From the NCBI GenBank assembly GCA_944389025.1, contig CALXKU010000004.1, forward strand, positions 1 to 64,000: DNA of 64,000 bases, read 5' to 3'. Within the stretch, counting starts at the first letter, position 1. Each line of letters starts with the position of its first letter. Origin of the DNA: an uncultured Spirochaetaceae bacterium. Its GTDB lineage: Bacteria; Spirochaetota; Spirochaetia; Sphaerochaetales; Sphaerochaetaceae. The notes beneath the pieces were generated by a model, which was not told the origin of the DNA, made no database searches, and worked only from the letters and a program-made list of their open reading frames with translations. Of the stretch, positions 1 through 64,000 are shown piece by piece. The translations under genes and the position numbers were made by a program.

Positions 1-322
1 ACAAGATCAAATAATCATTGCCGCCTTCATCCGGCAGGACAAGCCTTGTCGGTTTTCTGGCGGCTAACTTTATAAAAAGCTCCTCTGCCCGCTGAACTTC
101 ATCAATAAAGCAAGGAACAGGATGGAGAAGGAAAAAAGAATTAGGATCACTTTGTGCAAGTTCCATATCCACCTGGTTATCAAGGGTTACATAAGAACGT
201 TCATCTTCCTTTAAAGTTTTAAGGATAGTCGTTTTTCCCACTTGGTGAGAACCTGATATAAAGATGATTTTGAAATCTTTCTGTAATGATTTTACTCTTC
301 TGGCAAGCGTTCTTTCTAACAT
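1..322 (-). CDS. AAA_14/DUF4143-type ATPase, N-terminal part (runs off the window)
   Basis: The reading frame is open from an ATG at 322 to the window edge, giving 107 residues. A P-loop GSHQVGKTT lies at residues 24-32 and a Walker B-like FIDEVQ at 72-77, both typical of the AAA_14 ATPases that usually carry a C-terminal DUF4143 nuclease-like domain. That C-terminal part lies outside the window. The start is supported by an AGGAAA box about eight bases upstream. The cellular role of this family is not established. It is transcribed away from the BMP transporter operon, and three 22-bp tandem repeats lie directly upstream. A second, broken member of the family is found at 20681-23137. Confidence 0.85.
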   Translation of the reverse strand, partial: MLERTLARRVKSLQKDFKIIFISGSHQVGKTTILKTLKEDERSYVTLDNQVDMELAQSDPNSFFLLHPVPCFIDEVQRAEELFIKLAARKPTRLVLPDEGGNDYLIL

Positions 323-371
323 ATTTTCATTTCCTATATAAATAGTTCTAATGCAAATAATTAATATAATA

Positions 372-437
372 TTTGTAAAATCCTCCGATATATTTTGTAA
401 AATTCTCCGTCATTTCTTGTAATATTTTCCGACAGGA
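372..437. repeat. Three-copy 22-bp tandem repeat upstream of the ATPase gene
   Basis: Three degenerate copies of TTTGTAAAATYCTCCG begin at 372, 394 and 416, a spacing of exactly 22 bp (two helical turns). Read toward the ATPase gene each copy is CGGA followed by an A/T-rich ATTTTACAAA stretch. The position between a terminator and the ATPase start suggests an operator array. That function is inferred. Confidence 0.7.
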
Positions 438-439
438 CA

Positions 440-484
440 AAATATAAAAAAGCTCCCATGAAATTCCTTCTCCATGAGAGCTTT
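440..484 (-). terminator. Rho-independent terminator of the BMP-type ABC operon
   Basis: Arms at 449-460 and 473-484 pair (AAAGCTCCCATG with CATGAGAGCTTT, one mismatch). On the minus strand they are followed by a T-rich run at 440-450. It lies 20 bp after the last permease stop. Confidence 0.8.
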
Positions 485-503
485 AGAAGATTCCAGTGAA
501 ACC

Positions 504-1448
504 CTATGTCCTGATTTCCCTGTTAAACGGCTTGCCAAGCGCTGCCGGGCTCGTAGTCTGATTGCGGGAAGTGAAGGCAAGAACGACAATTACGACAACA
601 TATGGAAGCATAACGAAGAATTCGTACGGGATGTTTATTCCAAGTCCCTGTACGTTGTACTGTATCGTCTGCGTAAAAGAGAAGAGAAGCGCACCTAGCA
701 TGATTCTCACAGGTTTCCAATGTCCAAAATATACAAGGGCGACTGCGATGAATCCTCTTCCTGCGATAAGGTCATCTGAGAACATCTTGATCTGGCAAAC
801 AGAAAGATATGCTCCAGCAAGTCCTGCTAAAGCCCCACCTAGGGCAAGAGCCTCATACCTGATCCTGTTCACGTTTATTCCCATGCTGTCCGCAGCCCTT
901 GGATAGGTTCCGACAGCTCTCACCTCCAAACCCCAGCTTGTTTTCATCAGTATGTACCATGCAACCGGTACGAATAGGAAAGCCAGATAAACAACAATGT
1001 TGTGCGAGAAGAGTATCTCACCTATCACGGGGATATCTGACAGAAGGGGGATTGGATTGGAAGAAAGGCCTGGAATCGACTGGGTACCACCTACGAAATG
1101 CCTGAAAAGAGTTCCCGCCGTTCCGACTCCGAACATCTGAAGTCCAATTCCCGCAATTCCCTGCGGGGCACGGAAAGTAACGACTATCAGGCCGAAGAAG
1201 AGTCCCATCAGGGCTCCAATAACGGCAGCAAGCAGCAGTCCCAGATAGTTCCAGCCAGCCGCAACAGCACCACCTCCTCCGATTGAGAACGGGATTAGCA
1301 TTCCAATGAACGCACCCATGGCCATTATGCCTTCGCATCCGAGATTGAACACTCCGCTTCTCTGGTTAAACATCTCTCCGATTGAGGCAAGAAGGAGTGC
1401 AACAGAGAACGGCACGGTCATAGCAAGTATGTTTATGATAATATTCAC
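504..1448 (-). CDS. BMP/nucleoside-type ABC transporter permease 2
   Basis: A 314-residue polytopic membrane protein of the BPD_transp_2 permease family, similar to the NupQ/YufQ-type subunit that pairs with BMP binding proteins. About nine hydrophobic segments are visible, with the conserved FNLGCEGIMAMGA stretch near residue 34. The start is a GTG at 1448 behind an AGGAGGAGA box. This GTG overlaps the stop of the upstream permease by four bases, which implies translational coupling. It forms the membrane channel with the product of 1445-2539. Substrate is probably a nucleoside or related solute, inferred from family only. Confidence 0.9.
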   Translation of the reverse strand: MNIIINILAMTVPFSVALLLASIGEMFNQRSGVFNLGCEGIMAMGAFIGMLIPFSIGGGGAVAAGWNYLGLLLAAVIGALMGLFFGLIVVTFRAPQGIAGIGLQMFGVGTAGTLFRHFVGGTQSIPGLSSNPIPLLSDIPVIGEILFSHNIVVYLAFLFVPVAWYILMKTSWGLEVRAVGTYPRAADSMGINVNRIRYEALALGGALAGLAGAYLSVCQIKMFSDDLIAGRGFIAVALVYFGHWKPVRIMLGALLFSFTQTIQYNVQGLGINIPYEFFVMLPYVVVIVVLAFTSRNQTTSPAALGKPFNREIRT

Positions 1449-2539
1449 TTCGTCTCCTCCTTAAGTCCTCTTTTCTGAGAATACCAATGCCAGACCTTAT
1501 CCTCCAGATATGAGTTCTGAAGTACCATCTGAGCCGTAACGATCACTATGATTATAAGGCCCTGCATGACATCCACGATATTAGCAGGGACCCCTACTGC
1601 ACGAGGTGTGAGCGTAGAGCCGTAAATTAAAAGTGCAAAGAAGAATGATGCAGGAATGATTCCAAATGGATGAAGCATTCCAAAGAGAGCTACGACGACA
1701 GCACTGAAACCATAGTTGTTCGTAACACCCTCAATCGCCCTTCTATGGACGGCGGCAATCTCGATTCCGCCGGCAAGGCCGGCGAAAGCCCCGGAGATAA
1801 CCATGGCAAGCGTAATATACTGCGGCACGCTTATTCCGCCATAGCGGGCAGCCCTGCGCTCAGATCCGCTGGCTCTCATCTTATAACCGAAGCTTGTCTT
1901 CCATAGGAAGAAATAAACAAGAACCGCAAGAACGATTGCGATGAATATCCCATAGTGAAGACGGCCTGTGATTCTTCCGATCTCGACATTAGCACTAAGA
2001 CGTGCAGACTGGGGTGTACCGGCACCGGAGAGTGCCTCTACCGGATCAAGCATAGGAACGCGAAGACAGAATGAATAGAACTGTGCTGCTATATAGTTGA
2101 GCATGACAGTCGAAAGGAGCTCCGAGACCTGCAGTTTCGCCTTAAGGATTCCCGGGATGAAGCCCCATAGTCCTCCGGTCACAACACCTGCTAAAAGCGC
2201 AAATGGCAGAAGAATCGGTTTCGGAAGATCTGGAAGGGCAAGGGCGACGGAGGTAAAGCCCAGAATTCCCATAGCCATCTGCCCCTCAGCTCCGATATTC
2301 ACGATTCCCGAGCGGTATGCAACCGCAACTCCTAGTGCGATTATACAAAGAGGGACGGCACGGACGAACACTTCCGTAAGGTGCCCGACCCTGGTAAGAG
2401 GCGTGATCACAATAGTGTAGAACGTACGCCAGATGTCAGCTCCCAGAATCAGAAGGATGGCGGAAGAAAGGAGAACGGTTGCAAGAATCGCCAACAGGAT
2501 TATCACAATCTTATAGGCTATTTTAAAATTCCTAGTCAT
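1445..2539 (-). CDS. BMP/nucleoside-type ABC transporter permease 1
   Basis: A 364-residue membrane permease of the NupP/YufP type. It has an N-terminal transmembrane anchor, a periplasmic loop and about eight more hydrophobic segments, including the family stretch VNIGAEGQMAMG. I chose the ATG at 2539 because GGAGGAGGG sits five to six bases before it; a TTG seven codons further upstream is also in frame. The gene start overlaps the end of the ATPase gene by eight bases, and its end overlaps the second permease, so the three are one transcription unit. Confidence 0.9.
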   Translation of the reverse strand: MTRNFKIAYKIVIILLAILATVLLSSAILLILGADIWRTFYTIVITPLTRVGHLTEVFVRAVPLCIIALGVAVAYRSGIVNIGAEGQMAMGILGFTSVALALPDLPKPILLPFALLAGVVTGGLWGFIPGILKAKLQVSELLSTVMLNYIAAQFYSFCLRVPMLDPVEALSGAGTPQSARLSANVEIGRITGRLHYGIFIAIVLAVLVYFFLWKTSFGYKMRASGSERRAARYGGISVPQYITLAMVISGAFAGLAGGIEIAAVHRRAIEGVTNNYGFSAVVVALFGMLHPFGIIPASFFFALLIYGSTLTPRAVGVPANIVDVMQGLIIIVIVTAQMVLQNSYLEDKVWHWYSQKRGLKEETK

Positions 2540-4067
2540 TCTTACCCTCCTCCGTATCAAGACCGGCCATCAGGATACCGAGGCTCTTCTTATTCGCCTC
2601 CCCATGATGAAGCACTTTCTGAATTGCACCTTTATATATTACGGCAATCCTGTCTGAAAGGTTCATTATCTCATCAAGCTCCTCGCTGATTAAAAGAATT
2701 CCAATCCCCTCCCTTCTCTTTTTCAGGAGCTCTGCATGTATGAACTCTATGGCTCCCATATCAAGTCCCCTGGTAGGGTAAACTGCAATAAGGAATTTAG
2801 GAGCGCGAGTAATCTCTCTTGCAAGGATAACCTTCTGAATGTTTCCTCCACTGAGAGCACCGGCGGCGGTATTGGTTCCCGGGCACCTGATATCAAAATC
2901 GGATCTGAGTTTCTCCGCGTTACTGTTGATCTCCTTCTTCTTGAGGAATTTCAGGCGTGAGAACTTCTCATCATCACTATCCTTGAGGATGAAATTCTCC
3001 TTTATCTGGAATGCGGGAACTATGCCCTCGACATTTCTCTCCTCGGGGATATATCCCATGCCGCATCCGATCACATGGTTAGGACTCTTATTCTCAATAT
3101 GCTCTCCGAAAAAGACTATCTCGCCCTTTTCCACCTTCCTAAGTCCATTAATAGCTTCGGCCAGTTCCTTCTGTCCGTTCCCTGAGACTCCAGCGAGCCC
3201 CACGATTTCCCCTTCATGGATATCGAGATTGAGTCCGTTCACAGCGAAGAATCCCCTGTCGGAACGAACAAACAGATCTTTTATAGAAAGAGCAAGGCCC
3301 CCATGCATATCCTCCTCCTTGTTCTCGGGAAGGACTATCTCATGGCCAGTCATCAGGGCAGCTATCTCACTTGATGAGTAATCGGCGGTATTACCGGAGA
3401 ACACGACCGCCCCATGCCGGAGAATCACAACCTTGTCGCTAAGTGCCTTTACCTCATTAAGCTTATGAGAGATGAAGATTATCGAAAGCTCGCTCTTCAT
3501 TTTCTTCAAAAGCTCTATCAGCTCATCGGTCTCCTGAGGTGTGAGGGCGCTTGTAGGCTCATCCAGGATGATGAACCTAGCTCCAAGGCAGAGCGTCTTT
3601 ACAAGCTCCACCCTCTGCTGCTCTCCAACAGATAACTGCCATATATATGCATCAGGATTCACAGAGAGACCATAACGGGAGCTTATCTCCTCGACCCTGC
3701 TGCGAACCATAGCTAAATCCAGTTTGAAAGGTTTCCATGCCTTCTTATATCCAAGTGCGACATTTTCAGTCACAGTCATATTGGGAACGAGCATATACTG
3801 CTGATGAACCATACCAAGTCCCGCTTTGAAGGCATCCTCAGGTCCACGGAACCGCACTTCCTCACCATTTATGAAAATCTTACCCTCATCCTGCTGGTAT
3901 ATACCCATCAGAATGTTCATAAGAGTCGTCTTTCCCGCACCGTTCTCCCCTACAAGAGCAAGAATCTCCCCCTCTTCAACGCTTAGTGAGATATCATCAG
4001 AGGCGAGAACCCCGGGAAAGCGCTTGGTTATATGCTCCATTTTAAGCGATCTGATCTTATCTTCCAT
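2532..4067 (-). CDS. BMP/nucleoside-type ABC transporter tandem ATPase
   Basis: A 511-residue ATPase with two fused ABC domains, as in NupO/YufO, RbsA and MglA-type proteins. The first domain has Walker A GENGAGKTT at residues 40-48 and signature LSVGEQQRV. The second has a degenerate P-loop (GVSGNGQKE) but an intact-looking LSGGNIQKV signature, the usual asymmetric arrangement of this class. The ATG at 4067 is preferred over one nine codons upstream, since AGGGTG precedes it and the domain begins soon after. It energises import by the two downstream permeases. A hairpin separates it from the binding-protein gene. Confidence 0.93.
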   Translation of the reverse strand: MEDKIRSLKMEHITKRFPGVLASDDISLSVEEGEILALVGENGAGKTTLMNILMGIYQQDEGKIFINGEEVRFRGPEDAFKAGLGMVHQQYMLVPNMTVTENVALGYKKAWKPFKLDLAMVRSRVEEISSRYGLSVNPDAYIWQLSVGEQQRVELVKTLCLGARFIILDEPTSALTPQETDELIELLKKMKSELSIIFISHKLNEVKALSDKVVILRHGAVVFSGNTADYSSSEIAALMTGHEIVLPENKEEDMHGGLALSIKDLFVRSDRGFFAVNGLNLDIHEGEIVGLAGVSGNGQKELAEAINGLRKVEKGEIVFFGEHIENKSPNHVIGCGMGYIPEERNVEGIVPAFQIKENFILKDSDDEKFSRLKFLKKKEINSNAEKLRSDFDIRCPGTNTAAGALSGGNIQKVILAREITRAPKFLIAVYPTRGLDMGAIEFIHAELLKKRREGIGILLISEELDEIMNLSDRIAVIYKGAIQKVLHHGEANKKSLGILMAGLDTEEGKND

Positions 4068-4076
4068 AAACACCCT

Positions 4077-4120
4077 AAAAAAAGATGAGGGCACCAGTTT
4101 CCAGCGGGAAAATGATGCCC
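4077..4120 (-). terminator. Intercistronic hairpin after the BMP binding protein
   Basis: Outer arms GGGCA at 4089-4093 and TGCCC at 4116-4120 and inner arms TTTCC/GGAAA at 4098-4102 and 4107-4111 form a hairpin. On the minus strand a run of seven T follows at 4083-4077. It probably lets the binding protein be made in excess over the ATPase and permeases. Confidence 0.6.
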
Positions 4121-4134
4121 AATACTATAAATTA

Positions 4135-5154
4135 TTAAAGCTGTACGTCCGCCCAGTTGGAAAGAACTCCAGGAGCTGCCTTGAACGCAGAAAGAGCCTC
4201 GTCAACCTTAGCTCTGATCTCATCTGTCACAACGCTGCTCAAAGCTGGGTTATAGTCGAAGACGAAACCATCGTTGTTGAAGTTCATCGGAATACATACG
4301 CCACCCTTTACGCCCTCATCAAGGCTGTTGATAAGTCCGACGACGACAGCTGTGTAGTTGTATGCTGAAGCCGCCACACACTTTGCCTGCCCCTCCGGGG
4401 TATCAAGCTGGGCAAGATCCTGTCCGAGCCAGAGGACATCAGGATACTCTGCACAAGCTCTGAGTGCTCCGATTGCCTGCTGGGAGGCACCTGTGAGAAC
4501 ATCCGCACCAGCCATGATCTGTGTCGTGGCAAGCTCACCGGAACGCACATAGTCCGAGAAGCTTCCAGTAAATGCTACATTTATGCTTGCCTCCGGATTC
4601 ACATCCTGGACACCCAGAATGAATCCTCTTGCATAACGCGCGGCATCACCGCTGTCCACAGGTCCTACGAAACCGATATTATTCGTTTTCGTGAGAAGAC
4701 CTGCCATTATGCCAGAAAGGTATCCAGTCTCTTCAGACTCCGGCATATATGTAAATACGTTGTCTCCTACGATATCACTGGAGGTTCCGAATGCGAATGA
4801 TACATCTGGGAATTCAGCAGCAAGGTCAGAGACCATGTTCTTATACTGCGCACCATGTGCGATGATCAGATCGAATCCGTCAGCGATGTACTGCCTTGCG
4901 ATTGATTCTGAATCGACCGTAGTCATCCTCTCAGAATACTCATAGAGAATCTTTCCTGGCAGCTGTTCCATCGCACCAAGGATTCCCTCGTGCATTGACT
5001 GGCACCAACCCCTGTCATCGATTGTATTCTCAATGATGAGAGCGACCTTGTACTGTCCATCATCCTCGCCTGATGCAGCTTCGGTACTGCCACCAGCAAA
5101 AACAACTGAACATGATAGAACAAGGACAGTGAGAGCTAAAAATAGTTTCTTCAT
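4135..5154 (-). CDS. BMP family (BmpA/PnrA-like) substrate-binding protein
   Basis: A 339-residue exported binding protein. Residues 1-20 form a signal sequence ending VVFA, followed by GGSTEAAS. The mature part follows the Bmp fold (YKVALIIEN, DDRGWCQSMHEG, then GLTKTNNIGFVGPVDSGDAARYA-type segments). PnrA-type homologues bind purine nucleosides; the substrate here is inferred. A cysteine occurs at LSC five residues before the expected cleavage site, so lipidation cannot be excluded. No good ribosome binding site precedes the ATG at 5154. A strong AAGGAGG lies about 40 bases upstream, inside an in-frame extension that starts at 5205. Confidence 0.88.
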   Translation of the reverse strand: MKKLFLALTVLVLSCSVVFAGGSTEAASGEDDGQYKVALIIENTIDDRGWCQSMHEGILGAMEQLPGKILYEYSERMTTVDSESIARQYIADGFDLIIAHGAQYKNMVSDLAAEFPDVSFAFGTSSDIVGDNVFTYMPESEETGYLSGIMAGLLTKTNNIGFVGPVDSGDAARYARGFILGVQDVNPEASINVAFTGSFSDYVRSGELATTQIMAGADVLTGASQQAIGALRACAEYPDVLWLGQDLAQLDTPEGQAKCVAASAYNYTAVVVGLINSLDEGVKGGVCIPMNFNNDGFVFDYNPALSSVVTDEIRAKVDEALSAFKAAPGVLSNWADVQL

Positions 5155-5332
5155 AAAACACTGCGCAAGGAAAACTGGCCGTGTCTCCCCTGCTTCCTCC
5201 TTAATCATAGATTCCGGACTCAATATCAGCCTAAGTCCTACTTTCATTATGAGGAACAAGTCAACATCATGTCAAAACAATATTAATCCGAAAGAGCAAT
5301 TAAAAAGAGTCTTTTTCTCCCTGAAAGCGTTT

Positions 5333-5956
5333 TCAGCGAGTAATCAGCTCTCTTGGAGTAAGTACCTCGATACGGGATGAAAAAGGCGCAGAGGTGTCTA
5401 TTTCAGAGCCATCCAGCTCGATGTAGTCATCAAACCCGCTTAAAAAATCATCGACAGTGCTAAGGACATCAAATCCGAATTTTCCAGGACGTCTGAAATG
5501 CATTGGTATCGTAAGGCGCGGTTTGATCTCCTTTATGATTTTTGCAGCTCTCTTACCGTCAATGGAATAAAAGCCCCCGACAGGAATCATCACGACATCC
5601 AGGTTTTTAAGACTATCGATATCATCAGGATAGCATCCTAGATCCCCAAGATGAGCCACCCGCGTCTTTCCATCTGATATAATATAGATCTTATTTTTGC
5701 CACGCTTGACACCATGCTCATCATCGTGGAAAGTCTCAATCGTCTCCACATTTAGCGGAGCTGCAGAGGAAGAGGTAATCTTAACACCAGCTCTGAAATT
5801 ATGATCCCCATGCTCATGAGTGCAAAGCACCATGTCCGCCGTCTCCCTTACAGGAGAAAGACCCTCAACACTTCCATCCTCGTAAGGATCAATTACGATT
5901 GAATATCCTCCACTTTCTATCTTAAAACAGGAATGCCCTATCCATGTGATTCTCAT
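5333..5956 (-). CDS. Metallo-beta-lactamase-fold hydrolase (UlaG/YtkL-like)
   Basis: A 207-residue soluble protein. It has the N-terminal WIGHSCFKIE strand typical of UlaG-like metal hydrolases, the metal motif THEHGDHN near residue 53, a later HLGDLG and a C-terminal PMHF histidine, so the metal ligands look complete. Homologues are annotated as general metal-dependent hydrolases, and the substrate is unknown. The start at 5956 follows AGGAGGAATCTT, a strong ribosome binding site. It stands alone between two ABC operons. Confidence 0.85.
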   Translation of the reverse strand: MRITWIGHSCFKIESGGYSIVIDPYEDGSVEGLSPVRETADMVLCTHEHGDHNFRAGVKITSSSAAPLNVETIETFHDDEHGVKRGKNKIYIISDGKTRVAHLGDLGCYPDDIDSLKNLDVVMIPVGGFYSIDGKRAAKIIKEIKPRLTIPMHFRRPGKFGFDVLSTVDDFLSGFDDYIELDGSEIDTSAPFSSRIEVLTPRELITR

Positions 5957-6059
5957 AAGATTCCTCCTAGCGAATATAATAATATCCAAAATAGGATACG
6001 ATGTAACGAATATTTTTAGTATTGTTATAATAATAACATTGAGTTTCTTCTATAACATA

Positions 6060-6088
6060 TTGACATTATCTCTCATTTACATTTAAAT
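6060..6088 (+). promoter_or_regulatory. Candidate sigma-70 promoter of the amino-acid ABC operon
   Basis: A perfect -35 TTGACA at 6060-6065 is followed by a 17-base spacer and a -10 TTAAAT at 6083-6088. The predicted start leaves a short leader that carries TTAGGAGG before the ATG at 6115. Confidence 0.55.
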
Positions 6089-6114
6089 ACACACGTAAAG
6101 CTTAGGAGGCTTAT

Positions 6115-6969
6115 ATGAGAAACAAGAGACTTTTCGCTTTGGTTTTAATTTCAATACTCGCAATCACATTCGCTTTCGCAGGTGGCTCTAAGGAAGAGAG
6201 CGCAACCAGCTCATCCGGACGCCCGGTTCTCAGAGTTGCCATGGAATGCGGATATGCACCATATAACTGGACACAGCCTACGGATGCGAACGGCGCTGTC
6301 CCAATCTCAGGCTCCCAGGACTATGCGTACGGCTATGACGTCATGATGGCAAAGCTCATCGCAGAGAAGATCGGATACGACCTTGAGATTGTACGTCTTG
6401 ATTGGGACTCCCTTGTTCCAGCCGTGCAGAGCGGAACTGTTGACTGTGCGATTGCAGGACAGTCCATCACTTCAGACCGCCTTCAGATGGTAGACTTTAC
6501 AGAGCCATACTATTATGCGACAGTCGTATGTCTTACAAACAACGACAGCCCGTATGCAAGTGCAAAGGGGGTTGCGGATCTTGAAGGAGCAACATGTACA
6601 AGCCAGCTTGGAACAATCTGGTACGATGTATGTCTTCCTCAGATTCCTAATGCGAACATCCTTCCTGCTCAGGACAGCGCCCCTGCAATGCTTGTAGCAC
6701 TCAACAGCAGAAGATGCGATATCGTATGTACTGATATGCCTACAGCACAGGCTGCCCTCATGGTATATCCTGATATGACCCTTCTCGACTTCTCAACAGG
6801 AGATGACGATTTCCAGGTAAGTGAGGAGGAGATCAACATCGGTATCTCAGTCAGAAAAGGGAACACGGAACTTCTGGATGCGATGAACTCTGTACTATCC
6901 ACACTCTCAGTTGATGATTTCAACAGGATGATGGACGAGGCGATCCAGGTACAGCCGTTGAACCAGTAA
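6115..6969 (+). CDS. Amino-acid ABC transporter substrate-binding protein (SBP_bac_3)
   Basis: A 284-residue family 3 periplasmic binding protein. A signal sequence of about 22 residues ends FAFA and the mature chain starts GGSKEE. The conserved segments VAMECGYAPYNW, YGYDVMMAKLIAEKIGYDLEIV and the PAVQSGTVDCAIAGQSITSDR-type region match polar amino-acid binding proteins. The start follows TTAGGAGG by six bases. It is first in a three-gene operon with a HisM-type permease and a GlnQ-type ATPase, and probably delivers a polar amino acid. Confidence 0.93.
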   Translation: MRNKRLFALVLISILAITFAFAGGSKEESATSSSGRPVLRVAMECGYAPYNWTQPTDANGAVPISGSQDYAYGYDVMMAKLIAEKIGYDLEIVRLDWDSLVPAVQSGTVDCAIAGQSITSDRLQMVDFTEPYYYATVVCLTNNDSPYASAKGVADLEGATCTSQLGTIWYDVCLPQIPNANILPAQDSAPAMLVALNSRRCDIVCTDMPTAQAALMVYPDMTLLDFSTGDDDFQVSEEEINIGISVRKGNTELLDAMNSVLSTLSVDDFNRMMDEAIQVQPLNQ

Positions 6970-6978
6970 GAGGTTTAA

Positions 6979-7779
6979 ATGACACTAGCAGAAATGAATT
7001 TCTTTCAGAGGATGCTTTACATCCTCGAACGTTACAGCGGCTCCTTGTTAAGAGGAGCTGCTACTACGATGGCCATCGCGATACTCTGTACGGCACTTGG
7101 ATGCGTCATCGGTTTCGCGGTCGGCCTTGTACAGACTATCGAGCCACAGAAAAAGGATGGAGCGGTAAAAAGAGGAATCCTCAAGGTTATTAAGTTCATC
7201 CTCAACATATATGTGGAGGTGTTCAGGGGAACGCCGATGATGCTTCAGGCCGCATTCATATACTATGGCGCCAGCTCGCTGTTCAATATAAATCTCGGAA
7301 TGTGGACAGCCGCGATAATCATCGTTTCCGTAAACACCGGAGCCTACATGGCAGAGACCGTACGCGGAGGAATACTATCTGTTGATCCAGGTCAGAAAGA
7401 GGGAGCCAGAGCAATCGGCCTCACACAGAGCCAGTCAATGCTGCTTGTAATACTTCCTCAGGCACTGAGAAATGTGATGCCACAGATTGGAAACAACCTT
7501 ATCATAAACATCAAGGATACATGCGTGCTTTCCATCATAGGCACCGTGGAGCTCTTTTTCACATTCAGAAGCATCTCAGGTGCGCTCTACACCTATTTCG
7601 AGGCTGCGACAATCACGATGGCAATCTACTTCATTCTCACTTTCGCATGCTCAAGAATCCTCAGATGGGTTGAATCGAAGATGGATGGACCTTCGAACTT
7701 CGATCTTGCAACGACCGACATGCTCGCGTTCACAAGCGGAATGACGAAGTACGATGAGAAGAAAGGAGGGACCCACTGA
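6979..7779 (+). CDS. Polar amino-acid ABC transporter permease (HisMQ family)
   Basis: A 266-residue membrane protein with about five hydrophobic segments. It has the HisM/GlnP-type [11 protein letters not shown] motif and the cytoplasmic coupling motif [14 protein letters not shown], which contacts the ATPase. It starts nine bases after the binding protein stop, with AGAGG just before the ATG. The last base of its stop codon is the first base of the ATPase start codon. Only one permease gene is present, so a homodimeric channel is likely. Confidence 0.93.
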
Positions 7780-8516
7780 TGGAAGAAATCCTTAAAATTG
7801 AACATCTTGTGAAAGATTTCGGTACGAATAAGGTTCTTAAAGACATCGATTTCTCGGTTTATAAGGGTGATGTCATCAGTATCATAGGATCATCCGGAAG
7901 CGGCAAGTCCACCCTTCTAAGGTGCATCAACATGCTTGAAGATGCCACGGATGGAAGCATACTCTACCATGGAAAAGACATTTTAAAAGGTGGTGTGAAT
8001 GAGGATGCATACAGAACGAGGGTTGGAATGGTATTCCAGTCGTTCAATCTCTTTAATAACTACACCGTCCTTGAAAACTGTATCATCGGACAGCGATATG
8101 CTCTCAAGAGGAGCAAGGAGGAAGCCCGGGAGAAAGCCATGATGTACCTCAAGAGGGTCGGCATGGATCAGTACATCAATGCGAAACCCCGCCAGCTCTC
8201 AGGTGGGCAGAAGCAGAGGGTCGCGATAGCCAGAGCACTTGCGATGGATCCTGAAGTTCTTCTTTTCGATGAGCCGACCTCAGCACTCGATCCGGAGATG
8301 GTGGGAGAAGTCCTTGATGTAATGAGCGATCTTGCAAAAACAGGAATGACGATGCTTGTCGTCACTCATGAGATGGCATTCGCAAGAGATGTATCATCCC
8401 GTGTAATCTTCATGTCTGATGGGAAAATCGAGGAAGAGGGATCTCCCGATGAGATATTCCAGAATCCGAAGAGTGAGAGAACGAAAGAATTCCTTTCAAG
8501 ATTTACAAACGGTTAA
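7779..8516 (+). CDS. Polar amino-acid ABC transporter ATPase (GlnQ-like)
   Basis: A 245-residue ATPase with Walker [10 protein letters not shown] at residues 37-45, Q-loop VFQSFNLF, signature LSGGQKQR, Walker [12 protein letters not shown] and the switch histidine in VVTHEM. It energises the importer encoded just upstream, and its start overlaps the permease stop by one base. A strong convergent terminator follows immediately after its stop codon. Confidence 0.95.
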
Positions 8517-8550
8517 GATGAAGGCCTCATGACGAGGCCTTCATCGTTTT
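8517..8550. terminator. Bidirectional terminator between convergent genes
   Basis: A perfect 12-bp inverted repeat (GATGAAGGCCTC at 8517-8528, GAGGCCTTCATC at 8534-8545) with a five-base loop is followed by GTTTT on the plus strand. It sits between the ATPase stop and the stop of the lyase gene on the other strand. Confidence 0.88.
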
Positions 8551-9995
8551 CAGAGGCTATCTCCAAAATCCTTACGGAACTTTCTGACAAGCTTATCCTG
8601 CCAGTCGGATGTGGGCTCAAGGCGACCGAAGAAGAACCTAAGCGTTGACGGCTCCTCTACGAACTTAAGACCTCCTATCAGTTCCCTGTTGTCATAAAGC
8701 CATTTGATCCTGTCTACCGCATATTTAACCTGAGACAGGGTGAAAACACGCCTTGGCATCGCAAGACGGAGAAGCTCTACGGAAGCAAGGTGCTCACGCC
8801 CATCCTCCTCCCTCTGCTCTGATATCGTACCTCTCTCCATACCTCTTATACCACCTGCGATGTAAACGGCGGCGGCAAGAGATCCTGCCGGATACTCCTC
8901 CTGCCTTACTTGAGGAATGAATTCAAGAGCATTAAGATGACAGCCAAGCCCTCCAGGAGGTGTTACGACAGGAACTCCGTTCTTAATAAGCTCATCTGTC
9001 ATGTATTCGATGAAAAGAGGCCCTTGGGAAATTACATCTTCGTCCATCGTCTCATCCAGCCCCACAGCCATAGCCTCCATCTCACGCACGCTCATGCCAC
9101 CGTAGGTGAGAAAGCCTTCGAACATGGGAACCAGTTCACGCATCTTAAGATAGAGATCCTTGCGTTTTGTAGCGATTCCTCCGCCACGTGCAAAGCCAAG
9201 CTTCCTTGCTGAGAAGTATATGATATCCATCGCATCAGATATCTCTCTCGTAATCTCCCTGATGCTCTTGTCCTTACAGCTTTCCTCCCTCGTTTTTATG
9301 AAATAGAGATTGTCCTGGAGAAGAGAGGCATCCATCACCGTGAGTATTCCGTTCTCACGCGCGATTCTCGAAACCTCCTTTATGTTCTCAAGAGAAAGAG
9401 GCTGACCGCCGATGAGATTCGTTCCTGCTTCAATACGTATGAACGGGATATTCTCCCTCTCCCTTTCAATAAGGGAGCAGAGCCTGTCAAGATCGAAATT
9501 TCCCTTGAAAGGATGACTGCTTGTAGTCTTAACCCCCTCATCTATGACAAGCTCCTCCACCCTTCCTCCAAGCCTCGTTATATGGGCCTTAGTGGTTGTG
9601 AAATGATAATTCATCGGGATTATCGTACCTTTTTTGACATACGTCATCGCAAGGATGTTCTCTGCCGCTCTTCCCTGATGTGCGGGAAGGAAGTAATCGG
9701 TATCGAAAATCTCTTTCAGTTTATCGGTAAGACGTGTGAATGTGGCACTTCCCGCATAACTGTCATCGGCTATCATCATGGCAGCCAACTGTCTGTCACT
9801 CATCGCATTTACACCGCTGTCGGTGAGCATGTCCAGAAATATGTCCTTATTCTTAAGCAGGAACGTATTGTTCCCGGCTTCCCTGATTGCCTCCGCCCTT
9901 CTCTCTACATCTACAAGATCAAGTTTCTGAACTATCTTAACCTTGTGAAGTTCAAGCGGAATATTCTCTCCCGTATAGAATTTTATCTCTGCCAT
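8550..9995 (-). CDS. Tyrosine phenol-lyase-like/tryptophanase family PLP enzyme
   Basis: A 481-residue fold type I PLP enzyme of the beta-eliminating lyase family. The chain aligns from memory with Citrobacter tyrosine phenol-lyase: LTDSGVNAMSD, YAGS, HQGRAAEN, NLIGGQP, GMERG (matching the lyase-specific Arg381), PRRVFT and LRFF. The PLP lysine is K265 in SARKLG and the ring-nitrogen aspartate is D222. Two changes stand out: Leu225 replaces the conserved Arg217, and the residue after the lysine is Leu instead of Asp. Substrate is therefore uncertain; another beta-substituted amino acid is possible. AGGGGGATG precedes the start at 9995. An earlier in-frame ATG at 10037 lacks one. Confidence 0.85.
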   Translation of the reverse strand: MAEIKFYTGENIPLELHKVKIVQKLDLVDVERRAEAIREAGNNTFLLKNKDIFLDMLTDSGVNAMSDRQLAAMMIADDSYAGSATFTRLTDKLKEIFDTDYFLPAHQGRAAENILAMTYVKKGTIIPMNYHFTTTKAHITRLGGRVEELVIDEGVKTTSSHPFKGNFDLDRLCSLIERERENIPFIRIEAGTNLIGGQPLSLENIKEVSRIARENGILTVMDASLLQDNLYFIKTREESCKDKSIREITREISDAMDIIYFSARKLGFARGGGIATKRKDLYLKMRELVPMFEGFLTYGGMSVREMEAMAVGLDETMDEDVISQGPLFIEYMTDELIKNGVPVVTPPGGLGCHLNALEFIPQVRQEEYPAGSLAAAVYIAGGIRGMERGTISEQREEDGREHLASVELLRLAMPRRVFTLSQVKYAVDRIKWLYDNRELIGGLKFVEEPSTLRFFFGRLEPTSDWQDKLVRKFRKDFGDSL

Positions 9996-10061
9996 GGCAT
10001 CCCCCTTTTTGAAAATAAGATAAGAGAAGTTTCCCACTATGAAGAGACAAATTCAAGTTAA

Positions 10062-10081
10062 ATATGCAAATCAATGCATAT
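10062..10081. promoter_or_regulatory. A/T-rich inverted repeat upstream of the lyase gene
   Basis: ATATGCA at 10062-10068 and TGCATAT at 10075-10081 form a perfect inverted repeat with a six-base gap, 67 bp before the lyase start. It could be an operator or a weak hairpin after the gene at 10101-10367. No function is shown. Confidence 0.4.
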
Positions 10082-10100
10082 TTTTTGAAAAATTATGCAA

Positions 10101-10367
10101 TTAGAATGAATTGTTCTCCAAATTCAGATCTTCAAGCAAGGCTTCATTCAGACGGTTGATCTCCTCAAGCTCCTCAGGACTACCGTCCCAATCTTTCAGC
10201 TCTTCATCATCAATTTCGTATTCTCCCGTATAAGGGAGTACCACGTACTTAGGGCGGCTATCACGATAAATGACTGCTATGCCATCCTTGTCGACAGCCT
10301 CGAAAACCTTGCGATGGCTGTTCTCAACCTCACTGATATTGAAAATATCCTTTAGTTCCACTTTCAT
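10101..10367 (-). CDS. Small Phd/YefM-antitoxin-like protein
   Basis: An 88-residue acidic protein. Its N-terminal half (NSHRKVFEAVDKDGIAVIY followed by SRPKYVVLP) resembles the DNA-binding half of Phd/YefM antitoxins, and its C-terminal half is glutamate-rich, as in toxin-binding tails. No toxin gene is adjacent: the neighbours are the lyase and an XRE regulator on the same strand. No ribosome binding site is visible. An extended -10 box (TGATATAAT) ends six bases before the ATG, suggesting a leaderless mRNA. It could instead be a free-standing regulator. Confidence 0.6.
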   Translation of the reverse strand: MKVELKDIFNISEVENSHRKVFEAVDKDGIAVIYRDSRPKYVVLPYTGEYEIDDEELKDWDGSPEELEEINRLNEALLEDLNLENNSF

Positions 10368-10373
10368 ACTGAG

Positions 10374-10382
10374 ATTATATCA
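10374..10382 (-). promoter_or_regulatory. Extended -10 promoter, leaderless start
   Basis: On the minus strand TGATATAAT is read through 10382-10374 and ends six bases before the ATG at 10367. There is no convincing -35, but the TGN extension can compensate. The expected first transcribed base is the A of the start codon. Confidence 0.55.
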
Positions 10383-10392
10383 TGCAAGATGA

Positions 10393-10737
10393 CTATCTTG
10401 TGGGTTTTTCCTCTTTTTCCCTATCTCCTATCAGGCTCTCAATTTCCCGCCGTACCGAATCCTCGATGAGATAGGTTATTCTTGATGATATGTTCTTCGC
10501 ATCCGATGCGGAGTCAACAAAGAAAACGGAACACTCAGTATCAAGAACACTGGAAAGCTTGGAGAGTGTATCTGCGGAAGGGAACTTGATACCGTTCTCA
10601 AGAAGGCTTATGTAGTTCTTGGAAAGGGACAGCATCTCCGCCATCTCCTCCTGACTGAGCCCTTTCCTCTGTCTAAGTCTTTTGATATTGAATCCTACAA
10701 GCCTTGCCAGCTCTTCCTTGGTCTTCTGTTTTGTCAT
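10393..10737 (-). CDS. XRE-family helix-turn-helix regulator
   Basis: A 114-residue protein with a Cro/CI-type HTH at about residues 16-70 (NIKRLRQRKGLSQEEMAEML, then SKNYISLLENG). The tail is charged and helical and probably mediates dimer formation. It lies 25 bp upstream of the antitoxin-like gene on the same strand, so the two may be cotranscribed. No ribosome binding site precedes the ATG. An inverted repeat overlaps the -10 box and start codon, which points to self-repression. Confidence 0.88.
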   Translation of the reverse strand: MTKQKTKEELARLVGFNIKRLRQRKGLSQEEMAEMLSLSKNYISLLENGIKFPSADTLSKLSSVLDTECSVFFVDSASDAKNISSRITYLIEDSVRREIESLIGDREKEEKPTR

Positions 10738-10772
10738 ACTAAAAGTATGATTTCATATAAGCAAGAAACCAA
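10735..10772 (-). promoter_or_regulatory. XRE gene promoter with operator over the start codon
   Basis: On the minus strand -35 TTGGTT (10772-10767), a 17-base spacer and -10 CATACT (10749-10744) lead to the ATG at 10737 six bases later. The 15-bp inverted repeat CATACT-TTT-AGTATG at 10735-10749 covers both the -10 box and the start codon, as expected for an autoregulatory operator. Confidence 0.55.
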
Positions 10773-10824
10773 CCTACTTATAGTTATATTTCTTTATAAA
10801 TTTATACTTTAAGATATATTGATA

Positions 10825-10862
10825 CAAAAAAATAAAGTGGAGACCATATCTCAGGTCCCCAC
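10825..10862 (-). terminator. Terminator of the DUF3798 ABC operon
   Basis: Arms GTGGAGACC (10837-10845) and GGTCCCCAC (10854-10862) pair with one mismatch. On the minus strand they are followed by TTTATTTTTTT down to 10825. It lies just after the last gene of the operon. Confidence 0.82.
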
Positions 10863-10873
10863 CATTAAAGCTA

Positions 10874-11335
10874 TTAGAAATCCATCAGCATCGCATCATC
10901 GCTTGTCACGACTTCATCATCTGCAGGAGCAGAAACGATAGCCTGACTCTCGAAGTGCTGAAGCCATTCCTCCTGAGGAGAATCCGGATTCTCCACAAGG
11001 TATGGAAGGTAGAGTATTACCATGTTTTCTGAGAGAGGAATCTTTATCTCCCTCTCAATAGTATGCTCTTCCCAGCTGCTATCAACATAGGTGACGGCAA
11101 GCTTATGTCCCTGTCCTGTGACAATAGCCTGATCCCTCATTCTGGAATAGATAGGAAGTCCTTCGACTCCATCAATTGTAACAGTGACCTCATCAAGGGC
11201 CCTTATATCTCCGACCTTGTTGTTATCAAGAAGGATCGTATGCTGCTTTCCGATGAAGAACATGAGCACACCGAGAAGGATTACCAGGATAATCGCAGCT
11301 ATGCGGATATAAAATGATCTTCCTATTTTCATCAC
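10874..11335 (-). CDS. Membrane-anchored protein of the DUF3798 ABC operon (DUF6672-like)
   Basis: A 153-residue protein with one transmembrane helix at about residues 9-27 and an outward beta-rich domain without cysteines. The C-terminus is acidic. I do not recognise the fold with certainty; it resembles small proteins labelled DUF6672 that accompany similar transporters in spirochaetes and fusobacteria. Its start overlaps the last permease stop by four bases, so it is co-translated with the transporter and may act as an accessory subunit. Its stop is followed by a good terminator. Confidence 0.75.
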   Translation of the reverse strand: MMKIGRSFYIRIAAIILVILLGVLMFFIGKQHTILLDNNKVGDIRALDEVTVTIDGVEGLPIYSRMRDQAIVTGQGHKLAVTYVDSSWEEHTIEREIKIPLSENMVILYLPYLVENPDSPQEEWLQHFESQAIVSAPADDEVVTSDDAMLMDF

Positions 11336-12432
11336 TCTGCCTCCTCAAGAGCTTTTCTGGCCTCTCTCCTCGTTCTGATCTCATAGAGCACAAGAGCGAG
11401 TGTGATAACACCATAGCTGACGAATACGCGGAAATACTCTCCAAGCTGAGCCTCCCCGATAAGGTTTCGTCCAACAGTCGGAGCGATGATGAACATCGTG
11501 TGGAACAGGATGATTCCGATAAAGACGTTCTTTATGCTTGCCTTATCGACGCTGGCTCCACCTACAAGAAGGGCTGCGATTGAGAACATACCGATCTGAG
11601 AATGGCTGTTATAAGTATTGAGCGTTCCGATATTCTGGAGGTAGATGATCATACCATAGCCTGCGAAAACAGTTGAAAGTATGATTGAGAGAACCCTTGT
11701 CTTCTCCACCTTGATACCGGCCTGGCGAGCAACCTCCATATCCTGTCCTACAGCTCTCATATCCTGACCGAGCTTTGTCCGTCTGAACCATACGATGATA
11801 AGACAGAAGACAGCTACGAGAATGAATGTAGCTACAGGAACGCTGGCTCCAAAGATATTGAATGGAATCAGATTATCAAGGCTCTTTCTCATCGTTTCAA
11901 GGTTTACCGTGTTCCTGATACCGTATCCACGTGGCAGAACCAGTGCGGAGGAGGTGATTGGAATGATTGATCCCATGAAATAGAGAACCACCAGCTGATA
12001 AACACCGTTCATGAAGAAACCGATGATATAGCTAGTAACCATCTCCCTGCCCTTGGCATTGTTGAGAATCGTACCGCAGAGCCATCCAAGGAGAATAGAG
12101 ATAGGCGTACTGATGATTGCGGCAAGAACCATCGCCGGAATACCGACGACATTCCAGTCGGAAACGAATATAAGACCGATCTGTCCAGCCATCGCTCCAA
12201 GAGTCATACCGAAGTTCAGACCCATACCTGCCATGACAGGAATAAGAAGGGAGAGAACGAGGAACGAGTTCCTTCCAAGGCGGGAGAGAACCTCATTCAG
12301 AATATATGATCCGGAGTAACCGGAAAGAGGTATTCCAATGATACAGATACAGATAAAGAGGATAGGAACAAGGTTGCTTATCGCAAGTTCCTTCACTGAG
12401 ATTTTATTTTTCATATCTAGTTTCCCACTCAT
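11332..12432 (-). CDS. ABC transporter permease (BPD_transp_2), DUF3798 operon
   Basis: A 366-residue integral membrane permease of the ribose/BMP importer class with about nine hydrophobic segments. The stretch GLNFGMTLGAMAGQIGLIF near residue 71 matches the glycine-rich motif of these permeases, and GGASVDKASI near residue 280 lies in the late conserved loop. Its partner at 12429-13490 is clearly paralogous in both stretches, so the two form a heterodimeric channel. Starts and stops in this operon overlap by four bases. Confidence 0.92.
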   Translation of the reverse strand: MSGKLDMKNKISVKELAISNLVPILFICICIIGIPLSGYSGSYILNEVLSRLGRNSFLVLSLLIPVMAGMGLNFGMTLGAMAGQIGLIFVSDWNVVGIPAMVLAAIISTPISILLGWLCGTILNNAKGREMVTSYIIGFFMNGVYQLVVLYFMGSIIPITSSALVLPRGYGIRNTVNLETMRKSLDNLIPFNIFGASVPVATFILVAVFCLIIVWFRRTKLGQDMRAVGQDMEVARQAGIKVEKTRVLSIILSTVFAGYGMIIYLQNIGTLNTYNSHSQIGMFSIAALLVGGASVDKASIKNVFIGIILFHTMFIIAPTVGRNLIGEAQLGEYFRVFVSYGVITLALVLYEIRTRREARKALEEAE

Positions 12433-13490
12433 CTTGTAACCTCCTGCTTTCTTGTCAGAGCGTAGAGGATCATACCGTTGGAGACGATGATTCTGATAAC
12501 CTCGGAAACGTCCATCTGGATAAGTCCGTTCATGACGCTCGGCGTCATAGTAAGAATTCCCTGGAAGAGAAGAGTACCGATTACAACGTTGGCAATCGAA
12601 GCCTTGTTTACACTCGCACCTCCGAGGAGAACCGCACTTACGGCAGGAAGAGCCATGTTGAACGGTCCCATGTAAAGCTGGATGAAGCCGAAAGACTGCT
12701 CATAAACGATGATACCGACAGCACCAAGCCAAGTCGAAAGCACTACAGAAAGCGTTCTCATCCTGTCAACACTTACACCGCTTGCTGTTGCGAAAATCGG
12801 ATTAGAGCCAACAGCGGTCATCGCAGTACCCGTCTTTGTTCTCAGGAAAAGCCAGATAAGAAGGGACAAAAGTGCGAAAAAGAGGATAGTTCCTGTCGGA
12901 ATCGCCAGATGCCCGATCTGTATGCGGAGGAAATTATCGAGAACTCCAAGATATGCGCCTTCTACTGAAATCGTGGTTCTCAATCCAGTTCCCGCGTATC
13001 CCCAGACCATAGTCGGATTATCATACGGAAGCAGAAGCCACATGATACACATGAATGCAACCGAAGAGAAACCAACATAGGTTGCAATCATCATCTCTCC
13101 CCCCTTAACCCTGTTAAGAAGTGCTCCATAGCCTGCTCCAAGAACGATTGCAAACGGAGTTGCAAAAACGATTGCCATAAGGAAGCTGGAAAAACCCGTG
13201 AATCCGAACTCAATCGTCATAGTCGCACCAAGCAGACCTGAGATGATTCCAAGAGGGAGACCGAAGTTAAGGCCGCATCCAGAATGGACCATCGGTACCA
13301 TGGCAAGAACAAGAACGGCATTCATTCCGAATCTTGTAAGCATATCTGAGATTCCAGATGCGATATTCACATTCGCAAACGGAGCGATTACGAATAAAAG
13401 CACCAGGAACAGCGTTATAATGAGTCTGGGCAAGCCGAATGACTTAATAGCCTGCATCGACTTTTCCTTCAAAGTTGCAGCATCCATCAT
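12429..13490 (-). CDS. ABC transporter permease (BPD_transp_2), DUF3798 operon
   Basis: A 353-residue paralogue of the downstream permease with similar topology. GLNFGLPLGIISGLLGA and GGASVNKASI align with the equivalent stretches of the partner. The start codon overlaps the ATPase stop by four bases and its own stop overlaps the next start in the same way. The transported solute is unknown. Family members carry sugars, nucleosides or related small molecules. Confidence 0.92.
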   Translation of the reverse strand: MMDAATLKEKSMQAIKSFGLPRLIITLFLVLLFVIAPFANVNIASGISDMLTRFGMNAVLVLAMVPMVHSGCGLNFGLPLGIISGLLGATMTIEFGFTGFSSFLMAIVFATPFAIVLGAGYGALLNRVKGGEMMIATYVGFSSVAFMCIMWLLLPYDNPTMVWGYAGTGLRTTISVEGAYLGVLDNFLRIQIGHLAIPTGTILFFALLSLLIWLFLRTKTGTAMTAVGSNPIFATASGVSVDRMRTLSVVLSTWLGAVGIIVYEQSFGFIQLYMGPFNMALPAVSAVLLGGASVNKASIANVVIGTLLFQGILTMTPSVMNGLIQMDVSEVIRIIVSNGMILYALTRKQEVTR

Positions 13491-15106
13491 TTAGCCTCCT
13501 TCATCTCACCAAGCATAAGAACACCGAATTCCTCACTTGGGCGAGTAGCATCAAGCGTACCTGCAATCTTACCGTCATGAACGACAGCAATCCTGTCACA
13601 GATGCTTCTGAGCTCTTCAAGCTCACTGGAAATCATGACGATTGTAGTTCCGTTCTCCTCATTGTATTTCTTAAGTGCTTCAAGCACGAGGGCCTTCGCA
13701 CCGACATCAATACCACGGGTAGGCTCAGATACGAAAAGAAGTTTAGGATTCAAGGCAAAAGCTTTTGCAAGACAGATCTTCTGCTGGTTTCCACCTGAAA
13801 GCTGACGTGCCTTCTGCTTTGAGGATGTACACTTGATCTGAAGAAGATCAATATACTCTTCCGTAACCTTCCTGATAGCTTCGTTATCACGGAACTTAAT
13901 CGGTCCAATCTTCTTTAAGAAGCTCTCATTTACCTGCATGGCTCCGAAAGAGACGTTCCACTCAAGCGACTCATCAAGAAGAAGACCAACTCCACGCCTA
14001 TCCTCCGACACGAATGCAATACCGGATGAAAGAGGATTGGAAGGATTGTTGAGTTTGATGGCTTTCCCTTCGAACTCAACGGAGCCGAGAGCGTAATAGA
14101 GTCCCATGATTCCATTCGGGATACCTATCTTTCCCTGGCCTGCAAGACCTCCAAGACCGAAGATCTCACCCTTTCTAACCTCAAAGGAGACATCCTTAAC
14201 CATCTCTCCCGGCATATCAACACGAAGGCCGGAGACTTTGAGTGCGATCTCATCGCTTATGTGACTCGTATCTCGGGATACCCTCTCCTGCTTTACAGAG
14301 CGTCCTACCATCCATGATGCGATTTTCTGGACATCAGCCTCCCTCTTATCGACATGCTTGATGATAAGTCCATCTCTCATAACCATGATGGAATCACAGA
14401 CATCTATGATCTCCTGCAAACGGTGAGAGATGAATATGATTGCGATTCCCGCTTCCGAAAGCATTCTCATAGCTTTCAGAAGAGCGATTGCCTCATGCTC
14501 CGAGAGAACTGCTGTCGGCTCATCGAGAACAAGAAGCCTTATGCCTTTGGCATCCGCACTCTTCTGGTCATCTTCCTTACTGAGCTCTCTTGCAATCTCT
14601 GTAAACTGCTTATAGCCAACTGGAAGCGTTGAGATTGTTTTATTTGCATCGAGTTCAACTCCGAGGCGTTCAATAGCCAGAAGAGCCCTCCTCTGCATTT
14701 CTTTCCTATCTACTGTATTGAGCCTCTTTCCGAAAAGCTCACTCATTACACTATATTTCTCAGGTTCTCTGTTAAGAAGAATGTTTTCAGCAACTGTGAA
14801 ATCCGGAATAAGGGAGAATTCCTGATGAACCATTCCGATGCCTTCCTTGATAGCATCCTCAGAGGAATGGAACTCGATTTTCTTACCGTCGATCAGGATA
14901 TCTCCACCATAACCACCTGTGTCCCTAATCTCATCCATTCCGAAAAGAATTTTCATCAGCGTGCTTTTTCCAGCACCGTTCTCGCCGACAAGACCAAGAA
15001 TCTCACCGGGATATAGTTTGAAATTGATGTCATTAAGGACTTTGTTACCTGAGAATTCCTTGCTGATTCCCTTCATCTCAAGAAGGGGTGTAGAAGAATA
15101 TTCCAT
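13487..15106 (-). CDS. ABC transporter tandem ATPase, DUF3798 operon
   Basis: A 539-residue fused ABC ATPase of the sugar/nucleoside class. Domain one carries GENGAGKST, and its signature region reads TLPVGYKQFTEIAR, a diverged form common in first domains of this class. Domain two has a degenerate P-loop (GLAGQGKIG) and signature LSGGNQQKI. The ATG at 15106 is preferred, since AAGGTG lies nine bases before it; an in-frame ATG at 15133 falls at the hairpin. It couples ATP hydrolysis to the two permeases downstream. Confidence 0.92.
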   Translation of the reverse strand: MEYSSTPLLEMKGISKEFSGNKVLNDINFKLYPGEILGLVGENGAGKSTLMKILFGMDEIRDTGGYGGDILIDGKKIEFHSSEDAIKEGIGMVHQEFSLIPDFTVAENILLNREPEKYSVMSELFGKRLNTVDRKEMQRRALLAIERLGVELDANKTISTLPVGYKQFTEIARELSKEDDQKSADAKGIRLLVLDEPTAVLSEHEAIALLKAMRMLSEAGIAIIFISHRLQEIIDVCDSIMVMRDGLIIKHVDKREADVQKIASWMVGRSVKQERVSRDTSHISDEIALKVSGLRVDMPGEMVKDVSFEVRKGEIFGLGGLAGQGKIGIPNGIMGLYYALGSVEFEGKAIKLNNPSNPLSSGIAFVSEDRRGVGLLLDESLEWNVSFGAMQVNESFLKKIGPIKFRDNEAIRKVTEEYIDLLQIKCTSSKQKARQLSGGNQQKICLAKAFALNPKLLFVSEPTRGIDVGAKALVLEALKKYNEENGTTIVMISSELEELRSICDRIAVVHDGKIAGTLDATRPSEEFGVLMLGEMKEAK

Positions 15107-15130
15107 TGCTTTAATCACCTTAATTGGAAA

Positions 15131-15164
15131 CAAAATGCAAGGGGAGGAATCCTCCCTCCCCTTG
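15131..15164 (-). terminator. Intercistronic hairpin between DUF3798 binding protein and ATPase
   Basis: A perfect 10-bp inverted repeat (CAAGGGGAGG at 15138-15147, CCTCCCCTTG at 15155-15164) with a seven-base loop. On the minus strand CATTTTGTTT follows, a weak T tract. It probably gives partial termination or protects the upstream message, so that more binding protein than ATPase is made. Confidence 0.65.
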
Positions 15165-15189
15165 TGAAAAGTCAGCTATAAAATATAGC

Positions 15190-16431
15190 TTACTTAACTG
15201 TATAAGCCCACTCAGGAACCTCAACCTCTGTAACGTGCATATAACCCTTGCCCATTACATATGTATCCTGATAAACGAGGAAGTAGTTTCTAAGTCCTAC
15301 GCCAGTGTCAGCATTGACATAGTTAGCTCCATTCCAGGATGCTCCTGGTGAATACTTTGCAAATGCCTTCATGATATCTGCCCTGTTGAGGAGCTCGCTC
15401 TCTCCGCGGATAACGTTGATAGCATGCTGTCCGAGTCCTGCAGATACAGTGTAGCCATAGCTGTAAGCCCATGTTCCGAATCTTCCTGCACCACCGCGCT
15501 CTACGACAGTGTCCTCAACTCTCTTGAGAATTGCAGGGAAGTCTCCAGAAACATCGTCAAGCTGTACACCGAGAGCTCCAGGATAGCCCATGAGAGGTGA
15601 CGGAAGGTCAGCTTCGATGAAGTAACCTGCTCCGAGGTTGATCAGCTGGCGGAGAAGAGGCTCTGTATGAGCATCGTTCGTACAGAAGAATGCTGTGTTA
15701 GGTCCATACTGCTCAATCCATGTAGGAGTCTGCTCGAGGATGTACTGCTGAGCTCCTGCGATACCAACGTCGCTTGTCGGGTCTGGAGCAGAAACAGATA
15801 CGAATGTCATTCCGAGCTCTTCACAAGTTCTCTGCATGATTGCGAGACGGCGGCTCATCGTCTCCATTGAGAGGTGACGTGGGAATGAGATATGTACGAA
15901 TGTATCACATCCGAGCTCATGAGCTGTGTGGATGATGAGGTATCCACGTGATACGAAGTCGTTATTACTTACAAGGTCTGCAGCAGATGCGATAACAGCT
16001 GGATCCTCATGTGCCTCACCTGCGAGACAGATGATGTCCGGTCTTGCTTCCTTGATTCTTCTGAAAGCTTCTGTCGTTCCAGGAACAGCCTGGTTAACGA
16101 TGACTGCCTTCATGAGAGGATCATCCGCAAGTCCTGCGATAACGCTGATTGTCGTCTCCTGCTCTTCCATGAAGTTGTCAGGATATGTCAGGTGCTGGAT
16201 CATACCACCGTCAGAAACTGAGCCGTACTCTGCAATGAGAGCCTCAGCACCGCGAAGGTCGTCCTCGCTCTGGCTTACTGTTCCAGTTACGATTCCGATA
16301 TGGAATTCCTCAGGAACCGCAGCAGCCTGGGTATCAGTAGTAGTTGTTGTAGTTGCAGTCTCAGATGCACCACCTGCGAAAACAAATGAAGCAGAGAGAA
16401 GCACTAAGAGCAATACTAATGCCTTTTTCAT
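15190..16431 (-). CDS. DUF3798 periplasmic binding protein
   Basis: A 413-residue exported protein. The signal sequence ends SFVFA, and the mature chain begins GGASET followed by a threonine-rich linker. The remainder matches DUF3798 (PF12683): FHIGIVTGTVSQSEDDLRG, then QAVPGTTEAF and FFCTNDAHTEP. This looks like a type I periplasmic binding protein fold. The start at 16431 follows AGGAGGCATTTA; an upstream in-frame ATG at 16455 does not. It heads the five-gene operon down to 10874 and so is the likely solute receptor of that importer. No ligand is known to me for this family. Confidence 0.88.
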   Translation of the reverse strand: MKKALVLLLVLLSASFVFAGGASETATTTTTTDTQAAAVPEEFHIGIVTGTVSQSEDDLRGAEALIAEYGSVSDGGMIQHLTYPDNFMEEQETTISVIAGLADDPLMKAVIVNQAVPGTTEAFRRIKEARPDIICLAGEAHEDPAVIASAADLVSNNDFVSRGYLIIHTAHELGCDTFVHISFPRHLSMETMSRRLAIMQRTCEELGMTFVSVSAPDPTSDVGIAGAQQYILEQTPTWIEQYGPNTAFFCTNDAHTEPLLRQLINLGAGYFIEADLPSPLMGYPGALGVQLDDVSGDFPAILKRVEDTVVERGGAGRFGTWAYSYGYTVSAGLGQHAINVIRGESELLNRADIMKAFAKYSPGASWNGANYVNADTGVGLRNYFLVYQDTYVMGKGYMHVTEVEVPEWAYTVK

Positions 16432-16796
16432 TAAATGCCTCCTAATTGAAATCATTTAACCTATATTACCTGTATTGAGAGACAGGGTCTACTGCATAAT
16501 AATACAGATTTTATAAAAAAATATAAATACAGGTTCGAATTATTAGCTAAAACCACACATTGCAAAAAATAAATTTCTTATAATCATCTCTTTCAATCAT
16601 CAGCAATATTACTAAAACATAAATTTTATACCCTAAAACTTATATTTTACTAAATTTTTGAATTATAGACTGCAACATATTATTTTCATAAGAGTCCAGC
16701 AGAAAGAAAAAGATAGCACATCAGGCTAGCGCTTGAGAAAAAAACCGAATATAGGCCATTTTTTCCTGCTCCATAGGAGAAGCAGGAAGAGAAAAC
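16432..16796. other. A/T-rich intergenic region without a gene
   Basis: This 365-bp stretch holds no convincing ORF or RNA. It must contain the DUF3798 operon promoter. AATACAG-like boxes recur (around 16502 and 16526, and CCTGTATT at 16469 inverted), which may be operator elements. An 8-bp inverted repeat at 16763-16770/16781-16788 follows the M20 peptidase gene but has no T tract. Confidence 0.5.
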
Positions 16797-18110
16797 TCAA
16801 TTTGAATACAGATTCTTAATTATCTTCTGATAGAAAAGAACACCGTTTTCAAGACATGAGACGGATATGTTCTCATCTATGCCATGAATGCTCTGATACT
16901 GCTGCTCGTCAATTTCAAGGGGAGCAAAACGTATGACATTTTCAGAGATCCTTGAATAATGCCGTCCATCGGTTCCACCTGTCATCGCATATGGGCATGT
17001 TATGACATCCGGAAAGACATCACGGACCACACTCTCAACGAATTTGAAAGCTTTTCCGTTATGATCGACAACAGGACAGGCATAATGCTTCATTATGACT
17101 TCAACGTCGATATCATACTTTGCAGCAACCTCCTTAAGCTTTTTCTCGGTATAATCCGCATCCTCATGATGGATTACACGGCTGTTTCCTGTGACGTAAG
17201 CTTTCTCTGGAAGGACATTGAGACCGTTCGAGCCACCAGCTGTAGTGAAAGCCAGAGTGGTCTTTATCATGGCAGTTGCAAGAAGATTGATCTTAGGAAG
17301 GAGCCTATTCAGAACGGGAGAGAGCCCTTTTGCATGCCGAAGAGCAAAGCCCATGGCGCCAGGGGTGTGACGCCCAAGACGGCGAAACATCTCTAGAGTG
17401 GTATCATTCATCCTGGCCTTGAACGGATCATGCTTCTCGATATCCGCCATGAACTTACCGAGCCTTACAAGAGGGGTGTTCTTTCCGGGGGCAGATGCGT
17501 GTCCGCCCTTCCCTTTTGCGACAAAACGGAAATTGCATGTCCCCTTTTCGAGCGTTCCCATCATGGCAAAGCGTCCTTTCGCACCTTTAAGCGGCTCTGC
17601 CTTGATCATTCCCCCCTCATCGAGAACTAAAAGGGGCTTTATGCCCTTAGCCTCAAGATAATCCACAGCCATCTCTGCACCAGAGCCTGATATCTCCTCA
17701 TTATTTGAAGAAGAGATGTAGACATCCATCTCGGGGATGAAACCAGATGAGATCAAGCGCTCGCATGCCTCGAAAATCGCAGAGAGGGAGCCCTTTGTGT
17801 CCACAGTGCCACGCCCCCAGACACGGTCATCCGCGATTTCACCTGAGAACGGTTCATGCTTCCAAGCTCCAGTTGCCTCCACGACATCCTGATGGCTCAT
17901 CAGAACCAGAGGGCGTCTGGAGCTGTCCTTGCCACTCCATCTTAATAGAATCGCCCCGTCAAATGATTTGAATTCCATCACGCTGAAAACGGAGGGGAAA
18001 AGTTCTTTAAGCTTTGCCTGGAAACGGCAAAACTTCTCACTGTTATCTTTTCCGATCTCACTAATGGTCTCAACCTGTATCATCTGGGAAAGTTTTTCTT
18101 CTATTTTCAT
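16797..18110 (-). CDS. M20 family metallopeptidase (ArgE/DapE/CPG2 type)
   Basis: A 437-residue amidohydrolase. Its dizinc motifs are SHQDVV near residue 72, GRGTVDTKG near 100, NNEEISG near 137 (catalytic glutamate) and LDEGG near 163, followed by a dimerisation insert with GGHASAP and a terminal histidine in SIHG. The ligand set appears complete. Long M20 members of this type resemble carboxypeptidases and acyl-amino-acid hydrolases; the substrate is unknown. AGGTG precedes the ATG. It is the last gene of a three-gene unit with two membrane proteins, six bases after the preceding stop, so it may process what they transport. Confidence 0.9.
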   Translation of the reverse strand: MKIEEKLSQMIQVETISEIGKDNSEKFCRFQAKLKELFPSVFSVMEFKSFDGAILLRWSGKDSSRRPLVLMSHQDVVEATGAWKHEPFSGEIADDRVWGRGTVDTKGSLSAIFEACERLISSGFIPEMDVYISSSNNEEISGSGAEMAVDYLEAKGIKPLLVLDEGGMIKAEPLKGAKGRFAMMGTLEKGTCNFRFVAKGKGGHASAPGKNTPLVRLGKFMADIEKHDPFKARMNDTTLEMFRRLGRHTPGAMGFALRHAKGLSPVLNRLLPKINLLATAMIKTTLAFTTAGGSNGLNVLPEKAYVTGNSRVIHHEDADYTEKKLKEVAAKYDIDVEVIMKHYACPVVDHNGKAFKFVESVVRDVFPDVITCPYAMTGGTDGRHYSRISENVIRFAPLEIDEQQYQSIHGIDENISVSCLENGVLFYQKIIKNLYSN

Positions 18111-18116
18111 ATCACA

Positions 18117-18794
18117 TCACCTCAATATATGTTTTTTCCAGAAAATCCATGAAAGCCCGATGCTGATAGCACCGCAGGCGATGATCATTATGCTCGTCTG
18201 ACTCATCAGGGATGGAACTATTATGCATATGAGAACCATGAAAGAAAGCGGGAAAACCGTAAGCTTCAGGCTCTTCCTGAAATACTGGTATCCCAGAGCT
18301 CCGAAAAGCGCTGGCAACACATTATCAAACGCGGGACGGAGAACAGGACTCTCAAGAACGGGCGTTAAGGGGATAAGGAGAAGGACACCGATGAATATCA
18401 CGAGCATCGTTACAAGAGAGGAAGTTGCGACAGAAAGCGTCGATATTATCTCATTCTCCTTGCTTCCGACCTCCGCCTCTGCTATCTCCCTGGCATTCGC
18501 GGCACAGGGAAGTTTCAGATTCGTGATGTTCCCAGTTATGAACGAGAGATAGCTTGCCCCTGGGCCAAGAAGCGGAACATATATCAGATATTCCACAATG
18601 CAGGAGGGAACATATACGATGAGAACCGACCATATCGCACCGGCAAAACCGCTCCAATTTATTTTCGCATCGAGAAAATAAGCAAAAAGGAAAGGGGCCG
18701 AGAGCAGCATAATCACTCCGATTGAAAGGCCTATGCGCCCTAAGCGGTGCACGGAATCCGTATATTTGGAATAATCAAAAACATCTTTTTCCAT
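18117..18794 (-). CDS. Integral membrane protein, partner of DUF5058 protein
   Basis: A 225-residue protein with about six hydrophobic segments. A conserved-looking polar stretch GPGASYLSFITGNITNLKLP near residue 77 and CAANARE just after it could line a pore. I do not recognise a named family. It starts nine bases after the DUF5058 gene behind AGGAGGC and is followed six bases later by the M20 peptidase. A two-component transporter serving the peptidase is plausible but inferred from context only. Confidence 0.8.
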   Translation of the reverse strand: MEKDVFDYSKYTDSVHRLGRIGLSIGVIMLLSAPFLFAYFLDAKINWSGFAGAIWSVLIVYVPSCIVEYLIYVPLLGPGASYLSFITGNITNLKLPCAANAREIAEAEVGSKENEIISTLSVATSSLVTMLVIFIGVLLLIPLTPVLESPVLRPAFDNVLPALFGALGYQYFRKSLKLTVFPLSFMVLICIIVPSLMSQTSIMIIACGAISIGLSWIFWKKHILR

Positions 18795-18803
18795 ACGAGC
18801 CTC

Positions 18804-19529
18804 CTAAATAACCATGGATACTGCGACCGCGCCAATCATCGCGATGAGCATCGAAAGCGCAAGGGAAAAGTTCTCAAACACCTTGTACTTCCTGCTCAGC
18901 AATTCGAAAAAAGCCATGAAAGCTGATGCTATGATAACAGTTATGACAGGAACAAGATTAATAGTGACAAACGCCTCAGCGATATAAGAGCCTACAAAGG
19001 TTGAGCATAGCCCTATCATCATCGCGACCATCGCCCATGAGGCATATCCTCCACTGCCGCTTCCGCTCTTTTTCCCTATTGCAAGCTTGGCCGAATATTT
19101 TTTCATCGTAAAAATCGAGAGGAGACACCCCCATATGATACCTACCGTCATCACAAGGAGAATCGTAGAAAGAGCCGATACGGTAAGTTCTGTGGCATTC
19201 AGACTAAGTCCCATGCTGTTTGCCGCTATCTCAGCAACAGTCGCCTCATACTGCAGATTGCCTATGACAGAAAGGCGGAGCCAGGAAGCGGGAATTCCTA
19301 GAGAACCGGATAGAGCTATGACACCAAGAAGTATGGAGACGGAAGGAAGGACTGTGAATGTAGCGGAGCTCGTTATGGCACGCCTCAGGACCTTCCTGTC
19401 CATCCCTATTCTCACTCCCGCCCTGTAGCTCTTAATGATAAAAAGCACACATAGGGCGGCAATGAAAAGAAGTATCACCCCGACTGTGAGGTAAAGTGGC
19501 AATGAGTTTGCCGCTTCGATATATGACAT
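18804..19529 (-). CDS. DUF5058-like integral membrane protein
   Basis: A 241-residue protein with about six hydrophobic segments. The N-terminal MSYIEAANSLPLY start and the TFTVLPSVSILLGVIALSG stretch near residue 56 fit DUF5058. A glycine/serine-rich loop (KKSGSGSGGY) occurs near residue 151. GGGAGG precedes the ATG. It is the first gene of the unit that continues with a second membrane protein and the M20 peptidase. Function is unknown; transport is a guess from topology and pairing. Confidence 0.78.
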   Translation of the reverse strand: MSYIEAANSLPLYLTVGVILLFIAALCVLFIIKSYRAGVRIGMDRKVLRRAITSSATFTVLPSVSILLGVIALSGSLGIPASWLRLSVIGNLQYEATVAEIAANSMGLSLNATELTVSALSTILLVMTVGIIWGCLLSIFTMKKYSAKLAIGKKSGSGSGGYASWAMVAMMIGLCSTFVGSYIAEAFVTINLVPVITVIIASAFMAFFELLSRKYKVFENFSLALSMLIAMIGAVAVSMVI

Positions 19530-19562
19530 GATAATCCTCCCAATAATATTGAAGAGATTATA

Positions 19563-20606
19563 TTAATCATTCGGATGAACTACAACCTTGATTGACTCTG
19601 CTGACATCTGCATCCTTATAGCCTCTTCAAGCTTTTCTTTCGGATAGGTGTGCGTGATAAGTGGCTCGAGGATGATTCTCCCACTGTTTATGAGATTCAC
19701 CGCCCTCTGATAAGTATCAGGATTGATCATCGAACCTATGATTTTCAACTCTTTCTTATAAACATCGAATAATGGTAGCTCTATCGTCGCATCTGTTTTC
19801 GGTACGCTGAAGAATAATACCGTACCTCCGAGATCAGCAGATGAGATTGCATCACGCGCAGCACTCTTATTTCCAACGCATTCGATGACTTTATCAACAC
19901 CGTCACGCCCTGTTATTCTCCTTATCTCATCAGAAAGATTCGAATTCAAAGGATCGATCACGTAATCAACTCCAAGAGAGAGTGCGATGCCCCGTCTCAT
20001 CTCGACAGGTTCTGAAACGATGACAGTGCTGGCTCCAGAAAGCTTCATCACCTGTGCCATGATAAGCCCTATCGTTCCACCACCGATTACGAGAACACTC
20101 TCACCGCTGGAAAGCTCGGCAAGGTCCGCACCATGAAGTATGCAGGACAGGGGCTCACTCATCGCACCGGCATCAAAAGAAACATCATCATTCAGTTTAT
20201 AGCACTGCGTATCAGGGCATACCGAGTACTCGGCAAAGCCACCATTCACGTTGACTCCTAGAGCAAAAAGATTCTCACAGTTCTGCTTTCTTCCCATTCT
20301 GCACGGTCTGCAACGACCGCAGTACATGTTCGGATCGACTGTCACGTGATCGCCTACCCTTATATCCGTTACTGAGGAGCCGACCTTCTCCACTATTCCT
20401 GAGTATTCATGTCCCAGAACAACAGGAGGGGTTACCTCCGCAGAGCCTTTCTCCCCAAGATATATATGAACATCGGTACCACAGATTCCTGCGGCCATAT
20501 TCTTAACAAGCACATCATGAGGTCCAAGAGAGTCTCCAAGATTCCCCATTTCACGAACTTCAAACTTCTTAACGCTATCTGAACCCAAAAAAAATGTTCC
20601 CTTCAT
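19563..20606 (-). CDS. Zinc-dependent medium-chain alcohol/polyol dehydrogenase
   Basis: A 347-residue MDR dehydrogenase. The catalytic zinc site is GICGTDVHI near residue 41, GHEYSG near 66 and a glutamate in MSEPLSC near 150. Four structural-zinc cysteines lie in CGRCRPCRMGRKQNC near 95-109. A Rossmann segment VLVIGGGTIGLIMAQ near 170 indicates NAD(P). Sequence flavour is that of sorbitol or threonine dehydrogenases, but the substrate cannot be fixed. AGAGGAGC precedes the ATG. It is separated by 33 bp from the DUF5058 gene on the same strand. Confidence 0.9.
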   Translation of the reverse strand: MKGTFFLGSDSVKKFEVREMGNLGDSLGPHDVLVKNMAAGICGTDVHIYLGEKGSAEVTPPVVLGHEYSGIVEKVGSSVTDIRVGDHVTVDPNMYCGRCRPCRMGRKQNCENLFALGVNVNGGFAEYSVCPDTQCYKLNDDVSFDAGAMSEPLSCILHGADLAELSSGESVLVIGGGTIGLIMAQVMKLSGASTVIVSEPVEMRRGIALSLGVDYVIDPLNSNLSDEIRRITGRDGVDKVIECVGNKSAARDAISSADLGGTVLFFSVPKTDATIELPLFDVYKKELKIIGSMINPDTYQRAVNLINSGRIILEPLITHTYPKEKLEEAIRMQMSAESIKVVVHPND

Positions 20607-20680
20607 TATTAGCTCCTCTTAATGAATTATACAGCTAGACAACAAAAAGGGGAAAAATAATAAGCGAAAGGAATATACCT

Positions 20681-21345
20681 CTATTCAAAGCTTTCAACCG
20701 TAACCAGCTTTCCTGACCATAACTCCTCAAGGAAAACTTCAAAAGGATAAATATAAATACCGTCGACTGTCTTCCTTTTCCGCCCCTCTCGGCAAACAAC
20801 GATGTATTTCTCGCATAAAGCTTCTTCTTTCAAAGCTCTAAGCCCTTTTAAATCTTTTTTTTCATTTATAAGATGTGCCACCTTTACTTCAACAGCAACT
20901 TGATTTTTATAAATGAAATCAACTTCCAGTCCACTCTGCGTCCTCCAGTAACAAAGGCCACGGTTACGGTAATCAGCTCCATTATAATCAAGATATGTAA
21001 TCAGCTCATGACAGATATAGTGTTCAAAAAATTTCCCATACTCACTTGTGTTCTCACTGGGAGGCGCCATATTTAATATGGCCCGTAAAACTCCAACATC
21101 GAAAAAATAGTATTTACCAACAGCAACAGCTTTTCTTTTTCTTGTTTCCACATATGCGGGAATCTCATTTCCCACTAGCATATCAGTAAGAATGGAATAC
21201 CAGGCTTTAATGGAATTCTGAGACATACCCACATCACTTGCAATATTGCTGTAATTTATCTGTTCTCCCGAGGATATGGCTGCAAAAAGCAGAAAATTTG
21301 AAAAAGCTGGAATATTTCTTACACTTCCCTCCACCTGCACCTGTG
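20681..21345 (-). pseudogene. DUF4143-type ATPase, C-terminal remnant beyond the TnpB insertion
   Basis: This frame encodes the C-terminal DUF4143 half of an AAA_14 ATPase: VEGSVRNIPAFSNFLLFA, the winged-helix INYSNIASDVGMSQNSIKAWYSIL, KYYFFDVGVLRAIL, YGKFFEHYICHELITYL and the nuclease-like GLEVDFIY...VEVK. Nothing of the ATPase half precedes it. A TnpB element ends just upstream, and the matching N-terminal sequence resumes on its far side at about 22800. The first ~7 codons of the open frame (from 21361) belong to the element end. The DUF4143 domain itself looks undamaged. Confidence 0.85.
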
Positions 21346-21355
21346 GTGACCTACT

Positions 21356-21395
21356 CTCCATCCTATCTCACATTGCAGTGAGCCTGAGGATGGAG
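21356..21395 (-). ncRNA. Right-end hairpin, likely part of the TnpB omega-RNA scaffold
   Basis: CTCCATCCT (21356-21364) pairs perfectly with AGGATGGAG (21387-21395), and inside it CTCAC (21367-21371) pairs with GTGAG (21378-21382) around a six-base loop. The structure overlaps the tnpB stop codon at 21363-21365. In studied TnpB systems the guide RNA scaffold overlaps the 3' end of tnpB and the guide is the flanking host DNA. That role here is inferred. Confidence 0.6.
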
Positions 21396-22622
21396 CTTCT
21401 TCTCACTCAAGACACCTGATGGTGTCAGTATCAGTGAGCTTTCACCACTGGCCCAGCGGCATAGGATGTCTTTTCCCTCATCCAGCAGGTTTTTTGTTGC
21501 GTTCCTGTCCCTGTCATGGTGCGTACCGCAATTGCCGCACGTCCATTCCCGGTCTGAAAGCTTCAGGTCGTGATTTATCTCATGGCAAGAAGAACACCTT
21601 TTTGATGAGGGAAAGAACTTATCTATTTTCACAAGCACCTTCCCCTGTTCATTCAGCTTGTAGAGAAGCATGTTCCTTAGCCTTCCATATCCGTTGTCGT
21701 ATACAGCTTTCCCAAAGTTCAGAGCCTGTGACATGTGCTGGAGATTGATGTCCTCCACTACGACGGCATCAAAGGAATCGGAGACTTTCCGGGATAGCTT
21801 ATGCAGGAAGTCATTCCTCCTGTTTGCTGCTTTCTCGTGTAGCTTCCCGATCCTGTGTTTCTGCTGCCAGTAGTTGGCAGAGCCGTACTTCATCCTTGAG
21901 AGCTTCCTATGCTCCTTCGCTATCCTCTCTTCGAGATTGCGGTACCAGCGGATGTCATCCTTCGCGATGTCGTTCTCCCCGGAGGCGGAGACGACAAGGG
22001 ATGGCATCGAGTAGTCAAAGGCTTCAATCCTGTCGAACTTCCTTATTGTCTCCTTTTGTCTTATCTCCACATCGAAGGTGAGAGAGATGAAGAACTTCCC
22101 GCTTGCCGTCTCCTTGACCGTCGCATGCTTCAACTTCCACTCATCCGGTATGCTACGGTGGAGTATGATGCGCACTCTTCCGAGTTTCGGAAGCTTGATA
22201 TAGTTCTCCTTTTCTCGTATATGGATCATCTCGATGTTGTTGTTTATCCTGTTGGTTGTATATGACCTTTTATCCTTTCCCTTCGCCCTGAACTTCGGAG
22301 CCTTCCCTTCAGGAAAGAGAAGCTTGCATGACCTGTCAAGATTCAGCTGTGTGTTGCAGAGAGCCAGGGAGTCAACCTCGCAAAGGAAGGAATTCTCCTT
22401 CTTCAGATGGGCGGGAGTGGTATTGAGAAGCTTTCCTCTGTTCTTCTTCTCATAGCTGATGCGCTCATCAAGCAGATGGTTCCAGACGAAGCGGCAGCAG
22501 CCGAATGTCTTCCAGATGAGAATCTTCTGCTCCATAGTAGGGTTTATCCTGAACTCCATGCACTTGGAGACGGTAACTTTATCATTTCTTCTCTCCGGCT
22601 TTTTTGCAACTAATTCGGTCAT
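21363..22622 (-). CDS. tnpB: RNA-guided endonuclease TnpB (IS200/IS605 family)
   Basis: A 419-residue TnpB. The N-terminal OrfB_IS605 domain includes KTFGCCRFVWNHLL. RuvC motif I is present as AFDYSMPSLVVSA, with its aspartate but without the usual glycines; motif II is VVVEDINLQHM and motif III DRDRNATKNL. A four-cysteine zinc ribbon (CSSCHE...CGNCG) lies between II and III. The DED set is complete, so nuclease activity is likely. No ribosome binding site precedes the ATG. TGTTATACT ends six bases before it, which suggests leaderless expression. Confidence 0.92.
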   Translation of the reverse strand: MTELVAKKPERRNDKVTVSKCMEFRINPTMEQKILIWKTFGCCRFVWNHLLDERISYEKKNRGKLLNTTPAHLKKENSFLCEVDSLALCNTQLNLDRSCKLLFPEGKAPKFRAKGKDKRSYTTNRINNNIEMIHIREKENYIKLPKLGRVRIILHRSIPDEWKLKHATVKETASGKFFISLTFDVEIRQKETIRKFDRIEAFDYSMPSLVVSASGENDIAKDDIRWYRNLEERIAKEHRKLSRMKYGSANYWQQKHRIGKLHEKAANRRNDFLHKLSRKVSDSFDAVVVEDINLQHMSQALNFGKAVYDNGYGRLRNMLLYKLNEQGKVLVKIDKFFPSSKRCSSCHEINHDLKLSDREWTCGNCGTHHDRDRNATKNLLDEGKDILCRWASGESSLILTPSGVLSEKKLHPQAHCNVR

Positions 22623-22628
22623 GGTATG

Positions 22629-22637
22629 AGTATAACA
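22629..22637 (-). promoter_or_regulatory. Extended -10 promoter of tnpB, leaderless start
   Basis: On the minus strand TGTTATACT spans 22637-22629 and ends six bases before the tnpB ATG at 22622. A 16-bp perfect palindrome (ATAATACTAGTATTAT) lies upstream at 22687-22702 and may be an operator or part of the element left end. Confidence 0.5.
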
Positions 22638-22794
22638 TATAAATACTTATAATACAAGAAGATATATAAAAACTCTATACTTATTGATAATACTAGTATT
22701 ATTGATATATATAGAATCTGCGATCCTACATGATTCATCACTCCCTTATGAAATCGAAGATGGCGACTTCTCATGGATTTAGGTTAAAAGATAA

Positions 22795-23137
22795 CTAGTC
22801 CAGTAACTTGTAAGTAACTTCCCCGGTCTGGAGGAAAGATACATCTGTGGAAGAAGCCCTGTTCTGAAAATATGTTCCAGAGAGTAATCCAAATCTTTGA
22901 TTTCAAGCCATACCAGAGGATGGAGTATACATTCTCCTGCCCGTCCTCCAAGCATATCGGAGCCTGAGCGTATCAGGTTTCTTACCCCGGAGCCCTTTTC
23001 AGTCTCGTACGTTCCGTAGTATCAAGCAAATCAATATGAAGATTTATCATATCCTTCATCTGCCTTGTGATGTAACTGGTTTTACCTGTCTGTCTAGCTC
23101 CGAATAAGAACATTGATCGCTCTTGAAGCTCTTTAGA
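22795..23137 (-). pseudogene. DUF4143-type ATPase, N-terminal and middle remnant with internal deletion
   Basis: The frame from the ATG at 23137 encodes the P-loop FGARQTGKTS and HIDLLDTTERTRLKR, then stops at 22982. In the next frame the same gene resumes with GSGVRNLIRSGSDMLGGRAGE (the usual GSSARKL sensor region), HPLVWLEIKDL and TGLLPQMYLSSR, up to SYWTSYL, where the TnpB element begins. About 60 codons holding Walker B are missing at the frame change. The gene was thus damaged by a deletion as well as by the insertion; its C-terminal half is at 20681-21345. Confidence 0.85.
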
Positions 23138-23208
23138 CATATTCACTCTTCTTTGTATATATGTATAATTTTTCATTATTTCCTTTCCTTACAAGAAATA
23201 TAATACTG

Positions 23209-23280
23209 TACTACTGCATAATTTGAATAAAAATTCGCAGTAGTACTGCAGAAAAATGATAAAAATCCGCAGTACTGTCA
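23209..23280. repeat. 32-bp tandem repeat upstream of the broken ATPase gene
   Basis: Copies start at 23209, 23241 and (partial) 23273. Each begins TAnTACTGCA or TACTG, and the two full copies end AAAAATYCGCAG. The 32-bp period is three helical turns. On the coding strand of the ATPase the units read CTGCGGATTTTTAT, recalling the CGGA plus A/T-rich units before the ATPase at 1-322. An operator array is plausible. Confidence 0.65.
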
Positions 23281-23441
23281 TACTTTTCTTATTCTTAGCT
23301 AATGTAAAATTGGCAGATTGGACAAGCTTTTCAAATATTTCCTTTCTTTTTCATACCCCAAACGATAAAATGATACTATCTGACGTTTTCACTCTGGAAT
23401 TTCCAAATGGAGATGGTATAGTTAGAATAGGAGGTTTTGGG

Positions 23442-24899
23442 ATGAAGAAGATTCTTTTCGTTGCCAGTGAATGCGTACCATTCGTAAAGACAGGAGGACT
23501 AGCGGATGTTTGTGGAAGCCTTCCAAAAGCTTTCGATAAAAAAGAGTATGACATAAGGGTCATAATCCCCAACTACCATGCAATCAAAGAAGAGTACCGC
23601 AATAAAATGGAAACCGTGTACTATTTCCAGATGGATAACAGGATTTATGTGGGTATCAAGACACTCACGCTTGATGGCATACAGTATTATTTCGTAGACA
23701 ACGAGATGTATTTCGGAGGCCTTGTCCCCTACTACGACATGTTCCAGGATCTTGAGAGATTCGCCTATTTCTCAAAGGCCGTCCTCTCAGCCCTTCCTCT
23801 TATCGGCTTCCGCCCTGATATCATCCACTGCCATGACTGGCAGAGCGCACTTGTTCCAGTATACCTGAATACTGTATTCCAGGGAGATCCATTCTTCCGT
23901 GGCATCAGAACCGTATTCACGATCCATAACATCCGCTTCCAGGGAACCTGGGATGTGGGACACATACAGTGGGTCTCCGGCCTGCCATGGGAGTGCTTCG
24001 AGCCGGGAAGGCTTGTCTCACCATATCAGGATACATCGATTCCTAAGAACAGCTGGAACTGCTCGATGATGAGAGGAGCCTTGGTTTACTCCGACTACAT
24101 TACCACTGTATCCAACTCCTATGCCGAGGAGATTAAAACACCGAATTTCTCCGATGGCCTTGATGATATCCTGAAGTGGAGATCCGAGAGACTATGGGGA
24201 ATCATTAACGGAATAGATTACGATGAATGGAATCCAGCAAAGGATAAGAAAATCTATAAGAACTATACGATAAGGACGGAAAAGAACGGGAAGAAAGCGA
24301 ACAAGGTGAACCTCCAGAAAGAGCTGAACCTCCCCGAAAATCCAGATATCCTCACACTGGGAATCATCTCAAGGCTCACAGATCAGAAAGGGCTGGACCT
24401 TGTGAACATCATCATGGATGAGCTCTGCTCCCGTGAGATCAACCTCATCGTCCTCGGAACCGGAAGTGAGAACTATGAGAACATGTTCCGCTATTTCCAG
24501 AGCAAGTACCCAAACAAGGTTGCAGCAAGGATAATGTACTCCGATGACCTCGCACATAAGATTTATGCGGGAGTCGATGCCCTGCTTGTACCATCGGCAT
24601 TCGAGCCATGCGGACTTACCCAGCTGATATCCCTTCGTTATGGCACGGTTCCTATCGTTCATGCGGTCGGTGGACTAAGGGACACTGTCGAGCCTTATAA
24701 CGAATTTGAAGAGACGGGTACAGGCTTCTCTTTCAACGAATACACGGCATGGGGACTCATGGACAGGATCAATCATGCATCCTGGCTCTACTACGATAGG
24801 CCAGAAAGCTGGCAGAAGCTGGTAAAGCGTGGCATGGAGAAAGACTGGTCCTGGGCGAACAGCTCAAAGATCTATGAAGATCTCTACAGCAGGATGTAA
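23442..24899 (+). CDS. glgA: Glycogen synthase (ADP-glucose type)
   Basis: A 485-residue GT5 glycosyltransferase that adds glucose from a nucleotide sugar to alpha-1,4-glucan. The N-terminal domain starts KKILFVASECVPFVKTGGLADV, with the substrate-binding lysine at residue 16 in KTGGL. The C-terminal GT-B domain has ISRLTDQKG and the EPCGLTQ motif. Its length matches the family. The ATG at 23442 follows TAGGAGG; an in-frame extension to 23256 has no ribosome binding site and no homology. A good terminator follows. No other glycogen gene is adjacent. Confidence 0.95.
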   Translation: MKKILFVASECVPFVKTGGLADVCGSLPKAFDKKEYDIRVIIPNYHAIKEEYRNKMETVYYFQMDNRIYVGIKTLTLDGIQYYFVDNEMYFGGLVPYYDMFQDLERFAYFSKAVLSALPLIGFRPDIIHCHDWQSALVPVYLNTVFQGDPFFRGIRTVFTIHNIRFQGTWDVGHIQWVSGLPWECFEPGRLVSPYQDTSIPKNSWNCSMMRGALVYSDYITTVSNSYAEEIKTPNFSDGLDDILKWRSERLWGIINGIDYDEWNPAKDKKIYKNYTIRTEKNGKKANKVNLQKELNLPENPDILTLGIISRLTDQKGLDLVNIIMDELCSREINLIVLGTGSENYENMFRYFQSKYPNKVAARIMYSDDLAHKIYAGVDALLVPSAFEPCGLTQLISLRYGTVPIVHAVGGLRDTVEPYNEFEETGTGFSFNEYTAWGLMDRINHASWLYYDRPESWQKLVKRGMEKDWSWANSSKIYEDLYSRM

Positions 24900-24926
24900 G
24901 GAAAGACCTTAGCCTATCAGTAATCG

Positions 24927-24961
24927 AACCGTTGTTTATCTCAGGATGGCAACGGTTTTTC
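24927..24961 (+). terminator. Terminator of glgA
   Basis: AACCGTTG at 24927-24934 pairs with CAACGGTT at 24950-24957, followed by a T tract to about 24960. It separates glgA from the DUF3990 module. Confidence 0.82.
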
Positions 24962-24990
24962 TTGAATTAATACTCCTACAGGAGTACAAT

Positions 24991-25674
24991 ATGCTCATGA
25001 TCAAGTATTTGTATCATGGCTCTACAGATATAATACCCTCTCCCGAGTATGGAAGGGGGAAAACATACAATGACTATGGGCGGGGATTCTATTGCACAGA
25101 AGATATTGAAATGGCAAGAGAATGGGGAGCACGGAAAGATAAAGAAGGTGTCGTAAACTGTTACAAACTAGATGCATCTTCCCTTAGGCTGCTAAATCTG
25201 AATAGTTCTCAGTACACCATTTTACACTGGCTTGCCATACTCTTGGAGAACAGAACTTTCGAAACAGCCACGCCACTTGCAGCAGAAGCAAAAGAATACA
25301 TCATGAAAAACTTCCATATCCCGTATGAGGACTATGATCTGATTCAAGGATACAGAGCGGATGACAGCTATTTCAGTTTTGCACAGGACTTCATCAATGG
25401 AGGAATATCGATAAGGCAACTTGCAAATGCTATGAGATTAGGTGAACTTGGAGAGCAGATGGTCTTGAAAAGTAAAAAAGCGTTTGACTCTATTGAGTTC
25501 ACAACCAGTGAAGCAGTTGTCATTGGATACTACTACGAGAAAAAGATGGCAAGAGACAAAAAAGCAAGGGATGAATATCTGAATATAGAAAGGTTCAAAA
25601 GGGAAAAGAGCGATCTCTACATAATGCAGATCATGGATGAGGGAATAACCGGGAATGACAAACGCATACGATAA
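24991..25674 (+). CDS. DUF3990 protein, predicted ADP-ribosyltransferase-like toxin
   Basis: A 227-residue protein. The first 50 residues fit DUF3990: YHGSTDII, GRGKTYNDYGRGFYCTED and MAREWG, a pattern shared with ADP-ribosyltransferase-fold toxins (HG near the start, then the DxGxGFY-type motif). The middle has GYRADDSYF. The ATG at 24991 follows ACAGGAG by six bases. The next gene overlaps by 20 bases and carries an XRE domain, the usual form of a toxin-antitoxin pair. Toxicity and catalytic activity are inferred from family prediction and context. Confidence 0.8.
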   Translation: MLMIKYLYHGSTDIIPSPEYGRGKTYNDYGRGFYCTEDIEMAREWGARKDKEGVVNCYKLDASSLRLLNLNSSQYTILHWLAILLENRTFETATPLAAEAKEYIMKNFHIPYEDYDLIQGYRADDSYFSFAQDFINGGISIRQLANAMRLGELGEQMVLKSKKAFDSIEFTTSEAVVIGYYYEKKMARDKKARDEYLNIERFKREKSDLYIMQIMDEGITGNDKRIR

Positions 25675-26302
25675 GTCCTATATTTCTACAGCGCAAACTT
25701 CAATGGGAAGAATGCTGGATTATGTGGCAAACGTCATGCACATGGATATATCCATGTTCTTCAAATACTTCATTGCCTCAGGAATTGCAAGACAATTTGA
25801 AAACGGCGACTTTTCCGTTATCGCAGGGAAAAGCGGTGTAGAACTCGTGTACGATACGTTCTATGAGCTTGGTGTTACCGACTATAACTTTCCGCCCCCT
25901 GTTTTCAGCTTTTCAAAGAGTATGGAATACTGGACGGGGTGGGCTCTTGCATACTTTCAATGGAATACGGGCCTAAGATTCTCCGATATACTCGCCTACA
26001 TCCCTCTTGATGATATCATAGACCTGTATCATCCCTATCATGAAATGGACATAAGACAGTTTTCAGACAAGATGAAAGAGCTGTACAAAGAAAGAAAGAG
26101 TGATGTCAATCTGAAAATCATTCGTAAAAGAAATCAGATTACACAGAAAGAACTTGCAGATTTATCAGGCATTCCTCTGCGGACAATACAGCAATATGAG
26201 CAAAGGAAGAAAGACATAAGCAAAGCCCAAGCAATATATCTCCTGCGCCTGTCGCGCACTCTTCATTGCAGCATGGAGGATCTGATGGAGAAAATCACCT
26301 GA
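25655..26302 (+). CDS. XRE-domain protein, likely antitoxin of the DUF3990 module
   Basis: A 215-residue protein in two parts. Residues 1-140 (FFKYFIASGIARQF, AGKSGVELVYDTF, YWTGWALAYFQWNTGLRF) resemble the companion domain often found beside DUF3990 genes and somewhat recall DUF3791. Residues from about 150 form a Cro/CI-type HTH (IIRKRNQITQKELADLSGIPLRTIQQYEQ). It starts inside the DUF3990 gene, with GAGGG and CGGG nearby. The N-terminal part probably binds the toxin and the HTH the module promoter, both inferred. Its stop overlaps the end of the convergent MATE gene by eight bases. Confidence 0.82.
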   Translation: MTNAYDKSYISTAQTSMGRMLDYVANVMHMDISMFFKYFIASGIARQFENGDFSVIAGKSGVELVYDTFYELGVTDYNFPPPVFSFSKSMEYWTGWALAYFQWNTGLRFSDILAYIPLDDIIDLYHPYHEMDIRQFSDKMKELYKERKSDVNLKIIRKRNQITQKELADLSGIPLRTIQQYEQRKKDISKAQAIYLLRLSRTLHCSMEDLMEKIT

Positions 26303-27662
26303 TACCCTCCTCCATCCTTCTCAGTTCGCCGAAGACTATGTGCCTCATTGTCAGATATGCCGCAAGGCCTCCAATCACATTGCTGATCGGCTCTGCAATC
26401 AATACCCCGTTCATACCAAAGAGATACGGAAGGAATATCGTGAGGGGAACTACGATGATGACCTTTCTAAAGAGAGAAAAGAATATCGCAGGTTTAGCCT
26501 TTCCAAGAGAGACGAACGTCTGCTGTCCAGCTGTCTGGAATGACATGAAGATAAAGCCGAAGAAATAGATTCTGAGGGCAGGCTCAGAAGCGGTAAGAAG
26601 GGACGGCTCGGTAGTGAAAAGCATGGAAAGCTGGCGTGGAAACAGAACGACTATGAGCCATACGAACGAAGAGAAGATTAGCGTTGAAAGCATTGCGAAA
26701 TTGCTTGCCTTCCTTACCCTGGCAGGCGCCTTTGCTCCATAATTGAAACTCATGACCGGGCTTGCACCGCTTGTTATTCCGTTAATCGGTGTGGAGAAAA
26801 TCTCTCTAACGGAGTTCAGAATCGTCATTACCCCGACATAGAGGTCTCCTCCCCATATAAGAGCGCACTTGTTGCATACTATCTGCACTATGGAGTTCGT
26901 AGCTCCCATGACAAAACCGCTTGTGCCAAGAGCTACGATTCTTACACATCTTTTTGATTCAAGTCTCATACCGGAGAACGTGATTCTTAGCACCGCACTG
27001 CGACTGCGGAGGAAAAAGAAGGCAAAAATGGCCGAGCATGTCTGAGAAAAGACCGTTGCAATCGCAGCACCTTTAACTCCCATATCGAAAATGAATATGA
27101 GAACAGGGTCTAAGATGATGTTTATCACAGCCCCGATCAGAACCGTTATCATACCGATTGTCGCAAAGCCCTGGCTATTTATGAACGCATTGAGGGTAAG
27201 AGTGATGAGAACGGGAACGGAGCCCAGGGCATAGATTGCAAGATAATCGCGTGCATAAGCATATGTCTGATCGCTAGAGCCGAAAGCATAGAGAATCGGA
27301 CGGATGAATATGAGCACCACTAAAGTCAGGATGAGACCCGTGATTGTAGCAAGGGTAAAAGAGGTGAAAAGAACGTTCCTCGCCTCCTCTTCCTTCTTCT
27401 CGCCAAGGGCCATGGAGGCCAGTGGCGCCCCTCCGTTGAAACCGAAAAGACGTGCAAAGGCGCTTATGAGAGAGATGATCGGGAAGCAGATTCCAAGGCC
27501 TGTAAGGGCAATGCTCCCCTCCCCCGGGATATGTCCTATGTATATGCGGTCAACCATGTTATAAAGCAGGTTCACAAACTCCGCTATTATCATGGGTAAT
27601 GCGACCTTCATTACAGCAGCTGGAACACTTCCTTTTGAGAAATCCGTATGGCTTATCCTCAT
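26295..27662 (-). CDS. MATE family efflux transporter
   Basis: A 455-residue protein with about twelve hydrophobic segments in two repeated halves, as in MepA-like MATE exporters. MIIAEFVNLLYNMVDRIYIGHI near residue 25 is the typical first-helix signature, and GFNGGAPLASMALGEKKEEEA marks the first loop. It exchanges cations for drugs or metabolites across the inner membrane; the substrate is unknown. GAGGATG precedes the ATG. A second MATE gene lies at 28596-29939. Confidence 0.92.
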   Translation of the reverse strand: MRISHTDFSKGSVPAAVMKVALPMIIAEFVNLLYNMVDRIYIGHIPGEGSIALTGLGICFPIISLISAFARLFGFNGGAPLASMALGEKKEEEARNVLFTSFTLATITGLILTLVVLIFIRPILYAFGSSDQTYAYARDYLAIYALGSVPVLITLTLNAFINSQGFATIGMITVLIGAVINIILDPVLIFIFDMGVKGAAIATVFSQTCSAIFAFFFLRSRSAVLRITFSGMRLESKRCVRIVALGTSGFVMGATNSIVQIVCNKCALIWGGDLYVGVMTILNSVREIFSTPINGITSGASPVMSFNYGAKAPARVRKASNFAMLSTLIFSSFVWLIVVLFPRQLSMLFTTEPSLLTASEPALRIYFFGFIFMSFQTAGQQTFVSLGKAKPAIFFSLFRKVIIVVPLTIFLPYLFGMNGVLIAEPISNVIGGLAAYLTMRHIVFGELRRMEEGIR

Positions 27663-27741
27663 AACATCCTCTTTGCAAATTAACTTATCCCCATTGCCCC
27701 CACTCTTTCAAGAGCGGGGATTTAGAGTTAATATCTCACTT

Positions 27742-27858
27742 ATGAGCGATAAGGAAAAGACAGAGAAAGAAGAGAAGACCAGCTCGGCCTACGACCCAGA
27801 AGAGGAAATCACATTCGAATGGGCGGGCAGAGCTGAGGGAATGAGTTTCGACGATTAG
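27742..27858 (+). CDS. Possible 38-residue acidic protein
   Basis: A short frame that encodes a lysine- and glutamate-rich start and then YDPEEEITFEWAGRAEGMSFDD. The last third looks protein-like. No ribosome binding site is seen. A TAATAT box ends seven bases before the ATG, in line with other likely leaderless genes here. Its end overlaps the convergent MgtC-family gene by four bases. I do not recognise it, and it could be spurious. Confidence 0.4.
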   Translation: MSDKEKTEKEEKTSSAYDPEEEITFEWAGRAEGMSFDD

Positions 27859-28538
27859 ACCATATTCATGTCGACACTCTTGAAAGTGCCTACCTTCTCT
27901 ATGACTGCTATGCCCTCTTTAAGTGTCATGTGCTTGGGGAAAATAAGAAGACAAGAGAATATGAGATCCCCGGAAGCATCCCTTCTTATTGAAGCACCAC
28001 GGAGCTGGAAATCCTTTTCTATGAAATAGCTCCTTATATGATTCATCTCCATGATACTCTTATCAAGATTTATCACCACACTAGCAGATATCATCATTAT
28101 GCTCTTGAGCTTCAGATGATGTAGAATCAGCTGTATAAGAAGGATGAGAACTGTTGCCGAAATACCTATGAAATACATTCCAGCACCCAGTGCGATACCG
28201 ATTCCGACCGTCGCCCAAAGTCCGGCAGCGGTTGTGAGGCCGACCGTGTTCTCCTTTCTCACGTATATCACCCCTGCACCGAGAAAACCGATCGCAGTAA
28301 CGACCCCGGCGGCGATACGGGATGCATCCACCGATATGCTCTCATGTCCTATCACATCATAAAAACCGTACTTGCTTACGATCATCATGAGACATGATGA
28401 GACTGCAACGATGATATGGGTTCTTATTCCCGCATTCTTAAGCCTTCTCTCCCTCTCCAGTCCGATGAAGAACGCGCAGATGGCGCTGAGAATGAGCCTT
28501 ACAAGGTAATCCAGATTAGAGAATATGATATCTTCCAT
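27855..28538 (-). CDS. MgtC/SapB family membrane protein
   Basis: A 227-residue protein. The N-terminal membrane domain has about four helices with GLERERRLKNAGIRTHIIV near residue 23 and GFLGAGVIYVRKENTVGLTTAAGLW near 80, the MgtC hallmarks. The C-terminal ~80 residues form a small soluble domain with an ACT-like look. MgtC relatives help bacteria cope with low magnesium, in some cases by acting on the F-type ATPase; the role here is not known. AAGGAAAAA precedes the ATG. Confidence 0.92.
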   Translation of the reverse strand: MEDIIFSNLDYLVRLILSAICAFFIGLERERRLKNAGIRTHIIVAVSSCLMMIVSKYGFYDVIGHESISVDASRIAAGVVTAIGFLGAGVIYVRKENTVGLTTAAGLWATVGIGIALGAGMYFIGISATVLILLIQLILHHLKLKSIMMISASVVINLDKSIMEMNHIRSYFIEKDFQLRGASIRRDASGDLIFSCLLIFPKHMTLKEGIAVIEKVGTFKSVDMNMV

Positions 28539-28595
28539 GTTTTTCCTTTTTTGAAAGATAATAATAAGCCAACTTCGCCCTCTTGAAAAGAAAAA

Positions 28596-29939
28596 TCATT
28601 TCATCGCCTTCAGAACCCCTATTGTCATCGGGATACTGAGCGCTATCGTCACAAGGTCGGCTATAGGCTGTGCAAGCTGTATTCCTAATAACCCTATTAG
28701 AGGGGTAAGGATCATGACAGCCGGAATCAGGACTATGCCTTGCCTGGCAAAACCGAGAATTGAAGCCCTTACGACCTTACCTGTCGTCTGCAGCAGCATG
28801 TTGCTTATGACTATCCAGGACGAGAACCAGAGGGTGAAACACCTCAGGCGGAGAGCGAGGGAGCCTATTTCTGTAACAGCAGGATCCCCTCGACGGAAGA
28901 ACTCAATTATCTCGGGAGCGAAGATATATTCCAATACTGCGAGGAATATAAGGAACAAGACCATGCTTCTTACACAGAAATAAAAGCCTTCCCTAACCCG
29001 ATCATAGAGGCGGGCCCCGTAATTATAACCGCACACAGGCTGGAATCCCTGACCGACACCAAGAAGAATCGAGTTAGTGAAATTGCCTACCTTGTTAACT
29101 ATCGCCATGGCTGCGATTGCCGCATCCCCGAACGGTTTTGCCGCGGTGTTGAGGACTATCATGGCAACGGACATGACACTCTGGCGGCAAAGGGAGGGAA
29201 GACCTCCGACCGTTATCTCCTTCAATATCGCAAGATATGGCCTGAAAAGCCTCAGACGCAGCCTCACATTACCCATCTTAAGCGCATAGTAAAGCAGTAT
29301 GAAGAAACTCACGGTCTGACTTAAAGCGGTAGCAAGGGCCGCTCCTGCTATCCCCATGTCGAAAGCGAATATGAAAAGAGGATCGAGGAATATGTTAAGT
29401 ACCCCGCCGACTGTGAGACCTATCATGCTGTAAAAGGAATAACCCTGGAACCTCAGCTGATTGTTAAGAACCAGAGATGAGCACATGAACGGGGATCCGA
29501 GCAGGATGTAGAACATATAATCCTTCGCATAAGGAAGAATCGTCTCGGTCGAGCCAAGAAAGATTGCGAACGGTTCAAGGAATATGAGACCGGGGATAGC
29601 TATAAGGAAACTCAGGAAGAATGAAGAGAAGAATCCTGTGGAGGCTATTATCTCAGCATCCCTCATATCATGCTTTCCAAGATCCTTTGAAACTGTCGTA
29701 CCACTCCCCTGTCCAAAGAAGAATCCAATCGCCTGGATTATCGCCTGAAGGGAGAAGGCGACACCAACGGCAGCGGATGCGCTGGTACTTATAAGACCGA
29801 TGAAAAATGTGTCCGCAGCATTGTAAATGGTACTTATCAGATTGCTTATTACCGTAGGAACTGCAAGACGCACTATAAGGGGACGTATCGGAGTCTCTGT
29901 CATCTCCCTGAACTTCTCATCCGTACTGATTCTTCTCAT
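28596..29939 (-). CDS. MATE family efflux transporter
   Basis: A 447-residue MATE protein. PTVISNLISTIYNAADTFFIG near residue 28 is the first-helix motif, and FGQGSGTTVSKDLGKHD marks the first cytoplasmic loop. Twelve hydrophobic segments are visible. It is not closely alike to the MATE gene at 26295-27662, so the two probably export different compounds. The upstream region holds only a weak ribosome binding site. The ftsH terminator lies about 40 bp upstream. Confidence 0.92.
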   Translation of the reverse strand: MRRISTDEKFREMTETPIRPLIVRLAVPTVISNLISTIYNAADTFFIGLISTSASAAVGVAFSLQAIIQAIGFFFGQGSGTTVSKDLGKHDMRDAEIIASTGFFSSFFLSFLIAIPGLIFLEPFAIFLGSTETILPYAKDYMFYILLGSPFMCSSLVLNNQLRFQGYSFYSMIGLTVGGVLNIFLDPLFIFAFDMGIAGAALATALSQTVSFFILLYYALKMGNVRLRLRLFRPYLAILKEITVGGLPSLCRQSVMSVAMIVLNTAAKPFGDAAIAAMAIVNKVGNFTNSILLGVGQGFQPVCGYNYGARLYDRVREGFYFCVRSMVLFLIFLAVLEYIFAPEIIEFFRRGDPAVTEIGSLALRLRCFTLWFSSWIVISNMLLQTTGKVVRASILGFARQGIVLIPAVMILTPLIGLLGIQLAQPIADLVTIALSIPMTIGVLKAMK

Positions 29940-29977
29940 AGATACTGTTTAGCCCCAAAAAGGAAAAAAAGCAATAA

Positions 29978-30014
29978 AAAAGGAGTGCTGCGATCTTTGG
30001 CCTCATCGCAACAC
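29978..30014 (-). terminator. Terminator of ftsH
   Basis: GTGCTGCGAT (29985-29994) and ATCGCAACAC (30005-30014) pair at nine of ten positions. On the minus strand CTCCTTTTTTA follows. It lies about 90 bp after the ftsH stop codon. Confidence 0.8.
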
Positions 30015-30101
30015 CCCTCAGGGATAACATAGGCAATTATGTCTGCGTCACTATTTGATTAGTTTATAGCATGCCAATATTGGTCTATTACTAAGGAATT
30101 G

Positions 30102-32006
30102 TTAAGATTTTGTTGTACTTCCTTCTTTATTGAGAATGCTCATGAACTCCTCCCCCGTTATCGTCTCCTTCTCAAGCAGGTAGGAGGCAAGCTCATGAAG
30201 CTTAGCCTCATTCTCGTTGATAATCTTATAGGCTTTCGCATGAGCTTGCTTAACGAGGGCAAAGACTTTCTCATCTATCTTCGATGCTGTCTCCGCAGAA
30301 CATATGAGGCTCGAGTCCCCTCCCAGGTACTGGTTCGTCACTGTCTCAAGGGCTACCATATCGAAATCCTCACTCATGCCATAACGTGTTATGAGCGCCC
30401 TTGCAAGCTTTGTCGCCTGCTCTATGTCATTGCTGGCTCCCGTCGTAATGTTGTCCTTACCAAGAATGAACTCCTCGGCAGCACGGCCTCCTGTGAGGGT
30501 TGCAATCTTATTGAGGATCTCAGCCTTGCTCATGAGCAGTTTCTCCCCCTCATCAACCTGCATCGTATAGCCAAGAGCACCGCTTGTCCTTGGAACAATG
30601 GTGATTTTCGTAACAGGTGCGCTGTTGCTCTGTTTCGCAGCCACGAGAGCATGTCCTATCTCATGATAGGAAACAATCCTCTTATCACTCTCGCTGACTA
30701 CAGCGCTCTTCCTCTCAGCGCCGGCGATCACAGTCTCAACACTGTCTTCAAGATCCTTCTGTATGACAGCCTGACGCCCCCTTCTTACAGCTGTGAGGGC
30801 CGCCTCATTGATGATGTTAGCAAGCTCTGCTCCGCTGGCTCCAGCCGTAGCACGCGCTATTATGTCCCAATCGATATCCCCATCAAGCTTCACATCCTTC
30901 GCATGCACAAGAAGAATTGCCTTCCTTCCCTGCAGATCCGGAAGCTCTACAGGAACACGGCGGTCGAATCTTCCCGGTCTCAGGAGAGCAGGATCCAGGG
31001 ACTCAGGACGGTTGGTAGCGGCAAGAAGAACGACACCTTTTCTGCCATCAAAACCATCCATTTCTGCCAGAAGCTGATTGAGCGTCTGCTCCCTCTCGTC
31101 GTTTGAGGAGAAGCCGGAGGTATCCCTTTTCTTTCCGATCGCATCAATCTCATCGATAAAAACGATGCAAGGGGCCTTCTCGTTGGCCTGTTTGAAAAGA
31201 TCACGCACTTTCGCAGCTCCCATGCCGACGAACATCTCTACAAACTCACTTCCGCTGATTGAGAAGAAAGGAACACCTGCCTCTCCTGCAACCGCTTTCG
31301 CAAGAAGCGTCTTACCCGTTCCCGGAGGACCTACCAGGAGAACACCTTTTGGAAGCTTTGCACCGATCTGGGCATATTTCTCCGGCTCATGGAGGAAGTG
31401 AACAACTTCTTTAAGCGATTCCTTCGCCTCATCCTGCCCTGCGACATCAGAGAAATGAACACCGGTCTGAGCATCCTCGACATACACCTTGGCTCCCGAT
31501 TTTCCAAACTGCATCGCGTTTCCAAGCCCTCCCATGCCGGAGGCTCCCATCCTCTTCATCATATAGCGGGAAAGAAGATTTCCGATTATTACGAAGAATA
31601 TTATAGGAAGCACCCAATTGGTAAGGAATTCCATTATCGGATTCGCCTGGGTAGGAATGGATGCACTGAATGTGATATCGGGATTGCTTCTAAGCTGCTC
31701 AAGGAGACGTTCCCCGTCATTCGGCCAGACTCCCGTGACAAAGACTCCCGGACGTCCGTCCACCTCCGCAATAAACGCATACTGGCTGTTAGTCTCATCA
31801 TATGCGACCTGCTTCACACTGCCTGAATCGATCATATCGAGGAACTGGTTGTATCCCACCTCTGTAACTCCACCCCTGTTAAGAGTAGGGAACAGTACCG
31901 CGTTAAGCACAAGTAGGATCAACATTGCGATGACATAATAGTATATCAATGATTTCTTCGGCTTGTTATTGTTATTACCGTTATTATTATCTCTTACTTC
32001 CTGCAT
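30102..32006 (-). CDS. ftsH: ATP-dependent zinc metalloprotease FtsH
   Basis: A 634-residue inner-membrane AAA+ protease that degrades unassembled membrane proteins and regulators. There are two transmembrane helices (about residues 21-40 and 130-147) with a periplasmic domain between them. Walker A GPPGTGKT is at 226-233, Walker [11 protein letters not shown] follows, and the second region of homology is RPGRFDR. The zinc motif HEIGH is at 448-452. The N-terminus is asparagine-rich. AAGGAGC precedes the ATG. It forms a hexamer and appears to be a single-gene unit. Confidence 0.97.
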
Positions 32007-32084
32007 TATAAATGCTCCTTATATCTTTTAAAGGTAAGTGGAAAAAAGGGATATGACAATGCTTGATTATGTTTTTCGCATGAA

Positions 32085-32108
32085 GGAAATGGCCCGGAGA
32101 GCCGGGCC
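32085..32108 (-). terminator. Hairpin after the P-type ATPase gene
   Basis: GGCCCGG (32091-32097) and CCGGGCC (32102-32108) form a GC-rich stem with a four-base loop nine bp beyond the stop. The following T tract is weak (ATTTCC), so termination is likely but not certain. Confidence 0.6.
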
Positions 32109-32116
32109 ACACATCT

Positions 32117-34765
32117 TTAGTTTCTCTTTTTCTCTCCCATTCTCTTGAATATCTTCTGGACTTCAACGACCGGTATGATCATGAATGCCAGAACGAGAGC
32201 TACTGCAAATTCAAAGATTGAAATATGCTGGAAACTGAAAGCGTTTCTCAGGAACGGTACGTAAAGAACAAGAACCGTCGCTATGAAACTGCCAATCAGG
32301 GACCAGTAAAGGTACTTGTTATGTCCCTTGAGAGAGAAGAGGCTCTTGTCGAGACTTCTCATGTTGAAAGAGTGGAAGATCTCAATCATCGAGAGGGTAA
32401 GGAATGCCATCGTCATGCCATCCTCAGAGTTCGCAATATGGAACGCACCATTCTCGATGTACTCTCCGATAAAATACGAGAGAAGGGTAAGAGCGGCTGT
32501 GACAACACCTTGGAATACGCAATCGAATCCCATTCCGCCAGCAAACACACCCTCGCTCTTCTTTCTTGGAGGTCTTCTCATTATATCTTCCTCGCCCCTC
32601 TCCATTCCAAGCGCGATGGCTGGGAAGCAGTCGGTGATGAGGTTTATCCACAAGAGGTGCGCAGGGCGGAGAATCGTGAAGCCCATGAGAGATGAGAAGA
32701 AGATTGAGAGGACTTCTGCGAAGTTGGATGCGAGAAGGAACTGGATCGCTTTACGGATGTTGTCATAGATTCTTCTTCCCTCCGCAACAGCCTCAACGAT
32801 GGTTGCGAAGTTATCATCGGCAAGAACCATGTCCGCAACATTCTTCGTGACATCCGTCCCCGTGATTCCCATCCCGACTCCGATGTCGGCATTCTTGATG
32901 GATGGAGCGTCGTTAACTCCGTCTCCGGTCATGGCTACGACCTTACCACGCTTCTTCCATGCCTGTACGATCCTCACTTTATGCTCAGGCTGTACACGGG
33001 CATATACCCCGAAGTTGGCAATCATTTTATCAAGCTCATCATCACTGTACTTATCAAGCTCGCTTCCTGTTATCGCCTCGCTTGCATCGCTTATGATTCC
33101 AAGCTCCTTCGCAATCGCAATCGCGGTATCCTTATGATCTCCGGTGATCATGACAGGCCTGATTCCAGCGCTACGGCACTCCTCGATAGCGGCCTTAACC
33201 TCTGGGCGTACCGGGTCTATCATACCAGCAAGACCTATGAAAGTGAGATCGCTCTCTATATCCTCCGCCTTGCAGCTTGATGGCATCGCATCATAGCGGC
33301 GGTATGCGGCAGCAAGCACGCGGAGAGCTTTGTCTGCGAACGCCTTATTAGCATTGAGGATGTCCTCTTTATCAGCATCGCTGAGATCTCTCACCTCACC
33401 GTTTTTAAGAATTTTCGTACATTTCTTCAGAAGCTCATCAGGGGCACCCTTTGTATACTGAACGAAACCAGGGCCATCCACATGGACAGTACTCATGAGC
33501 TTTCTTGAGGAATCGAAAGGCGCTTCTCCGACTCTTCTGTCATCACCTTCCTCAGCCACGTTCTTATTGAAGCCGAGCTTATATGCCCAGTTCACAAGTG
33601 CACATTCGGTTGGTTCTCCGACAGCATTGAAGCCCTCATCAAGCTTGGCATCTGAACAAAGTGCCATCGCTTTCGCAAGCAGTGCCGTATCATCAGAATA
33701 GCTGTCTACAACGGTCATCTTGTTCTGTGTGAGAGTTCCGGTCTTATCGGAGCATATCACTTCAGTGCATCCAAGGGTTTCAACCGCGGTAAGCTTACGT
33801 ATGATTGCTTTGTTCTTACTCATCTTCGTAACTCCGATTGAGAGCACGATTGTAACAACAGCGGCAAGCCCTTCGGGGATTGCGGCAACAGCAAGGCTGA
33901 TTGCAATCATAAACGTATCAAGGATGCTATCAAACGTTATGGCATCGGTAACAGCCTCCCTTACGAGGTCTATGACGAATATCACGGCACAGATTCCAAG
34001 TACGAGATACGTAAGAATCTTAGAGAGCTGATTAAGCTTGATCTGAAGTGGAGTCTCCTCTTTTTCTGCCGTCTCAAGAGCGGTTGCAATCTTACCCATC
34101 TCGGTTCCCATGCCTGTCTCTGTTACGCAGACTGTGGCTCTTCCATAGACGACAGTGGATCCCATGTAGACCATGTTCTTCCTGTCCCCAAGCGGTACTT
34201 CAGTCTCAGATGAAAGCTCAGCAGACTGTTTTTCAGAGGGAACGGACTCTCCTGTGAGTGCGGCCTCTTCCACTTTAAGCGAGGCTTCCTCTATGATTCT
34301 AGCATCGGCAGGAACGCTATCACCAGCCTCTAAGAGTACGATATCCCCCTTTACAATCTCCTCGGATGGAATCGTATGCTGATAGCCGTCGCGCATTACT
34401 TTCGACTGAGCTGCAGCTATCTCCTGAAGAGCGGCAATCGCAGCCTCGGCCTTAGCCTCCTGAACAACACCAAGCACAGCATTGATGAGAACTACAATCA
34501 ATATGATAATCGCATCGGCCCATTCAGGCTCACCTGAAAGGTACGATGTTCCGACAGAAAGGACAGCGGCAACCATGAGTATGATGAGCATCGGCTCACT
34601 CAGCTGCTCAAGAAATTTCTTTACAAGAGATTCCTTCTTTCCTTCCGCCAGCTTGTTAGGTCCGTCAGATAAAAGCCTCTTCTTGGCCTCCTCCTGACTT
34701 AAGCCCTTCGCATTTGTGTTGAATTCATTCAAAACACTGGATATTTTTTCCAGATATGGTTTCAA
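32117..34765 (-). CDS. Cation-translocating P-type ATPase (P2A, calcium-type)
   Basis: An 882-residue P-type ATPase. It has the N-terminal cation ATPase domain, actuator motif TGES (ALTGESVPSEK), the M4 motif AIPEGL, phosphorylation site DKTGTLT with D340, the nucleotide-binding KGAPDELL and the hinge TGDGVNDAPS. PEGL in M4 together with the M6 NLITDCFPA stretch fits P2A pumps, usually calcium exporters. The start is a TTG at 34765 behind GGGAGGG, since the nearby ATG is followed at once by a stop. It is a single-gene unit. Confidence 0.93.
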   Translation of the reverse strand: MKPYLEKISSVLNEFNTNAKGLSQEEAKKRLLSDGPNKLAEGKKESLVKKFLEQLSEPMLIILMVAAVLSVGTSYLSGEPEWADAIIILIVVLINAVLGVVQEAKAEAAIAALQEIAAAQSKVMRDGYQHTIPSEEIVKGDIVLLEAGDSVPADARIIEEASLKVEEAALTGESVPSEKQSAELSSETEVPLGDRKNMVYMGSTVVYGRATVCVTETGMGTEMGKIATALETAEKEETPLQIKLNQLSKILTYLVLGICAVIFVIDLVREAVTDAITFDSILDTFMIAISLAVAAIPEGLAAVVTIVLSIGVTKMSKNKAIIRKLTAVETLGCTEVICSDKTGTLTQNKMTVVDSYSDDTALLAKAMALCSDAKLDEGFNAVGEPTECALVNWAYKLGFNKNVAEEGDDRRVGEAPFDSSRKLMSTVHVDGPGFVQYTKGAPDELLKKCTKILKNGEVRDLSDADKEDILNANKAFADKALRVLAAAYRRYDAMPSSCKAEDIESDLTFIGLAGMIDPVRPEVKAAIEECRSAGIRPVMITGDHKDTAIAIAKELGIISDASEAITGSELDKYSDDELDKMIANFGVYARVQPEHKVRIVQAWKKRGKVVAMTGDGVNDAPSIKNADIGVGMGITGTDVTKNVADMVLADDNFATIVEAVAEGRRIYDNIRKAIQFLLASNFAEVLSIFFSSLMGFTILRPAHLLWINLITDCFPAIALGMERGEEDIMRRPPRKKSEGVFAGGMGFDCVFQGVVTAALTLLSYFIGEYIENGAFHIANSEDGMTMAFLTLSMIEIFHSFNMRSLDKSLFSLKGHNKYLYWSLIGSFIATVLVLYVPFLRNAFSFQHISIFEFAVALVLAFMIIPVVEVQKIFKRMGEKKRN

Positions 34766-34874
34766 GACATTCCCTCCCGTTTAAACAGTTTCTGAATACC
34801 ATCGAATAATACTTATACCATATAGGAAATGTTGTGATGAAGTAGTAAAAGGCCCCTAAAACAAAATTCCACAG

Positions 34875-34914
34875 AGAAGAAAAGAGTCCAGACACCATCA
34901 CGGCCTCTGGACTC
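34875..34914 (-). terminator. Terminator of the ribokinase/ABC operon
   Basis: A perfect 9-bp inverted repeat (GAGTCCAGA at 34884-34892, TCTGGACTC at 34906-34914) is followed on the minus strand by TTTTCTTCT. It lies after the ribokinase stop. Confidence 0.82.
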
Positions 34915-34931
34915 CCAAAAGAGATTGACGC

Positions 34932-35837
34932 TTATGAAAAATTATCGACTTCGCTCTTAGTAGGTATAGCCTCCATCGCACCAGAACGCGAGACGGCGAT
35001 TGCAGAAGCCACCGAGGCCCTCTCCAGAGCTCTCTGTCCCCCCTCTCCTTTCATAAGGGATGAGAGGCAGTAGCCAAGGAATGTGTCCCCGGCACCTGTA
35101 GTATCCTTAACGGGGATATCCACGATAGGGGCAAAGCATATACCACTGTCATCAATCAGATATGCCCCTTTCTTTCCTGCTGTCACCACTATCGTGCTTT
35201 GGGGATACTTCTCTTTCAGCAGCTTGAGAGCCGTCCTGAAATCACAGTCTTCCTTAAGTGGTCGGCCCAGACAGGAAAGCGTCTCCGCTTCTATCTCGTT
35301 AAGGAAGAAATAAGAGATCTTCGATAACGGAAGAGAGAGTATCTCGGGCGAACAAGGGGAAGGGTTAAAGGCTATCACAAGATTCTTGTCATACGCCATG
35401 TCGATTATCTCAGGAAGGAGGTTTATCTCATTTTCAAGCACGAGCACATCTGCTAAAGAGAAATCCTTAAGAGCACCCTCTATATCGCTGAAAGTGAAAG
35501 CCTTGTTCCCTCCTGCATGAAGGATTATCGAATTCTGTCCCCGGCTATCGACCTGTATGATCGCCGTTCCTGTCTCCTCAGTATCACTTACTATCGTCTT
35601 TGAAATGTTGACCCCATAGGATGAGAGCTTATCAAGCACCCAAGAGCCATCGGAGCCAACTTTTCCGACGAAATACACATCCTCCCCGGCCTTCGCCAGG
35701 GAAGCTGCCTGGTTTGCTCCCTTGCCTCCCGCGCTGCGGGAGACGGAGACGCTGCTTATTGTCTCCCCCGCGTTCACGATATGCTCCACACGGTAGGTCA
35801 TGTCGATGTTAAGGGAACCAAGTACCAGATATCTCAT
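34932..35837 (-). CDS. rbsK: Ribokinase (PfkB family)
   Basis: A 301-residue sugar kinase that would make ribose 5-phosphate from ribose and ATP. It has GSLNIDMTY near the start, the sugar-binding AGGKGANQA near residue 39 and the catalytic DTTGAGDTFLGY with its anion hole. Length fits ribokinase. The ATG at 35837 follows AAGGAAAATGAT and comes one base after the stop of the ADP-ribosylglycohydrolase gene, so the two are coupled. Ribose specificity is supported by motifs and by that neighbour, but other PfkB substrates remain possible. Confidence 0.87.
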   Translation of the reverse strand: MRYLVLGSLNIDMTYRVEHIVNAGETISSVSVSRSAGGKGANQAASLAKAGEDVYFVGKVGSDGSWVLDKLSSYGVNISKTIVSDTEETGTAIIQVDSRGQNSIILHAGGNKAFTFSDIEGALKDFSLADVLVLENEINLLPEIIDMAYDKNLVIAFNPSPCSPEILSLPLSKISYFFLNEIEAETLSCLGRPLKEDCDFRTALKLLKEKYPQSTIVVTAGKKGAYLIDDSGICFAPIVDIPVKDTTGAGDTFLGYCLSSLMKGEGGQRALERASVASAIAVSRSGAMEAIPTKSEVDNFS

Positions 35838-35838
35838 A

Positions 35839-37200
35839 TCATTTTCCTTCTTCAATAAGATTGAGAGTCCTTTCAGCAAGAGAAGAGATTGCTACGCGTC
35901 CAAAACCATCTATTCCGCTTATTATCGTATCATTAAGAGGAGATACCCACTTCTCGGGGAGAGAAGATGCACCGAGGACCATGCCAACTATGGAAGCCGT
36001 GGTCGCACCGTTACAATCGGTATCGAAACCGGATGTGACTGCGATTCCTATCGTCTTCTCAAGGTCCAACTCTCCCCAGAGCAGGGCTATCGTGCAGATC
36101 ATGGCATTGGAAATCGTATGACACCAGTCATGATTATCCTTCTCATCATAGAGCTCATGAATACGGTTCTGCGCCTCTTCGCTACTGATTTTCTCATCAT
36201 AATACCAGGAGAATACCCTATCAATTGCCTCACGGAGCCTCGAAGACTTAGGAATTTCCGCAAGACCGGCATCTATTATCTCCTTGACATTATCACTTAC
36301 GGCAGCCTTTGCAAGCATCGCCGCAACGAACATCTCACCGTAGATTCCGTTCTTAACATGGCTTATGGAGGCATCATTATATGCCATTCTCGCCGCCTCT
36401 CTCGGATTTCCCGGGTTGATATACCCGAAAAGGTCAGCCCTTATCTGTGCTCCGATCCATTCACGATAGCAGTTGTTATAGAGTGCCGAATATGGTGGCT
36501 CTATGCGATTCGTGAAATTTCTGTATGCAACCCTTTCCGCTGTACATGCGTGCAAAAACTGGAGATTCATCATCCAGGAATGCGCCATCTGCTCAGCTGT
36601 GAAATTCCTCCCGAACTCCTCCACCGTTTTCAGACAAAGCACAGTGTAGTTCGTATCATCATCCTCTGGCATGAAAGAAACGTTGTTGATCCAGTTTATA
36701 TGGTTGCTACCATAGACCCTGCCTTCATCCACAACGTGATATCTCTCCCTTATCTTCTTATCTATTGCAGATGACATGTAGCCTTTTGGCGGGTAATTGC
36801 CCGTATCCTTAAGCAGGCCTACGATACGGTCCCTGTACCACCCCTCAATAGGCTGACCGAAAAGACAACCGACACAACGGGCGAGCCATGCACCGTAAAT
36901 CTTATCTTTCAAGCTCTCTCTGCAGATCTTAACCGGTGTTCTCTCTACATCGGAGCATTCGTCCAGTATGCCTTGATAATCAGAAGGTTCAACATAGCCA
37001 TAATCAGCCCTCACAGGTGCGTTTTTCATCTTCTCAAGAAGAGCAGCTGCCTCTTTCTCCATAAGCACACCCTTCTCGAAAAGGGACCTGATCATTATCG
37101 CCTCATCCTTATAAGGCTCAACCATCCTACCCTCTTCAAGGCTCTGCTTATACTCGATCATCGTTGTCTCTGAAAGTGTGAGCCACATTGAATTAACCAC
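35839..37200 (-). CDS. ADP-ribosylglycohydrolase (DraG/ARH) family protein
   Basis: A 453-residue protein. After about 90 residues unlike the family comes the ARH core: IYGAWLARCVGCLFGQPIEG near residue 100, the metal site EDDDTNYT near 170 and the C-terminal metal site GFDTDCNGATTASIVG near 395. Both magnesium sites look intact. Known members cleave ADP-ribose or ribosyl bonds. The operon with ribokinase and a sugar-type importer suggests that it frees ribose from an imported riboside. The start is a GTG at 37200 behind AGGAGG; an ATG four codons later is possible. Confidence 0.88.
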   Translation of the reverse strand: MVNSMWLTLSETTMIEYKQSLEEGRMVEPYKDEAIMIRSLFEKGVLMEKEAAALLEKMKNAPVRADYGYVEPSDYQGILDECSDVERTPVKICRESLKDKIYGAWLARCVGCLFGQPIEGWYRDRIVGLLKDTGNYPPKGYMSSAIDKKIRERYHVVDEGRVYGSNHINWINNVSFMPEDDDTNYTVLCLKTVEEFGRNFTAEQMAHSWMMNLQFLHACTAERVAYRNFTNRIEPPYSALYNNCYREWIGAQIRADLFGYINPGNPREAARMAYNDASISHVKNGIYGEMFVAAMLAKAAVSDNVKEIIDAGLAEIPKSSRLREAIDRVFSWYYDEKISSEEAQNRIHELYDEKDNHDWCHTISNAMICTIALLWGELDLEKTIGIAVTSGFDTDCNGATTASIVGMVLGASSLPEKWVSPLNDTIISGIDGFGRVAISSLAERTLNLIEEGK

Positions 37201-37210
37201 TTTTTTCCTC

Positions 37211-38044
37211 CTAACCTTTAACTCCGCCTGCAGTCATTCCATCGATGAACCTCCTCTGCAGGAAGATGAAGAATACTATCACAGGCAGAGTGACCATCAC
37301 GGCATAAGCCATCATGTTACCCCACTCCGTGGTATATCTGCTTGTAAAGCTGTAGAACTCGACAGCAAGAGTCGTAACATTCTCCGTCTGCAGGAATGTG
37401 ACCGCGAACAGGAACTCATTCCAGCACCAGAGTCCTACGATCAGGGATGCGGTAAGAAGTCCCGGCTGTACGAGAGGAAGCACGATCTTCCAGAAAATCT
37501 GCATGTTGCTAGCCCCGTCTATCATCGCAGAGTTCATGATATCCTGATCGATAGCTTCAAAATACGTCTTAAGCAGGAATATCGCGAATGGTGAATAGAC
37601 TGCCGCATAGATCACCATCATCGCGAACAGGTTGTTTACGAATCCCGCTTTCTGCAGAATGAAGAAGAGCGGTATTATGAAAAGCTGTTTCGGAATCGTA
37701 TTGCATACAAGGAAATACACACTGATGGTCTTCCAGCCGAAGACGGCCTTTCTTGCAAGCCCGTATGCCGCCATACAGCTTATAAGCAGAGTTATGAGGA
37801 GTGTTCCCACAACAAGTGTGATACTGTTTCTTGCAGCCCGTGCGATACTTCCCTGCACCCATGCATCCATGTAATTCTCAAAAGAGAGTGACTCGGGCAG
37901 CGCAAGAGGATTCGTTGAGATCTGAATCCTGGTCTTGAAGCTGTTCAGGACCATGAGAGCAAGGGGAAGAAGTGTGACGAGAATCATGAAAACGATTATC
38001 GTTATGCTTAAAACTTTTACTGTCTTTCCATCATGCACTCTCAT
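37211..38044 (-). CDS. Carbohydrate ABC transporter permease (MalG family)
   Basis: A 277-residue permease with six hydrophobic segments. The cytoplasmic coupling motif is EAIDQDIMNSAMIDGASNMQIFWKIVLPL near residue 165, the MalG-type EAA loop. It begins four bases before the end of the partner permease gene behind GAGGGTAAG, so the two are coupled. It forms the channel for the solute captured by the binding protein at 38971-40302. Only 10 bp separate its stop from the ADP-ribosylglycohydrolase start. Confidence 0.94.
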   Translation of the reverse strand: MRVHDGKTVKVLSITIIVFMILVTLLPLALMVLNSFKTRIQISTNPLALPESLSFENYMDAWVQGSIARAARNSITLVVGTLLITLLISCMAAYGLARKAVFGWKTISVYFLVCNTIPKQLFIIPLFFILQKAGFVNNLFAMMVIYAAVYSPFAIFLLKTYFEAIDQDIMNSAMIDGASNMQIFWKIVLPLVQPGLLTASLIVGLWCWNEFLFAVTFLQTENVTTLAVEFYSFTSRYTTEWGNMMAYAVMVTLPVIVFFIFLQRRFIDGMTAGGVKG

Positions 38045-38913
38045 GACTTACCCTCCTTAACCTGCATCCTTACATAGAAGACGATTACGATACCCGCAAG
38101 GAAGCTCATTATGAGAGCGGTAGCGGAACCAAGCCCGATATCATGTGTATAGAACGAGTAGCGGTAAGAAAGCGTTGAGAGCATCTCTGAGCTGTTACCG
38201 GGTCCTCCTCCAGTAAGAATCCAAATGTAATCGAATGATAGGAAACTCCAGATTATCGTCATAAGCATCATGAAAAGGATGTTGCTCCTGATCGAAGGTA
38301 TGATAACGCTGATGAACTTTCTGAAGAAACCCGCGCCATCTATCTCCGCCGCTTCGATAAGACTGTCATCAACCTGCCTCATAGCAGCAAGGAATACGAC
38401 TGCAAGGAAACCCCACCAGTGCCAGCAGTCTACTGCCATACATGCCCAGATCGATGTCGCTTGCTGGGTAAGAGGGTTCACAAGCTTTTCTGAAAGGATT
38501 CCCAGATTGTTTATCCAGCCGAGAATTCCACTTCTAGGATGAAGTATCATTGAAGAGAAAATGGCACATATAACTACAGGGGAAATAATATTGGGTATGA
38601 AGAAAATCGACTGCAGAGCGGTTCTTCCCCTCTTCCTGAAAAGAAGTATCACTGCGATGAACAGGGCAATGGCGATTGGAACTATAAGAAAGAAAATCGT
38701 CCACTTGATATTGTTCTTTATCGCAACGAACAGGCTCTCATTGTGAAAGAGTGATATGAAGTTATCTATGCCATTGAACTTAGGAGTTCCGAGACCATTC
38801 CACTCGGTAAAAGAGAAATAGACTGTGGCAACAGCCGGAACAAGAATAATAATCACGTTAATAAGAAGAGCCGGAAGAACGAAAACAAATCCTGATAAAT
38901 TCTTCTTTTTCAT
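38041..38913 (-). CDS. Carbohydrate ABC transporter permease (MalF/UgpA family)
   Basis: A 290-residue permease with six hydrophobic segments, the TVYFSFTEWNG start typical of UgpA-like proteins and an EAA loop (DDSLIEAAEIDGAGFFRKFISVIIPS) near residue 185. TAAGGAGC precedes the ATG. It is the second gene of the operon after the binding protein. No ATPase gene is present in this cluster, so the importer presumably uses a shared MsmX/MalK-type ATPase encoded elsewhere. Confidence 0.94.
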   Translation of the reverse strand: MKKKNLSGFVFVLPALLINVIIILVPAVATVYFSFTEWNGLGTPKFNGIDNFISLFHNESLFVAIKNNIKWTIFFLIVPIAIALFIAVILLFRKRGRTALQSIFFIPNIISPVVICAIFSSMILHPRSGILGWINNLGILSEKLVNPLTQQATSIWACMAVDCWHWWGFLAVVFLAAMRQVDDSLIEAAEIDGAGFFRKFISVIIPSIRSNILFMMLMTIIWSFLSFDYIWILTGGGPGNSSEMLSTLSYRYSFYTHDIGLGSATALIMSFLAGIVIVFYVRMQVKEGKS

Positions 38914-38970
38914 TTCTGCTCCTTAATATCTTCCACCCGCCAAAACGGCGGATGGAAGTAAGACATCAAC

Positions 38971-40302
38971 TTAAACCGAACTTGGAACAGGAAGGCTGTT
39001 ACCTGCGTCATAATCGGCCTGGAATGCGGCATCAAGACCTTCGAGATACTCGATGCTGCTCATGTTGCCAAGGAATACGTTCTCAACCTGTTCCCAGATG
39101 TACTGGTCGGTCTTCTCCGGCCAGAACGTCCATGTCACATAGCCGAACTTACCTGCGTTAATAGCATCGCTCATCTCATCGATGCATGCTGCAAAGCGGG
39201 CATCAATCTTATCGCCGAAATCCTCTCTGTTGAGGGTGTTGATAGGAAGAATCCATTCTCCCGGCCAGTCAACATTAAGCTGTACCTGTACGGCCTTGTC
39301 CGTGAAGAGTGTGTTAAGAAGCTCAGCAACAGCATCCGGCCTTGCCGTCTTCTGGTTGATTGAGAGCGTAGCTCCTACTCCGATCGCATAAAGAGGATAC
39401 TCAAGACCTTCCTTCACAGGAATCGGAGCCCAGTCCCAATCCTGTCCTGTCTCACCGAAGAACTCATCCATTCTCTGGAAGTTCCATGTACCGGAGATAT
39501 ACATGGCTACGGAACCGTCGGCGATGACCGCAAGGCAGTCCTCATCCGCGTATGAGAAGTAGTCCGGTGAATAGTAATCGTTGAAGAAATGTACGAGCTC
39601 ATCCATTGCCTCGACGAAAGCCTCATCCGTCCATGGAATCTCATCATTGAGTGCCTGGTAAATCTTGTCAGGGCCTGCGATATGATTGAAGAAATAGGTC
39701 ACAAGGTGCTCGTTCGTAGGTCTCCAGCTGCTGTTTCCATTCACAAGTGGGATAACTCCAGCGTCCTTGATCTCCTGGCATAGTGCATCGAACTCCTCCC
39801 ATGTCTCAGGAATTGTCCAGCCATGCTCGTCAAAGAGTGTCTTATTATAGAAAATAACCATTGACTCATAGGTCTTAGGAAGAGCATAAAGGTGACCGTC
39901 AACGGATCCGAGGTCGAGCATCATCGGGAAGAGGATGTCATTCCATCCATACTGAGCGGCGAACTCATCCAGAGAATAGAGGTAACCTTCCTTTGCGAGT
40001 TCCTGTACATAGCTAGGACCGGCGGTGAGAACAAGGTCAGGCCCCGCACCTGCAAGAAGCTGAGTTCTTACGTTCTGGTCATAGTTAGGATCGAACCTGA
40101 TCTCGAACTCATAATCATCCGCACGGGAGTTGACTACTTCGATGAGATCAGTTCTCAGGTGCTGTTCGTGCTCCGCTGTCGCAGATTCATAGAGCCATAA
40201 CAGCTGATCTTTTCCGCTATCTGAGGACTCACTGCTTCCACCTGCGAAAACAGGTGAGAAAACGAGTGCTGCAAGAAGTAAAAATACTAATCCTTTTTTC
40301 AT
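38971..40302 (-). CDS. Extracellular solute-binding protein family 1 (sugar type)
   Basis: A 443-residue exported binding protein. The signal sequence ends FSPVFA and the mature chain begins GGSSESS. It has the family 1 features PDLVLTAGPSYVQELA near residue 100, YALPKTYESMVIFYNKTLFDEHGW near 140 and a tryptophan-rich ligand region. I chose the ATG at 40302, six bases after GAAGGAG; the ATG two codons earlier abuts that box. It heads the operon that continues with two permeases, the ADP-ribosylglycohydrolase and ribokinase. Its ligand may be a riboside. Confidence 0.92.
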   Translation of the reverse strand: MKKGLVFLLLAALVFSPVFAGGSSESSDSGKDQLLWLYESATAEHEQHLRTDLIEVVNSRADDYEFEIRFDPNYDQNVRTQLLAGAGPDLVLTAGPSYVQELAKEGYLYSLDEFAAQYGWNDILFPMMLDLGSVDGHLYALPKTYESMVIFYNKTLFDEHGWTIPETWEEFDALCQEIKDAGVIPLVNGNSSWRPTNEHLVTYFFNHIAGPDKIYQALNDEIPWTDEAFVEAMDELVHFFNDYYSPDYFSYADEDCLAVIADGSVAMYISGTWNFQRMDEFFGETGQDWDWAPIPVKEGLEYPLYAIGVGATLSINQKTARPDAVAELLNTLFTDKAVQVQLNVDWPGEWILPINTLNREDFGDKIDARFAACIDEMSDAINAGKFGYVTWTFWPEKTDQYIWEQVENVFLGNMSSIEYLEGLDAAFQADYDAGNSLPVPSSV

Positions 40303-40369
40303 TTTCATCTCCTTCTGTTTTCATTATCCAATTGCAAATTTGAAACTGTCAAACAAAAGAAATCTCTAT

Positions 40370-40392
40370 TTTTTGCAAATAAATTGCAAAAA
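40370..40392. promoter_or_regulatory. Candidate LacI-family operator between divergent units
   Basis: TTTTTGCAA (40370-40378) and TTGCAAAAA (40384-40392) form a perfect inverted repeat with a five-base gap, in the 251-bp region between the binding-protein gene and the divergent lacI-type gene. A further TTGCAAATTTG lies at 40332-40342. Binding by the product of 40554-41537 is inferred from position. Confidence 0.5.
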
Positions 40393-40553
40393 TATTACGG
40401 ATTTTTAAATCTTATATTTTGTTTATATAAAATAAATTAATTTAAATAAAAACCAGAAAATGAAAATATTACTGAAAATATTCTAAGTAAATTATGCAAA
40501 TTAATGTAAAATTTTCCTTTATAAAATTGCCATTTTCATCCCATAATAAAATC

Positions 40554-41537
40554 ATGGCAGTCAATCCAACTCTAAAAGAAATATCAGCAATGACAGATGT
40601 CTCCATCGCCACGGTCTCACGGGCTCTGTCCAAGCCTGATAAGGTAAAATTCGCAACCAGGAAGAAGATTGAAGCCGCCATAGAGGAGTACCAGAGGGAG
40701 AAGAAGAAGGAGTCTTCCAACCTCGTAGGCTTCATCGTCCCCGATCTTGAGAACCAGTTTTTTCCTCTGATGCTCAGCGGGGCGGACAATGCCGCAGCAC
40801 TAAGCGGAGCGAATATCATCACACTGTGCTCAGGAAACGATCCGAAGAAAGAGGATAACATTATCAAGAAACTGATCGACATGCATGTTGATGGTGTGAT
40901 AATGAGCACATCAGGAAAAGCCTCGCCACTGCTTCATCAGATTATAAAAGACAACATCATCCCGATCATATTCCTGGACAGGGACCCTGAGATTGACAAC
41001 ATAGACCTCATAACCACGGATAACTATGATGGCATGTATCAGAGCACGAAATACCTTCTCACCCTTGGGCACAGGGACATACTCTACCTAGGAGGAAGGG
41101 AAGGAACAAGTACGAACAAAGCAAGAGAGGAAGGATTCTGCAAAGCAATCGGAGAATATAACGGGATCTCGATATCGATGAGATATGGAGAATACGATTT
41201 CATGACCAGCTACAACATCTTTAAAGAGATGATAAAGAGCGGACACCTGCCTTTCACGGCTATCGCATCTGCAAATGATATCATGGCCCTCGGAGCGATA
41301 AAAGCATTTGAAGAAAACGGGATACGAATTCCTGAGGACATCTCAATAATAGGCTATGATGACATTCCAAGCGCGGAGTACTCATCCCTTACGACCGTGA
41401 AACAGCCGTTCAGGGAGATGGGAAGAATGGCATTCTATCAGCTTTCATCGATCATACAGAACCAGTTCCGTCCGAAAAAGAAACTCATACTCAATTCGAC
41501 AATAATATTCCGCTCATCATGCGCGGTAAGAAAATGA
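40554..41537 (+). CDS. LacI-family transcriptional regulator
   Basis: A 327-residue repressor. The N-terminal HTH is TLKEISAMTDVSIATVSRALSKPDKV at residues 5-30, followed by a hinge region and a periplasmic-binding-protein-like sensor domain (LVGFIVPDLENQFFPLMLSG, DGVIMSTSG, IIGYDDIPSAEYSSLTTVKQP). It diverges from the riboside/sugar transporter operon and probably controls it, with the sugar or riboside as effector. The ATG at 40554 fits the usual HTH start. No ribosome binding site is visible there, and a CATAAT box lies six bases upstream. Confidence 0.92.
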   Translation: MAVNPTLKEISAMTDVSIATVSRALSKPDKVKFATRKKIEAAIEEYQREKKKESSNLVGFIVPDLENQFFPLMLSGADNAAALSGANIITLCSGNDPKKEDNIIKKLIDMHVDGVIMSTSGKASPLLHQIIKDNIIPIIFLDRDPEIDNIDLITTDNYDGMYQSTKYLLTLGHRDILYLGGREGTSTNKAREEGFCKAIGEYNGISISMRYGEYDFMTSYNIFKEMIKSGHLPFTAIASANDIMALGAIKAFEENGIRIPEDISIIGYDDIPSAEYSSLTTVKQPFREMGRMAFYQLSSIIQNQFRPKKKLILNSTIIFRSSCAVRK

Positions 41538-42263
41538 TCAGATATCTTTTGCCAGCCTTCTCACCCGGTCAGGGTAGTTGGTAATTATCCCGTCCACTTT
41601 CAGATTCAGAGCCGTTATGATATCCGCCTCGTCATTGACGGTCCAGACGTTGATCCCTACCCCGTTTGAGCGCATGTCCTTAACACTATCTATATCGATC
41701 GTACCATAGGACGGATGGAAGTAAGAGATTCCTTCCCGCTTAAAAAGAGGTCCCATGTTATAAAGCCTCTGATCTATAAGGAGTGCTACGGGAAGCTCTG
41801 GAGCAATCTTATGCAGACGTACTATGCTCAGCCAGTTGAATGAGGAGAAGATTACACTATTCTCAAGACCGGCACGACAAACCATATCAACAGCCTTCTC
41901 CTCTATTCCATCATAATAGACGGGAGCCGTCTTAAGTTCGATGTTTGTAACTATCTTCTTATCCTTAATGAAATCGAGGTACTCCTCAAATGAGGGGATG
42001 GGAGTGAAACCGAACCTGTTATCAAAAAGAGAACCTGCGTTGATCTTCTCAAGCTCGCTGCGCGTATAATCGAATATGAAACCATCCAACCCGCTGGTTC
42101 TTCTCATCGCCTCGTCATGCTGTATCATGATCTCCCCATCCTTTGAAAAATGGATGTCGAGCTCAATACCGTCGACTTTCGCCTCCACCGCCTTCCAGAA
42201 AGAAAGCATCGTGTTCTCAGGATACATGCCGGAAAAGCCCCTGTGTGCGAAAATTCTCACCAT
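41538..42263 (-). CDS. Glycerophosphodiester phosphodiesterase (UgpQ type)
   Basis: A 241-residue GDPD-fold enzyme that releases glycerol 3-phosphate from phospholipid head-group diesters. It has the catalytic AHRGFSGMYPENT at residues 6-18, the metal ligands ELDIHFSKDG near 38 and HDEAMRRTSG near 50, and late WTVND and GIITNYPD. It has no signal sequence, so it is cytoplasmic. GGAGGAGG precedes the start by about 11 bases. It ends directly beside the convergent LacI gene. Confidence 0.93.
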   Translation of the reverse strand: MVRIFAHRGFSGMYPENTMLSFWKAVEAKVDGIELDIHFSKDGEIMIQHDEAMRRTSGLDGFIFDYTRSELEKINAGSLFDNRFGFTPIPSFEEYLDFIKDKKIVTNIELKTAPVYYDGIEEKAVDMVCRAGLENSVIFSSFNWLSIVRLHKIAPELPVALLIDQRLYNMGPLFKREGISYFHPSYGTIDIDSVKDMRSNGVGINVWTVNDEADIITALNLKVDGIITNYPDRVRRLAKDI

Positions 42264-42396
42264 TTCTTACATATCCTCCTCCGATATATTCATGATAATC
42301 CTTCCAGAGGCAAACGGCAAATCCGTAAGTGTACCTTTTATCGCTTTTAGATGGGCTTTCCCCCTTACAAAGCAACATGGGAAGAGCAAATTCCAT

Positions 42397-42425
42397 TTGA
42401 CTAATGCCCGATTTGTTCGGATATT
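42397..42425 (+). promoter_or_regulatory. Candidate promoter, leaderless start of the zinc-ribbon gene
   Basis: -35 TTGACT (42397-42402), a 17-base spacer and -10 GATATT (42420-42425) precede the ATG at 42432 by six bases. No ribosome binding site is seen. Confidence 0.45.
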
Positions 42426-42431
42426 TAGAAT

Positions 42432-42773
42432 ATGTTTAATGGAAGAACCGGATTTGATGCGCTCTCTTTCACGACGCTGATTTTATCTATAGTATTTGCA
42501 ACCCTTTCAAGCGTGATAAGGGAACGGTATCTCGCACTGCTTCCCGCCCTTGTGGCGATCGCACTGATAGCATACACATGCTTCAGAATATTCAGTACGA
42601 ATATCGGGAAAAGAAGGTATGAGGCCGATAAATTCGCCTCCATTTTCCGAAAAGATCCGTATAAGAGATTCAAGTGCCCGAAATGCGCCACAGTCTGCCG
42701 TGTCCCGAAACACAAAGGCAAGATAAAGATACATTGCCCATCCTGCGGCAATGAGTTCATAAAAAGGACATAG
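42432..42773 (+). CDS. Small membrane protein with C-terminal zinc ribbon
   Basis: A 113-residue protein with two hydrophobic segments (about residues 11-25 and 33-52) and a cytoplasmic tail with two CxxC pairs (FKCPKCATVCRVP and IHCPSCGNEF), a likely zinc ribbon. It is followed three bases later by the DUF5685 gene, which in turn overlaps a DnaJ-domain gene. The three form one unit. Function is unknown; a membrane-bound adaptor is a guess. Confidence 0.82.
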   Translation: MFNGRTGFDALSFTTLILSIVFATLSSVIRERYLALLPALVAIALIAYTCFRIFSTNIGKRRYEADKFASIFRKDPYKRFKCPKCATVCRVPKHKGKIKIHCPSCGNEFIKRT

Positions 42774-42776
42774 GAC

Positions 42777-43583
42777 ATGCTCGGCTTCATAACACCAACA
42801 AAAAGCAATCTCTCAAGATCAGAAATCGAGAAGTATAGGGCATATTACTGCGGACTCTGCCACGAGCTGAAAGGCCGCTATGGCAAGGAGGGGGCTGCCA
42901 CGTTAAGCTACGACATGGTATTCCTTATCCTACTGTTGACAGATTTATATGATGCAGGAATAGAGGGGGGATTTGAACGCTGCGCGGCAAGACCGTTGAA
43001 AGAGCATAAGTACATAACAAGCCCTTACACTGCCTATGGAGCTGACATGCAGATGCTCCTGAGCTACTACAGCGAACTAGATAAACTCCATGACCGCGAT
43101 GATGGTGCGGATGAGAAGAAGGTAAAAGCTCTCAGGAACTCGTTAAGTCCAATCGAAGGAAAATATCCACGACAGGCTAAGATATTACGCGAAGGGCTGG
43201 ATGCACTGGCAAAGCAAGAGGAGAGAGGTGAAAGTGATGCGGTGAAGATGTCATATCTTTTCGGCTCTGCAATAGCTGAAATCTTCAATCCCGTAGAAAA
43301 CGATTTCTTCTCGCCATCTCTTCTATCCCTTGGCTCTGCTCTCGGACGGTTCATATACCTTATGGATGCCTTCATAGACCGCAAGAAAGATGAGAAGAGA
43401 GGCTCATACAATCCCCTTCTTGGTATGAATGGGGAAGTTATTGAAAGCCTTCTGATGAATGCTGCAACAGATGCTAGCACAGCATTTGAGACCCTTGCAC
43501 TTGATGACAACCTTGCCATTCTGAGAAACATAATCTATTCTGGCATCTGGAAGAGTTACGATAAGGAAAAGAATGATGATTGA
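42777..43583 (+). CDS. DUF5685 family protein
   Basis: A 268-residue soluble helical protein. The start MLGFITPTKSNL with YCGLCHELKGRYGKEGAATLSYD near residue 23 fits DUF5685; the CxxC is the only cysteine pair. GRFIYLMDAFIDRKKDEKRGSYNP near residue 190, with its DxxxD-like pattern, resembles helical isoprenoid-synthase-type motifs, which may be chance. It overlaps the DnaJ gene by 11 bases, a coupling I recall as common for this family. Function is unknown. Confidence 0.8.
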   Translation: MLGFITPTKSNLSRSEIEKYRAYYCGLCHELKGRYGKEGAATLSYDMVFLILLLTDLYDAGIEGGFERCAARPLKEHKYITSPYTAYGADMQMLLSYYSELDKLHDRDDGADEKKVKALRNSLSPIEGKYPRQAKILREGLDALAKQEERGESDAVKMSYLFGSAIAEIFNPVENDFFSPSLLSLGSALGRFIYLMDAFIDRKKDEKRGSYNPLLGMNGEVIESLLMNAATDASTAFETLALDDNLAILRNIIYSGIWKSYDKEKNDD

Positions 43584-44256
43584 TGACCCATACAGAATCC
43601 TTGGCCTGAAGCCGGGAGCATCGGACGATGAGATAAAGCGGGCCTACAAGGAGATGGCGAAGAAATACCATCCGGACCTTAATGGCAACAGTCCGGAAGC
43701 CGCCGAAATGATGAAAAAGGTCAATGAGGCCTATGATATCCTAATTAACCATAAGAACACCTACTCTTCCTCATCGTCCTCATCATCAGGCTATCAGAAT
43801 GGGAATAGCTATGGCTACTCGCAAAGAGGCCCGTTCGAATGGTATACGGGATTCGGAGGACAGGGTTTCAATTTCGGTTTTGATGAGAATGACTTTTCTC
43901 GCCGTTACGGGATGGGACCATCTCTGAACAGGGCAAGAGCCCTTTATAACATGAGGGAATTCGGGCGCTGTCTTCAGGAGCTTTCGAGGATTCCCGTAGC
44001 AGAGAGGAATGCGGAGTGGTATTTCATATCATCACTGGCAAAGAGGAGCACTGGAAGCAATGCCGCAGCGAGGGAAGATATCGAGACAGCATGCCGCATG
44101 GATCCGTCAAATCAGGAATACAGGAGATACCGCGATTATTTCAATGACAGAAGCAGCCAGTATCAGAGTCAGAGAAGCTTCTACGGCCCTACATCAAGCA
44201 TCGTTGAATGCTGCCTCTCAATGCTCTTCTTCCGTTTCTGCTGCTGCATAATCTAA
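43573..44256 (+). CDS. J-domain (DnaJ-like) protein with cysteine-rich C-terminus
   Basis: A 227-residue protein. The J domain occupies about residues 5-60 (DPYRILGLKPGASDDEIKRA, catalytic HPD in KYHPDL) and would stimulate a DnaK ATPase. A serine-rich linker, a FGGQGFNFGF stretch and TPR-like helices follow. The last 20 residues are hydrophobic with five cysteines (VECC, then FRFCCCII), unusual for a J protein and possibly a membrane or lipid anchor. It has no zinc-finger domain, so it is not DnaJ itself. Its stop overlaps the convergent TetR stop. Confidence 0.88.
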   Translation: MMIDDPYRILGLKPGASDDEIKRAYKEMAKKYHPDLNGNSPEAAEMMKKVNEAYDILINHKNTYSSSSSSSSGYQNGNSYGYSQRGPFEWYTGFGGQGFNFGFDENDFSRRYGMGPSLNRARALYNMREFGRCLQELSRIPVAERNAEWYFISSLAKRSTGSNAAAREDIETACRMDPSNQEYRRYRDYFNDRSSQYQSQRSFYGPTSSIVECCLSMLFFRFCCCII

Positions 44257-44870
44257 GGGCGAGAGAACACCTCAAGGAACTCAAGGCTTCCCTTCGAGCT
44301 GAGAGATACCACCCTCGAGCAGAATGATGGAACCTCATCAAGGCGTAGAGGAATCTTTTCCAGCACCGAGTCATAATACACATCGAAAATACCGCAGAGC
44401 CAGAAATCGATAAGTGCTATCAGATTCTTCCTCATCCCCTTATCACTTATCTGGCTTAGAAGGTTGCTGCTCATGAAGTAACTGAAAATCTTATCCTTGT
44501 TGTTAGATAGATACTCATGTATGCCGGCAACCTTGAAAAGCATACGGTAATATGCGATATCGGAAATCAGGAATTCGGATATCTGACGGAAAATAGGCTG
44601 AGGATCCCTCATGACCTCATCAGGGGTATACCTGTTTAAAAGCGTCGTAAGCTCTGAGAACATGTCATCCTGGATTTTGAAAAGGACATCATGAGGGCTC
44701 TTGAAGTGGGCATAGAACGTACCTCTGTTGATATCGGCCTTTCTCACGATATCGGATACGGATATGCTCTCAAAAGCCTTCTCCTGCATCAGTTCAAGCA
44801 GCGCTCGCTTTATAAGCGTCTTACTTCTTATCGAACTCCTGTACTCAGCCTTCTTTCTTGTTTCTTCCAT
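44253..44870 (-). CDS. TetR/AcrR family regulator
   Basis: A 205-residue regulator. The N-terminal HTH lies at about residues 10-55 (IKRALLELMQEKAFESISVSDIVRKADINRGTFYAHF) and a helical ligand domain follows with the TetR_C-like region FLISDIAYYRMLFK. The ATG at 44870 is preferred over one 36 bases upstream. The gene overlaps the end of the HAD phosphatase gene on the same strand by 26 bases, so it is the third gene of the ilvA-HAD-tetR unit. Its target is unknown. Confidence 0.88.
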   Translation of the reverse strand: MEETRKKAEYRSSIRSKTLIKRALLELMQEKAFESISVSDIVRKADINRGTFYAHFKSPHDVLFKIQDDMFSELTTLLNRYTPDEVMRDPQPIFRQISEFLISDIAYYRMLFKVAGIHEYLSNNKDKIFSYFMSSNLLSQISDKGMRKNLIALIDFWLCGIFDVYYDSVLEKIPLRLDEVPSFCSRVVSLSSKGSLEFLEVFSRP

Positions 44871-45684
44871 CGTATGCACCACCACTGAGCGCGTAAAATA
44901 TGGCATTCTTTATGCCATCGTTCTCGACATCTGTCGTCACATAGTCCGCTACTTCCAGCAGATCGCTGCTGGAATTCCCCATGGCTATGCCAAGAGATGC
45001 ATACTCTACCATCTCTATGTCGTTAGATCCATCTCCGATTGCGACCGAGTCCTCTCTGGATGCACCATAATAAGAGAGCACTTTCTCTATTCCGGTAGCC
45101 TTGCTGACAGAGCTCATCACGATCTCCACCATGAGACGGGGAGGAAGGGAGACGGTATTGTTCACGACAGTGAATTCTGATCCTATCTCAGCTCTCACCC
45201 TATCCGTACCATAACCGTCCTCCGCACAGAGAATGAGGAGCTTCTTGATTTCCTCATCCTCAGGCACGTCCTCTGATAGAACAAGGCCATTAAGCTCTAC
45301 AAGACGGCCTATGTACTTCATTAACTGGCTCTTGAAGAACTCACCTGCCTCACGGCTTAAATACGTAGCGTTATCCGTCTGAGTCAGAACGTAGAATCCC
45401 CTATCCTTCAGGTATCTGAAAAGCTTATTGAACTTCTTTCTCTCTATATGCGCACTGTATATCCTCTTGCCATCAATCTCTATCGTCGCCCCCGCAGAGC
45501 ATATGTATCCATCGAACGCGATATTCTCGAATGCAGGCAACTCGGCAAGGGAGCGACCAGAGGCGATAAAACATTTAGATCCGAGGGCCTGCGCTGCCTT
45601 TATTGCATATACCGCGCTCTCGGGAACGCTCTTTCCGAAAGGAAGGAGTGTTCCATCCACATCGAAGAAAAAGTACTTAGACAC
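44845..45684 (-). CDS. HAD-superfamily (Cof-type) phosphatase
   Basis: A 279-residue HAD hydrolase with nucleophile motif FDVDGTLL (D8 and D10), motif II SGRS, a Cof-type cap and C-terminal motifs GDGSNDIEMVEYA and AMGNSS. Cof-type enzymes dephosphorylate sugar phosphates or cofactors; the substrate is unknown. The start is a GTG at 45684 that overlaps the ilvA stop (TAGTG), so it is coupled to threonine dehydratase translation. Confidence 0.9.
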   Translation of the reverse strand: MSKYFFFDVDGTLLPFGKSVPESAVYAIKAAQALGSKCFIASGRSLAELPAFENIAFDGYICSAGATIEIDGKRIYSAHIERKKFNKLFRYLKDRGFYVLTQTDNATYLSREAGEFFKSQLMKYIGRLVELNGLVLSEDVPEDEEIKKLLILCAEDGYGTDRVRAEIGSEFTVVNNTVSLPPRLMVEIVMSSVSKATGIEKVLSYYGASREDSVAIGDGSNDIEMVEYASLGIAMGNSSSDLLEVADYVTTDVENDGIKNAIFYALSGGAYDGRNKKEG

Positions 45685-46889
45685 TACGCAAGCTCCGCTA
45701 TGATATCATATCCGGCATTCTTAACCGCTTCTTTTATCTCTGAAACATGATGATGATCCCTAGTCTCGATCGTAAGACGGAGGGTACAGGAATTGAGATC
45801 CGTTCCGCTCCCGGCTTTCTCATGGAAAACACCGACCACATTTGCACCATGGCGGGCTACGATTGATGAAATCTCGGCAAGCTGTCCCGGCTTATCCTGG
45901 AGGGCGATTGTGAAATCAGCATAACGTCCCTCTCTTAAAAGAGCCCTGTTAATAACCCTGGAAAGAATTGTGACGTCTATATTCCCTCCGGATACAAGAC
46001 ATACGGTCTTCTTTCCTTTTATATCCACCTTATTGAACATGGCGGCGGCTACAGCGACAGCACCCGCACCTTCGGCGACAAGCTTCTGCTTCTCCATCAG
46101 ATCAAGAATCGCACATGCAACCTCATCGTCGGTAACGGTAACTACCTTATCCACATACTTCTCGACATAGCTGTATGTCAGCTCCCCCGGGCATTTCACC
46201 GCAATACCATCAGATACTGTTGATACGCTCTTGAGGGCTTCGATGTGATGGTGCTCAAGGGCATTCACCATGCTTGGAGCCCCTGCTGCCTGGACGCCAT
46301 AAACCTTCACCTCAGGTCGTAGCATCTTAAGCACATACGCAACTCCGGCAATAAGGCCTCCACCTCCCACCGGGACAATTACCACATCAACATCCGGAAG
46401 CTGGTTTAGAATTTCCAGTCCAAGAGTTCCCTGCCCGGCAATCACATCCTCATCATCGAAGGGATGGATCATTGTCTTTCCCGTCTCTTCGCAGATCTCA
46501 TGAGCCCGTACATAGGCATCATCATAGACCCCTTTTACAAGTTCAACGGTCGCCCCCAGACTCCTTGTGGCCTCGACCTTTGATATAGGCGCCCCTTCCG
46601 GAATGCAGATCACAGCCTCAATTCCCTGCCTTGATGCGGCAAGCGCAACCCCCTGGGCATGATTGCCGGCACTGCATGCGACAACCCCCTTCTTTTTCTG
46701 ATCTTCGGTCAGACGGCTCATCTTATAATAAGCTCCACGAAGCTTGAATGAGCCTGTCACCTGAAGGTTCTCCGTCTTAAGATAGACCTCGCTTTCAGGG
46801 AACATCTTCGGTGCCCTGATGAGGTCGGTACAGCGCGCCACCTGTCTTAATGTGAACGCGGCCTGGTATACAGTATCAAGTGTAAGCAT
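45684..46889 (-). CDS. ilvA: Threonine ammonia-lyase with C-terminal ACT domain
   Basis: A 401-residue PLP enzyme that converts threonine to 2-oxobutanoate and ammonia. The PLP lysine is K49 in GSFKLRGA; SAGNHAQG binds the substrate carboxylate and VPVGGGGLIAG the phosphate. Residues from about 325 form one ACT domain (DFTIALQDKPGQLAEISS), as in the short biosynthetic or TdcB-like forms. No ribosome binding site precedes the ATG. A promoter ends six bases upstream, so the mRNA is probably leaderless. It heads the unit with the HAD and TetR genes. Confidence 0.92.
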   Translation of the reverse strand: MLTLDTVYQAAFTLRQVARCTDLIRAPKMFPESEVYLKTENLQVTGSFKLRGAYYKMSRLTEDQKKKGVVACSAGNHAQGVALAASRQGIEAVICIPEGAPISKVEATRSLGATVELVKGVYDDAYVRAHEICEETGKTMIHPFDDEDVIAGQGTLGLEILNQLPDVDVVIVPVGGGGLIAGVAYVLKMLRPEVKVYGVQAAGAPSMVNALEHHHIEALKSVSTVSDGIAVKCPGELTYSYVEKYVDKVVTVTDDEVACAILDLMEKQKLVAEGAGAVAVAAAMFNKVDIKGKKTVCLVSGGNIDVTILSRVINRALLREGRYADFTIALQDKPGQLAEISSIVARHGANVVGVFHEKAGSGTDLNSCTLRLTIETRDHHHVSEIKEAVKNAGYDIIAELA

Positions 46890-46895
46890 AGGAAA

Positions 46896-46924
46896 ATCAT
46901 ACTCCCAAGAATTAAGATAATCAA
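46896..46924 (-). promoter_or_regulatory. ilvA promoter, leaderless start
   Basis: On the minus strand -35 TTGATT (46924-46919), a 17-base spacer and -10 TATGAT (46901-46896) are followed six bases later by the ilvA ATG. The predicted first base is the A of the start codon. Confidence 0.6.
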
Positions 46925-47017
46925 TTAAGAGGGAAATCCATTTCTAGACACTTTGCAATCTTTTGTGCAGTAGCAAAACATTATGTTTGCATTTTGTCTT
47001 ATTATAAGGTATTTTCT

Positions 47018-47023
47018 TATAAT
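47018..47023 (+). promoter_or_regulatory. Candidate metK -10 box
   Basis: A consensus TATAAT at 47018-47023, with TTGTCT 18 bases upstream (46994-46999), would give a leader of about 11 bases containing GGAAAAAG before the metK ATG. No SAM riboswitch fits in so short a leader. Confidence 0.45.
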
Positions 47024-47040
47024 CGATAAGGAAAAAGCAA

Positions 47041-48192
47041 ATGAGAAAACTATTTTCGTCCGAATCGGTCACCTGTGGCCATCCGGATAAGGTATGCGAC
47101 CAGATTGCAGATGCCATTCTGGACGCGCTCCTGGAAAAAGATCCTTCATCCCGCGTAGCGTGCGAGGTAATCGCAGAACCGGGAAGGGTTCATATCATGG
47201 GAGAGATAACAAGCAAGGCTTCAGTAGACTATAAGGAGATTGCAAGGTCCGTAATCCGCGGCATTGGATATACCGATGAGAAGCTGGGATTCACCGACAA
47301 GTGTGAGATAACAGAGACCATCCATGCACAGAGCCCGGATATCTCCATGGGCGTCGATTCCTCATTTGATGAGAAGGATTCAAGCGGTGCAGGGGACCAG
47401 GGAATCATGTTCGGCTATGCCATCGATGAGACGGAGGAGGAAATGCCACTTGCAATATCTCTTGCAAGAAAACTTACCGCCCTCCTTACAGAAAAAAGAG
47501 AAAGCGGAGAGTTGCCGTATCTTAGACCGGACGGAAAAAGCCAAGTAACAATCGAGTACGATGGACGGGATGTGAAAAGAATTGAAGCCGTCGTCGTCTC
47601 TGCACAGCATGATGAGGAGATTTCCCTTGATAAACTCAGGGAGGACATAAAGGAGAAGATCATACTTGAAGGCCTTCCTAAGGAGCTGATTGATGAGAAT
47701 ACGAAATTCTATATCAACCCGACAGGACGCTTCGTGCTCGGAGGGCCTGCGGCGGATACCGGGCTGACAGGAAGGAAGCTCATCGTCGACACTTACGGAA
47801 GCAAAGCTCACCATGGTGGTGGAGCATTCTCAGGAAAGGACCCTTCAAAGGTTGACAGAAGTGCCGCCTATGCTCTTAGAAACATTGCAAAGTCAATCGT
47901 CAGGAGCGGAACCGCGAGAGAGGCTGAGCTTCAGATCGCATACGCCATAGGAGTCGCAAAACCCGTATCTCTCGAACTCGATACATTCGGCACAGCGAAG
48001 GTAAGCGAGGAAGAGATTCTCAAGGTTGTTGAAAAGCACTATGATCTGCGCCCCGATGCGATCATAAAGAGATTCAGCCTGAGGAATCCCCAGTATCTGG
48101 CCACTTCAAAAACCGGGCACTTCGGTGTTCCTTCCTATGCTTGGGAAAAGGTTGACGAATCCTTCATAGAGGATTTAAAGAAACTTGTTTAA
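47041..48192 (+). CDS. metK: S-adenosylmethionine synthetase
   Basis: A 383-residue enzyme that makes S-adenosylmethionine from methionine and ATP. It has the N-terminal ESVTCGHPDKVCDQIADAILDA (ATP-binding His14), GAGDQGIMFGYA near residue 118 and the P-loop-like GGGAFSGKDPSKVDRSAAY near 258. All three repeated domains are present and the length is standard. AAGGAAAAAG precedes the ATG. A strong terminator follows, so it is a single-gene unit. Confidence 0.97.
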   Translation: MRKLFSSESVTCGHPDKVCDQIADAILDALLEKDPSSRVACEVIAEPGRVHIMGEITSKASVDYKEIARSVIRGIGYTDEKLGFTDKCEITETIHAQSPDISMGVDSSFDEKDSSGAGDQGIMFGYAIDETEEEMPLAISLARKLTALLTEKRESGELPYLRPDGKSQVTIEYDGRDVKRIEAVVVSAQHDEEISLDKLREDIKEKIILEGLPKELIDENTKFYINPTGRFVLGGPAADTGLTGRKLIVDTYGSKAHHGGGAFSGKDPSKVDRSAAYALRNIAKSIVRSGTAREAELQIAYAIGVAKPVSLELDTFGTAKVSEEEILKVVEKHYDLRPDAIIKRFSLRNPQYLATSKTGHFGVPSYAWEKVDESFIEDLKKLV

Positions 48193-48198
48193 GGAAAT

Positions 48199-48230
48199 CC
48201 CTTCAGCCAAAAACTGAAGGGTTTGTTTTT
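48199..48230 (+). terminator. Terminator of metK
   Basis: CCCTTCAG (48199-48206) pairs with CTGAAGGG (48214-48221), followed by TTTGTTTTT. It lies seven bases after the stop codon. Confidence 0.9.
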
Positions 48231-48231
48231 C

Positions 48232-49086
48232 TCAGAACGTAAGGCCCATATGGATGCCAGCACTATGCATGTTTATACCGCTTCCATCCTTTGCAAAGAA
48301 ATATTTGAAGTTATATGAGAGTCCCATGTGGAACATTCTTCCAAAATATCTGTCAAGAGAAAGACCGGCAAGGGTATAGGCACCGCATGGTTTCCCAGAA
48401 ATTTCGAAAAGAGTTGGAACAGATGCGTTCAGGGCACTGATTCCACCACCTGCAAGCACATTAAGCTCGACAGATGGGGCTACAATGAAGCTAAAAGCAA
48501 TGGAGAGATCGGCATAGAGCCCCTTATCAAGATCGGCAAAGCCCCTACCCTCTGTAAATGATGTTATGATATTCCCATTCTCAGGAACGAAAGAGGCACC
48601 TGTCCTCAATCCAAGTCCAAGACCGAACCAAGATGTGGGAGAATATATGTTCTTAAAGTCGAGAGCCACTCCGCCATATGGAGCCACGTTCAGGCTTTCC
48701 AGATAGAACATGTCGGCACCGACATCAAGGGTGAGCGAAAACTCGAAAACCCTTGGACGGAGCATATCGGGAGCACTGGTTATGTTCGCGCTTATCTCGG
48801 CTTTCTCCGGCTCATCCTCCTCTGGCACATATGTCGCGATTCCAGAAGGACTCCAGGATAAACCATCCCTGGAGAGTTGAACGTACAGTGTCGTATCAGG
48901 GGCTACGTTATCCAGCGTCAGGCTGGTGACGGAGCTTGGCACATATGTCCAGTTCTCACCGATCTCAGTATCCAGCTGATAGCGGAAACCATACGTATCC
49001 TCATACGGGCTGGACCAGGTCCATGTTACGCTGTAGACAGAAAGCGCAGTAAGAATAACAAGCATAAAAACAGCAATCCGTTTCAT
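48232..49086 (-). CDS. Exported protein, probable outer-membrane beta-barrel
   Basis: A 284-residue protein with a signal sequence of about 20 residues. Residues 20-110 are beta-rich (TWTWSSPYED, then fibronectin-like TLYVQLSRDGLSW). From residue 115 alternating hydrophobic strands (FEFSLTLDVGADMFYLESLNVAPYGGVALDF) run to a terminal HMGLTF, ending in the aromatic residue typical of outer-membrane proteins. It resembles small spirochaete outer-membrane proteins, but I cannot name it. The ATG at 49086 follows AAGGA by eight bases. It overlaps the upstream membrane-protein gene's end. Confidence 0.72.
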   Translation of the reverse strand: MKRIAVFMLVILTALSVYSVTWTWSSPYEDTYGFRYQLDTEIGENWTYVPSSVTSLTLDNVAPDTTLYVQLSRDGLSWSPSGIATYVPEEDEPEKAEISANITSAPDMLRPRVFEFSLTLDVGADMFYLESLNVAPYGGVALDFKNIYSPTSWFGLGLGLRTGASFVPENGNIITSFTEGRGFADLDKGLYADLSIAFSFIVAPSVELNVLAGGGISALNASVPTLFEISGKPCGAYTLAGLSLDRYFGRMFHMGLSYNFKYFFAKDGSGINMHSAGIHMGLTF

Positions 49087-49088
49087 TT

Positions 49089-49913
49089 TCATTCCTTTTC
49101 TCCTTCATCATCCCAGGTAAGAATGAATTTTCTGAAAAAATGTCCTTTCGACTTCCCTGTAAGATAGAAAAACCCGAACAGGGAATAAGTTACGGAACCG
49201 ATGAACGTTACCGCAAGATCTTTCATGGTATCATACAGTCCGATATCCAAGTATCCGCCAATGGGAAGAGGAGCGCCATTGACTGACACATTTTCCACAT
49301 CCCATACATGCACTACCCTCCCAAGATTCTCAGGATCCAGGGTTACAGAGTGTATTGAACTTACTATGCTATCTTTCTGCATGTCCAGGAAGAAGAAATA
49401 ATCCATCATGCACTCGAAGAACTCCCAGAGGACTCCGATCATCATGGAAAAGCAGAAAGAGAACAGACAGACGAAGAATGGGGAGAGACTGAGATTGCGT
49501 GAGCTGCGGTTCATGAGTTCGACGATTGAGAAGCCCACTGCCGCCGTAAGGAAACCTGTCAGGGTATGCAGAGCCGTATCCCAGCCAGGATACTTCGTAT
49601 AATAAGAGCTTATTTCTCCCAGAATTTCAGCGGAGAAAACCATGACGATTACGATAATCTCAAGAGTGTTTGGAATCTCAATTTTGAGCCTATGCTCTAT
49701 GATACTTGGAATCGTAAGCAATATGAGTGTCAGCACGCAGAGAAAGACATTGTAATAGTTGCCGTTGAGGCACTGCAGGACAAGAACGGCGATGACGGAG
49801 AAGCGGAGGAGGAAATAGACGAAAAGGAGGACAGGCTCCTTTTCAAGGCGTTTTCTCAACCCCGCCATCCTGCCCCCTCTTCCCCTATCTTTCTTTTTGC
49901 CAGTCCGTCTCAT
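49089..49913 (-). CDS. YjdF/DUF2238-like integral membrane protein
   Basis: A 274-residue protein with about seven hydrophobic segments and a very basic N-terminus. DTALHTLTGFLTAAVGFSIVE near residue 110 and GVLWEFFECMMDYFF near 160 match the DUF2238 (YjdF-like) pattern of conserved acidic and histidine residues within helices. Function is unknown. GGGGAG precedes the ATG. The downstream barrel-like gene starts at its stop codon, so the two are coupled. Confidence 0.75.
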   Translation of the reverse strand: MRRTGKKKDRGRGGRMAGLRKRLEKEPVLLFVYFLLRFSVIAVLVLQCLNGNYYNVFLCVLTLILLTIPSIIEHRLKIEIPNTLEIIVIVMVFSAEILGEISSYYTKYPGWDTALHTLTGFLTAAVGFSIVELMNRSSRNLSLSPFFVCLFSFCFSMMIGVLWEFFECMMDYFFFLDMQKDSIVSSIHSVTLDPENLGRVVHVWDVENVSVNGAPLPIGGYLDIGLYDTMKDLAVTFIGSVTYSLFGFFYLTGKSKGHFFRKFILTWDDEGEKE

Positions 49914-49985
49914 TTTTCTCCCCTACCCTGAAAAGATGAATTTGAATATATTATTAATTATAAGTGACAAAATGAGGAGGACAAA

Positions 49986-51296
49986 GTGTCAGATACGATA
50001 AAAAACTACATAGACTTCATCTCCGAGAATAAGACGGAGAGGGAATGTGTCAAAAGTACGATCCGCCTAGCAGAGAAAGCCGGATACAGGAATATAGAGG
50101 ACCATGAGACCCTTAGAGCGGGGGATAAGGTATACATGCCGGTATACGGGAAATCGATCGTCCTTTTTGAGCTCGGAACCAATCCAATAGAGGAAGGGAT
50201 GAACATCCTTTGCGCTCATATCGATTCCCCGAGGCTGGATCTGAAGATGAAGCCTCTTTACGAGAAGAACGGCATCGTATACCTCAACACGCACTACTAT
50301 GGTGGGATAAAAAAATATCAGTGGGTCACAATGCCACTTGCAATTCACGGTGTGATCGCGAAGAAAGACGGCTCATTAATAGAGGTGAGGATGGGTGAAG
50401 AGGATGATGAGAGCACATTCGCCATTTCAGATATACTTCCTCATATCGCTCAGGAGCAGATGAAGAAAAGTGCGAGCGAATTCATCCCGGGGGAGAGCCT
50501 TGATCTCGTACTTGCCCTCAACAGGGAAGATGAGAAGGATGCGGGAAAGAAAGCGGTTCTCGATATCCTCAAGGAAAGATACGGGATATGCGAGGATGAC
50601 TTCCTCTCGGCAGAGCTTGAGGTGGTACCAGCAGGAAAGGCGAAATACCTCGGACTAAGAAAGGATATGGTGATCGGGTACGGACAGGATGACAGGGTCT
50701 GCGCATATACGAGCCTTGAAGCATCCCTTGAGCATGATAGTGCGAAAAGGACATGCTGCTGCCTGCTAGTAGATAAGGAGGAAATCGGCTCGGTCGGTGC
50801 TACCGGAATGAACAGTCTTCTGCTTGAGAACGCACTCTCCGAACTCCTTTCAAGATTCGGCGGCTATGATGCGATAAGGGCACGCAGAACGCTTAGAAAC
50901 TCATACATGCTCTCAAGCGACGTAAACAGCGCACTGGATCCCCTTAACATGGAACTGTACGACGAGGAGAACTCATCCAGGCTTGGAGGAGGTATCGTAT
51001 TCAACAAATATACCGGTTCCGGCGGAAAGAGCGGAGCAAGCGATGCGAATGCGGAGTATATCGCAAAGCTGAGAAAGGCCATGGATGATCACGGCATCAC
51101 ATTCCAGATGGCCGACATGGCAAAAGTTGATGTCGGAGGAGGCGGTACTATTGCGAAATTCGCAGCCTGGTACGGCATGAGCGTGATAGACTCAGGAGTG
51201 TCAGTACTTAGCATGCACGCACCGTTCGAGATCACATCGACATTCGACATTGAGATGGCAAAGAAGGCTTACACCGCATTCCTAGACTTGGAATAA
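49986..51296 (+). CDS. M18 family aminopeptidase
   Basis: A 436-residue M18 zinc aminopeptidase of the ApeA/Lap type. It has CAHIDSPRLDLKMKP near residue 77, HYYGGIKKYQW near 102, DKEEIGSVGATGM near 260 (catalytic glutamates) and SMHAPFEITS near 415 as last metal histidine. It probably removes N-terminal residues from peptides in the cytosol. The start is a GTG at 49986 behind a strong GAGGAGG. It faces the YjdF-like gene across a 72-bp divergent region. Confidence 0.94.
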   Translation: MSDTIKNYIDFISENKTERECVKSTIRLAEKAGYRNIEDHETLRAGDKVYMPVYGKSIVLFELGTNPIEEGMNILCAHIDSPRLDLKMKPLYEKNGIVYLNTHYYGGIKKYQWVTMPLAIHGVIAKKDGSLIEVRMGEEDDESTFAISDILPHIAQEQMKKSASEFIPGESLDLVLALNREDEKDAGKKAVLDILKERYGICEDDFLSAELEVVPAGKAKYLGLRKDMVIGYGQDDRVCAYTSLEASLEHDSAKRTCCCLLVDKEEIGSVGATGMNSLLLENALSELLSRFGGYDAIRARRTLRNSYMLSSDVNSALDPLNMELYDEENSSRLGGGIVFNKYTGSGGKSGASDANAEYIAKLRKAMDDHGITFQMADMAKVDVGGGGTIAKFAAWYGMSVIDSGVSVLSMHAPFEITSTFDIEMAKKAYTAFLDLE

Positions 51297-51339
51297 GGCA
51301 CAAAAGGCTTCCCGGAGAAGAGCAGCTCCGTGGAAGCTT

Positions 51340-52317
51340 TCATTTTTTCAGAGCACCACTCCTTCCAAGCAGAAGGCCAAGAGCCTCTCTTACAAACGGG
51401 TAATGCCTTTCCTTATTATTTGCACTGTAATAGCAGTACCAGGTATTCTCACTCTCCATGTATTTCAAATCGGCACTTGTGATAGCCCTGCTTGCGAATC
51501 CCTCCTCGCTCTGGCTATGCATCACCCTTACAGTTTCAAAATTAAGCGCATCCGTGCTCTTTAAAAGTAGCATCAGAGAACGGGAACGGTTACGCTGCCT
51601 ATCGTACACGTAGGAACATTCAACGGCACAGACGGCATCAGAGCATGGGAATATCCTCACGGATCCAGTTGCAAGGCTGCGGTATGGCCCGTCCGGTTCT
51701 ATCTCAAGCACGCATTTGTTTCTCACCTTGTAAGGTCCTTCTATGAAATCCGATTCAGCATACATGAGCCTGACCGAAGTTTTCTGCCCCGTATCGAACA
51801 TGCGCGCCTCCCCTGCTCCGAAATACAGGATATACCGCCCCTGCCATGATATTAGCTGAGGCCTCGAGACCCGGCACGGCCCCATTCTGTACGATGATGA
51901 GGAGACCCTGGAAGCATCAAGAATCGGCCTTGGCTCAGACCAGTGAAAAAGATCTTCGGAGGAAGAGAGATATATGCGGCTCGCGTTCTTTGTCACATCC
52001 TTGTCCCTCTTCTCAAAATCATGACGCTCGAAAAGCATATGATAGACTCCCGACTCACGGTAAATGAAAGGAGAATGGGCCCTGAGGAATACCACCTTTC
52101 CTGCCATCTTCCAATTCAGCCCGCTAAGGGATGTATAGTGGTGTATGCCAAGCCAGGTATGGCAGAAAAGATGCCATTTGCCATCGGGGCTTTCGGATGG
52201 GAGCAGTATGCTTGGATCGCTGAGACGGGGAAGATACCATCTGCTTTTCTCGACATAAGTATCATTGAATGAGTACCATGACGTGCTCTCAAGGAGGGAT
52301 GAAGGATAGTATCTCAT
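51340..52317 (-). CDS. Five-bladed beta-propeller glycosidase-like protein (GH43/GH130 type)
   Basis: A 325-residue protein without a signal sequence. Repeated segments such as RLSDPSILLPSE near residue 32, HSPFIYRESGVYHMLFERHD near 82 and SRPQLISWQGRYILYFGAGEA near 150 have the blade pattern of GH43, GH32 and GH130 enzymes. The DP in LSDPS and the glutamate in FERHD fit catalytic positions, but no family can be fixed. The ATG at 52317 overlaps the stop of the small membrane-protein gene (TGATG) behind AGGGAG, so it is coupled to the lspA unit. It could act on intracellular oligosaccharides. Confidence 0.7.
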   Translation of the reverse strand: MRYYPSSLLESTSWYSFNDTYVEKSRWYLPRLSDPSILLPSESPDGKWHLFCHTWLGIHHYTSLSGLNWKMAGKVVFLRAHSPFIYRESGVYHMLFERHDFEKRDKDVTKNASRIYLSSSEDLFHWSEPRPILDASRVSSSSYRMGPCRVSRPQLISWQGRYILYFGAGEARMFDTGQKTSVRLMYAESDFIEGPYKVRNKCVLEIEPDGPYRSLATGSVRIFPCSDAVCAVECSYVYDRQRNRSRSLMLLLKSTDALNFETVRVMHSQSEEGFASRAITSADLKYMESENTWYCYYSANNKERHYPFVREALGLLLGRSGALKK

Positions 52318-52607
52318 CACTCCCTGTTGTCCCTTCTGTTCTTTCGCGGGGTAAGAATTGGATCGAGTCTGTTTTCAAGATCGAATTTCTTCGTCGCCCA
52401 CTTTATAAGCTTAGAATATATTGAGAATGAGAGTATTATCGATAAAAGAAAGACTACAAGTATTCCGATTGAATATGTGTTCGGGTTGCCTGCGAAAGGC
52501 AGGAGAGAAAGGATCACGATTCCTGCAACAAGAAACAAAAGCAGGAGCAGTATGTTGACGACGGTCGCAACTGCCATGAAAAGAATTGAATTAGCTTTTT
52601 TGTTCAT
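52317..52607 (-). CDS. Small two-helix membrane protein
   Basis: A 96-residue protein with two hydrophobic helices (about residues 8-32 and 43-63) and a basic C-terminal tail (RKNRRDNRE). I do not recognise a family with confidence; similar small proteins sit next to lspA in spirochaetes. The ATG at 52607 lies inside the 3' end of lspA behind AAAGGGAATA. Both ends overlap neighbouring genes, so it is in the nif3-lspA unit. Confidence 0.7.
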   Translation of the reverse strand: MNKKANSILFMAVATVVNILLLLLFLVAGIVILSLLPFAGNPNTYSIGILVVFLLSIILSFSIYSKLIKWATKKFDLENRLDPILTPRKNRRDNRE

Positions 52608-53109
52608 TTTTATTCCCTTTTTTAAAAAACAGCATTGATAACACAAGAAGAATCACACAGATCACAACGGAGGCATCCGCTATGTTATAGGTTGGAAATC
52701 TCTCCATTCCGAAAAGTCCGTAATTGTTCGTACTGATGAAATCCACCACGCTCATGTGTCTGAATACCCTATCGATCAGATTGCCACATCCGCCACCGAC
52801 GAAACCGGCGAGCATGTATTTCTCAAAGCGGGAGAATTCCCTCTCATCCTTTACTATGTAATATGAGATAGCTGCGACAAGGATGAGCGGAACAACTATG
52901 AAAAGAACGATTTTAAGGGGCATTTCCAGCCCCTCTCCAAGAGAGAATGCAATAGCGGTGTTACGGACATGCACTATTCTCAGAAAATCATTGAAAAGAG
53001 AGAATTTCACAGTGTTTTCAGGAATGTATGCCACAACAAGGGCCTTCGTCACCTGATCCAGAATTACTATGAGTGCAGAGAAGATGAAAGGAGTCAGCTT
53101 TTTTCTCAT
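52591..53109 (-). CDS. lspA: Lipoprotein signal peptidase (SPase II)
   Basis: A 172-residue membrane aspartic protease that removes lipoprotein signal peptides. Four transmembrane helices are visible. Catalytic aspartates lie in GNLIDRVF near residue 113 and in NIADASVV near 146, and VRNTAIAFSL near 48 matches the conserved NxGxAF-type motif with alanine and isoleucine changes. Its presence shows that lipoproteins are made. Its start overlaps the nif3 stop by four bases. Confidence 0.95.
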   Translation of the reverse strand: MRKKLTPFIFSALIVILDQVTKALVVAYIPENTVKFSLFNDFLRIVHVRNTAIAFSLGEGLEMPLKIVLFIVVPLILVAAISYYIVKDEREFSRFEKYMLAGFVGGGCGNLIDRVFRHMSVVDFISTNNYGLFGMERFPTYNIADASVVICVILLVLSMLFFKKGNKNEQKS

Positions 53110-53861
53110 AAACAGGTTTCGGCATCGATGAAAAAGCTCTCGATACCCAGCTCCTTCTCCGTATAGCGCATCATCGCCTTGACACCAAAGACTTCGCTCC
53201 TGTAATGCCCACCGGCGATCATGTTCATATTGCTCTCTTTAACGAGATGGAAATCCGAATGCTCCACCTCCCCCGTGATAAAGCAGTCGATACCATCAGC
53301 TATCGCATCAGATACATCATGGGAAGCCCCGCCGCTTATGATAGCCACGCTCTCTATCATGTCTTTTCCAAAGCAGACGGTCCTAAGCCCGTGGTCCTCA
53401 TCAAATCCCAGAATCCTTGATATCTCGGCAGCAGTCATCGGGAAAGGAAGCTTACCCTTGTACCCTACACTCTTTCCACGGAATGTTCCGAACGGATCAT
53501 AACTTGTCATTCCAAGACGTAAAGCCATCTGGGCATTGTTTCCATAAAGGGGATGGGCATCCAGTGGAATATGGCATGCAAAGAGGCCCATGTCGCTCAT
53601 TATCGCCTTTTTCACCCTATGATAATGCATCCCGCTGATTGCTATCGGAGAGCTCCAGAAAAGCCCGTGATGCACGAAAAGAAGATCCGCCTTCTCATCT
53701 GCGGCTATAGCAATCGAATCCATTGAGGCATCCACCGCAAATGCGATCTTCTTAATCTCCTTATCACTCATCGCAATCTGAAGACCGTTAAGGGATATAT
53801 CATCAAAAGATCCAATGTCTAAAAGATCATAATAATGTCTTACCAGTTCATCTCTTGTCAT
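53106..53861 (-). CDS. Nif3-like dinuclear metal centre protein (YbgI/YqfO type)
   Basis: A 251-residue Nif3 family protein with the metal motif FVHHGLFW near residue 61, NGLQI near 25 and CHIPLDAHP near 95, plus the late GEVEHSDFHLVKES. Nif3 proteins form ring-shaped hexamers with two metals per subunit; their reaction is unclear, although some are annotated as GTP cyclohydrolase 1 type 2. No ribosome binding site precedes the ATG. A consensus TATAAT ends eight bases upstream, so leaderless expression is likely. It heads the lspA unit. Confidence 0.92.
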   Translation of the reverse strand: MTRDELVRHYYDLLDIGSFDDISLNGLQIAMSDKEIKKIAFAVDASMDSIAIAADEKADLLFVHHGLFWSSPIAISGMHYHRVKKAIMSDMGLFACHIPLDAHPLYGNNAQMALRLGMTSYDPFGTFRGKSVGYKGKLPFPMTAAEISRILGFDEDHGLRTVCFGKDMIESVAIISGGASHDVSDAIADGIDCFITGEVEHSDFHLVKESNMNMIAGGHYRSEVFGVKAMMRYTEKELGIESFFIDAETCL

Positions 53862-53869
53862 AGCTAAAG

Positions 53870-53909
53870 ATTATATAGCGTTGACAGATAATAATCCACA
53901 ACTTACATT
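53870..53909. promoter_or_regulatory. Divergent leaderless promoters of nif3 and the Lon-like gene
   Basis: Rightward: -35 TTGACA (53881-53886), 17-base spacer, -10 TACATT (53904-53909) and ATG at 53917 after seven bases. Leftward: TATAAT (53875-53870) with the nif3 ATG at 53861 after eight bases. Neither gene has a ribosome binding site. The two promoters share 55 bp, so they may compete for polymerase. Confidence 0.65.
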
Positions 53910-53916
53910 ATTTGTC

Positions 53917-55806
53917 ATGGTCATAGAAATAACTGAAAAGGATCTTGCCCTCGAATATGAGGATATGGATTATGAGAACATAGATGCACCCGATACGATC
54001 ATAGGACAGGAGAGGGCTCTTGAAGCCCTGCGTCTTGGTTTCATGATTGACCGCCCAGGGTATAACATATACGTATCAGGGGATGAATCCACAGCCAGGA
54101 TGAGCGCCGTAAGGCGGGAGATTGAGAAAATAGAGGGGGATACCGAGAATCTTTTTGATGCCGCATACGCGTTCAATGCAAATAACCCGCGCTGTCCGCT
54201 CTGCCTTATTTTCCCCATGGGAAAAGCTGAAGAATTCCAGAAAGGACTGGATCGCCTTAAAGATGGTCAGATCTCAAAAGAAGAGCTTAAAAAGGCATTT
54301 TCCTATCAGAAAGTAATGCATTTCATCGATTCCTTGCCGCCAAGAGAGGAAAAAGAGAGTGCTTACCGTATAAACATAGTACTCAACAGAAAGGATGCGA
54401 AAAGGAGGCCGCTCGTAATTGAATCCCATCCATCACACGACGCACTTTTCGGTTTTGCGGAAAAGGATGAGAAAGAGGCGCATCTGGCATACAATGCGGG
54501 AAGCTACCAGATGGCAGCCGGTGGATTCCTAGTCCTCAATGCAGAGGAGGTGCTTGCGGAGAAAGGGCTCTGGACAACACTCAAACGCTACCTGAACATG
54601 AGCGAGGAAGCAATGACATCATCTGCCGTCCAAGGCGAGCTCATAGGTTCAATCAGGCCGTATCCGATAGCGCGAAGGACGAAAGTCATACTGATTGGAA
54701 GTGATGAGACCTATGATGAGCTTGCAGAGAAGGATGCGCAATTTCTGAGACTCTTCAAGATATGTCCTGAGTTCGATTACCAGATGGACAGGAATGAGGA
54801 TAACATCATCGGTACTGTCGCATACCTTAAAAGGAACGGGAGAGGCCTTCTGCCCCTCTCAAATTCCGCATACCAGGAGATACTGCGCTACTCATCATGG
54901 TTCAGTGAGAACAGAAAGATGCTCACAACACAGCTCTCGATACTTGGAGACCTCGAAAAGGAGGCGGATATCGCAGCTAGGCTCAGAGGTAAGGAGGAGA
55001 TTGACGGAGAGGCTGTGAAAATGGCGATTACAAAACGAGGAGAGCTTGCAGGCCTTACCGAGGACAGGATAAACAGGGAAATCAGGGATGGTGAGATTCT
55101 TATCACCCTTGAAGGAAAGCTTGTCGGCACACTTAACGGACTTGCCGTGATAGACAGGGGCCTCGCATCGTTTGGTACACCTACCGTAATCAGCGCCACG
55201 GCAGCCCCGGGAAACGAGGGAATCATAAACATAGAACATGAGGCGGGACTGTCGGGAGGAATCCATGACAAGGGACTGCTCATCCTTGAGGGCTATCTGA
55301 GACACCGCTATGCGAGAAACTTCCCACTCAGCCTATATGCCGGAATCTGCTTTGAGCAGAGTTACGGAGAAGTCGATGGGGATTCTGCAAGCTCCGCAGA
55401 GCTTTTCGCTCTTCTCTCCGCAATAGGAGAAATCCCCGTACGCCAGGATATCGCGGTAACAGGATCCGTGAATCAGATGGGCAAACTGCAACCGGTTGGT
55501 GCCATAAATGAGAAAATAGAGGGCTTCTACAACGCATGCAAGACATCAGGACTCACAGGCAGGCAGGGGGTTATCATTCCGATGCAGAATATTCAGAGCC
55601 TAATTCTCCCCTATGAGATAGAAGATGCGATAGCAAGGGGGATGTTCCACATCTATGCTATATCCACGATAGATGAGGGAATGGAGCTTCTAACAGATAG
55701 AAAGGCTGGAGAGCGCGGGACAAAGGGGCTCTTCCCGATAGGAACCGTGAACAGGGCAGTTGAAGACGGGCTTAAACGTCTCTACTCCTCCTCGCAGAAG
55801 AATTAG
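53917..55806 (+). CDS. Lon-like (S16) protease with degenerate P-loop
   Basis: A 629-residue protein of the AAA_32 plus Lon_C type. IIGQERALEALRLGF near residue 28 and GYNIYVSG precede the P-loop position, but residues 55-63 read GDESTARMS, without the GxGK/R-T of a working Walker A. GGFLVLNAEEVL stands where Walker B is found. The protease domain has catalytic S490 (GDSAS) and K533 (INEKIEGF), 43 residues apart as in E. coli Lon. It may be a protease with weak or no ATPase activity. The ATG at 53917 is set by the promoter seven bases upstream; an in-frame extension to 53881 would overlap the -35 box. Confidence 0.88.
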   Translation: MVIEITEKDLALEYEDMDYENIDAPDTIIGQERALEALRLGFMIDRPGYNIYVSGDESTARMSAVRREIEKIEGDTENLFDAAYAFNANNPRCPLCLIFPMGKAEEFQKGLDRLKDGQISKEELKKAFSYQKVMHFIDSLPPREEKESAYRINIVLNRKDAKRRPLVIESHPSHDALFGFAEKDEKEAHLAYNAGSYQMAAGGFLVLNAEEVLAEKGLWTTLKRYLNMSEEAMTSSAVQGELIGSIRPYPIARRTKVILIGSDETYDELAEKDAQFLRLFKICPEFDYQMDRNEDNIIGTVAYLKRNGRGLLPLSNSAYQEILRYSSWFSENRKMLTTQLSILGDLEKEADIAARLRGKEEIDGEAVKMAITKRGELAGLTEDRINREIRDGEILITLEGKLVGTLNGLAVIDRGLASFGTPTVISATAAPGNEGIINIEHEAGLSGGIHDKGLLILEGYLRHRYARNFPLSLYAGICFEQSYGEVDGDSASSAELFALLSAIGEIPVRQDIAVTGSVNQMGKLQPVGAINEKIEGFYNACKTSGLTGRQGVIIPMQNIQSLILPYEIEDAIARGMFHIYAISTIDEGMELLTDRKAGERGTKGLFPIGTVNRAVEDGLKRLYSSSQKN

Positions 55807-56521
55807 CCCATAAAGAGAGCATTATGGAAGTGGCGGAGGCGACATTTATGCTGCCTTTCGCCCCATACTGCCTTATCGATACACGACCAAGACTCATGTC
55901 GGCAATTTTCAATGCAGAGGGGCTCACTCCCGACTCCTCATTTCCTATTATGCATATGCCTTTTTCCGGGAAATCGAACGTATCGATATCAACACCACCG
56001 ACCTCGAGAGCGAACACTGGGAGAGAGGTATCCATCTCCTCGATTTCCGAGAACGAGTAAGGGATTGCGCTCACACACCCCTTGCTGCTCTTTTCGGCCC
56101 TGGCATGGTGTGGATCGGCAGAACCGGGACGGAGAATTATGCTCTCAACCCCGAAGGCTTCGGCAGAGCGGAAAATCGAGCCGACATTGAAAGGGCTTCT
56201 TATGGAGTCAAGATAGAGGCTATGATGGAAAACAGTACGACAAGAGAAATCTATGAGCCCGTCATCATCCATCATGTCCCAGTCCGCAGGACTCTCTCCA
56301 AGAACTCCCAGAGTCAGATAATAGATATCATCAAACCTGCCCTTTGAATGGTAATAAACAGCCTTAGCCCTGTCCTCATCATTCAAAAGCGTCAGAAGGT
56401 AACTGAATATCTCTTCGCTCTCTTCGCATACCACCCCTTTGGAAACAAGGTGGAAAACCTCACCGCACTTGCGTATCTGAACCCGCTCCTTGAGACTTTT
56501 AATCTTCTTCAGTCTTATCAT
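55772..56521 (-). CDS. TrmH/SpoU family RNA 2'-O-methyltransferase
   Basis: A 249-residue SPOUT methyltransferase. Motif 1 is DSIRSPFNVGSIFRSAEAFG near residue 106, motif 2 GNEESGVSPSAL near 195 and motif 3 IRQYGAKGSINVASATSIML near 217, the SAM-binding knot. An N-terminal helical extension may help bind RNA. The target nucleotide is unknown. The start lies inside the 3' end of rsmI; ATG codons at 56527 and 56521 are both possible. It converges with the Lon-like gene and the two ends overlap by 35 bases. Confidence 0.9.
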   Translation of the reverse strand: MIRLKKIKSLKERVQIRKCGEVFHLVSKGVVCEESEEIFSYLLTLLNDEDRAKAVYYHSKGRFDDIYYLTLGVLGESPADWDMMDDDGLIDFSCRTVFHHSLYLDSIRSPFNVGSIFRSAEAFGVESIILRPGSADPHHARAEKSSKGCVSAIPYSFSEIEEMDTSLPVFALEVGGVDIDTFDFPEKGICIIGNEESGVSPSALKIADMSLGRVSIRQYGAKGSINVASATSIMLSLWANSSARRSRDV

Positions 56522-57206
56522 CCGCATCCGCCCTGTACATAAGTATTGCGAACTCACCCTTTATTGCGCTCTTTTCCTCAAGATGGGCAATGAGAGAAGA
56601 GATATCCATCTTCCTTATCTCCTCAAACTGCTTAGTCATCTCCCTTCCCATGACACACATCAGGGACGGGCATATCTCCTCAGCTTCCCTGAGAGTCTTT
56701 ATAACGCGGAACGGGGATTCGTAAATTATGAAAGCCTCATCTCGGGAAATGAGCTCAGAAAGCCTTTTTTTTCTTCTCCCGCTCTTGGGAGAAAGGAAGC
56801 CTTCGAATGTGAAAGCTTTTCCAACCCTTCCAGAAGCGCTTATGAGTGTCGTGAAAGCAGAAGCCCCAGGAAGGGGAATCACCTCATGCTCCGAGTTCTC
56901 CCTTACGTAATCGACCAAGAGCTCTCCAGGATCGCTTACACCAGGAGTCCCTGCATCAGAGCAGTATGCGATATCCTTACCCTCATCAAGAAGGCTGAGA
57001 ATACCCTTGCTGCTTTCCCTCTCATTATATGAGTGCGTGGCTATGAGCCTCTTGCTTATTCCATAATGGTTAAGCAGCATGCCCGTATGCCTCGTATCCT
57101 CACACGCGATTATCTCCACCTCTTTCAGGACTCTTAACGCCCTGAGTGTTATATCTTCCAGATTGCCAATAGGGGTGGCAACTATATAAAGCCTGCTCAT
57201 GAGCAT
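56499..57206 (-). CDS. rsmI: 16S rRNA C1402 ribose 2'-O-methyltransferase
   Basis: A 235-residue tetrapyrrole-methylase-fold enzyme that methylates the ribose of C1402 in 16S rRNA. It has VATPIGNLEDIT near the start, ACEDTRHTG near residue 34, YCSDAGTPGVSDPGE near 81 and PLPGASAFTTLISASG near 115. Length is slightly short for the family. No clear ribosome binding site is present. A TAGACT box lies six bases before a second ATG at 57200, which may be the true start. The next gene overlaps its end. Confidence 0.93.
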   Translation of the reverse strand: MLMSRLYIVATPIGNLEDITLRALRVLKEVEIIACEDTRHTGMLLNHYGISKRLIATHSYNERESSKGILSLLDEGKDIAYCSDAGTPGVSDPGELLVDYVRENSEHEVIPLPGASAFTTLISASGRVGKAFTFEGFLSPKSGRRKKRLSELISRDEAFIIYESPFRVIKTLREAEEICPSLMCVMGREMTKQFEEIRKMDISSLIAHLEEKSAIKGEFAILMYRADADDKTEED

Positions 57207-57223
57207 AGTCTACATGGAATTGC

Positions 57224-57278
57224 AAGGTGAAAAAAGCCCACAAAATTGGTAAAAATAACCACCAACGAAGGTGAAAAA
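57224..57278. repeat. Direct repeat upstream of the sigma-54 promoter
   Basis: AAGGTGAAAAA occurs at 57224-57234 and 57268-57278, 44 bp apart (about four helical turns), 38 to 92 bp before the sigma-54 element of pspA. A partial inverted repeat TTGGT...ACCACCAA lies between them. These may be the upstream sites of the PspF-type activator. Confidence 0.4.
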
Positions 57279-57315
57279 GACTAAAATGCCCTTAAAAACA
57301 GATAAAAACCGAAAT

Positions 57316-57331
57316 TGGCATGGCATTTGCA
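57316..57331 (+). promoter_or_regulatory. Sigma-54 promoter of pspA
   Basis: TGGCATGGCATTTGCA has GG at 57317-57318 and GC at 57329-57330 with exactly ten bases between, the -24/-12 signature. The expected start near 57342 leaves a leader with GAGGAGAG before the pspA ATG at 57374. A PspF-type activator is encoded just downstream. Confidence 0.85.
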
Positions 57332-57373
57332 CAGACATGTTATGAAACTACAACAAATCAGAGGAGAGTAAAA

Positions 57374-58042
57374 ATGAACACATTCCGGAGAATTTCAGAC
57401 ATAGTCTCATCAAATGTCAATTCCGTACTAGACAGGATGGAAGATCCCGAAAAGATGATAGATCTTTCTATAAGGGAGCTTGAGGATGCGATTCTAAGAC
57501 TGAAATCGGACCTCAGGCTGAAGAAAAACGAAACAGAAGTGAATAATAACATTATCATCAGCATGAAAGACTCAATAGCACGATGGGACGAGAGAGCACT
57601 CCTTGCCGCAGAAAAAGGAGAAGATGAAATGGCAAGGGAGGCACTCAGGGAAAAAAGAGCTCTGAAAGAAAGATTAAAGAGTGCTGAGGAATCAAGACTG
57701 ATCCTCGAGCAGAGCGCGAAAGCGGGAGAAGAGAGCATAAGGGAAGCGGAGCAAAAACTTAAGGAGATGAGTGCTACATCAGCATCTCTTAAGGCACGGG
57801 CGAAAATAGCAAAAGACCGCATTGCCCTAAGCAAGGCCGGTTGCGAGAAAAAGAATTTAGACTCAGTAAGACGAGCAGAGGAAATCAGAGCCAGGATTGA
57901 ACGCTGGGAAAGCATTGCGGATGCTAACAGCTTGGAAGGAGAGTCCAAGACAGGAATGAATTTTGAAGAAATGGAGAGGGAAGATGATATAGAGAAAGAG
58001 CTGAAAAAGCTTAAAGAATCTATTACGGCTCTAGAGAAATAA
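57374..58042 (+). CDS. pspA: Phage shock protein A (PspA/IM30 family)
   Basis: A 222-residue, almost wholly helical protein. RISDIVSSNVNSVLDRMEDPEKMIDLSIRE at residues 5-34 is the PspA N-terminal signature that binds stressed inner membrane. Long coiled coils rich in arginine, lysine and glutamate follow to the end. It would oligomerise on damaged membrane and, in enterobacteria, restrains PspF. AGAGGAGAG precedes the ATG at 57374; an upstream in-frame ATG at 57320 would lie within the promoter. No pspB or pspC is adjacent. Confidence 0.93.
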   Translation: MNTFRRISDIVSSNVNSVLDRMEDPEKMIDLSIRELEDAILRLKSDLRLKKNETEVNNNIIISMKDSIARWDERALLAAEKGEDEMAREALREKRALKERLKSAEESRLILEQSAKAGEESIREAEQKLKEMSATSASLKARAKIAKDRIALSKAGCEKKNLDSVRRAEEIRARIERWESIADANSLEGESKTGMNFEEMEREDDIEKELKKLKESITALEK

Positions 58043-58060
58043 AAGATTTACAACAAAACA

Positions 58061-58088
58061 TATCCCCCTTAACGATACAAGGGGGATA
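58061..58088 (+). terminator. Strong hairpin after pspA
   Basis: A perfect 10-bp inverted repeat TATCCCCCTT/AAGGGGGATA (58061-58070, 58079-58088) with an eight-base loop lies 18 bases after the pspA stop. It lacks a T tract on the plus strand, so it may stabilise the message more than terminate it. The rest of the gap to 58291 is A/T-rich with no gene seen. Confidence 0.5.
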
Positions 58089-58291
58089 CGAATGCAAAAG
58101 CATTATTGGGTGGGGGTATGAATTATGTTATTTTAATTCTACCAATATGATACATAAATGCAAAAAAGACAGACATAGGAATAATCTGAAACAATATAAT
58201 TCAATGTATTATAATAAGATAAAATTAGAATAGCATAAAATATCAATCTTAATAAGAATAAATTAAATTAAATAGAAATATCTTTCAATTA

Positions 58292-59299
58292 TTATTTCAA
58301 TCTGTTTTTATACTTTCTATACAGTCCTCTGAATTGATCATATGTCAGTCCAAGGCTCGAAGCCGCTATTCTCTGATTTCCCCCCGAGGCATCCAGAGCT
58401 CTTGAAATATATGAGATATCTAAGTCTTCATGGGCTTTTGAAAAATCTTTCAACTCATATTTGAATTCTTGAGGAAGATTGTTTTCCTCTCTGTTATCAT
58501 TGTCTACAAAGGTATCACCAAATAGATTTCTGAATGGATTGAAATCCACGGTTTCTATCAAATTGCCATCAGCTCGATAGACTGCACGTTCCACAACATT
58601 CTTAAGCTCCCTGACATTGCCTGGCCAGCTATAGCTTTCAAGTTTTCTTACAACCTCATCGCTGAAGGCGGGCTTCTCATCCCTCCCACACTCGAACGCC
58701 ATTTTTGATGCGAAGAAATCAGCAAGAAGCATGACATCCCCTTCCCTTTTCCTCAGCGGAGGAAGGAACAGGACCTCAAACGAGAGACGGTCGAGCAGAT
58801 CCTCCTTGAACAGCCCTTTCCTGCAAAGTTCAGGAAGGTCCGCATTCGTTGCTCCCACTATACGCACATCGCTTTCATGCGTTAGAGATGAGCCAACCCT
58901 CTCGTATGTTCCATATTCAACAACACGCAGAATCTTCTCCTGGACTTCAAGGGGGATGAGTCCAATCTCATCCAAGAACAGCGTTCCACCTTCAGCCTCC
59001 TCGAACCTTCCCTTTCTGGTTTGAACAGCACCCGTGAACGCACCCTTCTCATATCCGAAAAGTTCGCTCTCAATAAGGGATTGTGGAAGAGCTGCACAGT
59101 TTACTGCTATAAGGGGACCTTGCCATCGCTCCGAAAGAAAATGTATTCTCCTAGCACTTATCTCCTTACCTGTTCCCCGCTCTCCAACGATAAGCACAGG
59201 ACGCTCTATGCGTGCGACACGGCTAAGCTTGCTCTGGAAATCAAGATAAGCCTCCGACTCTCCAATACCAGTACTTGAGTTATCAAAAGCGTTATTCAT
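58292..59299 (-). CDS. pspF: PspF-type sigma-54 enhancer-binding activator
   Basis: A 335-residue activator lacking an N-terminal receiver domain, as in PspF. Walker A GERGTGKE is at residues 39-46, the sigma-54 contact loop GAFTGA at 86-91 and Walker B TLFLDE at 106-111. PVLIVGERGTGKE, SERWQGP and the WPGNVRELKNVVERAVYR region are close to E. coli PspF as I recall it. A Fis-type HTH forms the C-terminus (GGNQRIAASSLGLTYDQFRGL). It faces pspA convergently across a 249-bp gap. No ribosome binding site is seen; TATAAT ends eight bases before the ATG. Confidence 0.93.
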   Translation of the reverse strand: MNNAFDNSSTGIGESEAYLDFQSKLSRVARIERPVLIVGERGTGKEISARRIHFLSERWQGPLIAVNCAALPQSLIESELFGYEKGAFTGAVQTRKGRFEEAEGGTLFLDEIGLIPLEVQEKILRVVEYGTYERVGSSLTHESDVRIVGATNADLPELCRKGLFKEDLLDRLSFEVLFLPPLRKREGDVMLLADFFASKMAFECGRDEKPAFSDEVVRKLESYSWPGNVRELKNVVERAVYRADGNLIETVDFNPFRNLFGDTFVDNDNREENNLPQEFKYELKDFSKAHEDLDISYISRALDASGGNQRIAASSLGLTYDQFRGLYRKYKNRLK

Positions 59300-59307
59300 G
59301 GCAAAAT

Positions 59308-59336
59308 ATTATACGATTGTCGAGCGATATTGTAGA
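59308..59336 (-). promoter_or_regulatory. pspF promoter, leaderless start
   Basis: On the minus strand -35 TCTACA (59336-59331), a 17-base spacer and -10 TATAAT (59313-59308) precede the ATG at 59299 by eight bases. The activator gene thus has a sigma-70-like promoter, separate from the sigma-54 promoter it would serve. Confidence 0.55.
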
Positions 59337-59430
59337 CTGCTTTCTACTTATGCTTAACTTTCTTCCTGATTATGAAATATAGGTTAAATTAGGTCAAGGG
59401 AGGATATATTAGAATCGTACAAAAAAGAAT

Positions 59431-59463
59431 GCAACCTGTTTGCAATCTGTTTGCATATGCAAT
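59431..59463. repeat. 11-bp direct repeats between pspF and the prophage
   Basis: GCAACCTGTTT, GCAATCTGTTT and a partial GCATATGCAAT follow head to tail from 59431, one helical turn apart. They lie in the 229-bp gap upstream of pspF and downstream of the terminase gene. Their role is unknown. The palindrome CTCCGGAG lies nearby. Confidence 0.45.
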
Positions 59464-59528
59464 TGATGTGAAAAGTGTTAACAGCCGATATTGTATGAAA
59501 AATAGAGGCCACTCCGGAGCCGAAACAT

Positions 59529-61427
59529 TTATATTTTTACACCCTTTGAAATCTGTCCATATATTATACGCCTCTGATGAGACACTTCAGCATGGGTTGC
59601 CCTTCTTCTATCTTCCAGTTCGTCCCAGATGCTATCACCCCATGTATCGAAACGGCGTATGAAATAAACGGCATAATTGTACACACGGCAATCAAGAGCC
59701 TCGTTCCTGTCTCTGAGCTTATCCCATTTCAGAACTTTCTTCTTCTTGTCATATATAAGCTCTTCCGCCGTAAGCTGCTGGTAATACTCCTCCGTAAGAT
59801 TCCTCGCAAAGAAAGGGATGAACTGCCGTGTCCCCTCCTCGTTATCCTCTCTTATGAGGTCCTTGTAGACTAAGCTCTTTATCCTGTCTACCGGGGTATC
59901 ATAGTAGGCTATTCCGTTCCTCTCGATTCTGGAAGGGAGCAACGTGTCATCCTTATGTTTGTTGTTACCTCTTATGAGCATGAACCCGTCGTTTGCAAGC
60001 TGAAGGTACAATGCATCAAGGGTTTGAGTATTGTACGACCTGTCGCAAGCGTTACCCGCGGACGGTATGAGTTCGCCATCCGCCCTCTCCCATTTTCCGT
60101 TAAGTATAATCTCTTCGTACATTTTCCAACATGAGGCTTTGGGATCGCTTGTATCCTCCCCCTGTCCGCAAGCGAATACGATATGATCGAGCACTATGTT
60201 CCTGTTTCTCTTCCCCCACCCCATGACTGTAGTTTCCAGCCTGTTTTTCTGGACGTCCGTGCCTGTTGTTATTACGGAGACCCAAGATGGAATATTGTCT
60301 CCAATCGCATACTCCGAATTGAGAGCTTGTTTGTAGAGTATCTCCCAGTCCGGTGTCTCCTGCGCATTCTTATACTGCCTGACAAGCACCGTATTATAAA
60401 AAGCTGTGAGTTTGGCGCTCTTTTCCAGCTCATCCACCGTATTGGCCGCCTCAAGAAGTTCCTGTGCTATCGACTTCCAGCTGTACCAGCCAAGAGGAAC
60501 ATAAAAAGACGGAAGTATATAGCCTTCCCTGCCAGCTGGGGCATTGTTGTTTGTCGCTATCCATTTTGCCCCATTTCTGGCTTTGAGAAAAAACGCCTTA
60601 TCCGCCTCCTCTATTCTGTTATGGCACTTGGTGCATTCAAACCATGCATCTGTAACAGCTTTTTTTGTTTCATTCGTATCATACTTGAAATTTTCCAGAT
60701 CAAGCGTTATGAGCTCTCCACAATGGGGGCATGGCACGAAGTATTTCTTTGCAGAGGAATTCTGCACAAGATCCATTATGTGAGAGTGAGTGTTTTTCGG
60801 AGTGCTGGAAACGATGAATTTCCGTGAATGTTCAAATGTGTTTCCCCTCTTTCTGAGCTGTGTTATAGGGCTTCCCTCACCCTCGACATCGACGGGGTAG
60901 GCATCACACTCATCCGCTATGATGACTGCGGATGAATATCCCCTGAGGGCGTTTGCTGTGCTGACGGCCACGAACCTAATGTTTCCTCCCGGGAACTGCT
61001 TTTCATTAAGCGTGTCTCCCGACCCTCTCTGTCCTTTTCCAAGAAGATTCTGAATTGACGGGTTTGAAGCTAGGAATGGGTTGAACTTGTGCTTAACAAA
61101 GAGTTTTAATTCTTTCTCATCGGAGAATGCGAAAGCCTGAGGTCTGGGGTATGCCTTGATATAATACGTCATGATTATCTGCTCTGTCAGCGTCTTACCA
61201 CACTGGGAGCCGAACATGAGATAAATCTCTTTTGTCGGACTGAATGGTGAAGCGCCGTCAAGGATTTCCTGTTGATATGGGGCTCTCTCGGGATTGTACG
61301 ATCCCGGCTCCGCAGTATCACTTGGGAGTAGTATGTTTTTTCTTGCCCATACCGAGATGTCCTGTCTTTGTGGAGGCCTCAGCAAGTCCGCAACAACATT
61401 TATCACATAACTGCTAAGCTTAGCCAT
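59529..61427 (-). CDS. Phage terminase large subunit (GpA family)
   Basis: A 632-residue DNA-packaging motor of the lambda GpA type. The adenine-binding and P-loop region is EIYLMFGSQCGKT (Walker A-like FGSQCGKT near residues 72-79), Walker B VIIADECDAY near 169, and a four-cysteine zinc finger CPHCG...CTKCH lies around 230-275. The nuclease domain begins VITTGTDVQKNRLETTVMGWG near 380. It cuts and translocates phage DNA into proheads. AAGGATG precedes the ATG. It follows the small-subunit candidate by six bases and is the last prophage gene next to pspF. Confidence 0.94.
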   Translation of the reverse strand: MAKLSSYVINVVADLLRPPQRQDISVWARKNILLPSDTAEPGSYNPERAPYQQEILDGASPFSPTKEIYLMFGSQCGKTLTEQIIMTYYIKAYPRPQAFAFSDEKELKLFVKHKFNPFLASNPSIQNLLGKGQRGSGDTLNEKQFPGGNIRFVAVSTANALRGYSSAVIIADECDAYPVDVEGEGSPITQLRKRGNTFEHSRKFIVSSTPKNTHSHIMDLVQNSSAKKYFVPCPHCGELITLDLENFKYDTNETKKAVTDAWFECTKCHNRIEEADKAFFLKARNGAKWIATNNNAPAGREGYILPSFYVPLGWYSWKSIAQELLEAANTVDELEKSAKLTAFYNTVLVRQYKNAQETPDWEILYKQALNSEYAIGDNIPSWVSVITTGTDVQKNRLETTVMGWGKRNRNIVLDHIVFACGQGEDTSDPKASCWKMYEEIILNGKWERADGELIPSAGNACDRSYNTQTLDALYLQLANDGFMLIRGNNKHKDDTLLPSRIERNGIAYYDTPVDRIKSLVYKDLIREDNEEGTRQFIPFFARNLTEEYYQQLTAEELIYDKKKKVLKWDKLRDRNEALDCRVYNYAVYFIRRFDTWGDSIWDELEDRRRATHAEVSHQRRIIYGQISKGVKI

Positions 61428-61433
61428 ATATAA

Positions 61434-62270
61434 TCATCCTTCCTCCTCTTCTCCCAATGTGGACCTTACAGCCATCTCTAAGGTATGGATGACACTTGTA
61501 ACCTCATCTCTCAGTTCCTCTTTTAAGCTGGATATTTTTTGTCCATCTATTTTGATTCCTCCAAGCCTTTCCACGTATGATGCAACACGCACAACGAACT
61601 TGTCGGGTATGGTTGAGAGAGTGTTTACAAGTGGTGTGACAATCTCACGGAGCGTATAGTCCACATCCTCTTTTAAAACAAGCTTCTCCGCCTCTTTTAG
61701 ATACTGTTGCCGATAAATCATGAGTTTCATTTTCTTCGTGGCAACATCCATATCTATGAGATGCTCTCCCGTTGTCTTGTTAAGAGCCCAACTATCCGTC
61801 TCGTCATCCCAGATCCAGCAGTCAGAAAAGGTATTACTGTTAAAGGAAAGCTCGGACGAATCTCTCATCTGCTCGAGTACGACTTCATCAATCTCTCTCG
61901 CCTTCTCTTTCCCGACTTTTTCTTTTCTTATCTTCGGTGCATCTCCTATGAAATCAATATCTGGTGGTGTTGTCGATATGTCCTTTGAATTTTGTCGGGG
62001 TATCGACTCGTATCCTCCCCTCTCAGCTTCTCTTCTGGTTCTCTGCCTTCCATTGGATTTACTTTTCTTCAGGTGATCCTTATACCATGGCCCCCATTTT
62101 TCGACGTCAATGTAATTCGCACCATCGATTGAGGCCATGGCTATTTTCCCTGATTTGGTCATGTAATTGATCGCCTGCCACGACACTCCCATCTGACGTG
62201 CGAACTCGTTCTTGCTCACATAGAGGATGCCATTGCGTTTAAGCCTCTCTTTTTTTCTTTTTGTAGCCAT
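61434..62270 (-). CDS. Probable phage terminase small subunit
   Basis: A 278-residue protein. The N-terminus is very basic, then ILYVSKNEFARQMGVSWQAINYMTKSGKI forms a MerR/Nu1-like DNA-binding fold near residues 15-45. The middle is charged and the C-terminal half helical, as in Nu1-type small subunits that bind the large subunit. The assignment rests on position just before the GpA-type gene and on the HTH; sequence identity to known small subunits was not tested. The ATG at 62270 follows GAGGATATT. It overlaps the 80-residue gene by 32 bases. Confidence 0.75.
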   Translation of the reverse strand: MATKRKKERLKRNGILYVSKNEFARQMGVSWQAINYMTKSGKIAMASIDGANYIDVEKWGPWYKDHLKKSKSNGRQRTRREAERGGYESIPRQNSKDISTTPPDIDFIGDAPKIRKEKVGKEKAREIDEVVLEQMRDSSELSFNSNTFSDCWIWDDETDSWALNKTTGEHLIDMDVATKKMKLMIYRQQYLKEAEKLVLKEDVDYTLREIVTPLVNTLSTIPDKFVVRVASYVERLGGIKIDGQKISSLKEELRDEVTSVIHTLEMAVRSTLGEEEEG

Positions 62271-62481
62271 AATCAATATCCTCTTTCTCTATGTCATATA
62301 CGCAGTCGGGAGTAGATAGTGTCAGGATATCGCAATCAAGTCCTATGAGTGCGGAATTTGAAATCCGGCATCCGCATTCCCTTAAATATCTGTATGTGGC
62401 GCGAATTGAAGCGAAATGAAGAACCTTGGTTTCCGTTCCTTTTGTTATAGAAACCATCATCGGGGTGCCGGTCGTTCTCAT
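62239..62481 (-). CDS. Small phage protein, possible DNA-binding
   Basis: An 80-residue protein. VLHFASIRATYRYLRECGCRI followed by SNSALIGL recalls the helix-turn-helix of NUMOD1-type modules (F-S-I-x-x-A pattern), but I cannot assign it firmly. The ATG at 62481 follows a strong AAGGAGG, better than an in-frame start 54 bases upstream. It is the first gene of the leftward phage unit, upstream of both terminase genes, and could regulate that unit. Confidence 0.65.
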   Translation of the reverse strand: MRTTGTPMMVSITKGTETKVLHFASIRATYRYLRECGCRISNSALIGLDCDILTLSTPDCVYDIEKEDIDYGYKKKKREA

Positions 62482-62524
62482 GCGAACCTCCTTGTGTTGA
62501 CCCTGAAAATTACCGCATTTTGTG

Positions 62525-62560
62525 TTCCGTTTCAATCCGTTTTGCTCCGTTCTGTTCCAA
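62525..62560. repeat. 10-bp iterons between the divergent phage units
   Basis: TTCCGTTTCA, ATCCGTTTTG, CTCCGTTCTG and a partial TTCCAA follow one another from 62525 with an exact 10-bp period, placing TCCGTT on one face of the helix. They lie in the 111-bp gap between leftward terminase and rightward head genes, just upstream of the rightward -10 box. A regulator or terminase-type binding site is plausible. Confidence 0.6.
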
Positions 62561-62576
62561 CATGGGATTATAAATT

Positions 62577-62585
62577 TGGTATAAT
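62577..62585 (+). promoter_or_regulatory. Extended -10 promoter of the gpW-like gene
   Basis: TGGTATAAT at 62577-62585 is an extended -10 box that ends seven bases before the ATG at 62593. No ribosome binding site exists in between, so the transcript is probably leaderless. Confidence 0.6.
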
Positions 62586-62592
62586 TTAAAAT

Positions 62593-62859
62593 ATGGCAAG
62601 AAATAAGGAAAAAATAAAAAAGCTCATTGAAACTAAAAAAGAGGTGCTTTCAAAGTACGAAGATGCCCGGCTTGCCATACTCGCTACAGGACAGAGCTAT
62701 CAGATAAAAAACGGGGACAATACAAGAGTCCTTACTTATGCGGATCTTGATTCGATAACGAGACTCATAGATCAGACCGAAGCGGAGATAGAAGTTCTTG
62801 AAGATAAGCTTGAGGGTTGTACCGGACGCTCTATCATTATTGGAGGGGCATGGCGATGA
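62593..62859 (+). CDS. gpW-like phage head-tail joining protein
   Basis: An 88-residue, mainly helical protein. EDARLAILATGQSYQIKNGDNTRVLTYADLDSI near residue 23 fits the gpW/DUF6148 pattern, in which a short beta hairpin separates two helices. Such proteins plug the portal and join head to tail. The position directly before the portal gene, with ATGA overlap, matches lambda-like phages, where W precedes B. It has no ribosome binding site. Confidence 0.82.
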   Translation: MARNKEKIKKLIETKKEVLSKYEDARLAILATGQSYQIKNGDNTRVLTYADLDSITRLIDQTEAEIEVLEDKLEGCTGRSIIIGGAWR

Positions 62860-64000
62860 GCAGCATATACTCCCCTTTGAAGACCACATCGACAGCTAAG
62901 AATTTCCAAGCATTTTTCAATGTGGACCCCAATGCGTGGGTTTCAGCGGTTTTAAAAAGCTCTCTTGATGAATCTAAAAGGCTGTATAACGACTCTCCGA
63001 TACCGCATGCAATCATAGATACTCTTACTCGCTACGTAATAGGAACAGGGCTCACGCCGAAGAGCGCGCCAGATAGAAAATACTTAGGCTGGAGCGTGGA
63101 AGAAGGAAATGAGTTTACGCGCGAAGCGGAATCATTTTTCAATCTTATCACAGGCTCTTCTGATTTTGATTTCTATGGAAAGGATAATTTTCTTACTCTG
63201 CAACAGGAAGCATTTAAAACCATCCTCATTTCGGGAGACCTCCTGTTGCATAGAACCTACTCGGATAAGAGCAGAAGATATAAGCCGTATATTCAGCTTA
63301 TCTCTGGAGACTGGGTGAGAAATGCCGATATGAACGACACGAAGAGGAACACAGGTGGCGTCCTCTTTGATGAACGTGGTAAGGAAATCGGATATGAGAT
63401 TGCGCAAACTGATGATAACAGGCTGGATACGTTCTCTTCGAAAAAAGTGAGCAGGTACAACAGCAGAACCCACTTTAAGGAATTCGACCTGATAAAACTC
63501 CAAAGTCAGCAGAGCGGCCTCATAAGAGGCATTCCGCTCCTTAACCCCGTCAAAGAAAGCATTCTTCTCGTAACCTCTTTCGAAAGGAGCTATGTCACTA
63601 AAGCGTTAGTGCAATCCTTGATGACAGTGTTCCTTGAAAGTGAGCAGCAGACATCATCAATGCTCTCAGGAATGGACGCTATAAAAGAAGTAGCCATGCC
63701 TAAGTCACAGAATAGCGACATCGAAATGGGAAACGACATCGAGTTAGGTCCCGGCATTGTCGTGCGCCTTGCCCCCGGAGAGAAAGCCAATGTGGCAGAA
63801 TCCAAAATAGACGGTGCAGACTATGAGACTTTCATAAATAAAAATCTCGACATAATCGGAGCCGGTGCAGGGGGTGTACCAAGAGAGCTCATACTCCAGT
63901 CGTTCAACTCATCATATTCCGCTAGCAAAGGCACGCTGGCTTCTGCAGAAAAAGGTTTTGCGATCTACCGGTCTGAATTTCAGTCAAAATTCAATAAGCC
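62856..64000 (+). CDS. Phage portal protein (lambda gpB family), N-terminal part
   Basis: An open frame from the ATG at 62856 to the window edge, giving 381 residues. SRYVIGTGLTPKS-like RYVIGTGLTPKS near residue 61, ILISGDLLLHRTY near 122, IQLISGDWVR near 146 and QSGLIRGIPLL near 220 fit Phage_portal_2 proteins. The late segment GAGAGGVPRELILQSFNSSYSASKG near 330 is the usual conserved loop. It forms the dodecameric DNA gate of the head and partners a GpA-type terminase. GGAGGGGCATGGCG precedes the start. Confidence 0.93.
   Translation, partial: MSSIYSPLKTTSTAKNFQAFFNVDPNAWVSAVLKSSLDESKRLYNDSPIPHAIIDTLTRYVIGTGLTPKSAPDRKYLGWSVEEGNEFTREAESFFNLITGSSDFDFYGKDNFLTLQQEAFKTILISGDLLLHRTYSDKSRRYKPYIQLISGDWVRNADMNDTKRNTGGVLFDERGKEIGYEIAQTDDNRLDTFSSKKVSRYNSRTHFKEFDLIKLQSQQSGLIRGIPLLNPVKESILLVTSFERSYVTKALVQSLMTVFLESEQQTSSMLSGMDAIKEVAMPKSQNSDIEMGNDIELGPGIVVRLAPGEKANVAESKIDGADYETFINKNLDIIGAGAGGVPRELILQSFNSSYSASKGTLASAEKGFAIYRSEFQSKFNK

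Follow-up and report, generated by a model that had tools for sequence, protein, structure and literature searches.

A nif3-family gene and a gene for a LonC-type AAA+ protease (lonC) stand back to back in the genome of an uncultured relative of chicken-gut Ornithospirochaeta, and the 55 bp between them raise the question of where their transcripts begin and how these are translated. The initial annotation had read a TATAAT box before nif3 and a TTGACA-17-TACATT promoter before the Lon-like gene, each without a Shine-Dalgarno (SD) sequence, and had proposed that such leaderless starts are widespread and coexist with SD-led ones. We have examined the window, by which we mean the whole stretch of 64,000 nucleotides analysed, which lies on contig 4 of a genome of 2.31 Mb in 39 contigs and in which no Rfam elements or tRNAs were found. 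The features discussed are collected in Table 1.

Table 1. Positions in the window of the nif3/lonC promoter pair and of the -10 boxes of other genes; starts and promoters are putative.
Feature	Position	Strand	Remarks
nif3-family gene, 251 aa	53106-53861	-	leaderless start 53861; alignment with homologues begins at residue 1 in many loci of Spirochaetota
nif3 -10 box TATAAT, 8 nt from ATG	53870-53875	-	strict; checked base by base; conserved in relatives
nif3 weak -35 box TGGATT	53893-53898	-	17 bp from nif3 -10; inside lonC promoter
lonC -35 box TTGACA (TGTCAA on nif3 strand)	53881-53886	+	17 bp to -10
lonC -10 box TACATT, 7 nt from ATG	53904-53909	+	position conserved in relatives
LonC-type AAA+ protease gene, 629 aa	53917-55806	+	leaderless start 53917
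55-bp intergenic region	53862-53916		two divergent promoters, interleaved and leaderless; 28 bp between -10 boxes
TATAAT with TGn extension, 6 nt from the ATG of 10101-10367	10374-10379	-	strict
CATACT, 6 nt before ATG of 10393-10737 (HTH_3)	10744-10749	-	weak candidate; 4/6, without first T; -35 3/6
TATACT with TGn extension, 6 nt from the ATG of tnpB 21363-22622	22629-22634	-	strict
CATAAT, 6 nt before ATG of lacI-type 40554-41537	40542-40547	+	borderline; unlisted earlier; sequence check
GATATT, 6 nt before ATG of 42432-42773	42420-42425	+	weak candidate; -10 4/6
TATGAT, 6 nt from the ATG of the ilvA-type gene 45684-46889	46896-46901	-	strict
TATAAT, 8 nt before ATG of pspF 58292-59299	59308-59313	-	strict
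TATAAT with TGn extension, 7 nt from the ATG of gpW-like 62593-62859	62580-62585	+	strict

Base by base, both promoters are as the initial annotation described them, and there is no SD sequence at the nif3 or the lonC start. The lonC -10 box conforms only to TANNNT (4/6 of TATAAT) and is paired with a perfect -35 box, and the weak -35 box of nif3 sits in a GTGGA block that is conserved across the family. The predicted starts of the two transcripts are ~53 bp apart, and no phage record matches the 59-bp promoter region. The nearest named relatives of the genome are Candidatus Ornithospirochaeta and uncultured Spirochaetales (86% and 79% identity in nif3), and judging by the named relatives among the hits it presumably belongs to the Sphaerochaetaceae (Spirochaetota). 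The lonC product joins a LonB/LonC AAA+ module to a Lon S16 protease domain (Pfam AAA_32, LonB_AAA-LID and Lon_C, with LonC_helical below the cut-off at 22.3 against 24 bits), and its best solved relative is the TTC1975 peptidase (4fwd, E 7.5e-75).

Comparison with related loci shows that this arrangement is kept. In all 21 distinct family intergenic regions shorter than 60 bp a -10-like box lies 5-9 nt from both starts, and in 20 of these an SD sequence is found on neither side. The criterion here was a loose one, TANNNT with a match of 3/6 or better to TATAAT, and the strength of the comparison therefore lies in joint conservation and in no single box. Across the 21 regions the distance between the -10 boxes is constant at ~28 bp and the distances to the ATGs vary, with the lonC -35 box present in all but one. 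The -10 boxes of nif3, lonC and also pspF are kept in place across genera, and many nif3 genes of Treponema and of more distant loci have an SD sequence instead. The nif3/lonC region is the clearest case here of what appears to be a conserved back-to-back leaderless pair, and this shared double promoter is the most specific part of our result.

For the genome as a whole, forty 20-kb stretches were added to the window, giving an 864-kb sample of the one genome in which 764 genes were called with a home-made dicodon model, their starts being picked without any upstream motif. A strict box, defined as TAxxxT with a match of at least 5/6 to TATAAT at 5-8 nt from the ATG, precedes 46 of 354 operon-first genes, and 200 dinucleotide shuffles give 10.5 +/- 2.9 with a maximum of 19 (z = 12). 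The scan against shuffled upstream regions that the initial annotation had suggested as a check does therefore yield the sharp peak it looked for, and leaving the window out gives the same outcome (41/324, where flanking bins average 13.3). Counted by distance, -10 hexamers of operon-first genes are most frequent at a spacer of 6 (20 strict boxes) or 7 (17), most other spacers having ~3-4 each; the same count shows no peak at these spacers in operon-internal genes, where strict boxes number 4/278 against a shuffle mean of 2.6. An SD motif is present in 2/46 strict-box genes and in 132/308 other first genes, and in the wider set, with a strict box 5-9 nt from the start (n = 53), in 2/53 against 132/301 (p = 9e-10). 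These box and SD counts support in silico the coexistence of two modes of initiation, leaderless and SD-led.

The signal is real above chance, and the word "widespread" has to be given a quantity. Relative to flanking bins, strict boxes are in excess by 8.8% of first genes (95% interval 5.1-12.5) and TANNNT boxes by 11.8% (7.1-16.5), so that leaderless-type genes, a sequence-based class within which leaders of 0 and of a few nucleotides (0-3 nt) are taken together, make up ~9-12% of operon-first genes or ~4-6% of all genes. About half of the first genes carry neither a -10 box at the start nor an SD signal.

The leaderless-type genes are weakly codon-adapted, with a median CAI of 0.579 against 0.605 for SD-led first genes (p = 1e-4); the top tenth of CAI values holds 1/52 of them and 31/163 of the SD-led genes. 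The excess of regulators, mobile, phage and stress genes proposed in the initial annotation finds no support when ~51 leaderless-type and 39 SD-led first genes are named by Pfam, regulators for instance numbering 4/51 and 3/39 (p = 1). DNA-repair genes (UDG, Pol IV-type IMS, Vsr, AlkD-type and UvrA-like) number 5/51 against 0/39 (p = 0.07), a bias that is a hint only. Two adjoining leaderless-type genes (L106:944-4196), both of 537 codons and with near-identical upstream boxes, are a probable tandem duplicate, and the one scanned is AAA-ATPase_like/PDDEXK_9.

The leaderless-type genes are also concentrated at divergent gene pairs, which bears on a first alternative, namely that leaderlessness is a by-product of compact divergent intergenic regions and has no role of its own in expression. 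Of first genes whose upstream neighbour is divergent, 70/222 have a leaderless-type start, and of those whose neighbour lies on the same strand, 11/132; where the divergent gap measures 45-75 bp the figure is 21/34, and where it is at least 150 bp it is 15/100 (p = 5e-7). Both genes look leaderless in 7 of the 11 divergent pairs that have a gap of 45-60 bp. However, some genes with a same-strand neighbour are leaderless-type too, the nif3 -10 box stays 6-8 nt from the start at three related loci where no lonC was found adjoining (L006, L008 and L011), and at a fourth (L010), where lonC is far off, it lies at 9 nt. We regard the by-product explanation as a serious one that somewhat less than half persuades us, and it is compatible with sigma-70 promoters at start codons as the source of leaderless mRNA. 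Two further compact divergent pairs of leaderless type (L085:12380-13322 and L118:16096-18491), with gaps of 58 and 47 bp, include a Vsr endonuclease and a Crp-type regulator. The idea that all divergent leaderless pairs share one spacing was considered and rejected, as other pairs have 21-103 bp between their -10 boxes and the consistent ~28 bp is found only at nif3/lonC.

A second alternative accepts the -10 boxes as genuine and places the error in the annotated ATGs, translation beginning further downstream after an ordinary SD leader; a coding-score gene finder does pick starts imperfectly, and the large share of first genes with neither signal could be taken in the same sense. Yet 0/52 leaderless candidates have, in the 40 codons that follow, an in-frame start with an SD sequence before it, against 21/165 SD-led genes (p = 0.005) and 35/230 in another gene class, and misplaced starts are therefore unlikely. 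In addition, the start codons of nif3 homologues coincide, the proteins being aligned from residue 1, and only ATG is used (53/53 genes of the wider set, all 46 strict ones included, against 269/301 other first genes), so that we consider this explanation very improbable. Least credible of all, and hardly to be entertained, is that the peak reflects no promoters but an artefact of composition or an A+T-rich bias of the S1-type, non-SD mode of ribosome binding: the upstream regions are A+T-rich and biases of this kind have been reported for non-SD genes (PMC5397173), but the peak is limited to one or two spacings, is missing in operon-internal genes and stands 12 sd over dinucleotide shuffles, and it comes with -35 enrichment (a match of at least 4/6 at 16-18 bp in 22/53 wider-set genes against 3-8 at control spacings) and with TGn extensions in 19/52 leaderless-type boxes against 21/133 other -10 boxes.

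The nine genes of the window for which leaderless starts had been listed fare unevenly: six have strict boxes (10101-10367, tnpB, ilvA, nif3, pspF and the gpW-like gene) and lonC qualifies through its perfect -35 box, but those of 10393-10737 and 42432-42773 are weak. The product of 10101-10367 is Phd/YefM-like, below the Pfam cut-off, and the -10 box of the ilvA-type gene is kept in some relatives, another having an SD sequence. In most family loci the pspF box lies 6-10 nt from the start. Gene 62593-62859 has no Pfam match, and its phage gpW-like name is that of the initial annotation. As to 42432-42773, TTGACT (-35, 5/6) lies 17 bp upstream of GATATT, and the product has no Pfam match. The CPxCG motif at the end of this small gene resembles a zinc ribbon, and a DUF5685 gene follows after 3 nt; an overlapping minus-strand ORF, preferred by the gene finder, competes with it.

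Near pspF some further observations were made. A palindrome, TGGTAAAAATAACCA (57247-57261), is followed at ~55 bp by a sigma-54-like element, TGGCATGGCATTTGC (57316-57330), before pspA, and TGGTnAnnnTnACCA-like sites occur upstream of leaderless-type pspF in relatives (for example L277, L278, L284 and L032). The TGGTAAAAATAACCA/TGGTnAnnnTnACCA-type palindrome is a candidate PspF binding site, although the single match in the window, taken alone, is within chance. The start of pspA (57374-58042) is probably at 57374, ATGAAC after AGAGGAG, in preference to 57320 or 57437 as given by the ORF list and the gene finder. Directly upstream of pspF, 59300-62859 holds a phage terminase large subunit gene and small genes, and the pspF promoter of the window lacks the palindrome found in relatives, possibly because the phage genes have replaced it.

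The same script was run on other genomes. E. coli has no peak (strict boxes 0/114), and D. radiodurans plasmid MP1 has one (TANNNT 5-8 nt from the start, 11/76). A genome of the same genus (G052) gives a stronger peak (21/119), and of two others of the family one (G049) has a peak at 14/152 and one (G022) has none at 4/167; Treponema putidum has a modest peak (16/164), with an SD sequence in 0/16 of those genes.

Sigma-70 promoters placed at the start codon, giving leaderless mRNA in a minority of genes beside SD-led genes, are therefore very probably what these data reflect. A sigma-70-type RNA polymerase would use the -10 box, and its natural start point 6-8 nt downstream would fall on the start codon or within ~2 bases of it; the mRNA would therefore begin with AUG, have no SD sequence and presumably be translated as a leaderless mRNA. 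The remaining genes, nearly all operon-internal ones included, would have ordinary leaders or AGGAGG sites. Two promoters of the leaderless kind would stand back to back at nif3/lonC, and as each -35 box lies ~5 bp from the other's -10 box, one polymerase should exclude the other. What the analysis shows is the signal in the sequence, together with its statistical support and its conservation; we infer this mutual exclusion, the actual 5' ends and leaderless translation alike.

Leaderless genes in spirochaetes are already known, and the present case is a well supported addition. Zheng et al. (2011) described TA-led genes in 207 bacterial genomes, including 6 of the 18 from Spirochaetes (1.8-6.9% of genes, 3.9% on average), and noted a TATAAT-like pattern in medium-GC genomes (PMC3160421). 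Like those genes, which have a TANNNT/TATAAT-like box ~12 nt before the start and are operon-proximal only, the genes described here show a -10 box at 5-9 nt above chance, no SD sequence, restriction to operon-proximal positions and an AUG start. The main text of that study names no spirochaete species, the present candidate genus is outside its coverage, and neither the concentration at divergent pairs nor the conservation of a given leaderless promoter pair is treated there. In Leptospira interrogans a dRNA-seq map of 2017 lists ~440 primary start sites at distances of 0-10 nt from start codons (PMC5243855), so that leaderless and leadered genes share one spirochaete there as well; that evidence is experimental and from a distant order, and no nif3/lonC pair is seen in the part of the map drawn on here. 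Our literature search found no paper joining "leaderless" with Sphaerochaeta. In E. coli bidirectional promoters, too, two polymerase orientations compete for one short stretch, but divergent starts lie 10-23 bp apart around a shared -10 box (PMC12825309), whereas nif3/lonC has two separate -10 boxes and both its transcripts look leaderless.

These results add a genome with a quantified mixture of leaderless and SD-led initiation for a poorly studied spirochaete family, and gene finders that expect SD sequences will misplace starts in this one. It is a tentative and rather doubtful suggestion that in the Sphaerochaetaceae leaderless initiation is tied to compact divergent promoters, with nif3/lonC, its 28 bp kept across genera, as the archetype and as an either-or switch between protease and nif3. 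The nif3/lonC double promoter is kept across a family with cultured members, so that one short fragment would allow both leaderless translation and competition between back-to-back promoters to be tested.
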